DNA from: Variibacter gotjawalensis
GTDB lineage: Bacteria > Pseudomonadota > Alphaproteobacteria > Rhizobiales > Xanthobacteraceae
Reading direction: 5' to 3'
Length of the DNA stretch: 64,000 nucleotides
Assembly (NCBI RefSeq): GCF_002355335.1
Contig: NZ_AP014946.1
Coordinates: forward strand, 1,751,501-1,815,500
Positions 1 through 64,000 of the stretch are shown in pieces; positions within the stretch are counted from its first letter, which is position 1; every line of letters begins with the position of its first letter. A program made the position numbers and the translations under genes. The notes below the pieces were generated by a model that was not told where the DNA came from, did no database searches, and saw only the letters and a list, made by a program, of their open reading frames with translations.

Positions 1-21
1 CGGCGCGGGGCTCAACGAAGC

Positions 22-213
22 TTAAGTGGCTTCGGTCTCCGGCCTGATCTCGACATACTTGCCGGAGTCAGCAAGCGCCGCCGCCAGTTCGGTCGCGCTA
101 TGCAGTGCGAAATCGTAGCTGCTGAAGCTGCCGTGGATCCGAGACTCTTGCGACACGATCCAGTCGTCGCTCATTCCGCGCCGCACCGAGATGACGATGA
201 GATCTGACGACAT
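22..213 (-). CDS. Hypothetical small protein (63 aa)
   Basis: A complete 63-residue frame from an ATG at 213 to a TAA at 22-24. It has balanced composition, with hydrophobic stretches near both ends (DLIVISVRR near the N terminus) and no signal peptide, transmembrane segment or recognisable domain. It resembles the many small uncharacterised cytosolic proteins of Bradyrhizobium-type genomes, but I cannot assign a family. It lies divergent from the next short frame on the plus strand. A real small gene is likely; its function is unknown. Confidence 0.5.
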   Translation of the reverse strand: MSSDLIVISVRRGMSDDWIVSQESRIHGSFSSYDFALHSATELAAALADSGKYVEIRPETEAT

Positions 214-335
214 TGTCCCTTAGAGTCGTCGATAGGGTGCTTAAAGTCTTCACCCATTTGAGGCATGCGCGAGTTTTAAAGTTGCGCGACAACCATTCCG
301 TTACGGACGATTCGGCGCTGGGAGGCGCCTTGGCG

Positions 336-572
336 ATGACGGGAATGTGTGCGCAAGCACGGAAAGCCTGGGACAAAGCCGCGATCGTGCCAGGGCTCGA
401 TGAAGACCTTTGGCGTATGGCCATTTGCGGTCAGCCGGTGTCGCGCGACGCATTTCAGTCCGCTGATTCAGATTGCGGCTGGCGTATTGCCGGATCGCAC
501 ATCATTGCTCTCGCGCCGCTCGGAAGCAGGAAGCACGTCGAGCCGGTTCTCCGGCTCGCACTCGCAAGCTAG
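336..572 (+). CDS. Hypothetical protein (78 aa)
   Basis: The frame is open from 213, but the ATG at 336 is preceded by GGAGG at 321-325, so I start there. The protein has plausible natural composition (for example IAGSHIIALAPLG) with no Arg or Pro excess, unlike typical shadow frames here. No known domain was recognised. The stop overlaps by four bases the stop of the convergent small gene ending at 569. Hypothetical; whether it is expressed is uncertain. Confidence 0.4.
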   Translation: MTGMCAQARKAWDKAAIVPGLDEDLWRMAICGQPVSRDAFQSADSDCGWRIAGSHIIALAPLGSRKHVEPVLRLALAS

Positions 573-766
573 CCCTCAAGCGCCTTCGCCTTTTCGAGCC
601 ACGACGCTGCCTCGCGCAACAAGCGCGCTTTTTCCAACACGCTTTCGGTGCCGTCGGCCTGAAGCATGAGGTCGCGCGCCTTCTGCCGGCATTCCTCGGC
701 CGTCATTTTGCCGGCAGGCGTCGGGAAGCGCACGACGTTACCTTTGTCGTTATCGTCTGAAATCAT
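569..766 (-). CDS. Hypothetical small helical protein (65 aa)
   Basis: This 65-residue frame starts at an ATG at 766. After a short Asp-rich N terminus (MISDDNDKGN) it is mostly amphipathic helix rich in Ala, Lys, Glu and Leu (ECRQKARDLMLQAD, LLREAASWLEKAKALEG). There is no signal peptide or membrane segment. The composition suits a small soluble helical hairpin. No family assigned. Confidence 0.55.
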   Translation of the reverse strand: MISDDNDKGNVVRFPTPAGKMTAEECRQKARDLMLQADGTESVLEKARLLREAASWLEKAKALEG

Positions 767-901
767 TTCGAAACTCGCCCGTCGTCACCCCAACTGTGTC
801 TCTACGCTTCCAACGCGAAACAGTTTCGCGCGCATAGCGTCCCCGTGATGGGAACAGACTTGCTTGACAAGCGTCATACTCATCACAGCGGAGTATTATT
901 G

Positions 902-1069
902 ATGCAGCCCTCTCGGGATGGTGACGACCGCGACAACACAATCCAAGAGTATGTGCGAGAGGCGGAACGCTGCGAGCTTTACGCAAGCCGTGCCGATCCT
1001 GGAGATCGCCAAGTGTGGCTCGACCTCGCAGATCGATGGCGCGCGTTAGCGGCAACATTCCGTAAATAG
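902..1069 (+). CDS. Hypothetical small protein (55 aa)
   Basis: The frame is open from 845, but I start at the ATG at 902 (MQPSRDGDDRDN), because the upstream part is His/Thr-rich and unlike coding sequence. The rest is a helical stretch (IQEYVREAERCELYASRA, then WLDLADRWRALAATFRK) of the kind found in short uncharacterised rhizobial proteins that contain a YxREAxRCxxxA-like helix. Function unknown. Confidence 0.5.
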   Translation: MQPSRDGDDRDNTIQEYVREAERCELYASRADPGDRQVWLDLADRWRALAATFRK

Positions 1070-1222
1070 GTACGGAGCTAAGCCTCGGCTGGCCGATGAG
1101 TTCCAAACATGAGGAACTTTTCATGTAACCAACAAGTTAGGCGGGTGTCCAAACGCCGGACACCGCGATACCATCGTTCTCCGGCATAAGGAAATAACAA
1201 AAAGGCATCGAGGTCCGTCTGC

Positions 1223-2881
1223 GTGTCCACGACCACAACTGAACAAAACGCCGCCGCGCGAGACGCCGAAGCCAGATACCGTTTCCTCTTCGATGCAATC
1301 GACGAGGGATTCTGCGTCATCGAGTTTTTCGATGGACCGCACGGACCGCTGAGCGATTACCGACACATCGAAGCCAACGCGGCATACGCTCGGCATGCCG
1401 GCATCCCGAATGTCGTCGGCCAGAATGTGCGCGAGATGGTGCCGGGCGAAGCCGATGGATGGGTCGAACTTTACGGCGGTGTTCTGCGCACCGGCGAGCC
1501 AATCCGCTTTCAGCGCGAACTTGTCGCAACAGGGCGCCATCTCGAATTATCGGCGCTGCGCATCGAGCCGCCGAGCCTCAAACAAGTCGCTGTCCTCTTC
1601 CAAGACATCACGGCGCGCAAATCGGCAGAACTTGCGCTCGAGAAACTGAACGCAACGCTCGAGGACGAAGTCGAGAAACGTTCGCGCGATTTGCTGAGCG
1701 CCGAAGAAGCGTTGCGCCAGGCGCAGAAGATGGAAGCTGTCGGCCAGCTGACCGGTGGCCTCGCGCATGACTTCAACAATCTGCTCGCGGGCATTTCCGG
1801 CAATCTCGAATTGCTGCTGAAGCGGGTCTCGCAGGGCCGGGTTCACGAAATCGAACGCTACGCGATCGCAGCGCAAGGCGCGGTGCGCCGCGCCACAGCG
1901 CTCACGCATCGCTTGCTCGCCTTCTCGCGACGGCAGACGCTCGATCCGAAGCTCACGGACATCAATCGGCTTGTCTCCGGCATGGGCGATTTGGTCCGCC
2001 GCACGATGGGACCGGGAATCGAGATCGAAGTTGTCACAGCAGCGGGTCTGTGGACGACGCTGGTCGATGCCAATCAACTCGAGAATGCGCTGCTCAATCT
2101 CTGCATCAACGCGCGCGACGCGATGCCGGACGGCGGCAAGCTCACAATCGAGACTGCAAATCGCTGGCTCGACGAGCGTGCGGCGCGCGAGCGCGATCTC
2201 CCGCCCGGGCAATACATATCGTTGTGTGTTTCCGATAACGGCACCGGCATGACGCAAGAGACTGCATCGCGCGCGTTCGAACCGTTCTTCACGACGAAGC
2301 CGACCGGCCAAGGCACAGGCCTCGGCCTCAGCATGATATACGGTTTCGTGCGGCAAACAGGCGGCACCGTGCGCATCTATTCGGAAGACGGACAGGGCAC
2401 GATGGTGTGTCTCTATCTGCCGCGCAAGCACGGCGATCCTGTTACTGCGGACGAGATGATGCCGGCGGTAATCGAGCGATCATCGTCGAATGCGGAACAC
2501 ACCGTGCTCGTTGTCGATGACGAACCCACCGTGCGCATGATGATCGTCGAGGTGTTGGAAGAACTCGGCTTTGCGGCGATCGAGGCGGCGGATGGCCCTG
2601 CGGGTCTGAAGATCTTGCAGTCAGACACGCGGATCGATCTGCTGATCACAGACGTCGGGCTGCCCGGCGGCATCAACGGCCGTCAGATGGCGGATGCCGC
2701 GCGCGTCTCGCGGCCTGATCTCACGGTGCTGTTCATTACCGGCTATGCCGAAAATGCGGTCGTCGGTCACGGTCATCTCGAACCCGGGATGCACGTGATG
2801 ACGAAACCCTTCCCGCTCGATTTTCTCGGCGCCCGCGTTCAGCAGCTGATCAAAGCGGCTAATGAGGCGGCTCAAAGCTGA
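1223..2881 (+). CDS. Hybrid sensor histidine kinase/response regulator (PAS-HisKA-HATPase-REC)
   Basis: A 552-residue soluble hybrid kinase. Residues about 18-140 form a PAS-type sensor domain, followed by a short coiled coil (about 140-170). The H box has His182 in GGLAHDFNNLLAG. The ATPase domain shows an N box (NLCINARDAMPDGG), a G1 box (VSDNGTGM) and FEPFFTTKPTGQGTGLGLS. The C-terminal receiver starts at VLVVDDEP, with the phospho-acceptor Asp in LLITDVGLPG and the conserved Lys in VMTKPFPLD. No transmembrane segment is visible, so the sensed signal is cytoplasmic. The start is GTG at 1223, with a GAGGT-type ribosome site about 9 bases upstream. No partner regulator lies beside it, so it is an orphan; the ligand is unknown. 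Confidence 0.9.
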   Translation: MSTTTTEQNAAARDAEARYRFLFDAIDEGFCVIEFFDGPHGPLSDYRHIEANAAYARHAGIPNVVGQNVREMVPGEADGWVELYGGVLRTGEPIRFQRELVATGRHLELSALRIEPPSLKQVAVLFQDITARKSAELALEKLNATLEDEVEKRSRDLLSAEEALRQAQKMEAVGQLTGGLAHDFNNLLAGISGNLELLLKRVSQGRVHEIERYAIAAQGAVRRATALTHRLLAFSRRQTLDPKLTDINRLVSGMGDLVRRTMGPGIEIEVVTAAGLWTTLVDANQLENALLNLCINARDAMPDGGKLTIETANRWLDERAARERDLPPGQYISLCVSDNGTGMTQETASRAFEPFFTTKPTGQGTGLGLSMIYGFVRQTGGTVRIYSEDGQGTMVCLYLPRKHGDPVTADEMMPAVIERSSSNAEHTVLVVDDEPTVRMMIVEVLEELGFAAIEAADGPAGLKILQSDTRIDLLITDVGLPGGINGRQMADAARVSRPDLTVLFITGYAENAVVGHGHLEPGMHVMTKPFPLDFLGARVQQLIKAANEAAQS

Positions 2882-2920
2882 GTTCGATTTTGGCTTGCTC
2901 GGTTGAGCTGGTTTGCTGCG

Positions 2921-3133
2921 CTACTTGTCGTTCGCCGAATTCAAATCTTCGACGTCGATGCCTTCTTCCGCCGGCTTCTTCCTGTCGCGCTCGAGTTTGC
3001 CGGCATCCTGATTGAGCAACTCCGCTTCACGCCGCAGCTTGTGAGCGAGCTCGTCGTCCGGCGCTTGCTCGGCCATGTCGGTCGCTTTGTTTGCAAGTTT
3101 GCGCTTCACGGAAACGGAGCCATCGGCGGTCAT
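2921..3133 (-). CDS. Hypothetical charged helical protein (70 aa)
   Basis: The frame is open to 3205, but the ATG at 3133 (MTADGSVSVKRKL) gives a compact 70-residue protein. It is hydrophilic and predicted to be helical, with Lys, Glu, Asp and Ala dominating and repeated charged segments (DDELAHKLRREAELLNQ). It has no signal sequence and no recognised domain. It lies convergent with the kinase gene. Confidence 0.5.
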   Translation of the reverse strand: MTADGSVSVKRKLANKATDMAEQAPDDELAHKLRREAELLNQDAGKLERDRKKPAEEGIDVEDLNSANDK

Positions 3134-3280
3134 GGGTATGAGCCTTCTCGTTTCAAAACCTAAGCCCGATCCTACCGGGGTGGTTCCAACGAACAGTCGT
3201 CGCATGCGACAGACGAAGGCTTCAAACGCGTGTTACGGTATGTCAGTATGAATGCGAACCCGCCTAGATAGGAGCTCATC

Positions 3281-3754
3281 ATGCGCCGCTTTGCCTTGCT
3301 TGCCACGACCGCCGCTGCACTTCTCATTTCAGCGGCCGGCGCGCAGGCGCAACAGCCGGTCCAGGCCGGCGTGCTCGAATGCCGTGGCGGCGCCAGCATC
3401 GGCTTCATCATCGGCTCGGTAACGAACCTCGCATGCGTGATGCGCTCGCCCGGTCTGCCCGACGATTTCTACGTTGCGACGGTGAATAAGGTCGGCCTCG
3501 ATATCGGCATCACGGAGCAGACGGCGCTCGCCTGGGCCGTCTTCGCGCCGGTGAATCAGCTGCGTCCGGGCGATTTGTCCGGCCAGTATGCCGGCATCCA
3601 AGGCAGCGCGTCGTGGGGAGCAGGGCTTGGCGCCAACGTGCTGGTCGGCGGCTCGAACAACACGGTCGCGCTGCAGCCCGCGAGCATCCAGGGCCAGGTC
3701 GGCCTCTCGATTGCGGCCGGCCTCGAAACGCTCACGCTGCGCCCTGGCCGCTAG
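3281..3754 (+). CDS. DUF992 domain-containing secreted protein
   Basis: A 157-residue protein with a clear Sec signal peptide (MRRFALLATTAAALLISAA, cleavage after AQA). The mature part matches DUF992, a family of small periplasmic proteins common in Hyphomicrobiales: the segment LECRGGASIGFIIGS followed by a second Cys (LACVMRS) is the family signature, and the two cysteines could form a disulfide. The rest is Gly- and Val-rich beta structure. A good ribosome site (GGAGC) precedes the ATG. The family has no established function. It is monocistronic and ends just before a tRNA gene on the other strand. Confidence 0.85.
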   Translation: MRRFALLATTAAALLISAAGAQAQQPVQAGVLECRGGASIGFIIGSVTNLACVMRSPGLPDDFYVATVNKVGLDIGITEQTALAWAVFAPVNQLRPGDLSGQYAGIQGSASWGAGLGANVLVGGSNNTVALQPASIQGQVGLSIAAGLETLTLRPGR

Positions 3755-3776
3755 CCTCTGGAAAAGTCTGGAAGTT

Positions 3777-3853
3777 TGGTAGCGGAGGAGGGATTTGAAC
3801 CCCCGACCCCAGGATTATGATTCCCGTGCTCTAACCAACTGAGCTACCCCGCC
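3777..3853 (-). tRNA. tRNA-Met (CAT), elongator type
   Basis: On the minus strand the sequence folds into a 77-nt cloverleaf with an encoded CCA (3777-3779). The acceptor is GGCGGGG/CTCCGCT, the D arm is GCTC/GAGC, the anticodon stem is CGGGA/TCCTG with a seven-base loop carrying CAT, and the T arm is GGGGG-TTCAAAT-CCCTC. The anticodon stem lacks the three consecutive G-C pairs of an initiator tRNA, so this is the elongator Met tRNA. A CAT-reading tRNA-Ile is less likely from the acceptor and anticodon-stem sequence. Confidence 0.93.
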
Positions 3854-3933
3854 AACCGGCGCGGCGGCCCATTGGGCCGCGGCGACCCGCGATATAAGCG
3901 GGAACGGCCGCCAAGGCAACGCTTTATCGAGGC

Positions 3934-4605
3934 TCAAATCGCCGTCTTGAACGCGTCCGTCACCTTCGGGCCGACCGAGAAGCGGATCAGCGCGAAAAGC
4001 CCGAGCGGCGGCATCGTCCGGCGTTCCACCAGCGTGATATGCGGCCGGTTTTCGTACCAGGACGAGATGCGTTCCCACGGAAATTCAGGCCGCCAGCCGA
4101 GATGCTGGGTCTGCCGGCCGAGCCAGCGCTCGAAGCTGGCGCGCGGACCGCTATCCGCCGAGATGTGGTTGAGGAGCACGATCTCGCCGCCCGGCTTCAC
4201 GACGCGCGCGAGCTCGTCGAGCGCGCCCATCGGGTCCGGCACCGTCGTGATGACGTACGGCGCGATCACGGCGTCGAAGCTCGCATCCGCTACCGCGAGG
4301 CGCTGCGCATCCATCACGCAGAGCCCGGTCACTTGTTTGAGCTGCTTGCTCGCGACGCGCTCCTGCGCTTTGCGCAGCATCGGCTCGGAGAGGTCGACGC
4401 CGACAATCTCGTGGTTCGGGCCGAAATAGGGGAGTTCGAGGCCGGTGCCGACGCCGACATCGAGGATGCGGCGTCCGGCTTTCGCCGCGGCCGCGACGGC
4501 GGCGCGGCGGCCCGTATCCATGATGCGGTTGAAGACGATGTCGTAGACGGGAGCCCACCGCGCATACGCGCGTTCGACAGCCTTGTGGTCGAGATCAGCC
4601 CCCAA
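3934..4605 (-). CDS. pmtA: Class I SAM methyltransferase, phosphatidylethanolamine N-methyltransferase-like
   Basis: A 223-residue methyltransferase with the SAM-binding motif ILDVGVGTGLELPYF (about residues 46-60), an acidic ribose-binding residue in IVGVDLSEPML, and the post-II motif DASFDAVIAPYVITTVPDP. The overall pattern and length match the PmtA family of rhizobia, which methylates phosphatidylethanolamine to give phosphatidylcholine at the inner membrane. The C-terminal region is hydrophobic (PPLGLFALIRFSVG). The start appears to be TTG at 4605 behind a GGGGGGA stretch; there is no in-frame ATG before residue 29. A related menaquinone/ubiquinone methyltransferase role cannot be excluded. 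Confidence 0.72.
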   Translation of the reverse strand: MGADLDHKAVERAYARWAPVYDIVFNRIMDTGRRAAVAAAAKAGRRILDVGVGTGLELPYFGPNHEIVGVDLSEPMLRKAQERVASKQLKQVTGLCVMDAQRLAVADASFDAVIAPYVITTVPDPMGALDELARVVKPGGEIVLLNHISADSGPRASFERWLGRQTQHLGWRPEFPWERISSWYENRPHITLVERRTMPPLGLFALIRFSVGPKVTDAFKTAI

Positions 4606-4632
4606 TGTTCCCCCCGCCTTGTTGTTGCCGCA

Positions 4633-4735
4633 GCATTTTCAAGTGAAGTGGACACCGGTTCACGTCAAGAAAATGCGACCACTTAAGAAACTTAGAGCCC
4701 CGCTTTGATTCTATCAAAGCGGAATTGGCTCTAAG
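4633..4735. repeat. Composite palindromic intergenic element (Rhizobiales type)
   Basis: Two nested inverted repeats follow each other. The first pairs GCATTTTC (4633-4640) with GAAAATGC (4669-4676), with an inner GTGAA/TTCAC. The second is a perfect ten-base stem CCGCTTTGAT (4700-4709)/ATCAAAGCGG (4713-4722), enclosed by CTTAGAGCC (4691-4699)/GGCTCTAAG (4727-4735). From memory, GCATTTTC...ACCGGTTC...GAAAA elements are widespread in intergenic DNA of Hyphomicrobiales. The second palindrome reaches into the last codon and stop of mnmA (TAG at 4731-4733). Confidence 0.75.
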
Positions 4736-5918
4736 GGACGGAAAGCGCGGCGGCGCTCGTCCGTTCCCTGACCTGTGCGGCCGACGTCTGCGCGATAAAA
4801 CCACCGCCGAGTACACGCGCGCGTCCGTCGGCGCTATCGTAGAACACGCAGGCCTGGCCTGGCGAGACACCGTCTTCGCCGTCGGCGAGTTCGACCTCGA
4901 TCACATTGCCGGACTGCATCAGCCACGCCGGTGCGGGCGGCCGCGTCGAGCGGACGCGCACATGCACATCGAGCGGGCCATTGGCGAGCGCATTGTCGAG
5001 CGTGCCGTTGCCGATCCAGTTGACGTCGCGCAGGCGCATGCGACGCGTGCGGAGTGCCGCGCGCGGGCCGACGATGACACGGCGCGCATCGGCGTCGAGC
5101 TTGACGACATAGAGCGGCTCGGCGCTCGCGATGCCGAGACCGCGCCGCTGGCCGATGGTGAAATGGATGATGCCGCGATGCTGGCCGAGCACGCGGCCTT
5201 CGAGATCGACGATCTCGCCGGGAGCGGCCGCATTCGGCTTCAATCGCTCGATCACGTCCGTGTAGCGGCCGCTCGGCACGAAGCAGATGTCTTGGCTGTC
5301 CGGCTTGTCCGCGACATCGAGGCCATGCTCGCGCGCGATCGCACGCGTCTCGGCCTTCGTCATGCCCCCGAGCGGGAAGCGCGTGTAACCCAGTTGCTCC
5401 GGCGTCGTCGCGAACAGGAAGTAGCTCTGATCTCGGTCGCTCTCGAGCGCGCGATAAAGCGCGAAGCTTCCGTCGTCCTGGCGGCGGCTCTCGACATAAT
5501 GGCCGGTCGCCAGCGCATCGGCGCCGAGATCTTGCGCGGTCTTGAGGAGGTCGTGGAACTTCACCGACTGATTGCAGGCAACGCACGGCACCGGCGTCTC
5601 GCCCGCGACGTAAGCGTCCGCGAAGCGATCGATCACGCTTTCCTTGAAGCGCTGCTCGTAGTCGAGAACGTAATGCGGAATGCCGATGCGCGCCGCGACG
5701 TTGCGCGCGTCATGCACATCTTGGCCGGCGCAGCACGCACCCTTGCGGTGAACGGCTTCGCCATGATCGTACAGCTGCAACGTGACGCCGACGACATCGT
5801 AGCGCGCGGCCTTCAGCAAAGCGGCAACGACCGACGAGTCGACACCGCCCGACATGGCGACGACGACCCGCGTATCTTCCGGGCGACCCTTGAGTGCGAG
5901 ACTGTTCAGCATTCTCAA
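4731..5918 (-). CDS. mnmA: tRNA-specific 2-thiouridylase MnmA
   Basis: A 395-residue enzyme that inserts sulfur at C2 of the wobble uridine in tRNA-Lys, -Glu and -Gln. The ATP-pyrophosphatase P-loop is [15 protein letters not shown] (about residues 21-35). The first catalytic cysteine lies in [11 protein letters not shown], and the second, which carries the persulfide, in [12 protein letters not shown]. The C-terminal beta-barrel region holds [10 protein letters not shown]. Length is normal for the family. ATGs at 5918 and 5912 are both possible starts. It is a single gene; the sulfur donor chain is not encoded beside it. Its last codons lie inside a palindromic repeat. Confidence 0.96.
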
Positions 5919-6259
5919 CCTAGGCCCCTGGGGGCCGTCATTTCGTGACGCAAGATATCTGCAGCGCCGCTTTACTACAGGAGCGCCATCGCCGCATCAA
6001 ATGGGCATTAACGATGCGCCGCGCCAGCGTAGCAGTTTGGAATCGTTCGCGCTTTCAACGCACGGGTAGAGTAGGAATCAGGCTGATCCGCCGTCGCAGG
6101 GTAAAAAGAGCGTTAACGCGCTGCCAATCTTGGCAAATTGCGGCAAGGTCGCGGCGAAAATCATCAAACTGATGCATTTACGCACACCGCTTAGGTAAAT
6201 TTTAAACCGCGATCCGTATCTTGGCCTCAGGTTTCGTGTGTAACCGTGAGTACCAAGCA
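5919..6259. promoter_or_regulatory. Divergent mnmA/sciP intergenic region with GANTC and TTAA elements
   Basis: This 341-base region has no convincing gene. It holds two CcrM-type GANTC sites (6040-6044 and 6075-6079) and CtrA half-site-like TTAA motifs at 6008-6011 and 6113-6116. The 11-mer TTAACGATGCG at 6008-6018 recurs exactly in the ctrA promoter region at 27620-27630. GANTC plus TTAA suits cell-cycle control of sciP, as known in Caulobacter, but no full TTAA-N7-TTAA box is present. Confidence 0.45.
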
Positions 6260-6535
6260 ATGAACGAGGCCATGCGCCCGAGAGTTAAGTACGTCATCGG
6301 GCCGGACGGAAGTCCATTGACGATCGCTGATTTGCCTGCGCCGGGAACGAAGCGCTGGGTCATTCGGCGTAAGGCCGAGGTGGTTGCCGCCGTTCGCGGT
6401 GGTTTGCTGTCGCTTGAAGAAGCGTGCAGCCGCTATACGCTGACCGTCGAAGAGTTTCTCTCTTGGCAGTATTCGATCGATCAGCACGGCTTGGCTGGCC
6501 TGCGCACGACGCGAATCCAACACTACCGTCAGTAG
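6260..6535 (+). CDS. sciP: SciP family CtrA inhibitor (DUF1153)
   Basis: A 91-residue protein that matches SciP, the small helix-turn-helix protein that binds CtrA and blocks its activation of target promoters in Caulobacter and other alphaproteobacteria. Diagnostic segments are RPRVKYVIGPDGSPLT, KRWVIRRKAEVVAAV and YTLTVEEFLSWQ, in which the helix-turn-helix lies at about residues 40-75. I start at the ATG at 6260, because the open frame upstream does not match the family. GANTC sites upstream suggest methylation-sensitive expression. It is followed by a strong terminator. chpT and ctrA lie 4 and 22 kb downstream. Confidence 0.93.
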   Translation: MNEAMRPRVKYVIGPDGSPLTIADLPAPGTKRWVIRRKAEVVAAVRGGLLSLEEACSRYTLTVEEFLSWQYSIDQHGLAGLRTTRIQHYRQ

Positions 6536-6570
6536 GATTAGCGTAACGATTGTTACCTAGTCGTTAACGA

Positions 6571-6598
6571 AGCGCCGGTCACCGCCGGCGCTTTTTAC
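6571..6598 (+). terminator. Rho-independent terminator after sciP
   Basis: A perfect eight-base stem AGCGCCGG (6571-6578)/CCGGCGCT (6585-6592) with loop TCACCG is followed by five T (6592-6596). It begins 35 bases after the sciP stop. The stop of the convergent DUF3551 gene lies inside the stem. Confidence 0.85.
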
Positions 6599-6830
6599 TT
6601 TTGCGGCGTACCGGTGGGGCAGGTTCGGCCTCTGGCGTGCGCGACATTGCGCGATAGTCGCGCGAGCAAACGCCGCCGACGCCATTGATCGTCGCCAAGC
6701 ACTGTTGAAACGTGCTGAACCCGCAATTGTAAATGTACGGCTCGTAGTGCGCGCACCATTGCGCCCGCGCGTCATTGGGCGACGTCATCAGCAGCGGCAG
6801 CGCGAGCAGCGCGGCAAATTTCAGCTTCAT
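6579..6830 (-). CDS. DUF3551 family small secreted protein
   Basis: An 83-residue protein with a signal peptide (MKLKFAALLALPLLMTSP, cleavage near DARA-Q). The short mature domain with spaced cysteines (WCAHYEP, YNCGFSTFQQCLATINGVGG, VCSRDY) matches DUF3551, a family abundant in Bradyrhizobium and relatives. Four cysteines probably make two disulfides in the periplasm. It ends in a basic tail (RRKSKKRRR). The open frame extends to 6881, but the signal-peptide ATG at 6830 is the sensible start. It sits one base after the DUF2927 gene, so probably in one operon. No function is known. Confidence 0.82.
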   Translation of the reverse strand: MKLKFAALLALPLLMTSPNDARAQWCAHYEPYIYNCGFSTFQQCLATINGVGGVCSRDYRAMSRTPEAEPAPPVRRKSKKRRR

Positions 6831-6831
6831 C

Positions 6832-7638
6832 TCACCTCCCGATCGGCGGCTTCGGACTGACGTTGTTGATGCGCGCAACATGCTCGCGGATCTCCGGCAT
6901 GATCTGCGGGAGGAGAGCGCGGACTTGCGCTCGCGTCATCCCGGGCTCGACACGCTGGTGATAGAGAATGTTCAAAATATACTGATCGTAGACGCCGAAG
7001 AATCCCATCTGCACGTTGTCGTTAAACATCGTCCACGGCACCGACGAGTCGTCGCGGATCGGCCCGAGCGCCTGCAGCAATTCCTCATAGGCGCAATCGT
7101 AGAAGATGAAGTCGCCCGCATCCGACACCAGGATCACGTCCGAATTCGTGATGCGGAAGAGATCGTCCTTGCGGAAACCAGATAGACACTGCGGTTCGAG
7201 CGAGCGCACGATCTTGCGGCCGCGCGGGCCGTAAAGCTTCATCACGGTCTTGGCGAGATCGCGATCGCGTACGAGGCGCACGATGAAGTTCGCGTTCTCG
7301 CGCCGCTCCGTGATCGCGATGTCGATGTTGGCGATGCGCGCCTGAATGTCGGCGACGACTTTCGCAACCTCTTCGGTGCGATCCGGCTTCGCGTTGTTCT
7401 CGACGAAGATGCGTACCGGTTTCACATATTTCCGGATGCGATCGACCGGCCCGCCGAAGCCCATCTCGGCGCCGAATGCGACTTTGAAGAAGCCGTTAGC
7501 GATCTCGGCGTCCGAAAACGTCTTGCGCTCTTTCGCGCGGCGCGCGCTGATCTCGCGCACCTCCGCCTGCGCCGTCGGCAGTAACGGTAACGAGAACGCG
7601 ACGAGCACGAGCAGCGCCGCCAGACGTGACAATCGCAT
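6832..7638 (-). CDS. DUF2927 domain-containing secreted protein
   Basis: A 268-residue protein with a signal peptide (LAALLVLVAFSLPLLPTAQA). The mature part matches DUF2927: the C-terminal third contains FIFYDCAYEELLQALGPI, SSVPWTMFND and VQMGFFGVYDQYILNILYH, which are characteristic of the family. Two cysteines (PQCLSGF, YDCAYEE) may be paired. The start at ATG 7638 overlaps the stop of the upstream coiled-coil gene by one base (TGATG), indicating translational coupling; a GTG at 7641 is the alternative. Function unknown; the order coiled-coil protein, DUF2927, DUF3551 suggests an envelope role. Confidence 0.85.
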   Translation of the reverse strand: MRLSRLAALLVLVAFSLPLLPTAQAEVREISARRAKERKTFSDAEIANGFFKVAFGAEMGFGGPVDRIRKYVKPVRIFVENNAKPDRTEEVAKVVADIQARIANIDIAITERRENANFIVRLVRDRDLAKTVMKLYGPRGRKIVRSLEPQCLSGFRKDDLFRITNSDVILVSDAGDFIFYDCAYEELLQALGPIRDDSSVPWTMFNDNVQMGFFGVYDQYILNILYHQRVEPGMTRAQVRALLPQIMPEIREHVARINNVSPKPPIGR

Positions 7639-8720
7639 CACGACAAACCGTCGCCCGTCTGCCGCGATCCGCGGGCTTGCAGCATGCGGATGCGCTCGGC
7701 TAACCCGCCGCGATTCTTCGCATCTTGTGCGAGCAGATCGCCGAGCGGACCTTGCTGTCCTTCCATCATCGCGGTGAGGCGAACGACTTCGGCCGCGACA
7801 TCGTTGATGCTGTTGCGAATGGCGTCGTTCTCGGCGCGCTCGGGCACCTGCGGCGCTGCGGCGGCGCCATTGCGCGGCTGGCTCGCGAGCTCCTGCAACG
7901 CTCCCGCGCGATCGGCGCGCGCGCGTTGCAACTGACCTTCAAGCATCGCCTTCTCGGCGCGCAGATGTTCGTTCGCGGCGCGGTGACGTTGATCGATCGC
8001 CGCAAGCTCTTGGCGGAGATCTTCCTGAATGCGGCGCGATCCATCCGCTTCACCCCGCAGCTGATCGCGTTCGCGTTTGAGATCGGCGAGCGCCTGCGTC
8101 GTCGCGGCCTGCTGAGCCTTCTCGCGGCCTTGCTCCTGCTCGCGTGCGGCAGCGCGATTTTGTGCTTCCGACACTTGACCCTGCAGGGTCGCGATCTGCG
8201 TGCGCAGCGCGACGATTTCGATCTGCTGGCTGTCGGCCGCCATCGAGCGCTCGGCGAATTCGCGGCCGAGTTTGCCCATCTGTGTTTCGTGCTCGCCGAG
8301 CTTCTGCTCCATCGCTGCGATCAGCGTCGCGCGTTCCGCAATGCCACGTTCGGCGTCCGCCAATTTAGTGCGCAACTCCTGCTCGCGTGTCTCGGCACCG
8401 GTGAGCTGAGCCGCCGTCTGTTCGAGCTCTTGTTTGATCTGGTTGATCTGGATCGTCTTCTTGCCGACCTCGGCGAGCTGCTGCGTCGTCTTCGCGCGCA
8501 GATTTTCCATATTGGCTTCGAGTCGATGCGACGAGACCGCGAATTCGGCGCGCAGTTGATCCTTCTCGGCCTGCACTTCGCCGATCGACTGCGGGATCGC
8601 GGCCTCGACCCGGCGGCGCGTCAGCCGGACGGCGCGCGCGTGCACGAGCGGGAGGACGATCAATGCGAGCAGGCTGGCGACCAGGAAGCCGAGCCCGATA
8701 TACATGCCTGGCTCGATCAT
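7638..8720 (-). CDS. Membrane-anchored coiled-coil protein
   Basis: A 360-residue protein with one N-terminal transmembrane segment (GLGFLVASLLALIVLPLVHA, about residues 9-28), then a basic stretch (RLTRRRVEAA) and a long coiled coil from about 50 to 285, rich in Glu, Gln, Ala, Arg and Leu with heptad-like spacing. A short C-terminal region (about 300-345) holds a second helix (NSINDVAAEVVRLTAMME). The positive residues after the membrane helix suggest that the coil is cytoplasmic. I recognise no named family; it resembles SMC- or RmuC-type anchored coiled-coil proteins only in layout. It is coupled to the DUF2927 gene. Confidence 0.82.
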   Translation of the reverse strand: MIEPGMYIGLGFLVASLLALIVLPLVHARAVRLTRRRVEAAIPQSIGEVQAEKDQLRAEFAVSSHRLEANMENLRAKTTQQLAEVGKKTIQINQIKQELEQTAAQLTGAETREQELRTKLADAERGIAERATLIAAMEQKLGEHETQMGKLGREFAERSMAADSQQIEIVALRTQIATLQGQVSEAQNRAAAREQEQGREKAQQAATTQALADLKRERDQLRGEADGSRRIQEDLRQELAAIDQRHRAANEHLRAEKAMLEGQLQRARADRAGALQELASQPRNGAAAAPQVPERAENDAIRNSINDVAAEVVRLTAMMEGQQGPLGDLLAQDAKNRGGLAERIRMLQARGSRQTGDGLS

Positions 8721-8841
8721 GCGCTTTCAGCGGTCCTCTTCGCGGCCTTGGCCTTGTCGGCCAGCCCACCTTGCCATGCCGGATCGGGCCGTTAAAGCAC
8801 AAGCCCGGATTATCCTAAATCCCGCCGGGTCGCCGCCAAAA

Positions 8842-8870
8842 GCAAAACGCCCGGATCTGGGCCCGGGCGC
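8842..8870 (-). terminator. Rho-independent terminator after eipA
   Basis: Read on the minus strand, a stem CGCCCGG/CCGGGCG (8848-8854 with 8863-8869) is followed by TTTTGCTTTT. It lies about 20 bases beyond the stop of the DUF1134 gene. Confidence 0.75.
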
Positions 8871-8892
8871 TTCGTGACGAAATTGCGTGAAA

Positions 8893-9456
8893 TCAGAACG
8901 GGTTCCAGGTCGCCTGCGGCGTGAACTTGAGGTAGCCGACATTGACGCCGAGGCGGGCGCCGACACCCGAGCGGATCGGTACGAGCACGATGTTGTTAGC
9001 TGCCAGAACCGTCATGCCGAGGCCGCCGACGATGTAGGCCGAGCCGTCGACGCCGCCGAAGCGCTGATAGACAGCTTCGGTCGCCGGAAGGTTGTAGACC
9101 AGCATCATCGTGCGATCGCCGTCGCCGCCGGCATCCCAGCCGATCGACGGGCCCTGCCAGAAGACGCGAAGATCGCCGGCATTCTTCGTGTAAAGCGTGC
9201 CCTCGCCGTAGCGCAGGCCGCCGATGAAGGCGCCGCCGCCTTCCTGGCCGAGGATGTAACCGTTCGGCAGGCCCCACTGGCTGACCGCGCGCTCGACGAC
9301 GGTGGCTAGGCCGCGCGAGATCGAGCCGAAGAACTTATGGCCCGCATCCATGATCTCGTTCGACGAGTACTGCGCGGGAGGATTGCGCGCCTCGGACAGG
9401 TGCGTGAGGCCCGCAAGCGCCAGCACGACCAACAAAATTCGCCCTATGAGGCCCAT
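8893..9456 (-). CDS. eipA: EipA family periplasmic protein (DUF1134)
   Basis: A 187-residue protein with a signal peptide (GRILLVVLALAGLTHLSEA). The mature domain matches DUF1134, represented by Brucella EipA, a conserved periplasmic protein needed for cell-envelope integrity and virulence. Visible family features are the Gly-rich beta-barrel segments GGGAFIGGLRYGEGTLYTK, the motif GPSIGWDAGGDGDR, and VGARLGVNVGYLKFT at the C terminus, which ends in TWNPF. It is a single gene with its own terminator. The assignment to the family is firm; an essential role here is inferred from homologues. Confidence 0.9.
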   Translation of the reverse strand: MGLIGRILLVVLALAGLTHLSEARNPPAQYSSNEIMDAGHKFFGSISRGLATVVERAVSQWGLPNGYILGQEGGGAFIGGLRYGEGTLYTKNAGDLRVFWQGPSIGWDAGGDGDRTMMLVYNLPATEAVYQRFGGVDGSAYIVGGLGMTVLAANNIVLVPIRSGVGARLGVNVGYLKFTPQATWNPF

Positions 9457-9574
9457 CAGAAATCCCCTTTGTGTCGCCCGCGCCCGGCGGCGCCCGCAAA
9501 AAATGCTTCGCGGGAATCAAAGCGCACTATGGTGAAGAATATGTTGCCAAGGCGGCGCAAAAGCCGGGGTGCGG

Positions 9575-10387
9575 CTAGGCGGCGCAGAGATTTGCTGCTG
9601 CTGCCAGGTCACCAACTGCAACGAACGAGGGGATGAGGAATCCGCCCGCCGCATCGCCGTAAGGGATGCGGCTGCCGTCCGGACGGACAACACAGCCGCC
9701 CGCCGCTTTCAGCACCGCATGGCCGGCCGCGACGTCCCATTCGCGCGTCGGTGCAAGCCGCGGGTAGAGGTCCGCGGCACCCTCCGCGACGCGGCAGAAC
9801 TTCACGGCGGAGCCGCATTCGGTCTGCGCGATGCCGGGCAGGCGTTCGAGCAGCGCGACGCTGGCCGGATCGAGATGCGAGCGGCTGACCAATGCCATCG
9901 CGCCGGCCGCCGGCCATGAGCGGACGCGGATCTCGGCCGCATTCGACCCATCGAGCGAAAGCCGTTCGGCCCGTCCCGGGCGGCCGCGCCAGGCGAGACC
10001 GAGCGCCGGCGCCGTGACGACGCCGAGCGTCGGCTCGCCGTCGACGATCAGCGAGATGTTGACTGTGTATTCGTTGCGACCCGCGATGAATTCGCGCGTC
10101 CCGTCGAGCGGGTCGACCATGAAGAACGGCCCGGTCGGCGCGGGCGTTTCGGCCGTCGCGCTCTCCTCGGAAACGATCGCAATACTCGGCGAGATTGCGC
10201 GCAGGCCCTGCACAATCACGGCTTCGGCGGCTTCGTCCGCCTCGGTTACCGGCGACGCGTCCGCTTTGGTGCGCGTTTTCGGCGCCGCGATGGCGAGGAT
10301 CGCGGCCGAGGCCTGCGCCGCTATCGTCGTCATCGCCTCGAGCAGACGCGCGGCTTCGGCATCGTTCAAATTCAAGCTCATGCTCAT
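9575..10387 (-). CDS. cysQ: 3'(2'),5'-bisphosphate nucleotidase CysQ (inositol monophosphatase family)
   Basis: A 270-residue Mg-dependent phosphatase. The IMPase metal-binding signature is VDPLDGTREFI (about residue 95), with the upstream acidic motif SEESA. The C-terminal motif EWDVAAGHAVLKAAGG completes the active site. The DGTREFI form is typical of CysQ, which removes the 3'-phosphate of PAP made in sulfate activation, rather than of SuhB. ATGs at 10387 and 10381 are both possible. Transcribed away from chpT. Confidence 0.9.
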   Translation of the reverse strand: MSMSLNLNDAEAARLLEAMTTIAAQASAAILAIAAPKTRTKADASPVTEADEAAEAVIVQGLRAISPSIAIVSEESATAETPAPTGPFFMVDPLDGTREFIAGRNEYTVNISLIVDGEPTLGVVTAPALGLAWRGRPGRAERLSLDGSNAAEIRVRSWPAAGAMALVSRSHLDPASVALLERLPGIAQTECGSAVKFCRVAEGAADLYPRLAPTREWDVAAGHAVLKAAGGCVVRPDGSRIPYGDAAGGFLIPSFVAVGDLAAAANLCAA

Positions 10388-10522
10388 TGTCTAGTCGCAG
10401 GCCGATCCACAAGTCTACCGGCTCAGGCTTTTGGCTAGCCTTGGCAGATTTGCGAGGCGCGGTGTATCACAGCCGCCAATTCGCTAGTGGCCGATTCGGC
10501 CGTCGTTTTCGGAGAATTCTTG

Positions 10523-11158
10523 ATGGCCGCTCCCGTCGTGCTCGAAAGCCTCGATCTCGCGGCCTTGCTCTGCTCCCGCATCTGCCACGACCTGATCAGC
10601 CCGGTCGGCGCGGTGGTCAACGGCATGGAAGTGCTGGAGGAGACGAACGACGAAGGCACCAAGCAGTTCGCGCTCGATCTCATCAAAAGCAGCGCCAATC
10701 AGGCCTCGAACGCACTCAAGTTCTGCCGCATCGCGTTTGGCGCGGCCGGTTCCGCCGGTGCCGAGATCGACCTCGGCGATGCCGAGAGCGTCGCGCGCGG
10801 CTTCTTCGAGAACGACAAGACCAAGCTCTCCTGGAACTTGACCCGCATCTACATGCCGAAGAACCGGGTCAAGCTGTTGCTCAACCTCATTCTTCTTGCC
10901 AACGGCATGATCCCGCGCGGCGGCACCATCAAGGTGGACCCGATCGGCGAGGGTCCCAGCCAAGGCTTCCGTATCGCGGTGGCGGGTTCGCATTCCAAGG
11001 TGAATGTGCATGCTCAGCACCTCCTGGCCGGCGAATCCGATGAGCCGATCTCGGCTCACGCGGTCCAGCCCTTCTACGCCGGCCTCCTGCTCAAGTCGTG
11101 CGGACTTACCGCAACGATCGAACAGCAAGACGACGCAATCGTCGTGACAGCCTCGTAA
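10523..11158 (+). CDS. chpT: Histidine phosphotransferase ChpT
   Basis: A 211-residue dimeric phosphotransferase (DUF2328) that carries phosphate from the hybrid kinase CckA to CtrA and CpdR. The phospho-acceptor is His22 in LLCSRICHDLISPVGAV, followed by the degenerate ATPase-like domain (NRVKLLLNLILLANGMIP) that lacks nucleotide-binding boxes. I use the ATG at 10523, with GGAG at 10511-10514, rather than the longer frame from 10487. It is the first gene of a run with cheA, cheW, cheY and cheR, 116 bases before cheA. cckA and cpdR are not in the window. Confidence 0.93.
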   Translation: MAAPVVLESLDLAALLCSRICHDLISPVGAVVNGMEVLEETNDEGTKQFALDLIKSSANQASNALKFCRIAFGAAGSAGAEIDLGDAESVARGFFENDKTKLSWNLTRIYMPKNRVKLLLNLILLANGMIPRGGTIKVDPIGEGPSQGFRIAVAGSHSKVNVHAQHLLAGESDEPISAHAVQPFYAGLLLKSCGLTATIEQQDDAIVVTAS

Positions 11159-11274
11159 GCGGCCAACAGCAGCCGTTTTCCGCCTATCCAGGCAACGAAT
11201 CCTAAAGGTTCACAAGCGACACTGATCGTTCCTGGCGCGGCGCGGGATGCGCGCGCGCGCCCATAGGTCGGTGA

Positions 11275-13761
11275 ATGGAAGACCTGCTGCACGAGTTCCT
11301 GATCGAGACCAACGAAAGTCTCGATACCGTTGACCGTCAGTTGGTCCGCCTCGAAAGCGAACCGACCAACGCCGACGTGCTCGCGAACATCTTCCGCCTC
11401 GTCCACACGATCAAAGGCACCTGCGGTTTCATCGGCCTGCCGCGTCTCGAAAAACTCGCGCATGCGGCCGAGACGTTGATGAGCCGCTTCCGCTCCGGCG
11501 CCGCCGTGACGCCGGAAGCCGTGTCGTTGATTTTGCACGCGGTCGACAAGATCAAAGAAATTCTCGCCGCGCTCGAAGCCGAGCAGCGCGAACCCGAAGG
11601 CTCCGACGGCTCGCTCATCGAGCGCCTCGAAAAAATGGCGGCGGGCCAAACCGTGCCCCCGCGGCAGACCGTCGAGTCGATGCCGTTGCCGAGCGAGACG
11701 CAGTCGCGTGAAGCCGCGTCACGCGACAATGCGGCTGAGCTGAATGATGCCAGCACGCGCTCGACGTTGCGCGTCAACGTCGAGACGCTCGAACGTTTGA
11801 TGACGATCACGTCCGAGCTCGTGCTGACTCGCAATCAGCTGCTCGAAGTCTCGCGCCAGGGCAACGAAGCCGACATCAAAAATTCGCTGCAGCGCCTGTC
11901 GCTCGTCACCAGCGAGTTGCAGGACGGCGTCATGCAGACGCGCATGCAGCCGATCGGCAACGCGTGGCAGAAGTTGCCGCGCATCGTGCGCGATCTTGCG
12001 ACCGAACTCGGCAAGGAAATCGAGCTGCAGATGTTCGGCGGCGAGACCGAACTCGATCGCCAAGTGCTCGAACTCATCCGCGATCCGCTGACACATCTCG
12101 TCCGCAACGCTGCCGACCACGGCCTCGAGCGTACCGCCGAGCGTGTGTCGAAGGGCAAGCTCGCGCGCGGCCTCATCCGAATTTCGGCGCGCCACGAAGG
12201 CGGCCACATCCTCATCGAACTCGCCGACGATGGTCGCGGGCTCAACACCGAGCGCATCCTGGCGAAAGCGATCGCGATCGAACTCGTCACGCCGTCTGCC
12301 GCCCAGCGCATGACCGAAAATCAGATCCACGATCTGATCTTCACGGCAGGCTTCTCGACGCGATCCGGCGCAACGAACATTTCGGGCCGCGGCATCGGCC
12401 TCGATGTCGTGCGCACCAACGTCGATCAAATCGGCGGCTCGGTGGAAGTGAAATCGGTGCCGGGCGCCGGCGTCTGCTTCACGCTGAAAATACCGCTGAC
12501 GCTTGCGATCGTGCAGGCGCTCATCGTCGGTGCCGGCGGACAACGCTACGCGATCCCGGAACTTGCCGTCATCGAGTTGCTGCGCGCGCGGTCGGGCGTC
12601 AAGAAGGGCATCGACAAGATCACCGGTCAGCCGCTGATCCGCCTGCGCGGAAAGCTGCTCCCGTTCGTGCATCTGAGCGCACTCGCGTCCGAGCCGGAAA
12701 ATCCAGCCGAGATCGACAAGGGCTATGTCGTCGTCGTCCAGACGGGCGGACGCCGCTTTGGCATCGTTGTCGACAATGTTTTTCAAGCCGAAGAGATCGT
12801 CGTCAAACCGCTGGCGAGTTTGCTGCGCGCGACGCGTGCCTTCTCGGGCAACACGATTATGGGCGACGGTAGCGTCATCCTCATCGTTGATCCGTCGGGG
12901 CTGAGCGAAGTGCTTTCGCTCGGCAGCGCCGCGGTCGCTTACGCCGATGACATCATCCCGACCGCCGAAGCGCCTCCGTTCACCGCACTGCTGTTGTTCC
13001 GTGCCGGTGGCGCCGGGCAGAAGGCGGTGCCTCTCGCATCGATCACGCGCATCGAGGAGGTCGACAACGCGAAGATCGAACCGGCCGATGGGCGCGAACT
13101 CTTCCGCTTCAACGAGCGCTTGATTCCGGTGGTGCGTTATCCGGGTTCTGAACAAAAGCGCGCCGACAAATATCCGGTCCTTGTCTTCAGCGAGGGTAAT
13201 CGCGCGGTGGCGCTCGTCGTCGACGAGATTCTCGATGTCGTCAACGAGCCGCTTGCGGTTGAAATTCTCGGCGAGAAGCCGGGGGTGATCGGCACCGCGA
13301 TGGTGCGCGGGCGCGCGACCGAAATCGTCGATGTCGCGGGCTTCTTGCCGGCCGGCTTGCGTCCGGCCGCCGTCTCGCCGAGTGACCTGCGGGTCCTTCT
13401 GGTCGACGACGCGCCTTTCTTCCGCAACATGCTGCCGCCCGTGCTCGAAGTTGCAGGCTTCCGCGTGGTCTCGGCCGCGAGCGTCAGCGAAGCGCAGGCC
13501 GCGCTCGAGGCGACTTCATTCGACGTGATCGTGTCCGATCTCGAAATGCCGGGCACCGACGGCTTCGCCTTCGCGCAAGCCTTGCGCGATAATCCGCGCT
13601 ATTCGGCGATCCCGCTTATCGCTCTGTCGTCGCACGCAACCCCCGCGTTGCTCGATCAGATCCACGAAGCAGGCTTTGCGTCCTTCGTTCCGAAATTCGA
13701 TCGGCCGGGATTGATCGCTGCGATCCGCAGCGTCGCGACGAACCTGCACAAGGCTGCATGA
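11275..13761 (+). CDS. cheA: Chemotaxis histidine kinase CheA, hybrid with receiver domain
   Basis: An 828-residue kinase. Domain order: HPt (1-105, His44 in VHTIKGTCGF), linker, dimerisation helices (about 163-225), HATPase (about 230-400, N box LTHLVRNAADHGLE, G boxes DDGRGLN and SGRGIGLDVV), a CheW-like domain (about 405-545), a second CheW-like domain (about 560-690) and a C-terminal receiver (about 703-825, acceptor Asp in VIVSDLEMPG). It lacks a clear P2 CheY-binding domain. It would phosphorylate its own receiver and the separate CheY in response to chemoreceptors. It overlaps cheW by four bases (ATGA). The layout resembles CheA-REC hybrids such as FrzE. Confidence 0.95.
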   Translation: MEDLLHEFLIETNESLDTVDRQLVRLESEPTNADVLANIFRLVHTIKGTCGFIGLPRLEKLAHAAETLMSRFRSGAAVTPEAVSLILHAVDKIKEILAALEAEQREPEGSDGSLIERLEKMAAGQTVPPRQTVESMPLPSETQSREAASRDNAAELNDASTRSTLRVNVETLERLMTITSELVLTRNQLLEVSRQGNEADIKNSLQRLSLVTSELQDGVMQTRMQPIGNAWQKLPRIVRDLATELGKEIELQMFGGETELDRQVLELIRDPLTHLVRNAADHGLERTAERVSKGKLARGLIRISARHEGGHILIELADDGRGLNTERILAKAIAIELVTPSAAQRMTENQIHDLIFTAGFSTRSGATNISGRGIGLDVVRTNVDQIGGSVEVKSVPGAGVCFTLKIPLTLAIVQALIVGAGGQRYAIPELAVIELLRARSGVKKGIDKITGQPLIRLRGKLLPFVHLSALASEPENPAEIDKGYVVVVQTGGRRFGIVVDNVFQAEEIVVKPLASLLRATRAFSGNTIMGDGSVILIVDPSGLSEVLSLGSAAVAYADDIIPTAEAPPFTALLLFRAGGAGQKAVPLASITRIEEVDNAKIEPADGRELFRFNERLIPVVRYPGSEQKRADKYPVLVFSEGNRAVALVVDEILDVVNEPLAVEILGEKPGVIGTAMVRGRATEIVDVAGFLPAGLRPAAVSPSDLRVLLVDDAPFFRNMLPPVLEVAGFRVVSAASVSEAQAALEATSFDVIVSDLEMPGTDGFAFAQALRDNPRYSAIPLIALSSHATPALLDQIHEAGFASFVPKFDRPGLIAAIRSVATNLHKAA

Positions 13762-14207
13762 TGAGCGTATCAGCACACATCGCCGAGCAGTTCGTCACCG
13801 GGACCATCGGCAAACAATCCTTCGCACTGCCGATCGTGCATGTGCGCGACGTGTTCGTGCCGGAGCGTATCACACCAGTGCCGCGCGCGCCGCGCGGCGT
13901 CGCCGGTGTGCTCAATCTGCGCGGCCATATTCTGACGGCGATCGATCTCAGAACGCAGCTTGGCGCGCGCGATAACACTGCGCCGCCGATGGCGATCGGC
14001 GTCGAGTACGCCAACGAATCTTACGGCTTCCTGGTCGATAGCGTCGATGATGTCATCGCGCTCAAAGCCGACGAACGCGAAAGCGTTCCAGGCAATCTCG
14101 ATCCGGCAGTCTCTCGCATCGCGGCCGGCGTTCACGAACGGGATCAGCGTCTGCTGATCTTGCTCGATGTCGACCGCATCCTCGAAACAACAAGAAACGG
14201 AAACTAA
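13758..14207 (+). CDS. cheW: Chemotaxis coupling protein CheW
   Basis: A 149-residue protein made of a single CheW domain, which bridges chemoreceptors and CheA. The characteristic segments are SFALPIVHVRDVF near the N terminus, PRGVAGVLNLRGHILTAIDLR in the middle and RLLILLDVDRIL at the C terminus. The first ATG (13758) overlaps the cheA stop, so translation is coupled; the second ATG is three bases on. With the two CheW-like domains inside CheA, this operon encodes three CheW modules. Confidence 0.95.
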   Translation: MMSVSAHIAEQFVTGTIGKQSFALPIVHVRDVFVPERITPVPRAPRGVAGVLNLRGHILTAIDLRTQLGARDNTAPPMAIGVEYANESYGFLVDSVDDVIALKADERESVPGNLDPAVSRIAAGVHERDQRLLILLDVDRILETTRNGN

Positions 14208-14268
14208 AACCATGGACAACATTGCGGACCGGGACGTCGCCCCGCAACAAAAAGCACGGAGTTCCCTG

Positions 14269-14637
14269 ATGGACAGAACTTGTTTGGTCGTCGACGATTC
14301 GAGCGTGATCCGAAAGGTCGCGCGGCGAATTCTCGAAAGCATGGATTTTCGCATCGTCGAGGCCGAAAATGGTCAGCAAGCGCTCGATCAGGTTCGCCGC
14401 GAGATGCCGGCCGCGATCTTGCTCGATTGGAACATGCCGGTGATGGACGGCTATGAGTTCCTGAAAGCATTGCGCAAGCTGCACGACGGCGACAAGCCTA
14501 AGGTCGTTTTCTGCACGACCGAGAACGACGTGGTGCACATCGCGCGCGCGCTGCATGCCGGCGCCGACGAATACATCATGAAGCCGTTCGACAAGGAAAT
14601 CGTCGCGGCGAAGTTCCAGGAAGCCGGCTTGATCTAA
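14269..14637 (+). CDS. cheY: Chemotaxis response regulator CheY
   Basis: A 122-residue single-domain receiver. The acidic pocket is VVDDSS, the acceptor is Asp53 in LLDWNMPVMDG, the switch Thr lies in VVFCTTEND, and the conserved Lys lies in YIMKPFDKE. I start at ATG 14269, with GGAG eight bases upstream; an in-frame ATG at 14212, four bases after cheW, would add 19 unconserved residues. The LLDWNMPVMDG form is typical of alphaproteobacterial CheY proteins that act on the flagellar motor or as phosphate sinks. Confidence 0.93.
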   Translation: MDRTCLVVDDSSVIRKVARRILESMDFRIVEAENGQQALDQVRREMPAAILLDWNMPVMDGYEFLKALRKLHDGDKPKVVFCTTENDVVHIARALHAGADEYIMKPFDKEIVAAKFQEAGLI

Positions 14638-14654
14638 CTTTCGGCGCGAATGCC

Positions 14655-15506
14655 ATGATCACTCAGGCTGACTTCGCTTATCTGCGCGATTTTCTGCACG
14701 CGCATTCCGGCGTTGTGGTTTCGGACCGCCGCGAGTATCTGCTCGCGGCGCGGCTGCTGCCGCTTGCGCGCCGCGAAGGCCTCGATGGCCTCAGCGCGCT
14801 GGTCTCCGCATTGCGCCGCGAACCGCATGGCGTGGTTGGCCGAGATGTCGTCGACGCGATGACGACGGGAGAAACGTCCTTCTTCCGCGATCGCACGCCG
14901 TTCGACGACTTTCGTGATCGTGTGCTGCCTGAGCTGATCGCCGCCCGTTCGTCGACACGCACGCTGCGCATCTGGAGCGCCGCCTGTTCGACCGGTCAGG
15001 AGCCATACTCACTCGCGTTGATGTTCCGCGACATGGGCCGCAAGCTCGATGGCTGGACGATCGAAATCCTCGCGACCGATCTCGTGGCCCGATCGCTCGA
15101 ATACGCGAAGCGTGGGATTTACTCGCAGTTCGAGGTCCAGCGCGGCCTCCCGATCCTGCATCTGTTGAAATACTTCACCCGCGCCGGCGAGGATTGGCAG
15201 ATCGTGCCCGAGATTCGCCGCATGGTGCGCTTCGATCAAGGCAACCTGCTGCGCGACTTTTCCAAGCTCGGCACGTTCGATGTCGTGCTGTGCCGCAACG
15301 TCATGATCTATTTCGATCCGTTGACGAAGGCCGACGTCATGCAGCGCCTTGCGCGCGTCGTGCGGCCCGATGGTGCGCTGCTGCTCGGCGGTGCCGAAAC
15401 GACGATCGGGCTGACGCAGGCCTTCGCACAGCATCCGGCGTCACGGTCGTTCTTCCGGCCGACAACGAAAATCGAAGCGCCGCGGCTTCGCCTCGTCCAC
15501 GGATAA
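14655..15506 (+). CDS. cheR: Chemoreceptor glutamate methyltransferase CheR
   Basis: A 283-residue SAM-dependent methyltransferase that methylates chemoreceptor glutamates for adaptation. The N-terminal helical domain (FAYLRDFLHAHSGVVV) is followed by the catalytic domain with MTTGETSFFRD, the SAM motif RIWSAACSTGQEPYSLAL, and VVLCRNVMIYFD. It starts 17 bases after cheY. No cheB, cheD or chemoreceptor gene lies in the window, so the demethylation arm is elsewhere. Its stop (15504-15506) directly abuts the stop of the convergent small peptide gene. Confidence 0.95.
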   Translation: MITQADFAYLRDFLHAHSGVVVSDRREYLLAARLLPLARREGLDGLSALVSALRREPHGVVGRDVVDAMTTGETSFFRDRTPFDDFRDRVLPELIAARSSTRTLRIWSAACSTGQEPYSLALMFRDMGRKLDGWTIEILATDLVARSLEYAKRGIYSQFEVQRGLPILHLLKYFTRAGEDWQIVPEIRRMVRFDQGNLLRDFSKLGTFDVVLCRNVMIYFDPLTKADVMQRLARVVRPDGALLLGGAETTIGLTQAFAQHPASRSFFRPTTKIEAPRLRLVHG

Positions 15507-15665
15507 TTACTTCTTCGCGCTCGGGCAGGGCGCTCCGCACGGCGCGCACGCTCCGGCGAAATCCTGCGGCGATGTTGCACGCCCGGCCGCGGACGGGCTG
15601 AGCAGATGGTCGCCGACGACGGCGGCGAAACCCGCGATGAGCACGATGGCGTAGACGATCCGCAT
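15507..15665 (-). CDS. Small membrane-anchored cysteine-rich peptide (52 aa)
   Basis: A 52-residue frame with an N-terminal hydrophobic helix (IVYAIVLIAGFAAVVGDHLL) that could be a signal anchor, a Ser/Ala/Pro linker, and a C terminus with three cysteines in CAPCGAPCPSAKK. Its ATG follows the stop of the YeeE/YedE transporter by only two bases (TAA-CG-ATG), which points to translational coupling. It belongs to the rhodanese-YedE cluster, so the exposed C-x2-C-x3-C tail could bind or relay sulfur or a metal outside the membrane; that is inference. I recognise no family. Confidence 0.62.
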   Translation of the reverse strand: MRIVYAIVLIAGFAAVVGDHLLSPSAAGRATSPQDFAGACAPCGAPCPSAKK

Positions 15666-15667
15666 CG

Positions 15668-16843
15668 TTACACCTTCGGCAGATCGAAAAAGGGCCGCAG
15701 GCGAATGCCGATCGCGGAGCCCGCCAGCGCAACGCCGAACCAGACCCAGCCGTGCAGCGAACCCGACGCGATCCCGCCGACGAAAGCGCCGATGTTGCAG
15801 CCGAAGCCGAGCCGCGCGCCGACGCCCAGCAAAAGTCCACCGATCGCAGCGCCGAGCAATGAGCGTCCGCTCGGCCATGCGCGTTTCGCAAACGGCGCCG
15901 CCCATGCGGCCGCCGCGATGGCGCCGAAGATCATGCCGAAATCCGTCAGGCTCGACGTGTCGGTCAGCAGCGAATCCTTGAGCGCCTTTGCAGGGCCCGG
16001 CCACTGCCAGAATGCCCAGGTTGAGAAATCGATGCCGAAGATTTGCGCGATCTTGGCGCCCCAGACGGCGAATGCAAACGTTACGCTCCACGGGTGACGC
16101 GCAACGAGGAACAGCGCGACCGAGAGAACACCGATTGCGACCGCCGCGATGATCTGCGTCCGCGTCGGCCGGAAGCTGGCGCCACGCGCCTGCGCGATTT
16201 TCACCGCCGCAAAACCCGCGAGCGCGAGGGAAGCGAGCGTCACGGCAAGCCCAGCCCAAGGCCCGAGCAGGTTAGCCGCGATGATCGGGTCGGCCCCGCC
16301 GAGATCGAGCAGCGGCGGCAGCCAAGCGGTGCCGATCACGCTACCGATGATGAAGGACGCGAGCCCGACGATCATACGGCCGGAGCCGCCACCCATCGCA
16401 TACAGCGTGCCGGAGCCGCACGCATTCGCGAGCTGCATTCCGACGCCGAAGATGAAAGCGCCGATGATGAGCGACGGGCCGAGCGGAGCGATCGCGCCGC
16501 CGTAACCCGGCACGAGTGCAGCGACCGGGACGATCACGAGCGCCGCAATGCTGATCAGCAGGAACGACGCGAGCAATCCGCCCGTCTCGCCGAGCACGAG
16601 AAAGCGCCGCCACGCCGCCGTGAAACCGAACTCTGCTTTCAGAAAAATGATGCCGAGCGCGAAGCCGAGAATGATCAGCGCTGCCGAGCCGATCGCGCCT
16701 TCGAGCAACACGAGACCGCATAGAAGCGCTGTCGCGAGGATTGCCGCGGTCAAAAAAGGCCAATCCCGCACGGTTGACGCCGTGCGGGATTGGAGCGCGT
16801 CAACCGGGAGGGGACCGGCCGCCGCGGAACTCGTTTTGCTCAT
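15668..16843 (-). CDS. YeeE/YedE family (TsuA-like) sulfur-compound transporter
   Basis: A 391-residue polytopic membrane protein with about nine to twelve hydrophobic helices. It shows the duplicated family motif GxQLANACGSGTLYAMGGGSGR (with Cys) and, in the second half, LGVGARLGFGCNIGAFVGGIASG (with Cys), which line the thiosulfate path in TsuA. It is expected to import thiosulfate or a related sulfur compound. I start at the ATG at 16843, which overlaps the upstream sulfurtransferase stop by four bases (ATGA). The open frame extends to 16924, inside the previous gene. Confidence 0.9.
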   Translation of the reverse strand: MSKTSSAAAGPLPVDALQSRTASTVRDWPFLTAAILATALLCGLVLLEGAIGSAALIILGFALGIIFLKAEFGFTAAWRRFLVLGETGGLLASFLLISIAALVIVPVAALVPGYGGAIAPLGPSLIIGAFIFGVGMQLANACGSGTLYAMGGGSGRMIVGLASFIIGSVIGTAWLPPLLDLGGADPIIAANLLGPWAGLAVTLASLALAGFAAVKIAQARGASFRPTRTQIIAAVAIGVLSVALFLVARHPWSVTFAFAVWGAKIAQIFGIDFSTWAFWQWPGPAKALKDSLLTDTSSLTDFGMIFGAIAAAAWAAPFAKRAWPSGRSLLGAAIGGLLLGVGARLGFGCNIGAFVGGIASGSLHGWVWFGVALAGSAIGIRLRPFFDLPKV

Positions 16844-17790
16844 GAACCGATTCTCAGCATTTTCTTGATGTCGTCGAGGCGCGTGCGCGACGACTCGATC
16901 GGGCGCGACGGGTCCTTCGACCATTCGACCATCGATCCATCATACAGCGCGACGTTCTGACGGCCGAGAACTTCCGACAGCACGAACCAGTTCGTCGCCG
17001 CCCAATGTCCCGTGTTGCAATAGCTGACGACTTGGCCATCCGCGACCGGCGCAAAAGCCTTCGCGAGTTCTTCGCGCGATTTCAGCTTCGTCGAGCCCGG
17101 CGCAAAAGCTGCGTCGTGCGGCAGGCTCTGCGCGCCCGGAAGATGTCCGTAGGCTTGCGCCGCATCGTGCTTCTGCTTGCCGGCGTAAAATTCCGGCGGG
17201 CGCGCATCAAGCAGCACCGCGTCGGTCGTGCCGACGAGCTTCTTCACGCGGTCGATATTGGCATGCAGCTCGGGGCGCAGCGTCGCTTCGAAGATCGCGG
17301 GCGCAACCTGCGGCGACTTGCCCTTCTGCGTCAGGTAGCCGGCCTTCACCCAGGCGGCCTGGCCGCCGTCGAGGATCGAGATGTTATCGTGGCCGTAAAC
17401 CTTCAGTGTCCAGTAGACGCGGGCGGCCGCGCCGAATTCGTTGTTGTCCTCACCGCCCCAAATGATGACGACGTGTTTCGTCTCGTCGATGCCAAGGCTG
17501 CCTGCGAGATTCTCGATCGCCATCTTGCCCGGCAGCAGGCCAGGCACGCCGTCGCGCTTCTGGCGCCAGCCGGCTTGGAAATAGTCGGCGTGCTGCGCGC
17601 CCGGAATATGCGCCTCTTCGTATGCGTTCTTCTGGCCGCCCGGCTCAACCGCGCGGATATCGACCAGCACGATATTGGGGTCGGTCACGTGCTCGCGCAG
17701 CCACTGAGCCGACACGGTCGGCTCTGCCGCCAGGACGGCGGTAGCTGAGAGAAAAATCGCAACGGCTGCAGCAGCGAAACGGCGGAACAT
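16840..17790 (-). CDS. Periplasmic thiosulfate sulfurtransferase (tandem rhodanese)
   Basis: A 316-residue SseA/TST-type protein with a signal peptide (FAAAAVAIFLSATAVLAAEP). It has two rhodanese domains. The first (about 25-150) lacks a catalytic Cys at the expected loop (IIWGGEDNNEFG) and contains the family segment AHIPGAQHADYF. The second (about 165-305) has the active Cys in VVSYCNTGHWAATNW. It would move sulfane sulfur from thiosulfate or mercaptopyruvate to an acceptor in the periplasm. It leads an operon with the YeeE/YedE transporter and the Cys-rich peptide, and is divergent from an Lrp/AsnC regulator. Confidence 0.92.
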   Translation of the reverse strand: MFRRFAAAAVAIFLSATAVLAAEPTVSAQWLREHVTDPNIVLVDIRAVEPGGQKNAYEEAHIPGAQHADYFQAGWRQKRDGVPGLLPGKMAIENLAGSLGIDETKHVVIIWGGEDNNEFGAAARVYWTLKVYGHDNISILDGGQAAWVKAGYLTQKGKSPQVAPAIFEATLRPELHANIDRVKKLVGTTDAVLLDARPPEFYAGKQKHDAAQAYGHLPGAQSLPHDAAFAPGSTKLKSREELAKAFAPVADGQVVSYCNTGHWAATNWFVLSEVLGRQNVALYDGSMVEWSKDPSRPIESSRTRLDDIKKMLRIGS

Positions 17791-17929
17791 GGGAGCCCCT
17801 TGTCGGAAACAGGCCCCTAATGTAGAACAAACATGCTGTTTAGGGCAGGGATGCGTCGAAATAGCAAAGTTTCATTTCTGACACGTCATAGTTGTAGAAT
17901 TTTCCTATCGCGACGCGGGAGAAAAGAGA

Positions 17930-18385
17930 ATGGACGCGACGGACCGCAAGATCCTCGCCGTACTGCAGGCTGACGCCAGCCTCTCGGTCGCCGAAATCGG
18001 CAACCGGGTGGGGCTCTCAACCACACCGTGCTGGAAGCGCATTCAGCGCCTCGAGGCCGATGGCGTGATCACGCAGCGCGTCGCGCTCGTCGACCCCGAA
18101 AAGGTCGGTTGGGGCGTCACGGTCTTCGTCGCCATCGAGACCGGCGATCATTCGGGCGAGTGGCTGGAAAATTTCGCGACGTTGGTGTCGGCCATGCCGG
18201 AAGTCGTCGAATTTTGGCGCATGTCCGGCGACGTCGACTACATGCTCCGCGTCGTCGTACCGGACATCAAGTCTTATGATGCGTTCTATCGGAAACTCAT
18301 CGCCGGCGCGAAGCTGAAGAACGTGACCTCACGCTTCGCGATGGAGCGGGTGAAGTTCACCACCGCACTCCCGATGACGGCGTAA
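17930..18385 (+). CDS. Lrp/AsnC family transcriptional regulator
   Basis: A 151-residue regulator. The N-terminal helix-turn-helix (MDATDRKILAVLQADASLS, then EIGNRVGLSTTPCWKRI) is followed by the RAM/AsnC ligand-binding domain (VEFWRMSGDVDYMLRVVV). It probably forms octamers that respond to an amino acid. It sits 139 bases from, and divergent to, the sulfurtransferase operon, so it is a likely local regulator of that operon; the effector may be a sulfur amino acid, which is inference. Confidence 0.93.
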   Translation: MDATDRKILAVLQADASLSVAEIGNRVGLSTTPCWKRIQRLEADGVITQRVALVDPEKVGWGVTVFVAIETGDHSGEWLENFATLVSAMPEVVEFWRMSGDVDYMLRVVVPDIKSYDAFYRKLIAGAKLKNVTSRFAMERVKFTTALPMTA

Positions 18386-18389
18386 GCCT

Positions 18390-18490
18390 GTAGCCCGGAT
18401 GAGCGTGCTCGCGAAGCGAGACGCGACATCCGGGGAACGAGAACTTCGGCCCCGGATATCGCTCGGCTTTGCCTCGCTCATCCGGGCTAC
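18390..18490. repeat. Family A dispersed palindromic repeat, copy 1
   Basis: A 101-base element bounded by GTAGCCCGGATGAGCG and its inverted copy CGCTCATCCGGGCTAC, with internal ACATCCGGGG and CCCCGGATAT. Further copies lie at 40416-40536 and 49132-49242. It fills the convergent gap between the Lrp gene and ilvD. Confidence 0.85.
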
Positions 18491-18503
18491 GCGAAGGCGA
18501 TGC

Positions 18504-20339
18504 CTACTCCGGAACGACGCGCACCGCGCCCTTGTCGGCACTGGTCGCGAACGCAGCATACGAACGCAGGGCGGTCGTGACGTTGCGCTTGCGCTTCTCG
18601 GCCGGCTTCCAGCCGAGCTTGTCTTGCTCTTCGCGGCGCTTCTCGAGTTCGGCTTCGTCGACCGCGAGATGAATGACGCGGTTCGGAATGTCGATCTCGA
18701 TACGATCGCCGTCGCGCACCAAACCGATCAAGCCGCCTTCGGCAGCTTCCGGCGAGATGTGGCCGATCGACAGACCCGAAGAGCCGCCCGAGAAGCGGCC
18801 ATCAGTGACGAGCGCGCACGCTTTGCCGAGCCCCTTCGATTTAAGATAGCTCGTCGGATACAGCATCTCCTGCATGCCCGGGCCGCCGCGCGGCCCTTCG
18901 TAGCGGATCAGCACGATATCGCCCGGCTTGATCTTGTTGCCGAGGATCGCGTCGACCGACGAATCTTGGCTTTCGAAGATGCGTGCCGGACCCGAGAATT
19001 TCAGAATGCTCTCGTCGACGCCGGCCGTCTTCACGATGCAGCCGCGCTCCGCGAGATTGCCGAACAGCACGGCGAGACCGCCGTCCTTCGAGAATGGATG
19101 CGCGGCGTTGCGGATGACACCCTTCTCGCGATCGAGATCGAGTTCGTCCCAGCGACGGTTCTGGCTGAACGCCTCCTGTGTCGGGACGCCGCCAGGCGCG
19201 CCGCGGAAGAATTCGTGCACGGATTCGCTGTTCGTCTGCGTCACGTCCCAACGTTTCAGCGCGGCGCCGAGGCTTTCGGCATGCACCGACGGAACAGACG
19301 TGTCGATCAAGCCCGCGCGATCGAGTTCGCCCAGAATACCCATGATGCCGCCGGCGCGATGCACGTCTTCGACGTGAACATTGGCGATCGCCGGCGCGAC
19401 CTTGCAGAGCACCGGCACCTTGCGCGAGAGCCGATCGATGTCCGCCATCGTGAAGCCGATTTCGCCTTCGAACGAAGCGGCGAGGAGGTGCAGAACCGTG
19501 TTGGTCGAGCCGCCCATCGCGATGTCGAGCGTCATCGCGTTTTCGAACGCTTTGAAGTTGGCGATCGAACGCGGCAGCACGCCGGCATCGTCCTGTTCGT
19601 AATAGCGGCGCGCGAGATCAACGATGAGATGACCGGCCTCGACGAACAGACGGCGGCGATCCGCGTGCGTCGCGAGCGTGGTGCCGTTGCCCGGCAGCGC
19701 GAGACCGAGCGCTTCCGTCAGACAGTTCATCGAATTCGCCGTGAACATGCCGGAGCACGAACCGCAGGTCGGGCAAGCCGAGCGTTCGATCACCTTCACG
19801 TCTTCATCCGAGACGCGATCGTCGGCCGCTGCGATCATCGCATCGATGAGATCGACCGATTTCTTGACGCCGCCGAGCACGACCTTGCCGGCCTCCATCG
19901 GGCCGCCGGAAACGAACACGGTCGGGATATTGAGCCGCATCGCTGCGAGCAGCATGCCGGGCGTGATCTTGTCGCAGTTCGAAATGCAGACCATCGCGTC
20001 CGCGCAATGCGCGTTGACCATGTACTCGGCTGCATCCGCGATCAGTTCGCGCGACGGCAGCGAGTAGAGCATGCCGTCGTGGCCCATCGCGATGCCGTCG
20101 TCGACCGCGATTGTGTTGAACTCCTTCGCGACGCCGCCGGCCGCTTCGATTTCGCGCGCGACGAGCTGGCCGAGATCTTTGAGGTGGACGTGGCCCGGCA
20201 CGAACTGCGTGAACGAGTTCACCACCGCGATGATCGGCTTGCCGAAATCCGAGTCCTTCATGCCGGTGGCGCGCCAAAGGCCGCGCGCGCCCGCCATGTT
20301 GCGGCCGTGGGTGGTGGTACGTGAGCGATACTGCGGCAT
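18504..20339 (-). CDS. ilvD: Dihydroxy-acid dehydratase IlvD
   Basis: A 611-residue Fe-S dehydratase that converts 2,3-dihydroxy-isovalerate and -methylvalerate to the 2-keto acids in valine, isoleucine and leucine synthesis. Cluster and metal motifs are [12 protein letters not shown] (about residue 122) and [19 protein letters not shown] (about residue 195), with the C-terminal [16 protein letters not shown]. The length matches the long E. coli-type form. It is monocistronic. The antisense strand has a 641-codon open frame that is a GC artefact. Confidence 0.97.
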
Positions 20340-20441
20340 CGAATGTGTCCGTTGAGCTAAGTCAGGCTGGGGGTTATGGCCGACTTTTCCGGGCTTCTAA
20401 AGAGATTTTCGCCGCATAGCCGGGCTGCGTCGTAGTGTCGT

Positions 20442-20855
20442 TTAGGCGTCCCAGGGCGACACAAGCTGCAAGCCGGTCGCGCGGAAGTCGTCGACGTTGC
20501 GCGTCGCGAGACGCCCGCCGTTGGCGAGGGCGATGGCCGCGATCATTCCGTCGGCCGTCGACATCTGCACACCCTGCCGCTTGGCGCGACCCATCAACTC
20601 GCCATAGGCGAGTGCGGCTTCCTCTGTGAAGCCGAAGATGCGGTTGCGAAAATGATTGCGCCAGTCGGAGAGCTTTTGCTCATGCGAAGGCGACCGCTGC
20701 GCCGCCGGGAGCCGGAAGATACCGAACGCAATCTCCGCAATGACGATTGTCGGCAGAGCCAGTTCAGCATCGCGGCGCGCTAGCCAGCCTGCCACGCGCA
20801 TATCGGGGATTTTGCGAAAGCTCTCGGACAGAACGTTGGTATCGATGAAGATCAA
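20442..20855 (-). CDS. vapC: Type II toxin, PIN-domain ribonuclease (VapC-like)
   Basis: A 137-residue PIN-domain protein. Conserved acidic residues are Asp5 (FIDTNVLSE), Glu41 (VIAEIAFG), and the C-terminal pair in TADGMIAAIA and TRNVDDFRATG. It is expected to be an Mg-dependent RNase that cuts tRNA or rRNA when freed from its antitoxin. The likely start is TTG at 20855, overlapping the antitoxin stop (TTGA). The pattern is closest to FitB/VapC toxins of rhizobia. Confidence 0.92.
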   Translation of the reverse strand: MIFIDTNVLSESFRKIPDMRVAGWLARRDAELALPTIVIAEIAFGIFRLPAAQRSPSHEQKLSDWRNHFRNRIFGFTEEAALAYGELMGRAKRQGVQMSTADGMIAAIALANGGRLATRNVDDFRATGLQLVSPWDA

Positions 20856-21103
20856 AACTCGATACCGGGATTCGGCTTCCTATTCTCGTCGATGAGCGCT
20901 TGCAGATCGACGCCATCCTCGCCGGTCTCTTGATAGAGACGCGTATAAAACGCCTCCGGGGACTCTTGGCCGGTCTGCGCGGCTTCGTAGCGCTCGAGCG
21001 CGCGCTCGACGATGTCCGCGATGGTGCGGCGCTCGCGTTGAGCGAGACGGTGGGCGAGGTCGCGCGCCTTGGCGCTGCGGACGGACAATTGCGGTTCGGG
21101 CAT
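20852..21103 (-). CDS. vapB: Type II antitoxin (VapB/FitA-like)
   Basis: An 83-residue protein with an N-terminal segment LSVRSAKARDLAHRLAQRE typical of PSK/VapB-type antitoxins, in which a ribbon-helix-helix or AbrB-like part binds DNA, then a C-terminal tail (PEAFYTRLYQETGEDGVD) that should wrap the PIN toxin. I start at the ATG at 21103, preceded by GGAGGG; an in-frame ATG at 21121 is possible. It overlaps vapC and probably autorepresses the pair. Confidence 0.82.
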   Translation of the reverse strand: MPEPQLSVRSAKARDLAHRLAQRERRTIADIVERALERYEAAQTGQESPEAFYTRLYQETGEDGVDLQALIDENRKPNPGIEF

Positions 21104-21276
21104 CGGCGGGGCACCCTCCATTTTACCGTAGAATATAGGCCGTGAGCCCCCTGCCATCAAGATGGCAGATGATGGCTAGATGGCACAATTGTCATTTTTA
21201 CACGCGGTGTCGGTTTGGCGGGCGTCCGTCCGTCTTTATAGCAACGGCATGAGGCCGGTCGAAATAGGAGAAGACA

Positions 21277-21699
21277 ATGCGCGTGATGGTGTTCGTGAAG
21301 GCGACGAAGGAGAGCGAAGCCGGCGAGACGCCGACGACCGAGGAATTTGCCGCCATGGGCAAGTTCAACGAGGAACTCGTCAATGCCGGCATCATGGAGG
21401 CGGGCGAGGGCCTGCATCCGACTTCGCGCGGCAAGCGCGTTCTGTTCGACGGCGACAAGCGCACCGTGAAGGACGGTCCGTTCCCGGTCGTCAACGAACT
21501 CGTTGCCGGCTTCTGGATCTGGAAGGTCAAGGATATCGACGAGGCGGTCTCGTGGGTGAAGCGCTGCCCCAACCCGATGCGCTCGATGAGCGAGATTGAG
21601 ATCCGTCAGATCTTCTCGGCCGAGGATTTCGGAGACGCGCTCACGCCCGAACTGCGCGAGCAGGAAGAACGCCTGCGCGAGAAGTCGGCAAAGAACTGA
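21277..21699 (+). CDS. YciI-like protein with DGPF motif
   Basis: A 140-residue protein of the YCII-related/DGPF family. The ferredoxin-like fold starts MRVMVFVKATKES, and the diagnostic DGPFP motif lies in VKDGPFPVVNELVAGFWIW (about residues 66-84). Family members occur near ECF sigma factors of the SigJ/ECF41 type and in sulfur or halogen metabolism, but no reaction is established. A ribosome site (AGGAGA) lies before the ATG. The neighbouring sigma/anti-sigma pair is on the opposite strand. Confidence 0.85.
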   Translation: MRVMVFVKATKESEAGETPTTEEFAAMGKFNEELVNAGIMEAGEGLHPTSRGKRVLFDGDKRTVKDGPFPVVNELVAGFWIWKVKDIDEAVSWVKRCPNPMRSMSEIEIRQIFSAEDFGDALTPELREQEERLREKSAKN

Positions 21700-22662
21700 T
21701 TACGGCGTGCCGCCCGGGAAGGTCGCCGGCGTCGTCTGCACCAGACGGCCGTGCACCACCGGGCCGGTCGGCTGGCCGGTCGGCGAGCCGCCCTTCGGCT
21801 CGACCGAAATGCCGAACGTCGCGCGCGACAATGTCGCGGCATCGTAATCCCCGAGCGCACGGCGCACCGTGTATTCGTTTTCGGCAACGAGTCCGAGCGA
21901 ACGCGGTCGCGTCTGCTGCGGCGTCACGACCCAAAGCTCGTACGAATTCTGCTCGCGCTGTTCGGCGCCGACACGGCGCAGGCTGACGGTCTTCTTGTCG
22001 ATGTCCACCGTCATGATGAAGGACGGCGCCGGCAGATTGTCGTCGCGTTGAAACACCGCAACGAATTCGGCAACGCGCTGCGACGGCACTTCGACCGTGC
22101 GTACAACTTCTTTCTCGACAACCTTTTCGACGATGCGCGGCGAGACTTCGCGAAACACCGCAAGCGCTGCAAGACCGGCCGCGATCGCACTCGTGCCGAT
22201 GGCGACGCGTTGCCACATGCCGGCGCGCTGCTTGAGTTCGACAACGTTCGACGCAGGCGCAACCGGAGCAGGGCGCGGCGGTGCGCCGAGCTTCGCAACT
22301 TCGCCCGTAGGCTCGGCAACTTTCGCCGCGGTTGCGACGGCCGCAGCGGCGCGCACGGACGCGAACGGATCGACTGTCGTCGAGCCTTTTGCGGCGTCGG
22401 CGAGATTCGGCATCCACAGCGTGTCGCGCGGTGCTTCCGCCGCAATGCGCGCCTTGATCCATTCCCAGCTCGTCGCCGGCGGCTCGACCGGTTCGACCAG
22501 CGCATGCAGTTCGCCGATACGCCGCTCCCAATAAGCAACGCGTTCGACGAAAGCCGGGTCGAGCGACATCTGCATGAGCACGTTTCCGCGACCCTCGGCA
22601 TCGAGCGAGCCGAGCGCGTATTCCGCGGCCAAGACGTCCTTGTCGTCGTCGATCGTGCTCAT
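21700..22662 (-). CDS. Anti-sigma factor (RskA/anti-sigma-K type)
   Basis: A 320-residue membrane protein. The N-terminal cytoplasmic anti-sigma region (about 1-90; AEYALGSLDAEGRGNVLMQM, ERVAYWERRIGELH) matches the ZAS-less RskA class. A single transmembrane segment lies near residues 155-172 (VAIGTSAIAAGLAALAVF), followed by the periplasmic RskA domain (YELWVVTPQQTRPRSLGLV, GISVEPKGGSPTGQPTGPVV). It would hold the upstream ECF sigma factor at the membrane. Its ATG overlaps the sigma stop by four bases. Confidence 0.93.
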   Translation of the reverse strand: MSTIDDDKDVLAAEYALGSLDAEGRGNVLMQMSLDPAFVERVAYWERRIGELHALVEPVEPPATSWEWIKARIAAEAPRDTLWMPNLADAAKGSTTVDPFASVRAAAAVATAAKVAEPTGEVAKLGAPPRPAPVAPASNVVELKQRAGMWQRVAIGTSAIAAGLAALAVFREVSPRIVEKVVEKEVVRTVEVPSQRVAEFVAVFQRDDNLPAPSFIMTVDIDKKTVSLRRVGAEQREQNSYELWVVTPQQTRPRSLGLVAENEYTVRRALGDYDAATLSRATFGISVEPKGGSPTGQPTGPVVHGRLVQTTPATFPGGTP

Positions 22663-23204
22663 GATCCCATGCACTCCCGGATTTGGATCAAGCCGCGGCG
22701 CAGCCACGTCTTGATCGTGTTCACGGGCTTCTCGAACTTCGCCGCGAGTTGATCGCGGCTCCAGCCGTTGTAGTAGGCGAGCAGCAGCACGCGCCTGTGT
22801 TCTTCATCGAGACCGCCCATGCAGCCGAGCAGGCGGCGCAACTGTTCGGTCATCTCGCGCTGCGCGAGCGGATCTTTCGTTTCCGCCGAAACCTCGATGG
22901 CCTGCGGCTCGTCCTCGATCGAGGCGTCGACCTTCTTGCGCAGCTGGTCGAGCGCGGCGTTGCGCGCAATCGCGACCATCCACGTAATCGGGCTTGCCAG
23001 GCGCGGGTTAAAGTCGCCGGCATTGCGCCAAATCTTGACGTAGGCCTCCTGCATAATCTCCTCGGCGACATCAGTTCGCCTCAAGATACGCAGGGTCACC
23101 CCGTAGAGTTTCGATTTAGTCGCAAGGTACAGGCGTTCGAACGCCTCGGAGTCGCCCTTGGCGGTTGCCGCCAGTAGCCAAACTAGTTCCGTAGGCGACA
23201 ACAT
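22659..23204 (-). CDS. ECF RNA polymerase sigma factor
   Basis: A 181-residue ECF sigma factor of the SigK/RpoE-like class. Region 2 spans about 20-85 (SEAFERLYLATKSKLYGVTL, EEIMQEAYVKIWRNAGDF, ITWMVAIARNAALDQLRK), and region 4 about 120-178 (LDEEHRRVLLLAYYNGWSRD with NTIKTWLRRGL). I start at the ATG at 23204, since the upstream extension is Arg/Pro-rich and unconserved. It is coupled to the anti-sigma gene. Targets probably include oxidative or envelope stress genes. Confidence 0.94.
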   Translation of the reverse strand: MLSPTELVWLLAATAKGDSEAFERLYLATKSKLYGVTLRILRRTDVAEEIMQEAYVKIWRNAGDFNPRLASPITWMVAIARNAALDQLRKKVDASIEDEPQAIEVSAETKDPLAQREMTEQLRRLLGCMGGLDEEHRRVLLLAYYNGWSRDQLAAKFEKPVNTIKTWLRRGLIQIRECMGS

Positions 23205-23338
23205 TGACCGGCCCCAAGGCGCGCGTAATGCGCGAGTCCCCGCGGAATCGATAGCACAGGACGGGCGGGTCGCCACCTGGCTTCAGGCATTGATCCCCAA
23301 CCCGTGATCGGCTGCACAACCGAATGCACGTCAAAGAT

Positions 23339-23354
23339 GTAATACTATAACATT
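23339..23354. promoter_or_regulatory. Zur-like operator 1
   Basis: GTAATACTATAACATT is, on the reverse strand, AATGTTATAGTATTAC. It matches the alphaproteobacterial Zur core GTTATANNATAAC with one mismatch. It lies 67 bases before the proposed start of the TonB receptor, upstream of a second, exact copy. Confidence 0.62.
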
Positions 23355-23380
23355 CCGCTTGCGTGTCCGAAATCAAGGAC

Positions 23381-23393
23381 GTTATAACATAAC
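23381..23393. promoter_or_regulatory. Zur-like operator 2
   Basis: GTTATAACATAAC is an exact match to the alphaproteobacterial zinc-uptake regulator core GTTATANNATAAC. Centred 42 bases after the first box, it would let two Zur dimers shut off the TonB receptor when zinc is plentiful. It also shows that the coding start is downstream, at 23422. Confidence 0.7.
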
Positions 23394-23421
23394 AATTGGG
23401 GTTTCAGGGTACGAGGTCGTT

Positions 23422-25596
23422 TTGCGTCAGGTTTGGGGTTTTCGGGCAGCCGTCAGCGTTGGCGCGATGGTAGCCGCCGTAACAAGTTTCGAGGATGCGC
23501 GCGCGCAAAATGCGCTGCCGGAGGTGGTCGTCTCGGCGCCGAGCCCGATCGCGCGCCGTGCGCCTGCGGCGAAGCCCGCGCCGCCGGCTCGCCGTGAACG
23601 TGTCCGCGTGACGCCGCGCCCGCAACCCGCGCCGCCGCCACCAAGCGCCGCCGAGACCGCGACGTTCGCGCCCGTCACGGTGCTGAGCGGGCAGGAGATT
23701 CAACAGCAGCCCGGCGCAACGCTCGGCGACACGGTGTTCAATCTGCCGGGCGTTACCGGCAATTCATTCGCGCCCGGCGCCAGCCGTCCGGTGATTCGCG
23801 GCCTCGATAATGCGCGCGTCCGCGTGCAGGAAAACGGCGTCTCGTCGATGGACGTCTCGACGATCTCGGAAGACCACGTCGTGCCGATTGATCCGCTCGC
23901 GAGCGACAAGCTCGAAATCATCCGCGGGCCGGCGACATTGCGTTGGGGCCCGCAAGCGATCGGCGGTGTCGTCGCGGCGAGCAACAATCGCATTCCGGAT
24001 CCCTCGATGCCGCTGGGCTTTTCGCTGGTGACGAAGACCGCGCTGTCGAGTGTCGATCGCGGCGTTGAAGGCGCCGTCGTTGTCGAGAACCGCAATCAGG
24101 ATTACGGCGTCCACGGCGACTACTATCGCCGCAGCACGGGCGATTACGCGATCCCGGGCGGCCGACAGGCCAACACGGCCGTCGAGTCCGAAGGCATGGC
24201 GGTCGGCGCGACGCGTTACTTCAAGGATGGCTTCATCGGCGTCTCGATCAGCCACGTGAATTCGCTCTACGGCATTCCGGGCATCGAAGCGGCGGAGACG
24301 CGCACGCGCATCGACATGGAGCAGACGAAGCTCACGACGCGCGGCGAATTCCGTACCGGCGGCACCATCGTCGACACGGTTCGTTTCTGGCTCGGCGGCG
24401 CGAACTACAAACACGACGAGCGCGCGACGATCGACGGACCGGAGCGCGTGATGGCAACCTTCCGCAATCGCGAGGTCGAAGGCCGCACCGAATTTCAGTT
24501 CGTCCCTGTCGCAACAGCGCTCGGCGAACTCAACACCGCGATCGGCATTCAGGGCGGCCACGCGGCGCTCGGCACGTCGGGTGAGGCGGGCAGCTTGCTT
24601 GCGCCCGCCGACACGACGCGCTTGGCGACTTACATCTTCAACGAACTCACCGTGTCGCCGACCGTTCGCTTTCAAGCCGCCGCGCGCGTCGGCCAGCAGC
24701 GCGTCACCGGCACCGCCGCGACGTTCCCGGGCGACTTCCTGCCCGACGGCAACGCTGTCGAGGAAGCGCGCCGCGTGCGCAACTTCACGCCCGGCAGCGT
24801 CAGCTTCGCGGCACTGAAGGATATCGGCTGGGGCGTCGTCGCGCGCGGCTCGATCAGCTATTCGCAGCGCGCGCCGGAAGCGCAGGAGTTGTTCTCGAAA
24901 GGTCCGCACGAAGCGTCCGGCACATTCGAGATCGGCAACGTTGCGCTGAACAAGGAAAGTGCGACATCGTTCGAAGTCGGTCTCGCGAAAAAAACCGGCA
25001 CGCTGCGTTTCGACGCATCGCTCTATCACACGCAATACGCCGGCTTCATCTACAAGCGCCTCCCCGGCAACACTTGCGGCGAAGAGTTCGACACCTGCGC
25101 GCCAGGGCCCGGCGAGGAATTCCGCCAGGTCGCGTTCGATCAGAAGGATGCGCGCTTCACTGGCGCGGAAGTTGCCGCGCAGCTCGATCTTCTGCCGATC
25201 GCCGGCGGCACGTTCGGAATCGAAGGCCAGTATGACTTCGTCCATGCCCGCTTCACCGACGGCACCAATGTGCCGCGCATGCCGCCGCAGCGCCTCGGTG
25301 GTGGCGTCTATTGGGGCGACGGCAATTGGCGCACGCGCGTCTTCCTGCTGCATGCCTTCGCGCAGAACGACATCGGCGCCGACGAGCTGACGACGACGCC
25401 GGGCTACAATCTCCTCAACGCGTCGATCAGCTACACGCGCCGCTTCGCGCCGAACGATATCGTGAAGGAGATGACGGTCGGCCTGGTCGGAACGAACCTG
25501 CTGGACGAGGACATCCGCAACAGCGTGTCGTTCAAGAAGGACGAAGTTTTGCTTCCGGGCCGCGGCGTCCGTGCTTTCGCCACGCTGCGGTTTTAA
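23422..25596 (+). CDS. znuD: TonB-dependent outer-membrane receptor, probably for zinc (ZnuD-like)
   Basis: A 724-residue receptor. From the TTG at 23422 (GAGG five bases before) it begins with a signal peptide (MRQVWGFRAAVSVGAMVAAV, cleavage near ARAQ), a Pro/Ala/Arg-rich linker holding a TonB-box-like segment (LPEVVVSAP), the plug (about 95-230; FNLPGVTGNSFAPGASRP, PVIRGLDNARVRVQENG) and a 22-strand barrel ending in Phe (FATLRF). A frame open from 23359 would include the Zur box and lacks a signal sequence. The Zur boxes and a downstream zinc-type binding protein support zinc uptake across the outer membrane. Confidence 0.85.
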   Translation: MRQVWGFRAAVSVGAMVAAVTSFEDARAQNALPEVVVSAPSPIARRAPAAKPAPPARRERVRVTPRPQPAPPPPSAAETATFAPVTVLSGQEIQQQPGATLGDTVFNLPGVTGNSFAPGASRPVIRGLDNARVRVQENGVSSMDVSTISEDHVVPIDPLASDKLEIIRGPATLRWGPQAIGGVVAASNNRIPDPSMPLGFSLVTKTALSSVDRGVEGAVVVENRNQDYGVHGDYYRRSTGDYAIPGGRQANTAVESEGMAVGATRYFKDGFIGVSISHVNSLYGIPGIEAAETRTRIDMEQTKLTTRGEFRTGGTIVDTVRFWLGGANYKHDERATIDGPERVMATFRNREVEGRTEFQFVPVATALGELNTAIGIQGGHAALGTSGEAGSLLAPADTTRLATYIFNELTVSPTVRFQAAARVGQQRVTGTAATFPGDFLPDGNAVEEARRVRNFTPGSVSFAALKDIGWGVVARGSISYSQRAPEAQELFSKGPHEASGTFEIGNVALNKESATSFEVGLAKKTGTLRFDASLYHTQYAGFIYKRLPGNTCGEEFDTCAPGPGEEFRQVAFDQKDARFTGAEVAAQLDLLPIAGGTFGIEGQYDFVHARFTDGTNVPRMPPQRLGGGVYWGDGNWRTRVFLLHAFAQNDIGADELTTTPGYNLLNASISYTRRFAPNDIVKEMTVGLVGTNLLDEDIRNSVSFKKDEVLLPGRGVRAFATLRF

Positions 25597-25634
25597 GGCG
25601 GGGTCAGCTTGGCGAGGAGCAAACCACACTCTCC

Positions 25635-25743
25635 GTCATGGCCCGCTTTATGCGGGCCATCCACGCCTTTCTTGGCGTGGTCAAAGAAGTAGGACGTGGA
25701 TGGCCCGGACAATACCCCGGCTAAACCGGGGCAGGGCCATGAC
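25635..25743. repeat. Family C dispersed repeat, copy 1
   Basis: A 109-base element bounded by GTCATGGCCCGC and GGGCCATGAC, with inner GCGGGCCATCCACG and ACGTGGATGGCCCG. It separates the TonB receptor from the metal-binding protein. Related copies lie at 43309-43398 and 47634-47666. Confidence 0.82.
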
Positions 25744-25787
25744 GCGTTGTGGTAGAAGCTTCGGATCAACAGTACTGGACCTTTGAA

Positions 25788-26693
25788 ATGCTCCGCATTC
25801 TCACCATCGCGTTCCTTTCACTCCTCGCGCTACCGGCTTACGCGCAGGAAAAGCTGAAAGTTGTCGCCTCGTTCTCGATCCTCGCCGACATCACGCGACA
25901 GGTCGGCGGCGATCGCATCGATGTGACGAGCTTCGTCGGCCCCAACACCGACATGCACGTGTTCCAGCCGACCCCGGCGGACGCGAAACGCATGCAGGGC
26001 GCGAAAGTTATCATCGTCAACGGCCTCGGCTTCGAAGGCTGGGCGGAACGTCTCGCCAAGGCCTCGGGTTTCAAGGGCAAGCTCACGGTCGCGAGCGAAG
26101 GCGTGAAGGCGCGCGAGGAAGCGCACGACCACGACCACAAGCACGACCATGGCCATGCCGATCATGACCACACCGATCCGCACGCGTGGCAGAGCGTTGC
26201 CAACGTGAAACTCTACGTCGCCAACATCGCGAAAGCGCTGATTGCCGCCGATGCGGCCGGCCGCGAAGGTTATGAGGAGCGTGCACGCGCCTACACGCAA
26301 AAGCTCGAAGCGCTCGAGAAAGACATCGTCGCGGCTTTCGCGGATGTGCCGGCCGACAAGCGCCGCGTGATCACGTCGCATCACGCCTTCGGCTATTTCG
26401 GCGATGCCTACAAAGTGACGTTCCTCGCGCCGCAGGGCGTCACCGGCGACTCGGAGCCGACCGCGAAAGCCGTCGCGGCGCTGATCCGCCAGATCAAGAA
26501 AGAGAATATCCGCGCGGTCTTCGTCGAGAACATCTCGAGCCCGCGGGTGATCGAGCGCATCGCCAAGGAAACCGGCGCGCAGCTCGGCGGCACGCTTTTC
26601 TCCGACGCGCTGTCGGACGCGAAAGGCCCTGCCGCCGATTACATCGCGATGATGCAGCACAACACGAAGCTGCTCGCTTCGGCGCTGAAATAG
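25788..26693 (+). CDS. znuA: Zinc/manganese ABC transporter substrate-binding protein (ZnuA/AztC family)
   Basis: A 301-residue periplasmic binding protein of cluster A-I. The signal peptide is MLRILTIAFLSLLALPAYAQ. The conserved N-terminal domain has VVASFSILADITRQVGGD and TDMHVFQPTPAD (metal-binding His). A His/Asp-rich loop (HDHDHKHDHGHADHDH, about residues 118-133) typical of zinc scavengers precedes DPHAWQS, and a further ligand is His in ITSHHAFGYF. The start is ATG 25788. It follows the TonB receptor in the same direction, but no permease or ATPase gene is in the window. Confidence 0.9.
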   Translation: MLRILTIAFLSLLALPAYAQEKLKVVASFSILADITRQVGGDRIDVTSFVGPNTDMHVFQPTPADAKRMQGAKVIIVNGLGFEGWAERLAKASGFKGKLTVASEGVKAREEAHDHDHKHDHGHADHDHTDPHAWQSVANVKLYVANIAKALIAADAAGREGYEERARAYTQKLEALEKDIVAAFADVPADKRRVITSHHAFGYFGDAYKVTFLAPQGVTGDSEPTAKAVAALIRQIKKENIRAVFVENISSPRVIERIAKETGAQLGGTLFSDALSDAKGPAADYIAMMQHNTKLLASALK

Positions 26694-26721
26694 GCCCTGA
26701 TCGTAAAAGAACCTACAAGCG

Positions 26722-26856
26722 GTCATCCCGGAAGCCGCGTAGCTTGCGCAGCAAGCTGCGGCTGTCCGGGATCCATATTCCCGAGCATTTATCGTCGGCA
26801 CAGGGGATATGGATTCCGGGCTCGCGCCCGCTGCGCGGAGCGCGCCCCGGAATGAC
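26722..26856. repeat. Family B dispersed repeat, copy 1
   Basis: The element is bounded by GTCATCCCGGAAGC and CCCCGGAATGAC, with inner CCGGGATCCATATTCCC and GGATATGGATTCCGGGCTCGC. It belongs to a family with five copies in this window, at 34287, 36172, 49270 and 49937. It lies after the zinc-binding protein gene. Confidence 0.85.
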
Positions 26857-26920
26857 GGCCTGCGGTTTCGCAGTTGTTCTCGATCAGCCTATCAAGATGG
26901 ACGCGGAGCAAGCCGCACAT

Positions 26921-26950
26921 GAAAAAGCCCGGGGCGAACCCGGGCTTTTC
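26921..26950 (-). terminator. Bidirectional rho-independent terminator after fliJ
   Basis: An 11-base perfect stem AAAAGCCCGGG (26923-26933)/CCCGGGCTTTT (26939-26949) with loop GCGAA. It has T runs on both strands and lies 24 bases beyond the fliJ stop, in the convergent gap with the metal-binding protein gene. Confidence 0.85.
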
Positions 26951-26973
26951 CTGAAATTCGATGGTGACGGCGC

Positions 26974-27363
26974 TTAGCGGGCGGCGCCCAGCATGCCGAA
27001 TTCGACCGAAGCATCGACCACGCGGTCGCGCAGCTGATCGCGCTCTTCGAGCTGCTCAGCCTTGCGCAGTTCCGCCAAAGCTTCGTCGAGCGCGGCCTTC
27101 GCATCGGCCTGTTGCTCTTTCAGCTCGTCGGCCGAACGCTTGAGGTTGTCGCGGCGGGTCGCTGCGGCCTTGGCGTAGGTCGGGTAGGCATAGTGCGACG
27201 AGTCCTTGATGCCGGCCTTCGTCTCTTCAGCCAAAATCTCGCGATCGAGATCACCGGCCATGCGATCGAAGTCGGCAATCATCGACTCGATCTGATTGAG
27301 GCGGCGGCGCTTCTCGTCAGCCTGAAACTTCTTCAAGCGAATAAGGGTTTCACGCGACTTCAT
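26974..27363 (-). CDS. fliJ: Flagellar export chaperone FliJ
   Basis: A 129-residue all-helical, highly charged protein with coiled-coil heptads (LIRLKKFQADEKRRRLNQIE, then RRDNLKRSADELKEQQADAK). Length and pattern fit alphaproteobacterial FliJ, the central stalk of the flagellar type III export ATPase complex. It is transcribed away from ctrA, an arrangement I recall from Bradyrhizobium relatives. TTAA elements in the shared upstream region are consistent with CtrA control of this class II flagellar gene. Confidence 0.83.
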   Translation of the reverse strand: MKSRETLIRLKKFQADEKRRRLNQIESMIADFDRMAGDLDREILAEETKAGIKDSSHYAYPTYAKAAATRRDNLKRSADELKEQQADAKAALDEALAELRKAEQLEERDQLRDRVVDASVEFGMLGAAR

Positions 27364-27939
27364 TTACTCAACTCCCAGACGACTCTCGGGAAGACCCGAG
27401 AGCGGTGCCGCAGCCGCGGCTCCTAGACGGTCCGCTGATAGGCGGCCCTAAACGGCCGGCTAAGCGGCCCGAAACTCCAAACCTGAGCCATCTTGCGGGG
27501 ACAGTGTTAGTTTTCAGTTTCCGACCACCCCCAAAATCGCGGCGATCTTCACGTTATTGGCGCTCGTGTGGCCATCTCTTTGGCGGATCAGCAAAAGTGT
27601 GAACGAACAATTGCTCGCGTTAACGATGCGTTTACCCGGCTCGTTAATGATCGCTCTACCGTTTGTACGCGGGCTGTTCGCTCCACCAAGCCGATGGGCG
27701 AGTCCAGAGAGTCTGTTAGCGCCGGTTCTTAAAGCTGAATGTGAACAAGATCGTGACCAGAAACTGCGGCGATATGAGCACGTTAGGGCATTTTCATAAA
27801 TTTGCCCCAATGAACGCTTGCGTCAAAGAATCACGATCTGTTAACCATTCCACTGTAGCGTTTCGAATCGGTTGCTCCCACGGCGTTGCCCAGGGCCGCC
27901 AGCGGCCTGTCGGCCTCTTGATAACGAGGTAAAGGGGAA
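27364..27939. promoter_or_regulatory. fliJ/ctrA divergent control region with GANTC and CtrA-like sites
   Basis: These 576 bases hold no convincing gene. Four GANTC (CcrM) sites lie at 27700-27704, 27709-27713, 27828-27832 and 27865-27869. A CtrA-like TTAA-N7-TTTA box lies at 27620-27634, with a further TTAA at 27644-27647. The extended half-site TTAACCAT lies at 27841-27848, 92 bases before the ctrA ATG. This fits methylation-timed, autoregulated ctrA expression as in Caulobacter. Confidence 0.65.
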
Positions 27940-28641
<702 letters not shown>

Positions 28642-28660
28642 TCCGATCTGACACGAACAG

Positions 28661-28689
28661 AAAAACCCCGCCAAACGGCGGGGTTTTTT
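28661..28689 (+). terminator. Rho-independent terminator after ctrA
   Basis: The stem CCCCGCC (28666-28672)/GGCGGGG (28677-28683) with loop AAAC is flanked by A5 and T6, so it can act on both strands in this convergent gap. Confidence 0.92.
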
Positions 28690-28710
28690 GTTGCGTGGGC
28701 GACGGAAGCG

Positions 28711-29670
28711 TTACGGCGCTTCGTTGTAGACCGTCGTGACGGCGCCCTCGATGCGCATCGCCTGCTGCCACTGCGGCTGCTTGCCGGCGAATTCGGTGCG
28801 CATCGCCGCGATGACTTCCGGCAGCGGCTTGCCTTCGCGCTTCAGCGTCGCGACGCGCTCCTGCAGCGCCTTCATGTAATCGCGATAGGCGCCGACCACC
28901 GAACCGTCCGTGATTGCGCCGTGCGCCGGTACGAGCTGCTTCGCCTTGAACTGATCGATCGCATCGAGGCTGGTGAGCCATGTCTTCGCGCTCGACTGCG
29001 GTGCGATGAACGACGGGAAGAGATTGCGCATCGCAAGGTCGCCCGTGAACAGCACTTCGTCGCCCTCGACATAGAAGACGGTGTCGCCGCGCGTATGTCC
29101 GGGGCCGAGCCGCACCGCACGGACCTTCACGCCGCCGAGGTCGATCACGGTTTCCTTCTCGAATGTCGCGGTCGGCTTGCGGAACGATGCGTCTTTCAGG
29201 AGCTCGGCGAGGATCGGCCGCATGCGCGAGAAGATACCGAGAAATTGCACGCCGAGCTCATCCACGTCCTGCTGCTGCGCGACTGCGCGGATCAGCTTGA
29301 CCTCCTGCGGGAAGGCGAGGTCGCCGGTCGTGTGCTCCGGATGGAAGTGCGTGTTGACGATCGTGATATCGGTGAGGTTCGTCAGCTTGCGCATCTCTTT
29401 GAGAACGATCTCGCCGTTGCGCTGGCCCATGCCGGGATCGATGACGAGAACGCCTTTCTCGCCGATCACGTAGCCGACATTCGGCACCATCGGGATGTAA
29501 TCGTCGGGGATCACCCAGACATGCGGCGAAATCTTTTGCGCCTTGCCTTCCTTCACGATGGGCGGCGGCAGCTCGCCGGTGGGGATGGGAAGGTTCGGTG
29601 GCGTCTGCGCGAAGGCCGGCGACAGCGCCGCAACCATGAACGCAGCCGTGAGCGATAATCCGAAACGCAT
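28711..29670 (-). CDS. Secreted MBL-fold metallo-hydrolase
   Basis: A 319-residue protein with a signal peptide (FGLSLTAAFMVAALSPAFAQ). The beta-lactamase fold is shown by VLVIDPGMGQRNGE, the zinc motif NTHFHPEHTTGD (HxHxxH with Glu as the next residue), GPGHTRGDTVFYVEGDEVLFTGD and the C-terminal HGAITDG. It resembles the periplasmic MBL proteins of quinoprotein/rhodanese-type clusters, but the substrate is unknown. Monocistronic. Confidence 0.9.
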   Translation of the reverse strand: MRFGLSLTAAFMVAALSPAFAQTPPNLPIPTGELPPPIVKEGKAQKISPHVWVIPDDYIPMVPNVGYVIGEKGVLVIDPGMGQRNGEIVLKEMRKLTNLTDITIVNTHFHPEHTTGDLAFPQEVKLIRAVAQQQDVDELGVQFLGIFSRMRPILAELLKDASFRKPTATFEKETVIDLGGVKVRAVRLGPGHTRGDTVFYVEGDEVLFTGDLAMRNLFPSFIAPQSSAKTWLTSLDAIDQFKAKQLVPAHGAITDGSVVGAYRDYMKALQERVATLKREGKPLPEVIAAMRTEFAGKQPQWQQAMRIEGAVTTVYNEAP

Positions 29671-29739
29671 GAGACGCCTCCCTTTGTTTTTTCCGACTGT
29701 AGGCTCGGATCGAGGCGAGAGGGAAGCTCGCTGTTGTGC

Positions 29740-30192
29740 TTAAGTCGCGCCGCGCTGCCGCACGGCTTCGCCCGCCACCATCGCGGCCGCCATTGCAATG
29801 TTGAGGGAACGCATGCCGTTCTGCATCGGGATCAGCAGCCGAACGTCGGCAACCGCGTGCACCTCGTCGGGCACGCCCGCGCTCTCGCGGCCGAACAGCA
29901 GAATATCGTCGTCGCGGAATTCGTGCGTGAGATAGGGCTCAGCCGCCCGCGTCGTCATGAGCACGATGCGTCCCGGCCGCGCCTCTCGCGACGCGAGGAA
30001 AGCCTCCCACGACACATGCCGCGTGAGGCTGACCGCCTCGAGATAATCCATCCCGGCGCGGCGCAACGCCGGCTCGCTCCACGGGAAGCCTGTCGGCTCG
30101 ATGATGTCGGCGGCAAAGCCGAGACATGCGCAGAGACGCAGGATCGTGCCGGTATTCTGCGCGATGTCGGGCTGATAGAGAGCGATACGCAT
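29740..30192 (-). CDS. trmL: tRNA (cytidine(34)-2'-O)-methyltransferase TrmL
   Basis: A 150-residue SPOUT methyltransferase. The N terminus MRIALYQPDIAQNTGTILRL, the knot segment ILLFGRESAGVP, and LLIPMQNGMRSLNIAMAAA are diagnostic of TrmL, which methylates the wobble ribose in tRNA-Leu isoacceptors. It is divergent from petA across 422 bases. Confidence 0.95.
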   Translation of the reverse strand: MRIALYQPDIAQNTGTILRLCACLGFAADIIEPTGFPWSEPALRRAGMDYLEAVSLTRHVSWEAFLASREARPGRIVLMTTRAAEPYLTHEFRDDDILLFGRESAGVPDEVHAVADVRLLIPMQNGMRSLNIAMAAAMVAGEAVRQRGAT

Positions 30193-30614
30193 GACGCGTC
30201 ATTCACCACGAAGATTTGCCCGCGACAATCGGCATCGCGGGCAGGTCGCTTCGCCGACGGGCGGCCCGGCGGAATTAAATTTTGGTCACGCGGGCGAAAT
30301 CGCTGCACGCTGATTCACCGCTACGGGACGCGCCGCTCATACCGCAGTGCGCAATCTCGGCGCCTTCACAACCTGCAGGACACGTGAAAATGGAGCCAAA
30401 AGATCACGCCCGTTGAACAACTTATCGTGCATCCTGGGATGATTACGATACGCTCTTGCGCGAACGAAACAACGGTGCGAAGAGAAGCCAGGGCACTGCT
30501 GGCCGCAATTCTGCCCGGAATGCGCGGCTGCGGCGGTCATCTTGAGCCGGAGAGCATGCGAGGGCATCTCTCTGGAGGGTGACTGAAGGGGTTTAGAGGC
30601 GAAAGGGACTAGTC
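30193..30614. other. trmL/petA intergenic region, no gene seen
   Basis: This is a 422-base divergent gap. I see no coding frame with convincing composition, no tRNA and no strong palindrome; it presumably contains the petABC promoter. No clear FNR or RegA box was recognised. Confidence 0.5.
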
Positions 30615-31142
30615 GTGACGAGCATGTCTTCGGCCGAGCCGACGCGCCGCGATTTTCTATATATCGCGACCGGCGCTGTGGGAGCCGTAGGGGCGGTGGC
30701 TGTTGCCGTTCCGCTGATCAATCAAATGAACCCCGATGCCGCGACGATTGCGGCAGGCGCGCCGATCGAAGTCGATCTCGCGCCGGTGGCTGACGGCCAG
30801 ATCCTCAAAGTGTTCTGGCGCGGCAAGCCGATCTTCGTGCGTAACCGCACCGAGAAGGAAATCAAGGAAGCGCAGGACGTGAACTGGCAAAGCCTGCCGG
30901 ATCCGGCGCCGGATTCAGCCCGCGTCAAGAAGGGCCACGAGAAGTGGCTCATCGTGTTCGGCAACTGCACGCATCTCGGCTGCATCCCGCTCGGTCATCA
31001 AGGCGCTTACGGCGGCTGGTTCTGCCCGTGCCACGGTTCGCAGTTCGATACCGCGGGCCGCATTCGTCAGGGCCCGGCACCGTCGAACCTGCCGATTCCG
31101 GCATACGCTTTCCAGTCCGATACGAAGATCCGCATCGGTTAA
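30615..31142 (+). CDS. petA: Ubiquinol-cytochrome c reductase iron-sulfur subunit (Rieske)
   Basis: A 175-residue Rieske protein of the bc1 complex. The N terminus has a twin-arginine motif (RRDFLY) and an uncleaved membrane anchor (ATGAVGAVGAVAVAVPLI). The [2Fe-2S] ligands lie in NCTHLGCIPLG and CPCHGSQFD. It moves electrons from ubiquinol to cytochrome c1 on the periplasmic side. The start is GTG at 30615, seven bases after AAGGG; an ATG is at 30624. First gene of petABC. Confidence 0.96.
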   Translation: MTSMSSAEPTRRDFLYIATGAVGAVGAVAVAVPLINQMNPDAATIAAGAPIEVDLAPVADGQILKVFWRGKPIFVRNRTEKEIKEAQDVNWQSLPDPAPDSARVKKGHEKWLIVFGNCTHLGCIPLGHQGAYGGWFCPCHGSQFDTAGRIRQGPAPSNLPIPAYAFQSDTKIRIG

Positions 31143-31181
31143 TCCTTCCGGCCGCCGTTTGACGTATTTCAAGGTCTGATC

Positions 31182-32450
31182 ATGAGCCACGCCCCGTCCA
31201 CCTACCAGCCGACCAACCCGGTCCTGAAATGGCTGGAAGCGCGCCTGCCGATTCTGGGGCTGGTGCATTCGAGCTTCGTCGCTTACCCGACGCCGCGAAA
31301 TCTGAACTACTGGTGGACCTTCGGCGGCATTCTCTCGTTCCTGCTCGGCGCGCAGATCGTCACCGGCATCATCCTGGTGATGCACTACACGCCGCACGCC
31401 GACATGGCCTTCAAGTCGGTCGAGCACATTATGCGCGACGTGAACTCCGGCTGGATGCTGCGCTATTTGCACGCCAACGGCGCCTCGATGTTCTTCGTCG
31501 CTGTCTACATCCACATCTTCCGCGGCATGTATTACGGCTCGTACAAGGCGCCGCGCGAAGTGCTCTGGATCCTCGGCGTCATCATCTATCTCCTCATGAT
31601 GGCAACCGGCTTCCTCGGCTACACGCTGCCGTGGGGTCAGATGTCCTTCTGGGGCGCGACCGTCATCACCAATTTCTTCTCGGCGATCCCGTTCGTCGGT
31701 GAAGCGATCACCACCTGGCTGTGGGGCGGTTATTCGGTCGGCAATCCGACACTGCAGCGCTTCTTCTCGCTGCATTATCTGCTGCCGTTCGTGATCGCCG
31801 GCGTCGTCGTGCTGCACGTCTGGGCACTGCACGTCGCCGGTCAGAACAACCCGACCGGTGTCGAGCCGAAGACGCCGCAGGACTCGGTGCCGTTCACGCC
31901 GTACGCAACGCTGAAGGACGGCTTCGCGATGGTCGCCTTCTGCATCGTCTTCGCGTGGTTCGCCTTCTTCATCCCGAACTATCTCGGCCACGCCGACAAC
32001 TACATCCCGGCCAATCCGGGCGTGACGCCGGCGCACATCGTGCCCGAGTGGTACTACCTGCCGTTCTACGCGATCCTGCGCGCGATCCCGAACAAGCTGC
32101 TCGGCGTCATCGCGATGTTCTCGTCGATCGCGATCCTCGCCTTCCTGCCGTGGCTCGATACGTCGCGCGTTCGCTCGGCGAACTACCGCCCGCTCTACAA
32201 GCAGTTCTTCTGGGTGTTCGTCGCCGTCACCATCGGCCTCGGCTGGCTCGGCGCGAAGCCGGCAGAAGGCGGCTACACGATCGCGGCGCGTATCCTGACC
32301 TTCTGGTACTTCGCGCACTTCCTGATCATCCTGCCGTTGCTCGGCTTGATCGAGAAGCCAAAGGCGCTGCCGAATTCCATTGCCGAGTCGGTTCTCGGCA
32401 GGGGCGCTCAGCCGGCGGCCGCCGCCGCGCACGCGCCTGAGAAGCGTTGA
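31182..32450 (+). CDS. petB: Cytochrome b subunit of the bc1 complex
   Basis: A 422-residue integral membrane protein with eight helices and the two b hemes. Heme-ligand His residues lie in [21 protein letters not shown] and in the later pair near FSLHYLLPF and LHVWALH. The Qo-site motif is [13 protein letters not shown]. The C terminus is Ala-rich ([12 protein letters not shown]). It starts 39 bases after petA and ends 16 bases before petC. Confidence 0.97.
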
Positions 32451-32466
32451 GACGCGGAGAGAATTG

Positions 32467-33306
32467 ATGTCGAACAAACTCCGCACCCTCGCCGTCGCTC
32501 TCGGCGCCGCCTATGTCGCGCTCACGGTCATCCCGGCCTTCGGTGCCGAGTCGGTTGATCCGCCGCGCCAGAAGTGGGGCTTCGCCAAGATCACCGGCAC
32601 CTTCGATCGCGCGCAGCTGCAGCGCGGCCTCAAGGTCTATCGCGAGGTTTGCCAAGCCTGCCATGGCCTGAGCTACGTCTCCTTCGGCAACCTCGCGCAG
32701 CCCGGCGGCCCCGGTTTCTCGGCCGCGCAGGCGAAGGCGATCGCCGAAGAATACAAGATCAAGGATGGCCCGAACGATCAGGGCGAAATGTTCGAGCGCC
32801 CGGGCCGCCCGGCCGACCATTTCCCCTCGCCGTTCGCCAACGACGCGCTCGCGCGCCTCTCGAACAACGGCACCGTGCCGCCGGATCTCTCGCTGATCGC
32901 GAAGGCCCGCACCTACGAGCGCGGCTTCCCGTGGTTCGTCTTCGATATGCTGCCGGGTCTGCAATATCAGGAGCACGGCGTCGACTATCTCGTCGCGCTG
33001 CTGCACGGCTACGAGGATGCGCCGCAGGGCTTCCAGCTGCCGCAGGGCTCGAACTACAACAAATACTTTCCGGGCCACGCCATCGCGATGCCGAAGCCGC
33101 TGAACGACGGCCAGGTCGAATACACGGACGGCACGCCGGCGACGATCGACAACTACTCGAAGGACGTCGCCGCATTCCTGATGTGGACGGCCGAGCCGCA
33201 TCTCGAGGCGCGCAAGCGCGTCGGTCTGCAGGTCATCCTGTTCCTGATCTTCTTCGCGGGCCTTCTCTACTTCACCAAGAAGCGCGTGTGGTCGAAGGTC
33301 CACTGA
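32467..33306 (+). CDS. petC: Cytochrome c1 of the bc1 complex
   Basis: A 279-residue protein with a signal peptide (TLAVALGAAYVALTVIPAFG), a covalent heme site REVCQACHGL (CxxCH), an axial Met in the GHAIAMPKPL region, and a C-terminal membrane anchor (VILFLIFFAGLLYFTKK). I start at the ATG at 32467 with GAGAGAATTG upstream; the longer frame to 32380 lies within petB. It completes the three-subunit operon, which ends in a terminator. Confidence 0.96.
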   Translation: MSNKLRTLAVALGAAYVALTVIPAFGAESVDPPRQKWGFAKITGTFDRAQLQRGLKVYREVCQACHGLSYVSFGNLAQPGGPGFSAAQAKAIAEEYKIKDGPNDQGEMFERPGRPADHFPSPFANDALARLSNNGTVPPDLSLIAKARTYERGFPWFVFDMLPGLQYQEHGVDYLVALLHGYEDAPQGFQLPQGSNYNKYFPGHAIAMPKPLNDGQVEYTDGTPATIDNYSKDVAAFLMWTAEPHLEARKRVGLQVILFLIFFAGLLYFTKKRVWSKVH

Positions 33307-33328
33307 CCTCGGCCGAGTGCCATGATAG

Positions 33329-33358
33329 AAAAGCCCGGCCATCGTGCCGGGCTTTTTT
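33329..33358 (+). terminator. Rho-independent terminator after petABC
   Basis: The stem AAAAGCCCGGC (33329-33339)/GCCGGGCTTTT (33346-33356) with loop CATCGT is followed by more T. It lies 23 bases after the petC stop and 28 bases before mtnP. Confidence 0.92.
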
Positions 33359-33383
33359 GTTTTTCGCTTCTGAAGGATCACGC

Positions 33384-34253
33384 ATGACCCGTTCGGTTCT
33401 CGGCATCATCGGTGGCTCCGGCATCTACGATCTGCCCGGCCTCGAAAATGTCCGCGACGAGACCGTGACGACGCCGTGGGGCGAGCCGTCCGCGCCGCTC
33501 CGTCACGGCGAGATCGCCGATCTTCCGATGGTCTTCCTGCCGCGTCACGGCCGCGGGCACATCTTCTCGCCGAGCGACATCAACTACCGCGCCAACATCG
33601 ACGCGATGAAGCGCGCCGGCGTCACCAGCATCGTCTCGCTCTCAGCCTGCGGCTCGTTCAAGGAGGAGCTCGCGCCGGGCTCGTTCGTCCTCGTCGATCA
33701 ATTCGTCGACCGCACCGTGAAGCGCGAGAGCTCGTTCTTCGGCAAAGGCTGCGTCGCGCATATCTCGATGGCGCATCCGGTCGCGCCGCGCGTCGCCGAC
33801 TGCATCGCGAAGGCCGCCGAGGCCGAGGACATCGCCATCGCGCGCGGCGGCACCTACGTCTGCATGGAAGGTCCGCAATTCTCCACGCTCGCCGAGAGCC
33901 TCACGTATCGCCAGCTCGGCTACACGGTGATCGGCATGACCAACATGCCGGAAGCAAAACTCGCGCGCGAAGCGGAGATTTGTTATGCGACTGTCGCGAT
34001 GGTCACGGACTACGATTGCTGGCATCCGGATCACGACGCCGTCACGGTCTCCGACGTCATCAAGGTGCTGCTCGGCAACGCGCAACGCGCGCAGCGCTTG
34101 ATCGCCCGCGTCGCGCGCGACTTCCCGCGCGAACACGAACCGTGCCCGATCGGCTCCGACCGCGCGCTCGATCACGCGCTCATCACCGCGCCGGAATTCC
34201 GCGATCCGGCCGTCGTCGCCAAACTCGATGCTGTCGCCGGGAGAGTGTTGTGA
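33384..34253 (+). CDS. mtnP: S-methyl-5'-thioadenosine phosphorylase
   Basis: A 289-residue purine-nucleoside phosphorylase family enzyme that splits methylthioadenosine into adenine and methylthioribose-1-phosphate. The N terminus has VLGIIGGSGIYDLPG (phosphate loop), then FLPRHGRGH, SACGSFKEELAPG, CMEGPQFSTLAES, IGMTNMPEA and VTDYDCWH. Adenine released here can be salvaged by apt two genes downstream. The start is ATG 33384 after AAGGA. Confidence 0.95.
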   Translation: MTRSVLGIIGGSGIYDLPGLENVRDETVTTPWGEPSAPLRHGEIADLPMVFLPRHGRGHIFSPSDINYRANIDAMKRAGVTSIVSLSACGSFKEELAPGSFVLVDQFVDRTVKRESSFFGKGCVAHISMAHPVAPRVADCIAKAAEAEDIAIARGGTYVCMEGPQFSTLAESLTYRQLGYTVIGMTNMPEAKLAREAEICYATVAMVTDYDCWHPDHDAVTVSDVIKVLLGNAQRAQRLIARVARDFPREHEPCPIGSDRALDHALITAPEFRDPAVVAKLDAVAGRVL

Positions 34254-34286
34254 AGCTAACCTTGGCGCTTCGCATCGAAGGAAATG

Positions 34287-34432
34287 GTCATCCCGGCTGA
34301 AGGCGCGGCGCGCAGAGCGCGCAACGTGCCGGAAGGCCGGGATCCATACTCTCTGTATTATCGATAGCATTGTGACTATGGATCCCGGGCTCGCATGGCT
34401 CGCTACGCGAGCGCCACGCGCCCCGGGATGAC
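34287..34432. repeat. Family B dispersed repeat, copy 2
   Basis: The element is bounded by GTCATCCCGG and CCCCGGGATGAC, with inner GCCGGGATCCATACT and TATGGATCCCGGGCTCGC. It fills most of the gap between mtnP and the toxin-antitoxin pair. Confidence 0.85.
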
Positions 34433-34488
34433 GAGCGCTCTGGTAGACGTTTCAGTGCAAAGCAGAGATACCGCAGAGCTCAATCTCT

Positions 34489-34788
34489 CTAACGTACGTC
34501 GTCTTCGAAACGCCGCCCCGCATAACTGATTGCGAGAATCTCCACGGTCGAACGCTGCACGCGAAATGCGATGGCAACGCGCCGCTCGAATCCGATCACG
34601 CGTACGTTCTTCCCAAGCTCAGGGCGTTGCGTTCCGCGTTCGGGCGAGTGTGCGAGCGACATGCAGGCATCTTCGATGCGTTGGAGATAGGCGAGCGCGG
34701 TCTCGGGGCCCGCTTGCATTGCGATGTATCGATAGAGTGAGAGAAGATGGTCTCGGGCGCGCGGCCGGAAGACGACCCTATGCGCCAC
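34489..34788 (-). CDS. parE: RelE/ParE family toxin
   Basis: A 99-residue toxin of the ParE/RelE superfamily: AHRVVFRPRARDHLLSLYRYI at the N terminus, then NVRVIGFERRVAIAFRVQ and VEILAISYAGRRFEDD at the C terminus. ParE-type toxins poison DNA gyrase; RelE types cut mRNA. The sequence and the ParD-like partner favour ParE. Its start overlaps the antitoxin end by 11 bases. Confidence 0.92.
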   Translation of the reverse strand: MAHRVVFRPRARDHLLSLYRYIAMQAGPETALAYLQRIEDACMSLAHSPERGTQRPELGKNVRVIGFERRVAIAFRVQRSTVEILAISYAGRRFEDDVR

Positions 34789-35053
34789 GCTTGCGCGCTT
34801 TCAGCGTTTGCTGATGCAGCTTTTTGACTTCAGCAAAAACCTCTTCCGCCGGAAGGTTCGGCCGAGGGTCAGCCAGCGACGCGGCGATTTCTTGCCGCAA
34901 ATACTCCGTCAGTGCCGCATCTTCGCGATCGAGCGCGCGAATCCCCGCCCGCAAGACCTCGCTCGCGGACGCAAACTCGCCGGACTTCACACGCGCTTCG
35001 ACGCTGGCCTGTTGCGGCCCAAGCGTCACGGTCAGCGGTTTGCTTGATCTCAT
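34778..35053 (-). CDS. parD: ParD-like ribbon-helix-helix antitoxin
   Basis: A 91-residue CopG/ParD antitoxin. The N-terminal beta strand and helices (LTVTLGPQQASVEARVKSGEFASASEVLRAGIRAL) are the classic ParD pattern; the charged C terminus (PAEEVFAEVKKLHQ) would bind the toxin. It probably autorepresses the operon. The short promoter region faces the divergent cupin gene. Confidence 0.93.
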   Translation of the reverse strand: MRSSKPLTVTLGPQQASVEARVKSGEFASASEVLRAGIRALDREDAALTEYLRQEIAASLADPRPNLPAEEVFAEVKKLHQQTLKARKRGA

Positions 35054-35101
35054 CGGAAGAATATACTCTGTGTGACAGTGTCATGCAAAGGGGCCGCAGT
35101 C

Positions 35102-35485
35102 TTGAACCTCATCGATCACGAGCGCGAAACGCGCAACGAATGGCGGCCCGGCGTGATGACGCGTATGCGTGTCTCCGCTCTTAACGGCGCCGCGCAACTC
35201 TGCATCTTCGAACAGTGGTGCGAGCCCGGCTTGGGCGCGCCGAACCATCTGCACGCGGTCGAGGAAGTTCTCACCGTGCTCGACGGCACCGCCGAGGTTT
35301 GGCAGGGCGATGAGCGCGCAACGCTGACCAAAGGTCAATCCGCGCAGATCCCGGCGGGCCGCCCGCACGGCTTCCGCAATGTCGGCACCGGCACGCTGCA
35401 TATGCAGTCGATCATCGCGTCGCCGGTCTTCGAAGCTGCGTACGACGATGCGCGCGAGGTTCCGCGCCGCTGGTTGCCGGCTTAA
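35102..35485 (+). CDS. Cupin domain protein
   Basis: A 127-residue single-domain cupin. Metal-binding motif 1 lies in GAPNHLHAVEEVLTVLDGTAEV (HxH with a downstream Glu), and motif 2 in IPAGRPHGFRNVGTGTL. The proposed start is TTG at 35102 with AAAGGGG eight bases before; a GTG at 35072 would run into the antitoxin promoter. Substrate unknown; small cupins of this type may be isomerases, dioxygenases or sensors. Confidence 0.85.
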   Translation: MNLIDHERETRNEWRPGVMTRMRVSALNGAAQLCIFEQWCEPGLGAPNHLHAVEEVLTVLDGTAEVWQGDERATLTKGQSAQIPAGRPHGFRNVGTGTLHMQSIIASPVFEAAYDDAREVPRRWLPA

Positions 35486-35571
35486 CCGCGTTCGAAACCA
35501 CATGCCGCGCGCGGTTGCCTCAGGCGTCCGACTTCGCCACAGTGCGGCCGCCGGCGAAACAGAGCTATTGA

Positions 35572-36114
35572 ATGACCACGATCGAAAACGACCTCCGCGA
35601 CGCGATCCGCACGATTCCGGATTATCCAAAACCCGGCATCATGTTCCGCGACATCACGACTTTGCTCGGCAACGCGCGCGCCTTTCGCCGCACCGTCGAT
35701 GAACTCGTGCAGCCGTGGGCCGGCTCGAAGGTCGATAAAGTCGCCGGCATCGAGGCGCGCGGCTTCATCCTCGGTGGCGCGGTCGCGCATCAGGTGTCAG
35801 CCGGCTTCGTGCCGATCCGCAAGAAGGGCAAGCTGCCGCACACGACTGTGCGTGTCGCTTACTCGCTCGAATACGGCATCGACGAGATGGAGATGCACGA
35901 AGACGCGGTGACGAAGGGTGAGCGCGTCGTTCTGGTCGACGATCTCATTGCGACCGGCGGCACGGCCGAAGGTGCCGTGAAGTTGTTGAAGCAGATGGGC
36001 GCCGACATCGTCGCGGCGTGCTTCATCGTCGATCTGCCGGAACTCGGCGGCGCGGAAAAGATCCGCAAGCTCGGCGTGCCGGTGCGCACGCTCGTTTCAT
36101 TCGACGGGCATTAG
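35572..36114 (+). CDS. apt: Adenine phosphoribosyltransferase
   Basis: A 180-residue salvage enzyme that makes AMP from adenine and PRPP. Visible features are [31 protein letters not shown], the flexible loop region IRKKGKLP, and the PRPP-binding motif [17 protein letters not shown] (about residues 118-134). Length is normal. It probably salvages the adenine produced by mtnP upstream. Confidence 0.97.
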
Positions 36115-36171
36115 GCGTTTTATTCCGCGCCCAAGGTTCGCGATTTTCCGCGGCCCATCCTCCATTCAGCT

Positions 36172-36297
36172 GTCATCCCGGAAGCCGCGAATTCGCGCAG
36201 CGAATTTTGCGGCTATCCGGGACCCATGTACCCCAAGCCTATGCAGGGATACGTGGATCCCGGCTCTCGCGTGCTGCGCACCCTCGGCCGGGATGAC
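36172..36297. repeat. Family B dispersed repeat, copy 3
   Basis: The element is bounded by GTCATCCCGGAAGC and CGGCCGGGATGAC, with inner CCGGGACCCATGTA and TACGTGGATCCCGGCTCTCGC. It lies in the convergent gap between apt and the sensor kinase. Confidence 0.85.
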
Positions 36298-36355
36298 ATC
36301 TGGTGGATGCCGCATCTCTTTCTAAAGAGGCCGAACTCGCTCATGACTTAGCCAG

Positions 36356-37633
36356 CTAAACCGGCAGTGTCAGGCGGGCATCGAGCCCGCCGCTTCGGCT
36401 CTTCTCCAACACCAGCGTCCCACCATACAGCGCCGCGATCTCCTGCGTGATCGGCAGGCCGAAGCCCGTCCCCGCAACGGTCTCATCGAGCCGTTCGCCG
36501 CGCTGCAATGCGCGCTCGGCGTCGTCGCTGCTCAATCCCGGGCCGTCGTCCGCGATGCCGATGATCGCGACGCTATCGGCAATCGCTCCGGTGATACGCA
36601 CCTCGGAGCGTGCCCACTTGAAAGCATTGTCGAGCAAGTTACCCAGCATCTCGTCGGCATCCTGCGGGTCGCAGCGAACGCTCAGCGTCGGCGCGACATC
36701 GATCGTCACGCTCAGATCGCGATCCGCGTGGATGCGTTTCAGCATCCCGGTGAGGTCCGCGATCTTCGGCGCGAGCGGCACTGGCGCGAAGACGCCGCCC
36801 GTAATCGCCGCGCTGCGTGCGCGCCGCAGATGATGCTCGACGCGGCGGTTCATCAATGCGAGCAGCCGCTGATTCTCGCCGCCGTCATCGAGCCGTGCTG
36901 ACAGCGCGGCGAGCGGCGTCTTCAAACCATGCGCGAGATTGGCGACATGCGCGCGGGCACGTGCGAGACGTTCGCGATTCTGCGCGAGTACCGCGTTGAG
37001 TTCGCTGACGATACCTTGCACTTCGGCGGGCTGCGGTTCGGGCAGGGCGGTCTCCGCGCCGGTGCGCACGTTTTTGAGCTGACCCGCGAGCCGTCGCAAC
37101 GGCAAAAGGCCGAGCCACACCTGCAGCACCATCGCGGTGCCGAGCGCGAGCCCGAGACTCGCGAGCGCGATGATAAGCACGCGCCGCGCCTGGCGGAGCG
37201 GGCCATCGATCTCCGCGCGCGGCGCGGCGACCAGCAGCGCCACCGTGCCGGCCTCGTCCGGCAGAACGATATCGCGCTGGCGCAGCCGCAGTGGTTCGCC
37301 TCCGGGTCCGCGCGGGCCCATCAATCGCGCATCGCCGAGCGAGCGCGATGTAAGAACGCCGCCCGGACCTTCGGCTTGCCAGTACCAGCCGGACAGCACG
37401 CGATCATACGGCGCGACGTTGAGATCGCGTTTGAGCTGCGGCGCTTCGTTGGCGTCGAGATTGACCGCACCGGCGAGTGCGAGCAGTTGCGCATCCAGCC
37501 GCTGATCGATCTGCCGCTCGACGAACCGCGTCAGAATTCCGTTGATGACGAAACCGGCGACAATCAGCGCGGCGCAGAGAAACACCGCCGCCGCGACGAG
37601 CAGGCGGCGATTGAGTGAGCCGCTACGCTTCAT
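36356..37633 (-). CDS. Sensor histidine kinase (PhoQ-like)
   Basis: A 425-residue membrane kinase. Two transmembrane helices (about 9-31 and 152-174) enclose a periplasmic sensor with an Arg/Gly/Pro-rich segment. A HAMP-like linker leads to the H box (ANLAHGLKTPLAALSARL; the HGLKTPL form is seen in PhoQ-type kinases of alphaproteobacteria), the N box (EMLGNLLDNAFKWA), the G1 box (IADDGPGLS) and the G2 box (GTGFGLPITQEI). It overlaps its response regulator by 11 bases. The PepSY gene at the head of the operon suggests an envelope or cation-related signal. Confidence 0.9.
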   Translation of the reverse strand: MKRSGSLNRRLLVAAAVFLCAALIVAGFVINGILTRFVERQIDQRLDAQLLALAGAVNLDANEAPQLKRDLNVAPYDRVLSGWYWQAEGPGGVLTSRSLGDARLMGPRGPGGEPLRLRQRDIVLPDEAGTVALLVAAPRAEIDGPLRQARRVLIIALASLGLALGTAMVLQVWLGLLPLRRLAGQLKNVRTGAETALPEPQPAEVQGIVSELNAVLAQNRERLARARAHVANLAHGLKTPLAALSARLDDGGENQRLLALMNRRVEHHLRRARSAAITGGVFAPVPLAPKIADLTGMLKRIHADRDLSVTIDVAPTLSVRCDPQDADEMLGNLLDNAFKWARSEVRITGAIADSVAIIGIADDGPGLSSDDAERALQRGERLDETVAGTGFGLPITQEIAALYGGTLVLEKSRSGGLDARLTLPV

Positions 37634-38288
37634 CGCAGACGAGCCGATAGCCGAGCCCGCGCGCGGTCTCGATGCGGTCGCTGCCGATCTTGCGGCGCAG
37701 CCGCCCGACGATGACTTCGAGCGAATTGGAATCGGCGCCGCCGTCGCCGTCGTAGACGCGTTCGAACAACTCTTCGCGTTTCACGACGACGCCCTTGCGC
37801 AGCATCAGGCAGGAGAGGACGCGCAATTCGAGCGCGGTGAGCTTGAGCGGCAAGCCTTCGAACGAAAACGAACCGAGTTGGCTGTCGTAAGCGAGCGCGC
37901 CGCATGTCAGCACCGGCGTCGCGTGGCCGGCCGCACGGCGCGCGAGCGCACGCAGCCGCATAATGAGTTCGTCGACACGCACCGGCTTGACGAGATAGTC
38001 GTCGGCGCCGGCCTTGAAGCCTTCGACTTTGCTGGTCCAATCGTCGCGCGCGGTGAGCACCAGAACGGGCAGGGCGCGGTTCGCCTTGCGCCATTCGGAG
38101 AGGATCGTGAGGCCGTCTTTCTTCGGCAAGCCGAGATCAAGAACCGCCGCATCGTACGTCTCGGTCATGCCGAGATGCGCGCCGTCCTCGCCGTTTTTCG
38201 CCGAGTCGACGGCAAAACCTTCGGCGCTTAAGCGCCCGACAATTGCTTCGCGCAGCGACGCGTCATCCTCGACGACGAGAATTTTCAC
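37623..38288 (-). CDS. OmpR/PhoP-family response regulator
   Basis: A 221-residue regulator. The receiver has ILVVEDDASLREAI, the acceptor Asp51 (AAVLDLGLPKKDG) and Lys in DYLVKPVRVDEL. The winged helix (about 125-219) has LKLTALELRVLSCLMLRKG and ETARGLGYRLVCDEA. It is co-transcribed with the kinase downstream and the PepSY gene upstream (four-base overlap at 38285-38288). Confidence 0.94.
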   Translation of the reverse strand: MKILVVEDDASLREAIVGRLSAEGFAVDSAKNGEDGAHLGMTETYDAAVLDLGLPKKDGLTILSEWRKANRALPVLVLTARDDWTSKVEGFKAGADDYLVKPVRVDELIMRLRALARRAAGHATPVLTCGALAYDSQLGSFSFEGLPLKLTALELRVLSCLMLRKGVVVKREELFERVYDGDGGADSNSLEVIVGRLRRKIGSDRIETARGLGYRLVCDEA

Positions 38289-38605
38289 GATTTCGGCCGC
38301 CGGATATACGGGATGAGATTGTCGCCTTTGGCTTCAATGAACGCGCCCGTGTCGGCGTTGATCTTCACCTTGATGATCACGTTGTCGCGCGTCAGCAACT
38401 TGATCTCGTAGACCCAGATTTTAACGCCATCGTCGTCATCATCGTCGAGATCGACATCGACCACTTGGCCGTCGAAGCGCTCCTGCGCGCGCGCGGCGGC
38501 ATCCGCCGTCGAAATCCGCGCTTCGGCCGGCGAGAAGGACACCGCAAGCGCCAAGACTCCGGCTACAACTGCGGCGATGAAGACCTTCTGCATCACGCTC
38601 CACAT
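38285..38605 (-). CDS. PepSY domain-containing secreted protein
   Basis: A 106-residue protein with a signal peptide (VFIAAVVAGVLALAVSFSPA) and one PepSY domain (ARISTADAAARAQERFDGQV, then VWVYEIKLLT-like core KIWVYEIKLLTRDNVIIKVKI and the Asp in NADTGAFIE). An acidic run (DLDDDDDDG) may bind cations. Both ATG 38605 (AGGTG upstream) and ATG 38593 (GGAG upstream) are plausible. It leads the two-component operon; PepSY proteins often act as periplasmic inhibitors or accessory sensors, which is inference here. Confidence 0.9.
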   Translation of the reverse strand: MWSVMQKVFIAAVVAGVLALAVSFSPAEARISTADAAARAQERFDGQVVDVDLDDDDDDGVKIWVYEIKLLTRDNVIIKVKINADTGAFIEAKGDNLIPYIRRPKS

Positions 38606-38714
38606 AAGCTACACCTAAACCGCCAAGCTGAACCGAACCTGAATCGCTGCGTTCAGTTGGCGTTGGCCACGCCCCGTTATGGTCCGACTATAGACCGATA
38701 CGGAGGGTTACCCG

Positions 38715-39425
38715 ATGGATTTACGCAGCTTGTCTTTGTCGATACTCGCCAGCGCAGCTTTGGCGGGTTACGCGTATTCGCAGACCCCGGGTCAACCGCC
38801 GATTCCGCCAGGAATCCAGGTTGGCCTGACGCAACTCGAGGGCGTCGTCCGCGAAATCTTCGGCAACAAATTCGTCCTCGAAGATGCGACGGGCCGCAAG
38901 CTCATCGAGACCGGCCCGCGCGGCTCGGAACTCGCCCGCGTGTCGGTTGGCGATAAGGTGAGCGTGGAGGTCACCCCGCGTGACGGGTTTTTTCATGCAG
39001 CCTCGATCACCCTCGCCAATGGTCAGCGTGTTGTTCTGGCTGGTGCTCCTCCGGCTCCTCGCGGCCGCGATGCCGCATATGACGAGCGTGGCGTCTTGGA
39101 TGCGGTCCAGCGCGCCGGGTTCCGCGATGCGCGCGTCCAGGAAGTGAAGAAAAAGCACGTCGAGGTCGTCGCCGTCGATGCGAGCGGCAAGTCGTGGGAG
39201 CTGCACGTCGAATTCGACGGCCGCATCCGCAAGCAGGAAGCGCTGGTCGCAATGAACGACGCCGACGTGAAGGCGCTCATCGAACGCGCCGGCTACACCT
39301 ACGGCGGATCGATGCGGCCGAAGAAGAAGCACATGGTGGTGACCGCGATCAACTCGCGCGGCGAACGCGTCGAGATCGACGTCCACCGCGACGGCACGAT
39401 CAAGAAGGAGAAGCGGATCTTCTGA
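38715..39425 (+). CDS. Secreted protein with PepSY-like repeats
   Basis: A 236-residue protein with a signal peptide (LSLSILASAALAGYAYSQ). Residues about 30-110 form a small beta domain (LEGVVREIFGNKFVLEDATG, VSVGDKVSVEVTPRDGFFHA) like an OB fold. The rest is two PepSY-like repeats: one with GVLDAVQRAGFRDARVQEVK and VEFDGRIRKQE, the other with ADVKALIERAGYTYG and IDVHRDGTIKKEKR. It is divergent from the PepSY-two-component operon (109-base gap), so it could be a target. No exact family. Confidence 0.82.
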   Translation: MDLRSLSLSILASAALAGYAYSQTPGQPPIPPGIQVGLTQLEGVVREIFGNKFVLEDATGRKLIETGPRGSELARVSVGDKVSVEVTPRDGFFHAASITLANGQRVVLAGAPPAPRGRDAAYDERGVLDAVQRAGFRDARVQEVKKKHVEVVAVDASGKSWELHVEFDGRIRKQEALVAMNDADVKALIERAGYTYGGSMRPKKKHMVVTAINSRGERVEIDVHRDGTIKKEKRIF

Positions 39426-39905
39426 TCAAGCTCCCGGCCGGCGTTCGACGAACGCCGAGCCGATCACCGAGTAGACGATATCGCCATGCTGGTTCGTACC
39501 AGTGTGGCGAACCGTCAAGAGACCCCAGCCCGGCCGCGATCCCGAGGGACGCGTTTCAAGTGCCTCCGTGTGATACGTGATCGTATCGCCGACATAGACC
39601 GGCTTGATCCACTTCAGTTCGCGCACGCCGGGTGACGGCCCCCACTGTGCGATTTTCACGCCGGCCGCTTTCGCTTCCGCCACCATGCGCTTGCGATCCT
39701 CGACGAGAAACCGCATGCAGAATGCGGCCGTGTGCCAGCCCGAAGCGCACAGCGCGCCGAAATGCGAATTCTCCGCTTCCTTCTCGTCGACGTGAAAGCG
39801 CTGCGGATCGTAAGCTTTCGCGAAGGTCTTGATCTCGTCCGCCGTGAAGGTGTGGCGGCCGGTTTCGCGCTTCGCGCCGATGACGATGTCCTCCAAATAG
39901 TACAT
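39426..39905 (-). CDS. MaoC-like dehydratase
   Basis: A 159-residue hot-dog-fold protein of the MaoC/(R)-hydratase family: YYLEDIVIGAKRETGRHTFT, then FAKAYDPQRFHVDEKEAENS, with the catalytic Asp-His pair in the YDPQRFHVDE segment, and LKWIKPVYVGDTITYHTE. The substrate is probably an acyl-CoA or aromatic acyl derivative. The ATG at 39905 overlaps the stop of the upstream MaoC gene. It probably pairs with that protein. Confidence 0.9.
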   Translation of the reverse strand: MYYLEDIVIGAKRETGRHTFTADEIKTFAKAYDPQRFHVDEKEAENSHFGALCASGWHTAAFCMRFLVEDRKRMVAEAKAAGVKIAQWGPSPGVRELKWIKPVYVGDTITYHTEALETRPSGSRPGWGLLTVRHTGTNQHGDIVYSVIGSAFVERRPGA

Positions 39906-40369
39906 CACGCGGCTCCCTTCTCGGGGTTCCGCAGCGCCATCATGCTCGGCACCGTCATCGTCATCACGACATCGCCGGCCTGATTGATCATCTCGTAGCT
40001 GATGGGAACGAAGCCCATATCGGGACGGCTCTTCGAGACGCGCTTTTCGCCGATCGTCCGCCGCAGCGTGAGGTCATCGCCCGGCCGAACCGGCTTGATC
40101 CACTTCACCTCGTCGACACCAGGCGCGCCAAGCGACGCGGAATCGAGCACGAACCAATCGCAGATCATGCGCATGAGCATCGCGCAGGTGCCCCAGCCGG
40201 ATGCGGCGAGTCCGCCGAGCATCGAGTTGCGGCCGGCCTCTTCGTCGAGATGCATAGGCTGCGGATCGAACTGCGAGGCGAAATCGATGATCTCTTCGCG
40301 GGTGACGTGGCGCGGGCCGTAGGTGTCGACACTGCCGGGGATGAAGTCTTCGAAGTAGTATTTGGGCAT
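39905..40369 (-). CDS. MaoC-like dehydratase (paralogue)
   Basis: A 154-residue hot-dog-fold protein similar to the one downstream: KYYFEDFIPGSVDTYGPRHVT, FASQFDPQPMHLDEEAGRNS (catalytic Asp and His), VKWIKPVRPGDDLTLRRT. I start at the ATG at 40369; the long upstream extension runs through a dispersed repeat. Two coupled paralogues suggest a heteromer with one active and one structural half, or two related hydratases. Confidence 0.9.
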   Translation of the reverse strand: MPKYYFEDFIPGSVDTYGPRHVTREEIIDFASQFDPQPMHLDEEAGRNSMLGGLAASGWGTCAMLMRMICDWFVLDSASLGAPGVDEVKWIKPVRPGDDLTLRRTIGEKRVSKSRPDMGFVPISYEMINQAGDVVMTMTVPSMMALRNPEKGAA

Positions 40370-40415
40370 AGGCGGAACTAAGCGTGGCCCCGCGCGAGCG
40401 TCAACTGCGCTGCCC

Positions 40416-40536
40416 GTAGCCCGGATGAAGCCGCGACGCTCTCGCGTCGCGCGAAATCCGGGATTGCGGCATTCTCGGTCCCGGATTTCGTTCGGCAATG
40501 CGCGCGCCGCGCGCCGCCTCACGTCATCCGGGCTAC
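40416..40536. repeat. Family A dispersed palindromic repeat, copy 2
   Basis: Bounded by GTAGCCCGGATGAAG and CATCCGGGCTAC, with inner AAATCCGGGAT and CCCGGATTT. It lies between ychF and the MaoC pair, nine bases beyond the ychF stop. Confidence 0.85.
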
Positions 40537-40544
40537 GGTCGCGG

Positions 40545-41642
40545 CTAATTCGCAAACCGGAAATGCATCACGTCGCCGTCCGCGACGATGTATTCCTTAC
40601 CCTCGAGCCGCAGCTTGCCGGCATCGCGCGCGCCGGACTCGCCGCCGAGCTTCACGTAATCCGCATACGCGATCGTCTCGGCGCGGATGAAGCCCTTCTC
40701 GAAGTCCGTATGGATGACGCCCGCGGCCTGCGGCGCGCGCATGCCCTTGGTGATCGTCCAGGCGCGCGCTTCCTTCGGGCCCACCGTGAAATAGGTGAGG
40801 AGCCCGAGGAGATCGTAGCCCGCGCGGATCATGCGATTGAGGCCCGGTTCGGCGAGCCCGAGCGTTTCGAGAAACTCTTTGCGCTCCTCGTTCGGCAGGA
40901 CCGCAATCTCCGACTCGATCTTCGCCGAAATAACGACGGACTTTGCGCCTTCCGCCTTCGCGCGCTCTTCGACTTTCGCCGACAGCGAATTGCCCTCCGC
41001 CGCAGCGCCCTCGTCGACATTGCAGACATAGAGCACCGGCTTCGCGGTCATCAGCGCGAGCGATTGGAACAGCTTTTCGTCTTCCTCGCGGCGTTCGGTC
41101 AGACGCGCGGGCTTGCCTTCGCGGAGCAGCGCGAGCGCGGCCTGCACGAGCGGGAGCGATTCTTTCGCTTCCTTGTCGTTGCCGCGAATGCGTTTCTGCA
41201 GCGGCTCGATGCGCTTCTCGAGGCTGTCCATATCGGCGAGCATCAGCTCGGTCTCGATCGTCTCGATATCGGCGGTCGGGTCGATCTTTCCTTCGACATG
41301 CGTCACGTCGCCGTCTTCGAAGCAGCGCACGACATGCACGATGGCATCGACTTCGCGAATGTTGGCGAGGAACTGATTGCCGAGGCCTTCACCCTTCGAT
41401 GCGCCGCGCACGAGGCCAGCGATATCGACGAAGGTGAGCCGCGTCGGAATGATCTCGGCCGATTTGCCGAGCACCGCGAGCTGATCGAGACGCGGATCCG
41501 GCACCGCGACCTCGCCGACATTTGGCTCGATCGTGCAGAACGGATAATTCGCGGCTTGCGCCGCGGCCGTCTCGGTCAGCGCGTTGAACAAAGTGGATTT
41601 GCCGACATTCGGCAGTCCGACGATTCCGGCTTTGAAGCCCAT
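40545..41642 (-). CDS. ychF: Redox-regulated ATPase YchF
   Basis: A 365-residue Obg-like ATPase: the G1 motif is [18 protein letters not shown], then [19 protein letters not shown] (G3), a coiled-coil insert (about 130-200), [12 protein letters not shown] (a NxxE-like G4 explains ATP preference) and a C-terminal TGS domain ([14 protein letters not shown]). It associates with ribosomes and is linked to stress and iron responses. It lies 12 bases after pth and is probably co-transcribed. Confidence 0.97.
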
Positions 41643-41654
41643 GATGTGTCCGTC

Positions 41655-42263
41655 TCAGTCTGTCGGTTTGCCCGGTGCCTTCACGTCGCCAAATCCTTTG
41701 GCGTCCATCGCGAGGTGCACGCGGTTTTGGAAAGTCGAATCCTGACCCTTAGCCAAGATATTGGCGTTGTCGGCGACGATGTCGATCAGCGTCTCGACCC
41801 ACGGCCGATCTGCTTTAGCGAAATCGCTCAGCACGTGATGCTGCACCAGCTCCTTCATGCCCGGATGCCCGATGCCGAAGCGCACGCGGCGATAGTCGTT
41901 GCCGCAATGCGCCGTTATCGAGCGCAGGCCGTTGTGTCCCGCATTGCCGCCGCCCGTCTTCACGCGAAGCTTGGAGGCCGGCAGATCGATTTCGTCGTAG
42001 AAGACGATGATGTCGGCAAGCTCGGTCTTGAAGAAGCGCGCGGCCTCCGCGACGGCGCGGCCCGACTCGTTCATGAATGTCTGTGGCTTCATGAGGAGAT
42101 GGCGCTCGCCCGCGATTGTGCATTCGGCGGTGTCGGCCTGGAAGCGCTTGCGCCACGGCGAAGCGTTGTGGCGCCGCGCGATCGCGTCCACAGCCATGAA
42201 GCCAATGTTGTGACGGTTGCCGGCGTAACGGGCGCCGGGATTGCCGAGCCCGACAAAGAGCAC
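41655..42263 (-). CDS. pth: Peptidyl-tRNA hydrolase
   Basis: A 202-residue enzyme that frees tRNA from prematurely released peptidyl-tRNA. Visible features are [19 protein letters not shown] (catalytic His18), [32 protein letters not shown] (catalytic Asp) and [13 protein letters not shown]. Placed between rplY and ychF, the usual alphaproteobacterial order. Confidence 0.97.
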
Positions 42264-42284
42264 GCCGACCTCTGCTGCGCGTTG

Positions 42285-42317
42285 AAGTGAAAGAGGCCGA
42301 TCGTTGGACCGGCCTCT
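42285..42317 (-). terminator. Terminator-like hairpin between rplY and pth
   Basis: On the minus strand, stem AGAGGCCG/CGGCCTCT (42310-42317 with 42292-42299) is followed by TTCACTTC. The T run is weak, so it may attenuate rather than stop transcription into pth. Confidence 0.6.
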
Positions 42318-42329
42318 GGAAATTCAGAC

Positions 42330-43082
42330 TTACTTCTTGTCGGCCGGCTTTTTCTCGGCCGGCTTCTTGTCGCCGCCGGCGGCAGGAGCTGCAGCCTTCT
42401 TGTCTCCACCCGCAGCACCAGCAGCCGGAGCAGCGCCCGCAGCCGGAGCAGCAGCAGCGTCCGCCGGGCCAGCCGCAGCAGCGGCGGCAGCAGCGCGCTG
42501 CTCTTCGATGACGCCGGACGGCGGCACGATGGTGACGAGCGTTGCGTCGCCGGCGAGCAGCGGACGAACGTTGTCCGGCAGTTTGATTTCGCTGAGATGC
42601 ACCGAGTCCGTGATGTCGAGGTTCGACAGGTCGACTTCGATCGCTTCCGGGATCGCGTCGGCCGGGCAGCGCACGTCAATCGAGTGCGTCACGATGTTGA
42701 CGGCACCACCGCGCTTCACGCCCGGAGAAACTTCGGCGTTGCGCACGTGAACCGGGATGCTGACGCGAATCTGCGCGCCTTCACCGAGACGCTGGAAGTC
42801 GACGTGGATCGGGAAATCCTTGACCGGGTCGAGCTGGTAGTCGCGCGGAATGACGCGATGCTTCTTGCCGTCGATGTCGAGGTCGTAAATCGTGGTCAGG
42901 AAGTGACCGGCGAAAATGCGCGACGTCAGCTCTTTGTAGTCGAGCGCAACGTTGAGCGGCTCTTTGTCGTCGCCGTAGATGGTGCCCGGTACCTGACCGG
43001 CGCGGCGCACTTCACGGGCGCCGCCTTTGCCGGCGCGCGCACGCGTGCTGGCTTTCATTTCTTTTACGTTCGCCTTAGCCAT
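42330..43082 (-). CDS. rplY: 50S ribosomal protein L25/general stress protein Ctc
   Basis: A 250-residue long-form L25. The N-terminal 5S rRNA-binding domain has RAGQVPGTIYGDDKEP and LTSRIFAGHFLTTIYDLD, and the C-terminal TL5 domain has PVHVRNAEVSPGVKRGGAVN and LPDNVRPLLAGDATLVTI. A low-complexity tail of about 60 residues, rich in Ala and later Lys/Pro (AAAAPAAGAAPAAG, KKPAEKKPADKK), follows. I start at ATG 43082 (MAKANVKEMK); the extended frame to 43208 is not conserved. Confidence 0.95.
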   Translation of the reverse strand: MAKANVKEMKASTRARAGKGGAREVRRAGQVPGTIYGDDKEPLNVALDYKELTSRIFAGHFLTTIYDLDIDGKKHRVIPRDYQLDPVKDFPIHVDFQRLGEGAQIRVSIPVHVRNAEVSPGVKRGGAVNIVTHSIDVRCPADAIPEAIEVDLSNLDITDSVHLSEIKLPDNVRPLLAGDATLVTIVPPSGVIEEQRAAAAAAAAGPADAAAAPAAGAAPAAGAAGGDKKAAAPAAGGDKKPAEKKPADKK

Positions 43083-43423
43083 CGTCAAATCCTCAAGTTC
43101 CGGCGCTGGCGAAAAACGCCGCGCTAGGTCGCTGTCCGCAAAATCCCGAAATGCCTCGAAGGAGGCGCCGGAGGCGCCATCAGCGTCACGCCTCAATGAG
43201 GCGGCCACCGTTCTTCAGCACGCGGGGCGGCTTATAGCGGCGCAAGCGCGGATTGACAAGGAAATGAGGGGGTAAAATCCACCTAAAGCGGTACCCCGGC
43301 TCTCAGTCGTCATGGCCCGGCTTGCCCGGGCCATCCACGACTTATTTCGTGGCAGCCGCCGTTGAAACGTGGATGGCCCGCCTAAAGCGGGCCATGACGG
43401 AGTTCTGTCGTTGATTCAGTACC
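43083..43423. other. rplY/ubiK intergenic region containing a family C repeat
   Basis: A 341-base gap without a convincing gene. The part next to rplY (43083-43260) should hold its promoter and 5' leader. The rest is mainly the repeat at 43309-43398. Confidence 0.5.
43309..43398. repeat. Family C dispersed repeat, copy 2
   Basis: Bounded by GTCATGGCCCGG and GCGGGCCATGAC, with inner GGGCCATCCACGACTT and ACGTGGATGGCCCGCC. Same family as 25635-25743. Confidence 0.83.
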
Positions 43424-43675
43424 TTAGCCGCCGAGTTTCGCCTCAAGCGCCACAATCCGCGCCTTCAACGCATCGTTTTCCTCGCGGGCAAGGCGCGCCA
43501 TTTCCTTAAAGGCCTCGAATTCCTCGCGCTGGACCACGTCCATATTGCGCAGAACCCGCTCGGCCTGGGTCTTCACCACGGTCTCGACCTCGCGGCGCAC
43601 GCCGCTGGCGGCTCCGGCAGCGTCGTTCATCAGGCGCGCCATCTCGTCGAAGAGGCGGTTGCTGGTCTGGGTCAT
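43424..43675 (-). CDS. ubiK: UbiK family accessory factor (BMFP domain)
   Basis: An 83-residue helical, coiled-coil protein (formerly DUF526): RLFDEMARLMNDAAGAASGV at the N terminus, then QREEFEAFKEMARLAREEND and a terminal leucine-rich coil ALKARIVALEAKL. The family has membrane-fusogenic activity; E. coli UbiK helps assemble the ubiquinone-synthesis complex. It is divergent from lgt. Confidence 0.88.
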   Translation of the reverse strand: MTQTSNRLFDEMARLMNDAAGAASGVRREVETVVKTQAERVLRNMDVVQREEFEAFKEMARLAREENDALKARIVALEAKLGG

Positions 43676-43788
43676 GGCTTATCCCTCATGGTGCCGGAAC
43701 AACGGCGCGATCCCAAAATAGGTGCTTCGGCCGCCGACACAACGGGTGTGCTTGACTTAACGTGAACGCGCGACCATCCAGGGCGCAG

Positions 43789-44628
43789 ATGCCGCCGCTC
43801 CTCATTTCGTTTCCCGAGATCGATCCGGTCCTGATTCAGCTCGGACCGCTGGCGATCCGCTGGTACGCGCTCGCTTATATCGCCGGCATTATGATTGGCT
43901 GGTGGTATGCGAAGCGCATCATCCGCTGGCCGCGCGCATGGGCCGGTGCTCCGCCGCCGCTGACGTCGCTCGACTTCGACGATTTCATCCTGTGGGTGAC
44001 CTTCGGCATCATCCTCGGCGGCCGCATCGGCTACGTTTTCTTCTATGACCCGGCGCATTTCGCCGCCAACCCGATGGCGGCGTTCAAACTGTGGGAAGGC
44101 GGCATGTCCTTTCACGGCGGCTATCTCGGCTGCGTCGCTGCCGTTGTCGGTTTCTCGCTCTGGCGCAATCTGCCGATGCTCACGCTCGGCGACATCACCT
44201 GCGCGGTCGGGCCGATCGGTCTGTTCTTCGGCCGCATCGCGAACTTCATCAACGGCGAATTGTGGGGCCGTCCGACCGACGTCGCGTGGGCGATGATCTT
44301 CCCGCATGCCGGGCCGCTGCCGCGTCACCCGAGCCAGCTTTACGAAGCCGCGCTCGAAGGCGCGCTGCTCTTCGTCGTGCTGTTTCTTTGCGTGCGCGCC
44401 GGCGCGCTGCGCCGTCCGGGCTTGATCCTCGGTCTCTTCACGATGGGCTACGCGGTGACGCGCAGCTTCTGCGAGCTCTTCCGCGAACCGGATGCGCAGA
44501 TCGGGTACCTCTGGGGCGGCATGACGCGCGGCATGCAATTGTCGTTCGCGATGTTCGCGATCGGTGTCGTCTTCACGCTCATTGCGCTGTTGCGCAAACC
44601 GCCGCTGAACGCGGCGGCAAAATCATGA
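43789..44628 (+). CDS. lgt: Prolipoprotein diacylglyceryl transferase Lgt
   Basis: A 279-residue inner-membrane enzyme that adds diacylglycerol to the lipobox Cys of prolipoproteins. Seven helices are visible. The signature is [22 protein letters not shown] (about residues 145-166), with [22 protein letters not shown] (catalytic His region) and [14 protein letters not shown] prefer the ATG at 43789; a GTG at 43762 would add nine residues. It overlaps the next gene (ATGA). Confidence 0.95.
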
Positions 44629-45725
44629 GCGCCGCCCGCGATGCCTTGCGCCATATGATCGAAGCCGATGGTCCGCTCACAATCGCGGACTATATGGCGT
44701 TCTGTCTCACCGATCCGCAGCACGGCTACTATATGCGGCGCGATCCGTTCGGCCAGAAGGGTGATTTCACCACCGCGCCGGAAATCAGCCAGATGTTCGG
44801 CGAGCTCGTTGGACTCTGGGCCGCAAGCGTTTGGCTCGAAAGCGGCAGCACGCAGCCGCTCTGCATCGCTGAGCTGGGCCCCGGCCGCGGCACGCTGATG
44901 GCGGACGCGCTGCGCGCGATCGCGCAGGTACCGGTGCTCAACACGGTGCCGCCATCTGTGCATCTCGTCGAGGCGAGCCCGTTTCTGCGCAAGCATCAAG
45001 GCAAGTCGCTCGCGAAAACGTCCGCCGAGATCCATTGGCACGACGACATCGCCTCGCTGCCCGACACGCCGATGATCGTCATCGCGAACGAATTCTTCGA
45101 CGCGCTGCCGATCCGCCAAGCCATGAAAGTCGAGAGCGGCTGGCACGAGCGCTGCGTCGGCCTCGACGACAAGGGCGAGTTGATTTTCGGGCTCGCGCCG
45201 CATGCTCTCAACATGGCGCTTCCGCCTTGGCTCGAACTCTCCGAACTCGGCGACACGTTCGAGTGGCGCGACCGCCGCGCCATCGAAGAGATCGCGCAGC
45301 TCATCGCATCGCGCGGCGGTGCGATGCTCGCGATCGACTACGGCCATCGCCGCTCCGGCTACGGCGATACGCTGCAAGCGGTGCAGAAACACACCTTCGT
45401 CAATGCGCTCGCTTCGCCGGGCGATGCCGACATCACGGCGCATGTCGACTTCGAGGCACTCGCCCGTGCCGCGGTGCGCAAGGGCGCGTCCGTCTTCGGC
45501 GCGATCGAGCAGGGCACCTTTCTCGAACGCCTCGGCATCACGCAGCGCGCCGAGCGTCTTCAAAAAACGGCGCCGAAATCCGCCGCCGCGGTTGCGGCAG
45601 CGTTGAGCCGCCTCACCGGTCGCGGCGAGGGCCAGATGGGCGGACTGTTCAAGGTGATGGCGCTGGCCGGTCCCACCGCAGTTGCGCTACCAGGGTTCGA
45701 GCCTGCGGATCGATTCGAAGGATGA
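44625..45725 (+). CDS. SAM-dependent methyltransferase, MidA/NDUFAF7 family
   Basis: A 366-residue protein matching the family of mitochondrial NDUFAF7, which dimethylates an arginine of a complex I subunit. Typical segments are [43 protein letters not shown], the SAM motif [32 protein letters not shown] and [18 protein letters not shown]. Complex I methylation is inferred from the family. Coupled at both ends to lgt and pgeF by ATGA overlaps. Confidence 0.92.
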
Positions 45726-46492
45726 CCATGCAGACCGTCAAAGCCTCGTCGCTCGATGCCTTGCCGAATATCCGCCACGCCTTCTTCACGCGCGACGGCG
45801 GCGTCTCGACCGGTCTTTACCAGAGCCTCAATGCGGGTCTCGGCTCGCAGGACGATCTCGCTCAGGTCCTTGAAAATCGCCGGCGGATGGCGGCCGAGCT
45901 CGGCGTCGCGCCGGAGAATTTCGTCAGCTGCTACCAAATCCATTCGCCGGACGTGATCGTCGTCGACGAGCCCTGGACGCGCGAGAGCGCGCCGAAAGCC
46001 GATGCGCTCGTCACCAAGCGTCCGGGCATCGCCATCGGCGTTGCAACTGCAGATTGTGGCCCGATCCTCTTCGCCGATAGCGAAGCCGGCGTCGTCGGCG
46101 CCGCTCATTCGGGCTGGAAAGGCGCTGTCACGGGCGTTGCCGAGGCGACACTTGCCGCGATGGAGAAGCTCGGCGCCGACCGCGCCCGTATCCGCGTCGC
46201 CCTCGGCCCGATGATTCGCCAGCCGAACTATGAGGTCGGCCCAGAATTCGTCACCCGCCTCGGCGACGAGGGCCCGCCGTTCCTCAGGCCCTCGGCACGC
46301 GACGGCCACATGATGTTCGACCTGCCGGGCTATATCCGCATGCGCCTCAAGCGGGCGGGCATCGCGCAGGTCGAAGACACCGGCCTCTGCACTTACGCCG
46401 AGCCGGAGCGTTTCTTCAGCTACCGCCGCTCGACCCATCGGCAGGAGCCCGACTACGGCCGCCACATCAACGCCATCGCGCTCGCGGGCTGA
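45722..46492 (+). CDS. pgeF: Peptidoglycan editing factor PgeF (YfiH/laccase domain)
   Basis: A 256-residue copper/zinc-binding protein. The family pattern is HAFFTRDGGVSTGLYQSLN, then CYQIHSPDVIVVDEP, VATADCGPILFAD, GAAHSGWKGAVTG (His) and LCTYAEPERFFSYRRS. YfiH/PgeF removes wrongly incorporated L-Ser-containing muropeptide precursors; earlier names are polyphenol oxidase or laccase-domain protein. The start at 45722 overlaps the upstream stop. Confidence 0.94.
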   Translation: MTMQTVKASSLDALPNIRHAFFTRDGGVSTGLYQSLNAGLGSQDDLAQVLENRRRMAAELGVAPENFVSCYQIHSPDVIVVDEPWTRESAPKADALVTKRPGIAIGVATADCGPILFADSEAGVVGAAHSGWKGAVTGVAEATLAAMEKLGADRARIRVALGPMIRQPNYEVGPEFVTRLGDEGPPFLRPSARDGHMMFDLPGYIRMRLKRAGIAQVEDTGLCTYAEPERFFSYRRSTHRQEPDYGRHINAIALAG

Positions 46493-46671
46493 GCCGGAAG
46501 CGAGCCAAAAAGACACAGCCAGGCGCGCATTAATCCAGCCTGAAATTCCTTCTGTAGAACCGTTCTGGCGTTGTTGCTCGGGGCCGATCGGCTTGATAAA
46601 CCCCCGCCGTCGGTCAAGTAGAACGCCGTTGCGGGCCGAGGCGCGCCGGAACGTGCAGTTTGGAGAATAAA

Positions 46672-47625
46672 ATGTCAGCCAAGAATGGCGCCATCAAGCT
46701 CGTGGCTGGCAACTCGAACCGGGCTCTGTCCGAAGCGATCGCGGCCTATCTCGCGGTGCCGCTGACCCAGGCGACTGTCCGCCGCTTCGCCGACATGGAA
46801 ATCTTCGTCGAGATCCAAGAAAACGTCCGCGGTTCGGACGTTTTCATTCTGCAGTCGACATCGTTCCCCGCCAACGACCACTTGATGGAATTGCTCATCA
46901 TCACGGATGCGCTGCGCCGCGCTTCGGCCCGCCGCATCACGGCGGTGCTGCCGTATTTTGGCTACGCGCGTCAGGACCGCAAAGTCGGTGGACGCACGCC
47001 GATCTCCGCGAAGCTCGTCGCCAACCTCATCACGCATTCGGGTGTCGACCGCGTCATGACGGTCGATCTGCACGCCGCGCAGATTCAAGGCTTCTTCGAT
47101 ATCCCGACCGATAACCTGTACGCTTCGCCCGTGATGGTGCGTGACCTGAAGGAACGTTACGACCTCAAGCGCACGACCGTCGTGTCGCCGGACGTCGGCG
47201 GCGTCGTGCGCGCGCGTGGCTTCTCGAAGCGTATCGATGCGCCGCTCGCCATCATCGACAAACGCCGCGAACGCGCCGGCGAATCCGAAGTCATGAACGT
47301 CATCGGTGACGTCGAAGGCCGCGACTGCGTCCTCATCGACGACATCGTCGACTCGGGCGGCACGCTGGTGAATGCTGCCGATGCGTTGCTGAAAAACGGC
47401 GCATTGTCTGTTTCGGCTTACATCACGCACGGCGTGCTCTCTGGCGGTGCGGTCGCGCGCGTCACCGCGTCGAAGCTGAAAGAACTCGTCATCACGGATT
47501 CGATCCAGCCGACCGAAGCCGTGCGCGTTGCGCGCAACATCCGCGTGCTCTCGATCGCGACGCTGATGGGGCAGGCGATCGGCCGCACCGCGTCCGAAGA
47601 GTCGGTGTCAAGCCTGTTTGACTAA
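46672..47625 (+). CDS. prs: Ribose-phosphate pyrophosphokinase
   Basis: A 317-residue enzyme that makes PRPP. Visible features are [36 protein letters not shown], the catalytic loop [34 protein letters not shown], and the PRPP-binding loop [18 protein letters not shown]. The start is ATG 46672 with GGAGAATAA. A perfect hairpin follows the stop. Confidence 0.97.
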
Positions 47626-47633
47626 GATCTTCA

Positions 47634-47666
47634 GCGTCATGGCCCGCATGAAGCGGGCCATGACGC
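47634..47666. repeat. Family C minimal copy, perfect 14-bp hairpin after prs
   Basis: GCGTCATGGCCCGC (47634-47647) and GCGGGCCATGACGC (47653-47666) pair perfectly around ATGAA. This is a short version of the family C repeat and could also end prs transcription, although no T run follows on the plus strand. Confidence 0.85.
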
Positions 47667-47805
47667 TGAGATGTTCGTCTCTTTGATATTGCATAGCTGA
47701 CATATCGACTGACCTAACAATCGTTAGATTGCGGATAGCCGCGAAAGTCGGCTAGCGTTCCTTCGAAGCCCTCGGAACCAACAGAGGGCGCTGGAGGAAT
47801 ACGAG

Positions 47806-49053
47806 ATGAAGCTCCCCGTCGTCCGTTTGTTGATGGCGTCCGCCGCGTTGCTCGCGTTGACGCCCGCCGCTCAAGCACAAGACGCACAAGGCATTTCGCG
47901 CGAACGTCTCGCCCGCATCGCCCCTGTGATGAAGCAGGAAGTCGAGAAGGGCACATTCCCAGGTGCCATCACGCTGATCGCGCGCAACGGCAAGGTCGTG
48001 CATGTCGAGACGCACGGTTTCCAGGATGCCGCGAAGACGAAACCGATGAAGCGCGACACCATCTTCCGCATGGCGTCGATGACGAAGCCGATGACGACGG
48101 CCGCCGCGATGATGCTGGTCGAGCAGGGCGTCTTCAAGATCGAAGATCCAATCTCGAACCTGCTGCCCGAACTCAAAGACCTGAAAGTCGAGACGAAGAA
48201 AGCCGACGGCTCGACCGAGGACGTGACGGCGCGCCCGATCACGATCCAGGATCTGATGCGTCACACGTCGGGGCTTTTCTACGCGGCGCCGCCGCCGTCC
48301 GAGCGTCTCGCCAAAGCCTACAACGACGCCAACATCGAAGCGCGCCAGGAAGACATCGCGGCCGACGAAATGCTCAAGCGTCTCGGCGGCATTCCGCTCG
48401 CGCATCAACCGGGCACGAACTTCCATTACTCGATCTCGACCGACATCCTCGGTTTGCTGCTCGAGCGAGCGACGAAGAAGCCGCTCTCGCAAGTGCTCGA
48501 CGAGATGCTGATCAAGCCGCTCGGCATGAAAGACACTGCGTTCTGGGTGCCGGCCGAGAAGAAGGCGCGCCTCGCCGAAGTCACCGACGGCGATCCCGCG
48601 AAGCCCGGCTCACTGCGTTACTGCCTCGACGAAGCGACGATCAAGAAGAGCTACTTCAAGGGCGGCGCCGGTCTCTGCTCGACGATCGACGACTACTACA
48701 AATTCGCGCAGATGGTTGCGAATGGCGGCGAGTTCGGCGGCAAGCGCTATCTCTCGAAGAAGACCGTCGAGTTCATGCTCAGCGATCATCTGATCGGCAT
48801 GGGCGGCTCGACCTCCGCGTCGACCGGCCCGGGCTACGGCTTCGGCCTCGGCTTCGCGGTGCGCCGTCAGGACGGCTTCGGCTGGACCGCAGGCTCGACC
48901 GGCGATGCGATGTGGGCCGGCGCTTTCGGCACGATGTTCACCATCGATCCGCGTGAGAAGATCGTTGCGATCCAACTCTCGCAGGGCGCGACGACGCGCA
49001 TCCGCAGCCGCATGCTGTTCAAGAATCTCGTCTACGGCGCGATCGTGAAGTAG
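47806..49053 (+). CDS. Secreted serine hydrolase (beta-lactamase/EstB family)
   Basis: A 415-residue protein with a signal peptide (LLMASAALLALTPAAQAQ). The active-site SxxK motif is ASMTKPMTTAA (about residues 88-98), the tyrosine motif is YSISTDILG (about 206), and the third motif region is GWTAGSTGDAMWAGAFG. It belongs to class C beta-lactamase-like hydrolases, which include esterases and peptidases (EstB, EF0543-like, AmpH). The substrate is unknown, and a true beta-lactamase role is not implied. Confidence 0.9.
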   Translation: MKLPVVRLLMASAALLALTPAAQAQDAQGISRERLARIAPVMKQEVEKGTFPGAITLIARNGKVVHVETHGFQDAAKTKPMKRDTIFRMASMTKPMTTAAAMMLVEQGVFKIEDPISNLLPELKDLKVETKKADGSTEDVTARPITIQDLMRHTSGLFYAAPPPSERLAKAYNDANIEARQEDIAADEMLKRLGGIPLAHQPGTNFHYSISTDILGLLLERATKKPLSQVLDEMLIKPLGMKDTAFWVPAEKKARLAEVTDGDPAKPGSLRYCLDEATIKKSYFKGGAGLCSTIDDYYKFAQMVANGGEFGGKRYLSKKTVEFMLSDHLIGMGGSTSASTGPGYGFGLGFAVRRQDGFGWTAGSTGDAMWAGAFGTMFTIDPREKIVAIQLSQGATTRIRSRMLFKNLVYGAIVK

Positions 49054-49131
49054 GGCGCTGTCGCTGGCATCTTCGCCATAGCCCTGTCAGGGCCGTGACG
49101 ACAGAGAGTCGGTCGTGCGGCGTAACAGCAC

Positions 49132-49242
49132 GTAGCCCGGATGAGCGTCGCGCATCGCGCGCGCGCGACATCCGGGTCCTGCATCGACGTCGAGCGCCGC
49201 TCCCGGATATCGCTTCGGCTATGCCTCGCTCATCCGGCCTAC
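49132..49242. repeat. Family A dispersed palindromic repeat, copy 3
   Basis: Bounded by GTAGCCCGGATGAGCG and CGCTCATCCGGCCTAC, with inner ACATCCGGGT and CCCGGATATCGC. The core is almost identical to copy 1 at 18390-18490. Confidence 0.85.
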
Positions 49243-49269
49243 ACACTGTCGCCTCACCACCCACAGGTC

Positions 49270-49432
49270 GTCATCCCGGCCAAGCGATTAGCCCGAAGGG
49301 CTTATCGCGCGAGCCGGGACCCACGACTCCCTGCGGTGCGAGAAGGCGACGCGCGCCAAGGCAAACCGATCACAGGGATACGTGGGTCCCGGATAGCCTT
49401 GCTTGCTGTGCAAGCGCGGCTTCCGGGATGAC
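49270..49432. repeat. Family B dispersed repeat, copy 4
   Basis: Bounded by GTCATCCCGGCC and CTTCCGGGATGAC, with inner CGCGAGCCGGGACCCACG and ACAGGGATACGTGGGTCCCGG. Copy 5 at 49937-50104 is its closest relative, sharing CGCGCGAGCCGGGA and GATCACAGGG. Confidence 0.87.
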
Positions 49433-49471
49433 GCCGGAGGGTGCAGAATGGCAATTTCCAGAAAATATTCC

Positions 49472-49500
49472 TTGACATAAATTCCTATATCCCTCATATC
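49472..49500 (+). promoter_or_regulatory. Sigma-70-type promoter before the hairpin-rich region
   Basis: A perfect -35 TTGACA (49472-49477) is followed by a 17-base spacer and CATATC (49495-49500) as a weaker -10. The upstream segment is A/T-rich for this genome. It would start transcription near 49507. Confidence 0.55.
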
Positions 49501-49506
49501 AACCCC

Positions 49507-49870
49507 ACACCGGCGCGAGGGGATGTCTTCCGGAGACAGACCGTTAGGCAGCCGGTGGACGGCACCTGCGGCTGAGCTTGTGACTCAGTCCCGGGCGGTT
49601 GGGAGACATGGGCCGCCTGGCACTAAGACCAGGCGTCCGACGGTGGACCGGGCGGAAATCGGGACACTTTCGGGCTTTGGGCAATACCCACCGCAAGCGC
49701 GTCGGCGTTGCGTATGCCGCCGGTCGCGTGGAGAGCCGTGCGGAGCGCCGGTTGGCGTAGCGTCCCCCAAGGGACGCTGCCGTATCCGCGAGATACGGCT
49801 CGCATCGTTTCGCGCCCGCCGGCGCTCCGCTCCCCTCATCTTTTCGAGGAGAGCATCTCGCAAACCTCGG
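49507..49870 (+). ncRNA. Candidate structured noncoding RNA
   Basis: This is a run of inverted repeats downstream of a consensus -35. TGTCT/AGACA lies at 49524-49538, CAGCCG/CGGCTG at 49549-49574, and CGCCTGG/CCAGGCG (eight-base loop) at 49614-49635. GTCC/GGAC lies at 49635-49648. Two perfect eight-base hairpins stand back to back: AGCGTCCC/GGGACGCT (49759-49778) and GCCGTATC/GATACGGC (49779-49799). The open frame over it (49523-49903) is Arg/Pro/Ser-rich and unlike a protein. I recall similar sequence in Bradyrhizobium genomes annotated as short hypothetical proteins. The boundaries are estimates. Confidence 0.45.
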
Positions 49871-49936
49871 GGCGTCATCGCTCGCGAGAATGCACCGGGC
49901 TGAGCAGATTGTTTCGACGCTTCGCCTTGCTCTCGG

Positions 49937-50104
49937 CTGTCATCCCGGCCAAGCGAGCGCGTCGCGTGAGCGACCGGTCGCGCGAGCCGGGATCCACGTT
50001 TCCCTGTCGATCGATGCGGCTCTCGGCGCCGAGGCATCAACGATCACAGGGCTACGTGGATCCCGGACAGCCGCGCCGCTCCGCGACACGGCTTCCGGGA
50101 TGAC
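49937..50104. repeat. Family B dispersed repeat, copy 5
   Basis: Bounded by GTCATCCCGGCC and CTTCCGGGATGAC, with inner GCGCGAGCCGGGATCCACG and ACGTGGATCCCGG. It closes the 1.3-kb non-coding stretch on the right. Confidence 0.87.
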
Positions 50105-50178
50105 GGCAGAGTGTGGGGCGTGTGGAGACAAAGGACAGCAGCGCATCCGACACGGCGTAAACGCTATTGCACAACATT

Positions 50179-50317
50179 GAGTCAAACGGTCGCACACTGA
50201 TGTGTGGACGACTCAACCACGTGAATTGCGCGAATGGCGCAAATCACGGCCAATGCAATGCAACGAGACTCTAGCGGTCGGACTCGAACTCGCTATAGTC
50301 GAATCACCGAGTGATTC
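50179..50317. promoter_or_regulatory. Cluster of six GANTC methylation sites before the YbjN gene
   Basis: GANTC sites lie at 50179-50183, 50210-50214, 50267-50271, 50281-50285, 50301-50305 and 50313-50317. The last two form a palindrome, GAATCAC-CGA-GTGATTC. About one site per 256 bases would be expected at even base composition. The coding start is 81 bases further on. This suggests CcrM-dependent control. Confidence 0.6.
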
Positions 50318-50397
50318 GGGCCACTTAGCGGGCCTGCTCACGGCGGAGCAGCGGTGAGGCCACCGTTGCTCCGTACCACCGCGCACGTGGAGGCGGC

Positions 50398-50898
50398 ATG
50401 TCTTTGGTGGACGTTACCGAGCAGCGGGAGTCGCATCCCGTTGACGTCGTCGAACACCTTGCGGCGATTAAGGACTGGGCGTTCGATCGCTCCGGCGCTG
50501 ACGAGATCTCGATCTCGATCGCGGGTCGCTGGACCGACTATCACCTCTCTTTCACCTGGATGGATGAGATCGAATCGCTGCATCTCGCATGCGCCTTCGA
50601 TTGCCGTGTGCCGGAGCGCCGACGCGCCGAAGTGCTGGCGATGATCGCGCAGGTCAACGAGCAGCTCTGGATCGGTCACTTCGATCTCTGGAGCCGGGAC
50701 GGCGTGATCATGTTCCGCCACTCCATCATGCTGCCGGACGGCATCGAGCCGTCGCGCCGGCAATGCGAGCTTTCGATGGAAGCCGCGCTCGACGCATGCG
50801 AGCGTTACTACCAAGCCTTCCAGTTCGTCGTCTGGGCCGGCAAGTCGGCGCGCGAGGCGATCGACTCCGCGATGTTCGAGACGGCCGGCGAGGCTTGA
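50398..50898 (+). CDS. YbjN domain-containing protein
   Basis: A 166-residue soluble protein of the YbjN family (a type III secretion chaperone-like fold): DYHLSFTWMDEIESLHLACAF, RRAEVLAMIAQVNEQLWIGHFDLW, and RHSIMLPDG are typical. The role in the cell is not settled; in other bacteria YbjN affects motility, stress tolerance and exopolysaccharide. It precedes proC by 34 bases and has an unusual GANTC cluster upstream. Confidence 0.88.
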   Translation: MSLVDVTEQRESHPVDVVEHLAAIKDWAFDRSGADEISISIAGRWTDYHLSFTWMDEIESLHLACAFDCRVPERRRAEVLAMIAQVNEQLWIGHFDLWSRDGVIMFRHSIMLPDGIEPSRRQCELSMEAALDACERYYQAFQFVVWAGKSAREAIDSAMFETAGEA

Positions 50899-50932
50899 AG
50901 CTTCGCCGCTGCCCCGTGCTATGCTGCGCGGC

Positions 50933-51751
50933 ATGGAAACGCTGAAGACTTTCAAGGGCACGATTGCGCTCATCGGCGCCGGCAATATGGGCGGCGCGAT
51001 GCTGCGCGGCTGGGTCGAGCTCGGCCTTGACCCCAAGCACGTGATGGCGGTCGATCCCCAGCCTTCGCCGGATGTCGCCGCGCTCAAAGCGAAAGGCCTT
51101 CGCATCAATGCGCCGCCGGTCGAGCCGGTCGACGTCATGCTGCTCGCCATCAAGCCGCAGGTCGCCGGCGAAGCGATCAACATGCTGCATCAGATGGTCG
51201 GCCCCGACACGCTCATGATCTCAATCATGGCCGGCAAGACAATCAAGTTCATCGACGATTGCTTGCCGGGCGAACAGTCGATCGTGCGGGCGATGCCGAA
51301 TACGCCGGCCGCGATCGGTCGCGGCATTTCGGTCGCGGTCGCCAACGCACGCGTCACGAAGCAGCAGCGCGCGCTCGCGGATGCTTTGCTCAAGGCAGCA
51401 GGTCTTGTCGAATGGGTCGACGACGAAGGCATGATCGACGCGGTCACCGCGGTCTCGGGTTCCGGCCCGGCTTACGTCTTCCTCCTCGCCGAGACGATGG
51501 CGGCGGCGGGCGCCAAAGCGGGTCTGCCGGCGGATCTCGCGATGAGGCTCGCTCGCGCGACGGTGGCGGGCTCGGGCGAACTCATGCAGCGCTCCGATCT
51601 TGAGACCGCGCAACTGCGCCAGAATGTGACATCGCCGGGCGGCACCACGGCGGCCGCGCTCGATGTATTGATGGCGAAGGACGGTATGGCGCCGCTGCTG
51701 GACCGCGCCATTGCGGCTGCGGCGAAACGCGCGAAGCAACTCGCCAAATAG
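50933..51751 (+). CDS. proC: Pyrroline-5-carboxylate reductase
   Basis: A 272-residue enzyme for the last step of proline synthesis. The NAD(P)-binding motif is IALIGAGNMGGAML, followed by LLAIKPQVAGEA, RAMPNTPAAIGRGIS, the signature AVSGSGPAYVFLLAETM and QNVTSPGGTTAAALDVL. I use ATG 50933; an ATG at 50921 would add four residues. It probably forms an operon with the YbjN gene. Confidence 0.95.
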   Translation: METLKTFKGTIALIGAGNMGGAMLRGWVELGLDPKHVMAVDPQPSPDVAALKAKGLRINAPPVEPVDVMLLAIKPQVAGEAINMLHQMVGPDTLMISIMAGKTIKFIDDCLPGEQSIVRAMPNTPAAIGRGISVAVANARVTKQQRALADALLKAAGLVEWVDDEGMIDAVTAVSGSGPAYVFLLAETMAAAGAKAGLPADLAMRLARATVAGSGELMQRSDLETAQLRQNVTSPGGTTAAALDVLMAKDGMAPLLDRAIAAAAKRAKQLAK

Positions 51752-51846
51752 GCAACTTGTGGCAGTGCCGTCGCGTTGACCCCTGGAACCGCCACATTGC
51801 GGTTCTTAAGTCTCGGATAGGTTCCGCGATACCCGCGAGGTGGACG

Positions 51847-52554
51847 ATGGCGAAGAAATCTCAACCCAGCCCGGCCGATGCGAGCGCAACGCCGCCATCC
51901 GGCGCGACCGATCGCGAAAAAATCATCGCGGCGTTTCTCGATCTTGTCGCCGAAGGTTCCTTCGTACGCGTCGATTTCAGCGCGATCTCGGAACGCGCCG
52001 GGGTCCCGCTCGACCGCTGCCGCGCCGAATTCAATTCACCGATGTCGGTGCTCTCCGGTTTCGTGAAAGACATTGATCGCCGCGTCCTCGCCGGCATTGA
52101 CGTTGATATGGCGGAAGAGCCGCCGCGCGAGCGCCTGTTCGACATCCTGATGCGCCGTCTCGAAATCATGGCGCCGCACCGGGAGGCGATGCGCTCGCTG
52201 CTGCGCACCGCGCGCAGCAATCCGCCGCTGGCGATCGCGCTCAACGGCCTTGCGGTTCGCTCGCAAGCCTGGATGCTCACCGCTGCCGGCATCTCCACCG
52301 CCGGCCTCCGTGGCGCCGTCCGCGCCCAGGGCCTCACGGGTCTCTATGCCGAAGTGCTCAAAACGTGGGTCGATGATGACGATCCGGGTTTGGCGCGCAC
52401 GCTCGCCATCCTCGATCGCCAACTTGCGCGTGGCGAGCGTTGGACGAAGCGCCTCGATCAGGTTGCGCGCTGCTTGCCGAATCCCAGCAAATTCGGCCGC
52501 TGGCGCGCGCGGGATCGCCGCCGCGACGATCGCGATGAACAAGTGGCCGTTTAA
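51847..52554 (+). CDS. TetR family transcriptional regulator
   Basis: A 235-residue protein. The N-terminal TetR-type helix-turn-helix is REKIIAAFLDLVAEGSFVRVDFSAISERAGV (about residues 22-52), somewhat degenerate at the recognition helix (PLDRCRAEFNS). The ligand domain follows, and it ends in a basic tail (RARDRRRDDRD). It has a ubiquinone-biosynthesis COQ9-like feel in layout, but I favour a TetR regulator. The start is ATG 51847, with GAGGTGG upstream. Confidence 0.78.
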   Translation: MAKKSQPSPADASATPPSGATDREKIIAAFLDLVAEGSFVRVDFSAISERAGVPLDRCRAEFNSPMSVLSGFVKDIDRRVLAGIDVDMAEEPPRERLFDILMRRLEIMAPHREAMRSLLRTARSNPPLAIALNGLAVRSQAWMLTAAGISTAGLRGAVRAQGLTGLYAEVLKTWVDDDDPGLARTLAILDRQLARGERWTKRLDQVARCLPNPSKFGRWRARDRRRDDRDEQVAV

Positions 52555-53933
52555 ACCGGAACGCGGATCGCGGCCCGCAGGCCGCCCTTGGGGCTGTCCG
52601 CCAGCGTAATGTCGCCGCCGTGTGAGCGCGCTATATCGCGCGCGATGGCCAGGCCGAGCCCCGTCCCCCCCTGGTCCTGATTGCGCGCATTATCGAGCCG
52701 CAAAAACGGCTTGAACACTTCTTCGCGCATCTCGGCTGGGATACCGGGTCCGTTGTCGTCGACCGTCACGGTGAGATAGCGATGGTCGCGATGCCCCGTG
52801 ATGACGATGTCCTTGGCAAACCGCGACGCATTCGAGACGAGATTTCCGACGCAACGTGCAAAGGCATCCGGCTTCAGCGTCACCATCGGTTCGCCGTAGA
52901 ACAAGCTCGTCACGTTGTGTCCGCTGCGCTCGGCGCCGCTCGCGAGCTGCTCGAGCAATTTGCCGACATCGGTCGCCTGCGACTGTTCGCCCGAATCGCC
53001 GCGCGCGAACGCGAGATAATCTTCGAGCATGCGCTCCATTTCGTTGACGTCGCTGCGCATCGCATCGATCTCGGGACCTTCGCCGAGCAGCGCGAGTTCG
53101 AGTTTGAAGCGCGTCAGCAACGTCCGCAGATCGTGCGAGACGCCGGCGAGCATCGTCGTGCGTTGATCGACGGTGCGCTCGATGCGCCGCTTCATCTCGA
53201 TGAAGGCGAGGCTCGCGCGCCGAACCTCCGTCGCGCCGCGCGGCTTGAAGCTCGGCACTTCGCGGCCTTTGCCGAAACTTTCGGCGGCATCCGCGAGCTG
53301 CAGGATCGGCTTGATCTGATTGCGCAGAAACAGGATCGCGACGCCGAGCAACACGAGCGATGTTGCGACCATCCACACCATGAAGATATGCGAGTTCGAC
53401 GCATAGGCGGCGTTGCGTGGCGCGAACACGCGCATCACCGTGTTGTCGAGCTTGATGCGGATCTCGACGAGGTTCGATTGTCCGACGGTGTCGATCCAAA
53501 ATGGCTTGCGAATTTTGCGGCCGAGTTCGTTGGTCAGCGTGTGATCGAGCAGCGAGAAGAAAGGCCGTGGCGATTGCGCCGGCAATTCGGCGCCCGGCAG
53601 GAAATCGATCGTCAGCTCGAAACGGTCGCGTGCGATGCGCTTGATGCGCGTCTCGTCGGCACCTTTCGCGACATCCTGATAAACATCGATCATCGCGCCG
53701 ATGTCCTGCACGACCGACGCCGATAGCTTGCGCGTCACCGAGTTCCAGTGCCGCTCGAGGAACACGAAGGCGACGACCGATTGCAGCGCGACCATCGGCA
53801 CGATGATGATCAGCAGTGAGCGGGCATAAAGCCCTTTCGGCATTCGGCCCTTGATCGCACCGGTAATGCGCGCCCAGAGCTGACGAACTCGCCCGAGCAA
53901 CGTCTGCGTGGCCGGGAGTTCGACGCTCGTCAT
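52551..53933 (-). CDS. EnvZ-like sensor histidine kinase
   Basis: A 460-residue kinase. Two transmembrane helices (about 40-63 and 184-204) enclose a periplasmic domain of about 120 residues. HAMP follows, then the H box MLAGVSHDLRTLLTRFKLEL (EnvZ type), the N box CVGNLVSNASRF, the G1 box VDDNGPGIP and the G2 box GGTGLGLAIARDIA. It is coupled to the OmpR-like regulator upstream (four-base overlap). Its stop overlaps the convergent TetR gene by four bases. Confidence 0.93.
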   Translation of the reverse strand: MTSVELPATQTLLGRVRQLWARITGAIKGRMPKGLYARSLLIIIVPMVALQSVVAFVFLERHWNSVTRKLSASVVQDIGAMIDVYQDVAKGADETRIKRIARDRFELTIDFLPGAELPAQSPRPFFSLLDHTLTNELGRKIRKPFWIDTVGQSNLVEIRIKLDNTVMRVFAPRNAAYASNSHIFMVWMVATSLVLLGVAILFLRNQIKPILQLADAAESFGKGREVPSFKPRGATEVRRASLAFIEMKRRIERTVDQRTTMLAGVSHDLRTLLTRFKLELALLGEGPEIDAMRSDVNEMERMLEDYLAFARGDSGEQSQATDVGKLLEQLASGAERSGHNVTSLFYGEPMVTLKPDAFARCVGNLVSNASRFAKDIVITGHRDHRYLTVTVDDNGPGIPAEMREEVFKPFLRLDNARNQDQGGTGLGLAIARDIARSHGGDITLADSPKGGLRAAIRVPV

Positions 53934-54646
53934 GTCGTGATCATCAGGCGATAGCCGATGCCGCGCACAGTCTGCACGATCAGCGGATTAGCGGGGTCGC
54001 GCTCGATCTTGCGGCGCAGGCGATTGATCTGCACGTCGACCGCGCGCTCGTTGATCGAGGAATTTCCGGCGAGTGCCAGTCGCGGCACGACCTCGCCTTG
54101 CTGTTCGGCGAGGATGCGCATCATCTCGCGCTCGCGGTCCGTGAGGTGGATGACGCGGTCGCCTTGGCGCAATTCTTCGCGCCCGACATGGAAGACGAAT
54201 TCGCCGAATGCGACCTGTTCGCGCGCCGGCCCTGCTTTCGTCTGCGCCCGCTTGAGAATATTAGCGATCCGCAGCGATAGCTCGCGCGGCTCGAACGGCT
54301 TCGGAACGTAGTCGTCGGCGCCGATTTCGAGACCTTGAATGCGATCGTTGCTGTCGGAGCGCGCCGTGAGCATCAGGATCGGCACCGCCGAATTCTCGCG
54401 GATCGATCGCGCGAGGTCGAAGCCGGATTCGCCCGGCATCATCACGTCGAGAATCAGCAGATCGAAGCGCAGATTTTCGAGACGCGCCCGCGCTTGCGTC
54501 GCGTTCTCGGCGGTCGATACACGGAAGCCTACATTGCTGAGATAGCGCGACAACAGATCGCGAATACGCCGGTCGTCGTCGACCAGCAGCAGATGCGGTG
54601 CGTCGTCGGTGAGCGGCGTCTTTTCGGCCACGCTGCCTCCCGTCAT
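53930..54646 (-). CDS. OmpR-like response regulator
   Basis: A 238-residue regulator. The receiver is HLLLVDDDRRIRDLLSRYL with acceptor Asp67 (LLILDVMMPGESG) and DYVPKPFEPRELSL. The winged helix (about 140-237) has HLTDREREMMRILAEQQGEV and QTVRGIGYRLMI. The N terminus overlaps the MarR gene end by four bases. The MarR-OmpR-EnvZ order is probably one operon. Confidence 0.95.
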   Translation of the reverse strand: MTGGSVAEKTPLTDDAPHLLLVDDDRRIRDLLSRYLSNVGFRVSTAENATQARARLENLRFDLLILDVMMPGESGFDLARSIRENSAVPILMLTARSDSNDRIQGLEIGADDYVPKPFEPRELSLRIANILKRAQTKAGPAREQVAFGEFVFHVGREELRQGDRVIHLTDREREMMRILAEQQGEVVPRLALAGNSSINERAVDVQINRLRRKIERDPANPLIVQTVRGIGYRLMITT

Positions 54647-55158
54647 TCGGTGCCTGTCGGGCTCTGGATGAGCCTCTGCGCATCCGCGCGCGCATCGCGA
54701 TCGATCATCGCGGCGAGGAAACGCCGCGCGGCTTCGTCATCACCCGGCGCGATCTCGGCAAGCGCGCGTGTAATACGCTCGGTCTGCAGCCCGGCGAGAT
54801 CGAGCGCTAGCGTCGAACCTTTGGCGGTGACGTAGAGCAAACGCTGCCGGCGATCCTGCGGGCCTTCGCGCTGCTCGACGTAGCCTTGATCGATCAACTG
54901 CTTGAGCACGCGGCCGAGCGATTGCTTGGTGATGCGCAGAATGTCCAAGAGTTCGGCGACCGTCATGCCGGGATTGCGGTTTACGAAATGCACCACGCGA
55001 TGATGCGCGCGCCCGAACCCGAATTTTGCGAGGACGTCATCGGGATCGCCGACGAAGTCGCGATAGGCGAAAAACAACAGCTCAATGATGTCCCAGCGCG
55101 GCTGAGGAGCCTCGCGCGATGGCGCGACTGGCGCGGCAGATTTGGCAACCGAATTCAT
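54643..55158 (-). CDS. MarR family transcriptional regulator
   Basis: A 171-residue winged-helix regulator: FGRAHHRVVHFVNRNPGMTV, then the recognition region LLDILRITKQSLGRVLKQLIDQGYVEQREGP and the wing DRRQRLLYVT. Ligand unknown. It is the first gene of a three-gene cluster with an OmpR/EnvZ pair, with a divergent or read-through relation to the MATE gene behind it on the same strand. Confidence 0.94.
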   Translation of the reverse strand: MNSVAKSAAPVAPSREAPQPRWDIIELLFFAYRDFVGDPDDVLAKFGFGRAHHRVVHFVNRNPGMTVAELLDILRITKQSLGRVLKQLIDQGYVEQREGPQDRRQRLLYVTAKGSTLALDLAGLQTERITRALAEIAPGDDEAARRFLAAMIDRDARADAQRLIQSPTGTE

Positions 55159-55275
55159 GTGTCCTGATTATGTCAGCCGTGTTGACATATTTTACGCCGT
55201 CCGGTGTTCCGGGTTCAAGGCGGGTGTCTGGTCGATAGGATATCGGGAGTTTCACTGGGAGGCAAAAAGCGACAG

Positions 55276-56670
55276 TCAGCCCTGTGTCAGCCCGAGCCTT
55301 TCGCGATTCACCCAGCGCCACACCATTATGACCGCGACAACCGCGAGGCTCGTTGCCAGCGCGATCCAGATACCGACTCCGCCGAGGCCGCTCCAGAAGC
55401 CGAGTGCGAGGCAGAGCGGCAATCCCATCACCCAATAGCCGAACGCAGCGATCAGCATCGGCATGCGCGTGTCGCGCAAACCACGCAGCGCGCCGGCCGC
55501 GACGACTTGCGCGCCATCGGCGATTTGGAACACGCCGGCGAAGAACAAGAACGACGCCGCCATCGTCGCGACCGCGAGGTTCGCCGGGTTCGTCGTGTCG
55601 ATAAACGCGGCGGTCAAAATTCCCGGCATCGTCATCATTGTGACGCAGGTGATGCTCATAAAGCCGAGGCTGAGCGCAAAAGCTGTCCAGCCCGCGCGCG
55701 CGATCCCCTCCGTATCCTTCGCACCGTAAGCGCGCCCGACGCGCACCGTCGCGGCTTGGCTGAGCCCCATCGGCACCATGAAGGTTGCGGCCGCGATCTG
55801 GATCGCAATCGCATGCGCGGCGGCTTCGGTGACGCCGATGCGCCCCATCATGAAAACCGCGGCGTTGAAGATTGTGATCTCGAACGCCATCGTCACGCCG
55901 ATCGGCAGACCGAGGCGCCAGAGTTCGGCAAGGCGCGGCCAGTCGGGCCGCCACCAGCGGCCGAACAAGCGATAGCGGCGGAAGCGCTTGTGATAGCTCA
56001 CGACGACGCACATCGCGCCGAGCAGGAAGAAGTTCGACAGCGTCGTCGCTATGCCGGAGCCGGTGAGGCCGAGCGCCGGAAAGCCGAGATGTCCGAACAC
56101 CAGAACCCAGTTCGCAACCACGTTGAACACGATGGCGGCGAGCGTGACGAGCAGCGCCCACATCGGCCGCTCCAGCGCGGCGACGAACGAACGCAACACG
56201 ACGAAGACCAGAAACGGCAACACCGACCACATGATCGCGCGCACGAACGGCTGCGCGGCGGCTGCGAGCTCCGGCTTCTGGCCGAGCAGCAGCAAGATCG
56301 CTTCCGTGTTCCACAGGATGATCCACGTTGGGATCGCGATGAAAACGCAGATCCACAAACCTTGGCGGAAGGTCCGGCGCAGATCGCGCACCGAGAAGCG
56401 ATTGCGGCCAAGCTCGTTCGCCATCATCGGCGCGGTCGCGCTCGCAACGCCGATGCCGAAGATCAGCACTGCGAAGAAGAGGTTCACGCCGATAGCGGCG
56501 GCCGCGAGGGATTCGGCGCCGAGACGGCCGATGAAGAGAAGGTCGGTGGTGCCGAGCGCGATCTGCGCGAGGTTCGTCGCGACCAGCGGTGCGCCAAGCC
56601 ACAGCGTCGCCTTCAGCTCGGCCGTCCAAGCCGAGCGTGCGCTATCATTCGCGTAGCTGATGGCACTCAT
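55276..56670 (-). CDS. MATE family multidrug/cation efflux transporter
   Basis: A 464-residue protein with twelve hydrophobic helices and the MATE pattern: WLGAPLVATNLAQIALGTTDLLFIGRLGAESLAA in the first bundle, and WRLGLPIGVTMAFEITIFNAAVFMMGRIG in the second. It belongs to the NorM branch, which uses Na+ or H+ to export cationic drugs. A single gene. Confidence 0.95.
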   Translation of the reverse strand: MSAISYANDSARSAWTAELKATLWLGAPLVATNLAQIALGTTDLLFIGRLGAESLAAAAIGVNLFFAVLIFGIGVASATAPMMANELGRNRFSVRDLRRTFRQGLWICVFIAIPTWIILWNTEAILLLLGQKPELAAAAQPFVRAIMWSVLPFLVFVVLRSFVAALERPMWALLVTLAAIVFNVVANWVLVFGHLGFPALGLTGSGIATTLSNFFLLGAMCVVVSYHKRFRRYRLFGRWWRPDWPRLAELWRLGLPIGVTMAFEITIFNAAVFMMGRIGVTEAAAHAIAIQIAAATFMVPMGLSQAATVRVGRAYGAKDTEGIARAGWTAFALSLGFMSITCVTMMTMPGILTAAFIDTTNPANLAVATMAASFLFFAGVFQIADGAQVVAAGALRGLRDTRMPMLIAAFGYWVMGLPLCLALGFWSGLGGVGIWIALATSLAVVAVIMVWRWVNRERLGLTQG

Positions 56671-56837
56671 CGCAATAACTCATCATGCCGGAGCGACCGA
56701 AACCGTCAGCAATTTGGGCTGCTGCGATTCGGCCGTAACAGTTTTCAATTAGCGGCGGCGCATGAAACGTTTGCGAAGCAAAGCGGCGCGGCCGAGGAGC
56801 GGCTTATATTGCGCCGAAGCATGGCGAATGAAAGACG

Positions 56838-57287
56838 CTACGTCCAGCGCTCGGCGGCCTCGTCATCCGCGTCCGTGGCGTCGACCCAGCGGTCGCCGTC
56901 GGAACGCTCTTCGCGCTTCCAGAACGGCGCTTTGGTTTTCAGATAGTCCATCAGGAAATTCGCTGCCGCGAAGGCGTCTTCGCGATGCGACGATGCCGTG
57001 ACGACGAGCACGATTGGATCGCCGGGTTCGAAGCGGCCGTAGCGATGCACGACCGTGACGCCGAGCAACTTCCATCGCTTCTGAGCTTCTGCGACGTGAC
57101 CCTCGATCTCTTCCTCGGCCATGCCGGGGTAATGTTCGAGCGTCATCGCACGCACGGTGTCGTCGCCTTCGATGCCGCGGCAAACGCCAGTGAACGTTAC
57201 GACGGCGCCGACGTCATGACGGCCTTTCGACAGCGCATCGGATTCCGCGCTCGCGTCGAACGGCTCGCGCTGGATGCGCACCGTCAT
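56838..57287 (-). CDS. moaE: Molybdopterin synthase catalytic subunit MoaE
   Basis: A 149-residue subunit that, with thiocarboxylated MoaD, converts precursor Z to molybdopterin. Features are GAVVTFTGVCRGIEGDD, LEHYPGMAEEEIEGHV, VVHRYGRFEPGDPIVLVV, the helix SHREDAFAAANFLMDYLKTKAPFWKRE (active-site Lys residues) and the WVDATDAD tail. It follows moaD by four bases. Confidence 0.96.
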   Translation of the reverse strand: MTVRIQREPFDASAESDALSKGRHDVGAVVTFTGVCRGIEGDDTVRAMTLEHYPGMAEEEIEGHVAEAQKRWKLLGVTVVHRYGRFEPGDPIVLVVTASSHREDAFAAANFLMDYLKTKAPFWKREERSDGDRWVDATDADDEAAERWT

Positions 57288-57291
57288 CGCG

Positions 57292-57543
57292 TCAGCCGCC
57301 CGTCATCGGTGGGAAAAAGGCGATCTCGCGCGCGCCCGCAATCGCGACGTCGTGTTTGACGTGCTTGCGGTCGATCGCAACACGCACGACTTTCGGATTT
57401 TCGAAAGCGTGCGCGTATTCGTCGCCGCGCTGCGTCAGCCAATCGATCAATTCGCCGGCCGTGCGCACGTCTTGCGGCAAGGCGATATCTTCATCGGTCT
57501 TGCCGATGCGCTCACGCAGCCATGCGAAATAGAGAACGCGCAA
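57292..57543 (-). CDS. moaD: Molybdopterin synthase sulfur carrier subunit MoaD
   Basis: An 83-residue ubiquitin-fold protein starting MRVLYFAWLRERIGK and ending in the required Gly-Gly (REIAFFPPMTGG), which is adenylated and thiocarboxylated by MoeB. It starts four bases after pgsA ends and is followed at once by moaE. Confidence 0.95.
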   Translation of the reverse strand: MRVLYFAWLRERIGKTDEDIALPQDVRTAGELIDWLTQRGDEYAHAFENPKVVRVAIDRKHVKHDVAIAGAREIAFFPPMTGG

Positions 57544-57547
57544 CGCC

Positions 57548-58153
57548 TCAGTCCTCGATCAGGTGCTTGCCGGCAGCGCGCGCATAATCCCAGCCCGTGT
57601 AGAGCGTGAGGATTGCGGCAAGCCACAGCAGCATGAGGCCGACGTCGGTGTTGTACGGAAAGACTTTGTCGCCCGCTTCGCCGGCGACCAGGAAGCCGAC
57701 CGCAACAAGTTGCGCGACCGTCTTCCATTTTGCGAGTTGCGAGACCGGAACGCGAACGTGCAGTTCGGCAAGATGCTCGCGCAAACCGGAAACGAGAATC
57801 TCGCGGCACAGAATGATGAGGCCCGCGATCAGCGTCCAGCCGACGATCGTGCCGTCGGCAGCGAGCATCATCAGACAGGAGGCGACGAGCAGCTTGTCGG
57901 CAATCGGGTCGAGCATGCGGCCGAGGGCAGACGTCTGCTCCCAGGCGCGTGCGATATAGCCGTCGAGATAGTCCGTCAGTGCCGCGATCGTATAGATCGC
58001 CAGCGCGACCCAGCGCAGCCAGATGCCGCCCTGAAAGACGTGCGAATACAGCATGCAGCCGATCACCAGCGGCACCGCGGCGATACGGCCGAAGGTCAGA
58101 AGATTGGCCAGGGAGAATGTGCGGCTTCCCGGCCGGGGCGTGGCGATGGTCAT
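57548..58153 (-). CDS. pgsA: CDP-diacylglycerol-glycerol-3-phosphate 3-phosphatidyltransferase
   Basis: A 201-residue membrane enzyme that commits CDP-diacylglycerol to phosphatidylglycerol. The CDP-alcohol phosphatidyltransferase motif DYLDGYIARAW followed by GRMLDPIADK (the D-x2-D-G-x2-A-R-x8-G-x3-D-x3-D pattern) is complete, and about five helices are visible. It lies downstream of uvrC, as in many Hyphomicrobiales. Confidence 0.95.
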   Translation of the reverse strand: MTIATPRPGSRTFSLANLLTFGRIAAVPLVIGCMLYSHVFQGGIWLRWVALAIYTIAALTDYLDGYIARAWEQTSALGRMLDPIADKLLVASCLMMLAADGTIVGWTLIAGLIILCREILVSGLREHLAELHVRVPVSQLAKWKTVAQLVAVGFLVAGEAGDKVFPYNTDVGLMLLWLAAILTLYTGWDYARAAGKHLIED

Positions 58154-58245
58154 GGTCTGAAGGAAACCTAAGCGGGTGAGGGCGTCAACCGAAGCTTCAT
58201 GAAATTCTCGTCACGGATACGAGACTTGGCAAAAACGGGATGCTC

Positions 58246-60306
58246 CTAACCCGTGCCGGCGGGGCGATTGGCCCCTCCGTCATGGAAGAAGTCATAGATC
58301 TTGCGGGCCGTTTCGGCATTGATGCCGGGCACGTTGGCGAGATCGGCGGCCGAGGCGCGTTCGATCGCCTTCAGGGTACCGAAGTGATGCAGCAGGGCGC
58401 GTTTGCGCGTCGGCCCGATACCGGGGATTTCCTGCAAGCCCCCCTCGCGGAGGCCCTTGGCGCGCTTCTGGCGGTGCGAGCCGATGGCAAAACGATGCGC
58501 TTCGTCGCGCAGGCGCTGGACGAAGTAGAGGACGGGGTCGCGCGGCGGTAGCCGAAAGGCTTGGCGGCCCGGCTGAAAGAAGCTTTCGCGCCCGGCATCG
58601 CGGTCCACGCCCTTGGCGATCGCGATCAGCGGAACATCGACGATACCGAGTTCCGCGAAAGTCTCGCGTGCCGCCGTGAGCTGCCCGAGGCCGCCGTCGA
58701 TCATCACCAGATCCGGCCACGGCGAATCCGGCGCCGCGTCGTCGTCCTCGACGGCCTGTGGATGGATCACGGGCGCGACGTCGCCGGCGATGTCCTCGAC
58801 TGGCACAGCCGGCGCGGCGCGCGGCGCTTCGTCGATCAGGCGTTTGAAGCGGCGCGTCAGGACTTCGCGCATCATCCCGTAGTCGTCGCCGGGCGTCAGC
58901 GTCGTCGAGCGAATGTTGAACTTGCGATACTGGTCTTTGCGGAAGCCTTCGCGGCCCGCGACGATCATCGCGCCGAGCGCATTGGTGCCTTGGATATGGC
59001 TGTTATCGTAAACCTCGATGCGCTTCGGAATATCTGGCAGCGCAAACGCCTGCGCCATCGCCTGCAACAAACGAAGCTGCGACGATGACTCTGCGAGCTT
59101 GCGCGCCAGCGCCTCGCGGCCGTTGGCGAGCGCGTGATCGACGAGTTCTTTCTTCTCGCCGCGCTGCGGCACCGAAACCTCGACCTTCACTTCGCTCTTC
59201 ACCGACAACGCTTCGGCAAGAAGTGCTTGATCTTCCAGCGCATGCGAAACGAGCACGAGCCGCGGGCACGGCTTGTCGTCGTAGAATTGCGCGATGAAGG
59301 CGCTCAGCACTGCGCCAGGTTCAAGCGCGCGGTCGGCGCGCGGGAAGTAGGCGCGGTTGCCCCAGTTCTGACCCGTCCGGAAGAAGAAGACCTCGATGCA
59401 GGTGAAGCCGCCTTGCTGATGAATCGCGAAGACGTCGGCCTCGTTTGTCGCGCGTGGATTGATGCCCTGCTGCGCTTGAACGGCGGACAACGCGGCAAGA
59501 CGGTCGCGATAAATCGCGGCGCGTTCGTAATCCATCGCCTCGGCGGCCGCCTGCATGTCGGTTGCGAGGTGCTCCTTCACGGCCTGACTGCGGCCGGACA
59601 GAAACGCCGTCGCTTCGCCGACAAGCGCGCCGTAGTCGTCGCGCGAAATTTCGTCCGTGCACGGCGCCGAACAGCGTTTGATCTGATGCAAGAGACACGG
59701 CCGCGTGCGGCTATCGAATACGGCGTCCGAGCACGACCGCAGAAGGAACGCGCGCTGCAGTGTCGTGATCGTGCGGCCGACCGAACCCGCCGACGCGAAC
59801 GGCCCGAAATACGCGCCGGGCGTGCTGCGCGCGCCGCGATGCTTCACGATCTGCGCCGGCCGCTCTTCTTTTGTGATGAGAATATACGGGAACGACTTGT
59901 CGTCCCGCATCAGCACGTTGAAGCGCGGGCGCAATCGCTTGATGAGATTCGCTTCGAGCAGCAGCGCTTCGGTTTCGGTATGTGTCGAGACGAACTCGAC
60001 GCTCGCGATCGATGCGATCATGCGGCTAATGCGGCCGTCATGGCCCGGCCGCAGATAGTTCGTGACGCGCTTGCGGATATTCTTCGCTTTGCCGACGTAA
60101 AGCACTTCGCCGGCCGCATCGATCATGCGGTAGACGCCGGGTGCCGACGGCGCGAGTTTGACGTAACGCGCCAGCGCCGCATGGCCGGCCGCGACGCCTT
60201 CCGGGCTGACGAGATCGAAGGCTTCCGTCTGCTCCTCGGGGAGCGACGCCTCTTCGTCCTTTTCGTCCGGCTCGATGCCCGGTTCGATGTCTTTCGGCCG
60301 ATTCAT
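58246..60306 (-). CDS. uvrC: Excinuclease ABC subunit UvrC
   Basis: A 686-residue dual nuclease of nucleotide-excision repair. The GIY-YIG domain (about 53-130) shows [21 protein letters not shown] Cys region ([13 protein letters not shown]) and the UVR domain ([20 protein letters not shown]) follow. The RNase H-like 5' nuclease has [19 protein letters not shown], and the C terminus has helix-hairpin-helix motifs ([19 protein letters not shown]). A 70-residue acidic N-terminal extension ([14 protein letters not shown]) precedes the nuclease. Confidence 0.97.
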
Positions 60307-60339
60307 ATTCGCTTAGGTAAGCCTTCGCGGCGCTTGCCG

Positions 60340-61107
60340 CTACTCGTCGTCGCCGAACGCGTCCGGGGTCTGCCAGGCGATATGCTGCCCGCCGTCGACC
60401 GCGATGGTTTCGCCTGAAATGTGCCGGGCCCCCGCCAAATAGACGACCGCCGCCGCGATCGCGTCAGCATCCGGCCCATCGCCGAGCGGCAGGGACTGTT
60501 GCTGGCGGCGGAAGGCATCGGCGTCCTGCCGCGTGCTGGCGGCGGTCGGGCCCGGAGCCACGGCATTCACCCGAATGCGCGGAGCGAGCGCCTGCGCCAG
60601 CATGATGGTCGCGGTTTCGAGCGCGCTTTTCGCCAGTGAGTAGGAGAAATGGCGCGGCACGATCTTGCGGGCGCGCTGGTCCGTAATGTTGATGATGCAG
60701 CCGGTCTGGTCTTGCGGCAGCGTCGCCGCGAAAGCCTGCGCGAGAAAAATTGGCGCACGAAGATTGACCGCGAGCTGGCGATCCCATGCCTCGGCGGTCA
60801 GCGTGCCGAGCGCATCGCTCTCGAAAGTCGAAGCGGAGTTCACCAGCAGCGTCGGAGCACCGAAGGTTTTCGCCGCGTCCGCGATAAGCCGGGCAGGGCC
60901 ATCCGCATCAGCGAGTTCGCCCGTGATCGTGGCCGCACGTCCGCCATTCGCGACGATGCTGCGGACCATATCGTCTGCAGCCGTGTCCGGCCGATGCGTG
61001 TGGATGACGACCGCGGAACCGGCCTTCGCCAGCGCCAGCGAAATCGCGCCACCGATGCGGCGTGCGCCGCCGGTGACGAGAGCAATGCCGGACACTGACG
61101 AAACCAT
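60340..61107 (-). CDS. SDR family oxidoreductase (FolM/pteridine-reductase-like)
   Basis: A 255-residue short-chain dehydrogenase. The cofactor motif is ALVTGGARRIGGAISLAL (the ARRIGxAI form is typical of pteridine reductases and FolM), with LLVNSASTFESDALG, the catalytic YSLAKSALE and the C-terminal GGQHIAWQT. NADPH preference is suggested by the Arg pair. It may reduce dihydromonapterin or dihydrofolate; that is inference. I start at ATG 61107. It lies eight bases after the GST gene. Confidence 0.9.
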   Translation of the reverse strand: MVSSVSGIALVTGGARRIGGAISLALAKAGSAVVIHTHRPDTAADDMVRSIVANGGRAATITGELADADGPARLIADAAKTFGAPTLLVNSASTFESDALGTLTAEAWDRQLAVNLRAPIFLAQAFAATLPQDQTGCIINITDQRARKIVPRHFSYSLAKSALETATIMLAQALAPRIRVNAVAPGPTAASTRQDADAFRRQQQSLPLGDGPDADAIAAAVVYLAGARHISGETIAVDGGQHIAWQTPDAFGDDE

Positions 61108-61115
61108 CGAGAACC

Positions 61116-61727
61116 TTATTGCGGCGGCGCTTTCGTCGCCTCGAAGGCCGGCACCTTCGCGGCGAACGAGTCGAGCCATGCGACGAGTTTCGGATACTTC
61201 GCGCGCCACTTTCCGTCGAAGCGGAAGTCCTGATAGCCGAGCAAGCTCGCGACGGCGAGCTGCCCCACATGCGGCGGATTCGTAATCGCCGGCGGATTGC
61301 TCTCAAGCGCTGTAAGTACGCGATCGACTTTGCCCTGCTGCAACGCGACCCACTTCGGCTCGTGCTTATCGGGCTGGCGATAGCGGCCTTCGTAGATCAT
61401 GAGCAGCGATGCATCGCTGCCGCCATCGGCAAGCGCCATCATGCGCAGCGCTTCGAGGCGAGTCTTGCTGTCTTTCGGAATGATCTTGCCGCCACCCGCA
61501 TGCGCGTCGAGATATTCGACGATGACGCGCGAGTCGTACCAGCTCTCGCCGTCTTCGGTGACAAGCGTCGGGATCTTGCCGAGCGGGTTCTGCACGCGGA
61601 TCGAGTCGCCTTCCGCCTGCGTGTCCGCGCCTTGAATGTCGACTTGCTTCTCGAGCCCAAGGATAATGAGCGCCATGCGAACCTTGCGGGCGAACGGCGA
61701 CGCGGGGGCGGATCGGAGGATCATCAT
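61116..61727 (-). CDS. Glutathione S-transferase family protein
   Basis: A 203-residue protein. The thioredoxin-like N-terminal domain has ILRSAPASPFARKVRMALII (Ser as the probable catalytic residue), the cis-Pro segment NPLGKIPTLVTEDG and YDSRVIVEYLDA. The C-terminal helical domain has ADGGSDASLLMIYEGRYR and the N-capping box region LAVASLLGYQDFRF. Substrate unknown. Two adjacent ATGs begin it. Confidence 0.92.
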   Translation of the reverse strand: MMILRSAPASPFARKVRMALIILGLEKQVDIQGADTQAEGDSIRVQNPLGKIPTLVTEDGESWYDSRVIVEYLDAHAGGGKIIPKDSKTRLEALRMMALADGGSDASLLMIYEGRYRQPDKHEPKWVALQQGKVDRVLTALESNPPAITNPPHVGQLAVASLLGYQDFRFDGKWRAKYPKLVAWLDSFAAKVPAFEATKAPPQ

Positions 61728-61792
61728 TGTTGTTATGCTGCCTGAATGCGGGGAGGGTCAGGCTGCGTAACACGATGCCGAGCGACCGGCAA

Positions 61793-61820
61793 AATTCGCG
61801 CGGCCCGGCGTTCGGGCCGC
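61793..61820 (-). terminator. Terminator-like hairpin after cspA
   Basis: On the minus strand, stem GCGGCCC/GGGCCGC (61814-61820 with 61800-61806) is followed by GCGAATTTTGCC. The T run is short. It lies 26 bases beyond the cspA stop. Confidence 0.6.
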
Positions 61821-61845
61821 GGATATCACGCTAAAGTCGGTGCGC

Positions 61846-62058
61846 CTACTTCAGGACGAGGTTGACCGCTTTCGGTCCCTTGCCCTTTTTGTCGGGCTCA
61901 ACCTCGTAAGCCAGCGGCTGGCCTTCGTTCAGCGACTTGAGACCTGCGCGCTCAACCGCCGTGATGTGAACGAACACATCCGGGCCGCCTGTGTCCGGCT
62001 TAATGAAGCCGTAGCCGCGCTCCGTATTGAAGAACTTGATCGTACCAGTCATCGACAT
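61846..62058 (-). CDS. cspA: Cold-shock domain protein CspA
   Basis: A 70-residue single cold-shock domain that binds single-stranded RNA: TGTIKFFNTERGYGFIKPD holds RNP1 (GYGFI), and DVFVHITAVERAG holds RNP2 (VFVHI). The start is ATG 62058 behind GGGGA; the longer frame to 62145 is unlikely. The 136 bases upstream to the rlmJ stop are gene-free and may form the long leader usual for csp mRNAs. Confidence 0.96.
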   Translation of the reverse strand: MSMTGTIKFFNTERGYGFIKPDTGGPDVFVHITAVERAGLKSLNEGQPLAYEVEPDKKGKGPKAVNLVLK

Positions 62059-62194
62059 TTCTAGTCCCCACGTCCCCATTCCGCCCGCGACAGCTTCCGG
62101 TTGCGGGAATGGCGTCGCAGGGTTGTGCGCTCGCAACGTAATCAAGCCACGAGGGGTCGCCTAGCGGGTGCGACGATGCGGCTCACCCCTCCGC

Positions 62195-63064
62195 TCACGC
62201 GGCGGCGCGAATCCATTCGAGGCTTGAGCGACAAGGGTTTTCTGACGTGAGTGCTTTTGCGAGAGCAGGGCCGATCACGCGGAGTTGAGCGTCAAAACGC
62301 CACGGCGGATTGATGATCAGCAGGCCGCTGCCGCGCAACTTGTCGGTTGGTGTCTCGGCGAAAGAAAGTTCGGAGCGCAGAATGCCGGTCGTGATGGATT
62401 TATCGAGACTGCGCGCGAGCTTGTTGGATGCTCCGACATCTTTGATCGGATACCAGATCATGTAGATGCCGCCCGGCCATTTTCGCCACGCTTCGGCAAC
62501 CGCGCCGGCAAGATGCTCGAACTCGTCCGGCCGTTCGTACGGCGGATCGATCAGCACCAAGCCGCGCCGTTCTTTCGGCGGGATATAGGCTGTCAGCGCT
62601 TTCCAGCCGTCGATCTCGATCGCCTTCGTGCGCTTGTCGACGCCGAGCGTGCGCTCGAGCTTGCGCGCCGCACCGGGCTCAGACTCGCAGGCGATCAAAC
62701 GGTCCTGCGGTCGCAACAGATGGCGGACGATGAGCGGAGATCCTGGATAACGAAGCTCACCGTTTTGGTTTTCGCCAGCGACCGCGTCGAAGTACGTCTT
62801 CAGCAATGCGGTCGCCTCGGCCGTCAAACTCCCGGTGTCCGCAGCGTCGCGAAGTCGGGGCATCAGCCGCCCAATTCCGCCGCGCCACTCGCCGGTGCGC
62901 TCGGCCTCTTCGCCGGCGAGGTTGTAGCGCCCAGCACCCGCGTGAGTGTCGACGACGCGGAAAGCCGCGTCCTTCTGCCGCAGATGCTGAAGGACCAGGA
63001 CAAGCGCTGCGTGCTTGTGGACATCGGCGAAATTGCCGGCGTGGAAGGCGTGACGGTAATTCAT
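62195..63064 (-). CDS. rlmJ: 23S rRNA (adenine(2030)-N6)-methyltransferase RlmJ
   Basis: A 289-residue enzyme. The N terminus MNYRHAFHAGNFADVHKHAAL is diagnostic of RlmJ. VVDTHAGAGRYNL binds SAM, and the catalytic motif is GLVLIDPPYERPDEF (DPPY), followed by GGIYMIWYPIKD. Length is close to E. coli RlmJ. Confidence 0.96.
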   Translation of the reverse strand: MNYRHAFHAGNFADVHKHAALVLVLQHLRQKDAAFRVVDTHAGAGRYNLAGEEAERTGEWRGGIGRLMPRLRDAADTGSLTAEATALLKTYFDAVAGENQNGELRYPGSPLIVRHLLRPQDRLIACESEPGAARKLERTLGVDKRTKAIEIDGWKALTAYIPPKERRGLVLIDPPYERPDEFEHLAGAVAEAWRKWPGGIYMIWYPIKDVGASNKLARSLDKSITTGILRSELSFAETPTDKLRGSGLLIINPPWRFDAQLRVIGPALAKALTSENPCRSSLEWIRAAA

Positions 63065-63196
63065 GGCCCAGTTGGTTACGAGTTTCCTTCGGCTGAGCCG
63101 AATTATGACCGATCGATTTAATCGGACGGTAGGTCCTTAGGCCTATAGTCAAATGCAACGCAAATTGGAGAGACGGTATTTAGTTCCGCCGGGTCA

Positions 63197-63448
63197 ATGA
63201 CAATGTTCTCGACCAAGCTGTCCACATTTCTCTGCGTCCTCGCTCCGGTCGTCTTGGCCTATGGCCTTGGTTCGGCTCCGGTGGCGCGTGTGTTGCCGGA
63301 TAACTTCGGAACCGGTCTAGCGGCGTTTCATGCGGACGTGAACTCCATCGCGCATGGTGGCTTTAGTGGCATGTACTATGCCGGGCTAGAGAAAATCCGC
63401 GAGATGCAAGCCAAGGTTCAGCGCTCGAAGGACGATTCCACCCGATAG
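63197..63448 (+). CDS. Small exported or membrane protein (83 aa)
   Basis: An 83-residue protein with an N-terminal hydrophobic segment (LSTFLCVLAPVVLAYGLGS) followed by a soluble part (FGTGLAAFHADVNSIAHGGF, then a charged helix LEKIREMQAKVQRS). It may be a signal-anchored protein. I recognise no family. Convergent with the RNase gene, with one base between the stops. Confidence 0.6.
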   Translation: MTMFSTKLSTFLCVLAPVVLAYGLGSAPVARVLPDNFGTGLAAFHADVNSIAHGGFSGMYYAGLEKIREMQAKVQRSKDDSTR

Positions 63449-63449
63449 G

Positions 63450-64000
63450 CTACGAACCGCCACGCACGGGCGGCATCACGAGCTTGTCTCGGCGGCAAGC
63501 GCGGCGGTCGATCTCCGCGCAATTCCGAAAGCCCAACTCTTTCGTCATGCAGACGCGTACTTCGCGCAGGTGACGCCGGTCGCAGTCGACCGCGATGGCT
63601 TCGCGCGTCAGGCCCGGATTGGCCTTGACGAAGGCTTCTTCGACCTCGTCCGGCGAAACCGTCTGATACTCTTTCGGATCCAGAAATTGCTCCGGAATTT
63701 TGACGATCGCGCGCGCCTTGCGAACATTCTCGAAATAGGTACGGGCCGATGTGCCGGCGCAGGTGCCGTGCTTATCCCACTCGCGATAGATCAAGCCCGG
63801 CGCCGGCATGATGTCGAGCATCGACGTCATGATCTCGCGCTGTAGCCGCGGCGCCGGAACTTGGCAATATTCCGGATAGCCGCGCTCGTATTGCGGCCAC
63901 AGACCGTGCACCACGAACGAGTACGGGCGGGATCCGCATTGCTGACGCGGCGCGCGCTCGCCCCGCGACTCGCAGAACGACGGCGACCATGAAAGAGCCA
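63450..64000 (-). CDS. Ribonuclease T2 family protein (5' end beyond the window)
   Basis: The visible frame runs from the stop at 63450 through the right edge without interruption. Active-site CAS I is FVVHGLWPQYERG, and CAS II is EWDKHGTCAGTS, with both catalytic His residues. Upstream of CAS I it continues with LSWSPSFCESRGERAP and QQCGSRPYSF, the usual RNase T2 N terminus. Several Cys pairs fit a secreted or periplasmic enzyme. The signal peptide is outside the window. Confidence 0.9.
   Translation of the reverse strand, partial: ALSWSPSFCESRGERAPRQQCGSRPYSFVVHGLWPQYERGYPEYCQVPAPRLQREIMTSMLDIMPAPGLIYREWDKHGTCAGTSARTYFENVRKARAIVKIPEQFLDPKEYQTVSPDEVEEAFVKANPGLTREAIAVDCDRRHLREVRVCMTKELGFRNCAEIDRRACRRDKLVMPPVRGGS

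Follow-up and report, generated by a model that had tools for sequence, protein, structure and literature searches.

A dispersed, structured RNA family of the Hyphomicrobiales with some copies directly upstream of a four-cysteine protein gene

The window, the whole 64,000-nucleotide stretch of Variibacter gotjawalensis DNA analysed here, contains a gap between neighbouring coding genes (49053-50398). A first-pass annotation had proposed a structured noncoding RNA at this position, from a promoter and a series of hairpins, three of them perfect. Both observations were exact: the two promoter hexamers and their spacer lie where they had been placed, and the stems of P6, P11a and P11b are without mismatch. 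These elements are parts of a single repeat copy located at 49459-49893 (Table 1). TTGACA-type boxes are present in most related copies, and a CTTATCCCC-type sequence is found in other families.

Table 1. Features of the repeat copy in the window (window positions; strand as read).
Feature	Position	Strand	Comparative evidence
AT-rich conserved repeat start AAAATATTCC, 5' of the -35 box	49462..49471	+	Common to the five A copies; nearly so in the two B copies
-35 box TTGACA, inside the longer conserved CTTGACATAAATTCCTA	49472..49477	+	Found in 9/9 own-genome copies
-10-like CATATC	49495..49500	+	17-nt spacer; TATA-like hexamer near the same place in homologues
Structured RNA, subfamily A, solo copy, predicted ends	49503..49893	+	R1 66.6 bits; fold z -4.1; five A copies
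P1 helix, CACCGGC (49508-49514) with GCCGGTG (49551-49557)	49508..49557	+	10/10 P1 pairs change on both sides (49 sequences)
5' strand GAGGGGA, possible long-range pairing with TCCCCTC (49831-49837)	49517..49523	+	At least 6 bp possible in 43/43 copies
P1b hairpin GTCTTCCGGAGAC, within P1	49525..49537	+	Comparative alignments (18 and 49 sequences)
P9 long-range helix, ACGGC (49559-49563) with GCCGT (49735-49739)	49559..49739	+	Four sequence versions
P2, CCTG (49565-49568) with CGGG (49592-49595), around the P3 stem-loop (~49570-49591)	49565..49595	+	
P6 hairpin CGCCTGG...CCAGGCG, loop CACTAAGAC (relatives: CAYTACGAC)	49614..49635	+	Own-genome copies and relatives compared
P10 stem, 49740-49757 with 49811-49830, around two hairpins	49740..49830	+	98.4% paired in 43 sequences
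P11a hairpin AGCGTCC...GGACGCT	49759..49778	+	Subfamily C: other sequence, hairpin kept
P11b hairpin GCCGTATC...GATACGGC	49779..49799	+	Subfamily C has GCCGTAG...CTACGGC
Switch-like strand TCCCCTC and local 3' hairpin, imperfect in the window copy	49831..49852	+	Alternative helices in 40/43 copies
3' terminal hairpin CCTCGGGGCGTCATCGCTCGCGAG	49865..49888	+	Conserved in most subfamilies and genomes

A search of the organism's own genome, a single contig of 4,586,237 bases, recovered nine copies of this RNA repeat of about 400 bases. Five full copies that are 88-100% alike constitute subfamily A, namely the window copy, a 99% twin and three more. Shorter matches proved to be full-length divergent copies, which make up subfamilies B and C (two copies each). 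Likeness between the 99% twins A1 and A2 (L001 and L002) extends over approximately 275 bp of left flank with a REP cluster, which points to duplication of a larger piece. R1, a covariance model built on the 5' domain, detected the nine own-genome copies and 5-18 copies per genome in six related genomes. Matches were obtained in 132 of the 249 genomes surveyed from the GTDB family, where copies per genome are lower bounds because scoring stopped at 15 candidates per genome, and in 31 of its 47 genera. In an order-wide sample the RNA was present in 11 of 397 genomes, four other Hyphomicrobiales families included. Homologues therefore reach well beyond close strains, and one core type is carried by Afipia, Rhodopseudomonas, Tardiphaga, Pseudolabrys and Bradyrhizobium sp. 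NFR13, among others. A broader model, R2, detected no RNA outside the order among 385 class-wide genomes and matched the own genome only. Six copies (L149, L153, L162, L164, L167 and L129) carry a recurrent insert (~GCAGACTGCGTAAACTTGTCTGC) between P9 and P10. A guide-like variable segment 3' of the promoter in copy A4 was set aside; it differs in only one own-genome copy.

Folding of the 391-nt RNA gave -209 kcal/mol, which none of the dinucleotide shuffles equalled (z = -4.1). The complementary strand folds nearly as well (z = -3.8), so the fold energy indicates structure and does not give the strand; the RNA strand was assigned from the promoter and from two features described below, boxA and the gene that follows linked copies on the same strand. 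Homologues were also aligned segment by segment. Among 18 sequences, 88.4% of cells were paired as opposed to 74.5% after shuffling, and double-change cells numbered 76 versus 25.7; the covariation score was 0.454, with slid structures at 0.09-0.14. A8, the 49-sequence alignment, had been fitted to the model and so favours it; here 93.4% of cells were paired, double-change cells numbered 206 versus 64.7 after shuffling, and the score was 0.526 versus 0.236, with slid controls at 0.07-0.14. Because the sequences are kin, shuffling overstates significance throughout these comparisons. Alignment A3 and the test of P10 were not fitted to the model. In the latter, for which strands were extracted without the model, 0 of 500 shuffles reached the observed level of pairing, and pair 3 occurred as AT (30), CG (9) and TA (2). 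P9, which spans approximately 180 nt, is formed by ACGGC/GCCGT, TGCGG/CCGCA, GCGGC/GCCGC or GTGGC/GCCAC in different copies. All six pairs of P3 covary, with CTGAG/CTCAG replaced by CTGGG/CCCGG inside subfamily A, and broken pairs in the own A copies were fewer than under random placement of substitutions (P = 0.008, 0.002 and 0.010). Pairs thus covary in both alignments and in the P10 test.

An Arg/Pro/Ser-rich frame (49523-49903) is open in the window copy, and on that account the repeat could be protein-coding. However, subfamilies B and C have GAC or GCG in place of the ATG, the long frame is broken by frameshifting indels among the A copies, and it is base pairs that covary instead, which makes a coding repeat extremely improbable. 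The proposal of a structured noncoding RNA, conserved at the level of nucleotides and structure, was borne out by the homologues, the covariation and the lack of a conserved frame. Judged from these sequence comparisons, the RNA family is almost certainly genuine and under selection.

Some of the divergent copies lie directly 5' of an ORF of approximately 80-140 amino acids with four invariant cysteines (C-x4-C-R/K/T-R-x3-C-x6-8-C; CPxxxCRRARRC). In the own genome the linked copies are B1 (match at G000:C1:920402-920731, minus strand) and C1 (811619-811864, plus strand); in each of subfamilies B and C one copy is linked and the other solo, no linked A copy was found, and the window copy, like most copies, is solo. 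At L057 (copy C2), an AAGGA and an ATG remain 3' of the RNA and the frame is read without the cysteine motif; this copy is perhaps a decayed linked copy. A scan of 1.77 Mb, most of it chosen for RNA content, identified 13 ORFs with the motif, each of them immediately following an RNA on its own strand and most with AAGGAGA-like ribosome sites. Because of that choice of sequence, a profile of the protein alone was run on 297 genomes of the order. Thirteen hits were returned, three of which look false (stops, or the wrong frame of another gene). At nine of the ten credible hits the best match of R1, used unfiltered, lay upstream on the same strand. Five of these matches were strong (97.9, 73.1, 55.7, 29.8 and 27.0 bits; E<0.01), with three of the five loci (B1, C1 and L322, which is the L309 locus) already known from the RNA side, and four were weak (20.5, 20.4, 19.0 and 16.4 bits; E 0.1-0.4), so that for them position counts as much as score. 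R1 gave about 10 bits near the three false hits, and unfiltered R1 detected no upstream RNA at the remaining credible hit, L320.

Orthologous linked loci had dN/dS values of 0.17-0.49 and colinear flanks, and linkage of the RNA to the four-cysteine protein gene was found in several Hyphomicrobiales families. Placement upstream of a single gene family on the same strand holds for the linked copies and not for the solo copies. These observations suggest that the linkage is very probably real. Comparison thus showed an RNA structure under selection, copies that are dispersed, and a linked form positioned directly upstream of the four-cysteine protein gene. Nothing significant was found for the protein in Pfam, NCBIfam, PHROGs, PADLOC or PDB, it had no match in plasmid and phage collections, and its structure model was of low confidence (pLDDT 59) and gives no fold.

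In ToxIN-like systems the RNA comes first and a small protein gene next, with a hairpin between them. The same succession of RNA, hairpin and small protein gene in the linked copies would be consistent with a type III toxin-antitoxin-like or abortive-infection-like pair, in which the upstream RNA neutralises the protein and solo RNAs act as extra antitoxin. However, the element contains no tandem direct repeats, the protein of about 110 amino acids is built on a four-cysteine core and matched no ToxN-like toxin in Pfam or PADLOC, and the plasmids and phages searched yielded no match; such a pair is distinctly unlikely. The AbiF system is reported to be RNA-regulated (PMC12373285). Type III and AbiF-RNA pairs likewise place an RNA upstream of a small protein gene, yet the present family differs from them in lacking tandem repeats and a known toxin family and in being chromosomally multicopy.

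Of 76 copies, 37 carry a boxA motif, TGTTTGA[CA]A (consensus GGCTGTTTGA[CA]A), 383-540 nt downstream of the point where R1 begins, as against a background of 1 in 1,000,642 flank bases. Carriers are mostly solo copies of four genomes (G196, G205, G080 and G041). Records of Bosea and Methylobacterium show a matching boxA-like site 187-201 nt 5' of 16S; the motif is thus shared with rRNA leaders, but here it lies 3' of a structured RNA and not 5', and no rRNA gene was recognised after it. The protein-linked copies examined yielded no boxA, and the window copy has no intact one.

Near the 3' end of the RNA, the CCCCTC strand has two possible partners, the 5' GAGGGG and a local 3' strand, and the two helices are mutually exclusive. 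The local partner changes in sequence while pairing is kept, and the 5' strand hardly varies. The strands of the long-range alternative are mostly invariant and lend it little covariation support; shuffles reached its observed pairing 299 of 500 times, and a helix so nearly invariant is hardly tested by this comparison. In the window copy the local 3' helix has only 4 bp. The local 3' hairpin is without a U-run.

Neighbours of 60 copies, called with a simple purpose-written gene caller, placed the copies between genes in every orientation (+E+ 17, -E- 13, +E- 19, -E+ 11). The largest class lies between convergent genes, and no neighbour recurred throughout the 60. With orientation so mixed, the idea that every copy is a cis-leader was rejected. 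Presence of the element also varied between relatives. Beside one locus G196 and G214 have it, and G171, G266, G238 and G205 lack it. A second locus has the element in G196 and G266, with none in the G214 gap. No clean empty site was definable at these polymorphic loci, where the flanks are too variable.

Inspection of neighbours recognised no transposase, reverse transcriptase or integrase beside the copies, the 3' ends of copies are ragged, no target duplication was found, and linked loci are colinear between relatives. These results argue against a selfish element, in which the RNA would be the replicating part of a non-autonomous unit, its factor encoded elsewhere, and the protein a cargo or helper in some copies. 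That reading would nevertheless fit the presence and absence at orthologous loci, the mixed orientation, the copies at contig ends, and the close likeness of copies inside one genome, as in G196, where several receive similar scores, although gene conversion could account for the last of these. We consider a mobile origin unlikely. An origin from phages or plasmids was rejected, as neither DNA nor protein matched the plasmid and phage collections, and pattern matches on viral contigs contained no RNA by R1.

The copies are dispersed and palindrome-rich, adjoin REP clusters, and fold well on both strands, all of which would fit a DNA-level palindromic repeat of the REP/MITE type in which RNA structure is incidental. 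Yet the long-range helices P1, P9 and P10 covary over an RNA-length unit with a promoter, the unit has a polarity in common with the downstream gene and boxA, and no terminal inverted repeat was found in this polar unit of approximately 430 bp, whereas REP/MITE elements are short palindromes or are bounded by such repeats. A palindromic DNA repeat is accordingly highly unlikely.

The explanation that we favour, at a probability of roughly 0.4 for the whole and from sequence evidence, is that the RNA is bound by the small protein, and is a switchable leader where the two are linked and a free-standing RNA where it is solo. The solo copy of the window, with its own promoter, would be transcribed as a free-standing RNA of approximately 390-450 nt, predicted to fold into P1/P1b, P2/P3, P6, the long-range P9, P10 with its pair of hairpins, and a 3' end with two alternative ways of pairing. 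The basic four-cysteine protein may bind this RNA. In linked copies the RNA would be the 5' leader, with the protein or the folding itself choosing between CCCCTC paired to the 5' GAGGGG and the local 3' hairpin, and this choice would tune read-through into the protein gene as a putative autoregulation. Such a binding-and-switch mechanism is proposed tentatively, at somewhat less than even odds. Autoregulation is ruled out as the role of the window copy, which is solo, as most copies are. Solo copies may provide this RNA in trans, to serve as a ribonucleoprotein scaffold or to act as a protein sponge, and the rRNA-type boxA after many solo copies elsewhere could load Nus factors. A more far-reaching version is a large bacterial RNA-protein machine of a new class: an RNA of about 400 nt with long-range pairing and its own four-cysteine, perhaps zinc-binding, protein would have been amplified in many genomes into a free-standing gene set with an rRNA-type boxA, and would act in trans on a basic cellular process. 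This version is doubtful.

Among known systems, autogenous leaders of the ribosomal-protein type share with the linked copies a structured 5' RNA before a small basic protein gene and alternative 3' helices, but the present family is about 400 nt long and has many gene-less copies in any orientation to their neighbours. HEARO and the IscB-IsrB omega RNAs are structured, have many standalone copies and are associated with a gene in some. Unlike them, the present family had no Rfam HEARO match (window region, E up to 5; eight homologous loci, E up to 1), its downstream gene encodes a four-cysteine protein of about 110 amino acids and not a nuclease, and no guide segment was identified; IscB or IsrB was not noticed among the first residues of the neighbours of the 60 copies. 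OLE has dedicated partner proteins. Together with ROOL and GOLLD (PMC12286853), it resembles the RNA described here in being hundreds of nucleotides long, intricately folded and its own transcription unit, whereas the window RNA has no Rfam match, is dispersed and multicopy, has been seen only in the Hyphomicrobiales, and has another partner protein.

Large structured RNAs are rare and often have fundamental roles once understood. The dispersed multicopy repeat, the protein-linked copies and boxA go beyond what the first-pass annotation had seen and make this a candidate new RNA-protein system. The RNA occurs in roughly every second genome sampled from a family with the culturable Rhodopseudomonas, Afipia and Tardiphaga among its members, the linked small protein lends itself to a simple binding test, and RNA function is directly testable.

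The suggestion that the element is undescribed holds for Rfam 15 and the keyword-searched open literature. No Rfam 15 family exceeded its gathering score, and nothing relevant was returned for the window region at E up to 5 or for eight homologous loci at E up to 1. Matches to MIR918, BASRCI408, BASRCI27 and cow-rumen-3 were rejected as chance or REP hairpins. In L014, the weak BASRCI408 match comes from a REP hairpin (~1156-1226, minus strand) within the 3' end of an RNA copy. The main texts of PMC5082802, PMC3927594, PMC3091675, PMC11109978 and PMC7143759, searched by keyword, yielded no passage that describes the RNA, and the family is apparently undescribed; an earlier description is possible in the 2012 sRNA work on Bradyrhizobium and Rhodopseudomonas.

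Br-REP1, Br-REP2 and the BjsR sRNAs of Bradyrhizobium belong to the same lineage, and in the main text of PMC5082802, where the window RNA is not described, they are short palindromes or other sRNAs. The RNA of the window is flanked by REP-like clusters at 49269-49433 and 49939-50105 (GTCATCCCGGCCAAGCGA ... CCGGGATGACG), which are near-copies of each other and unrelated to the RNA. A further imperfect inverted repeat (ACAGCACGTAGCCCGGATGAGCG ... CGCTCATCCGGCCTACACACTGT) lies in the gene-free region at 49125-49249.
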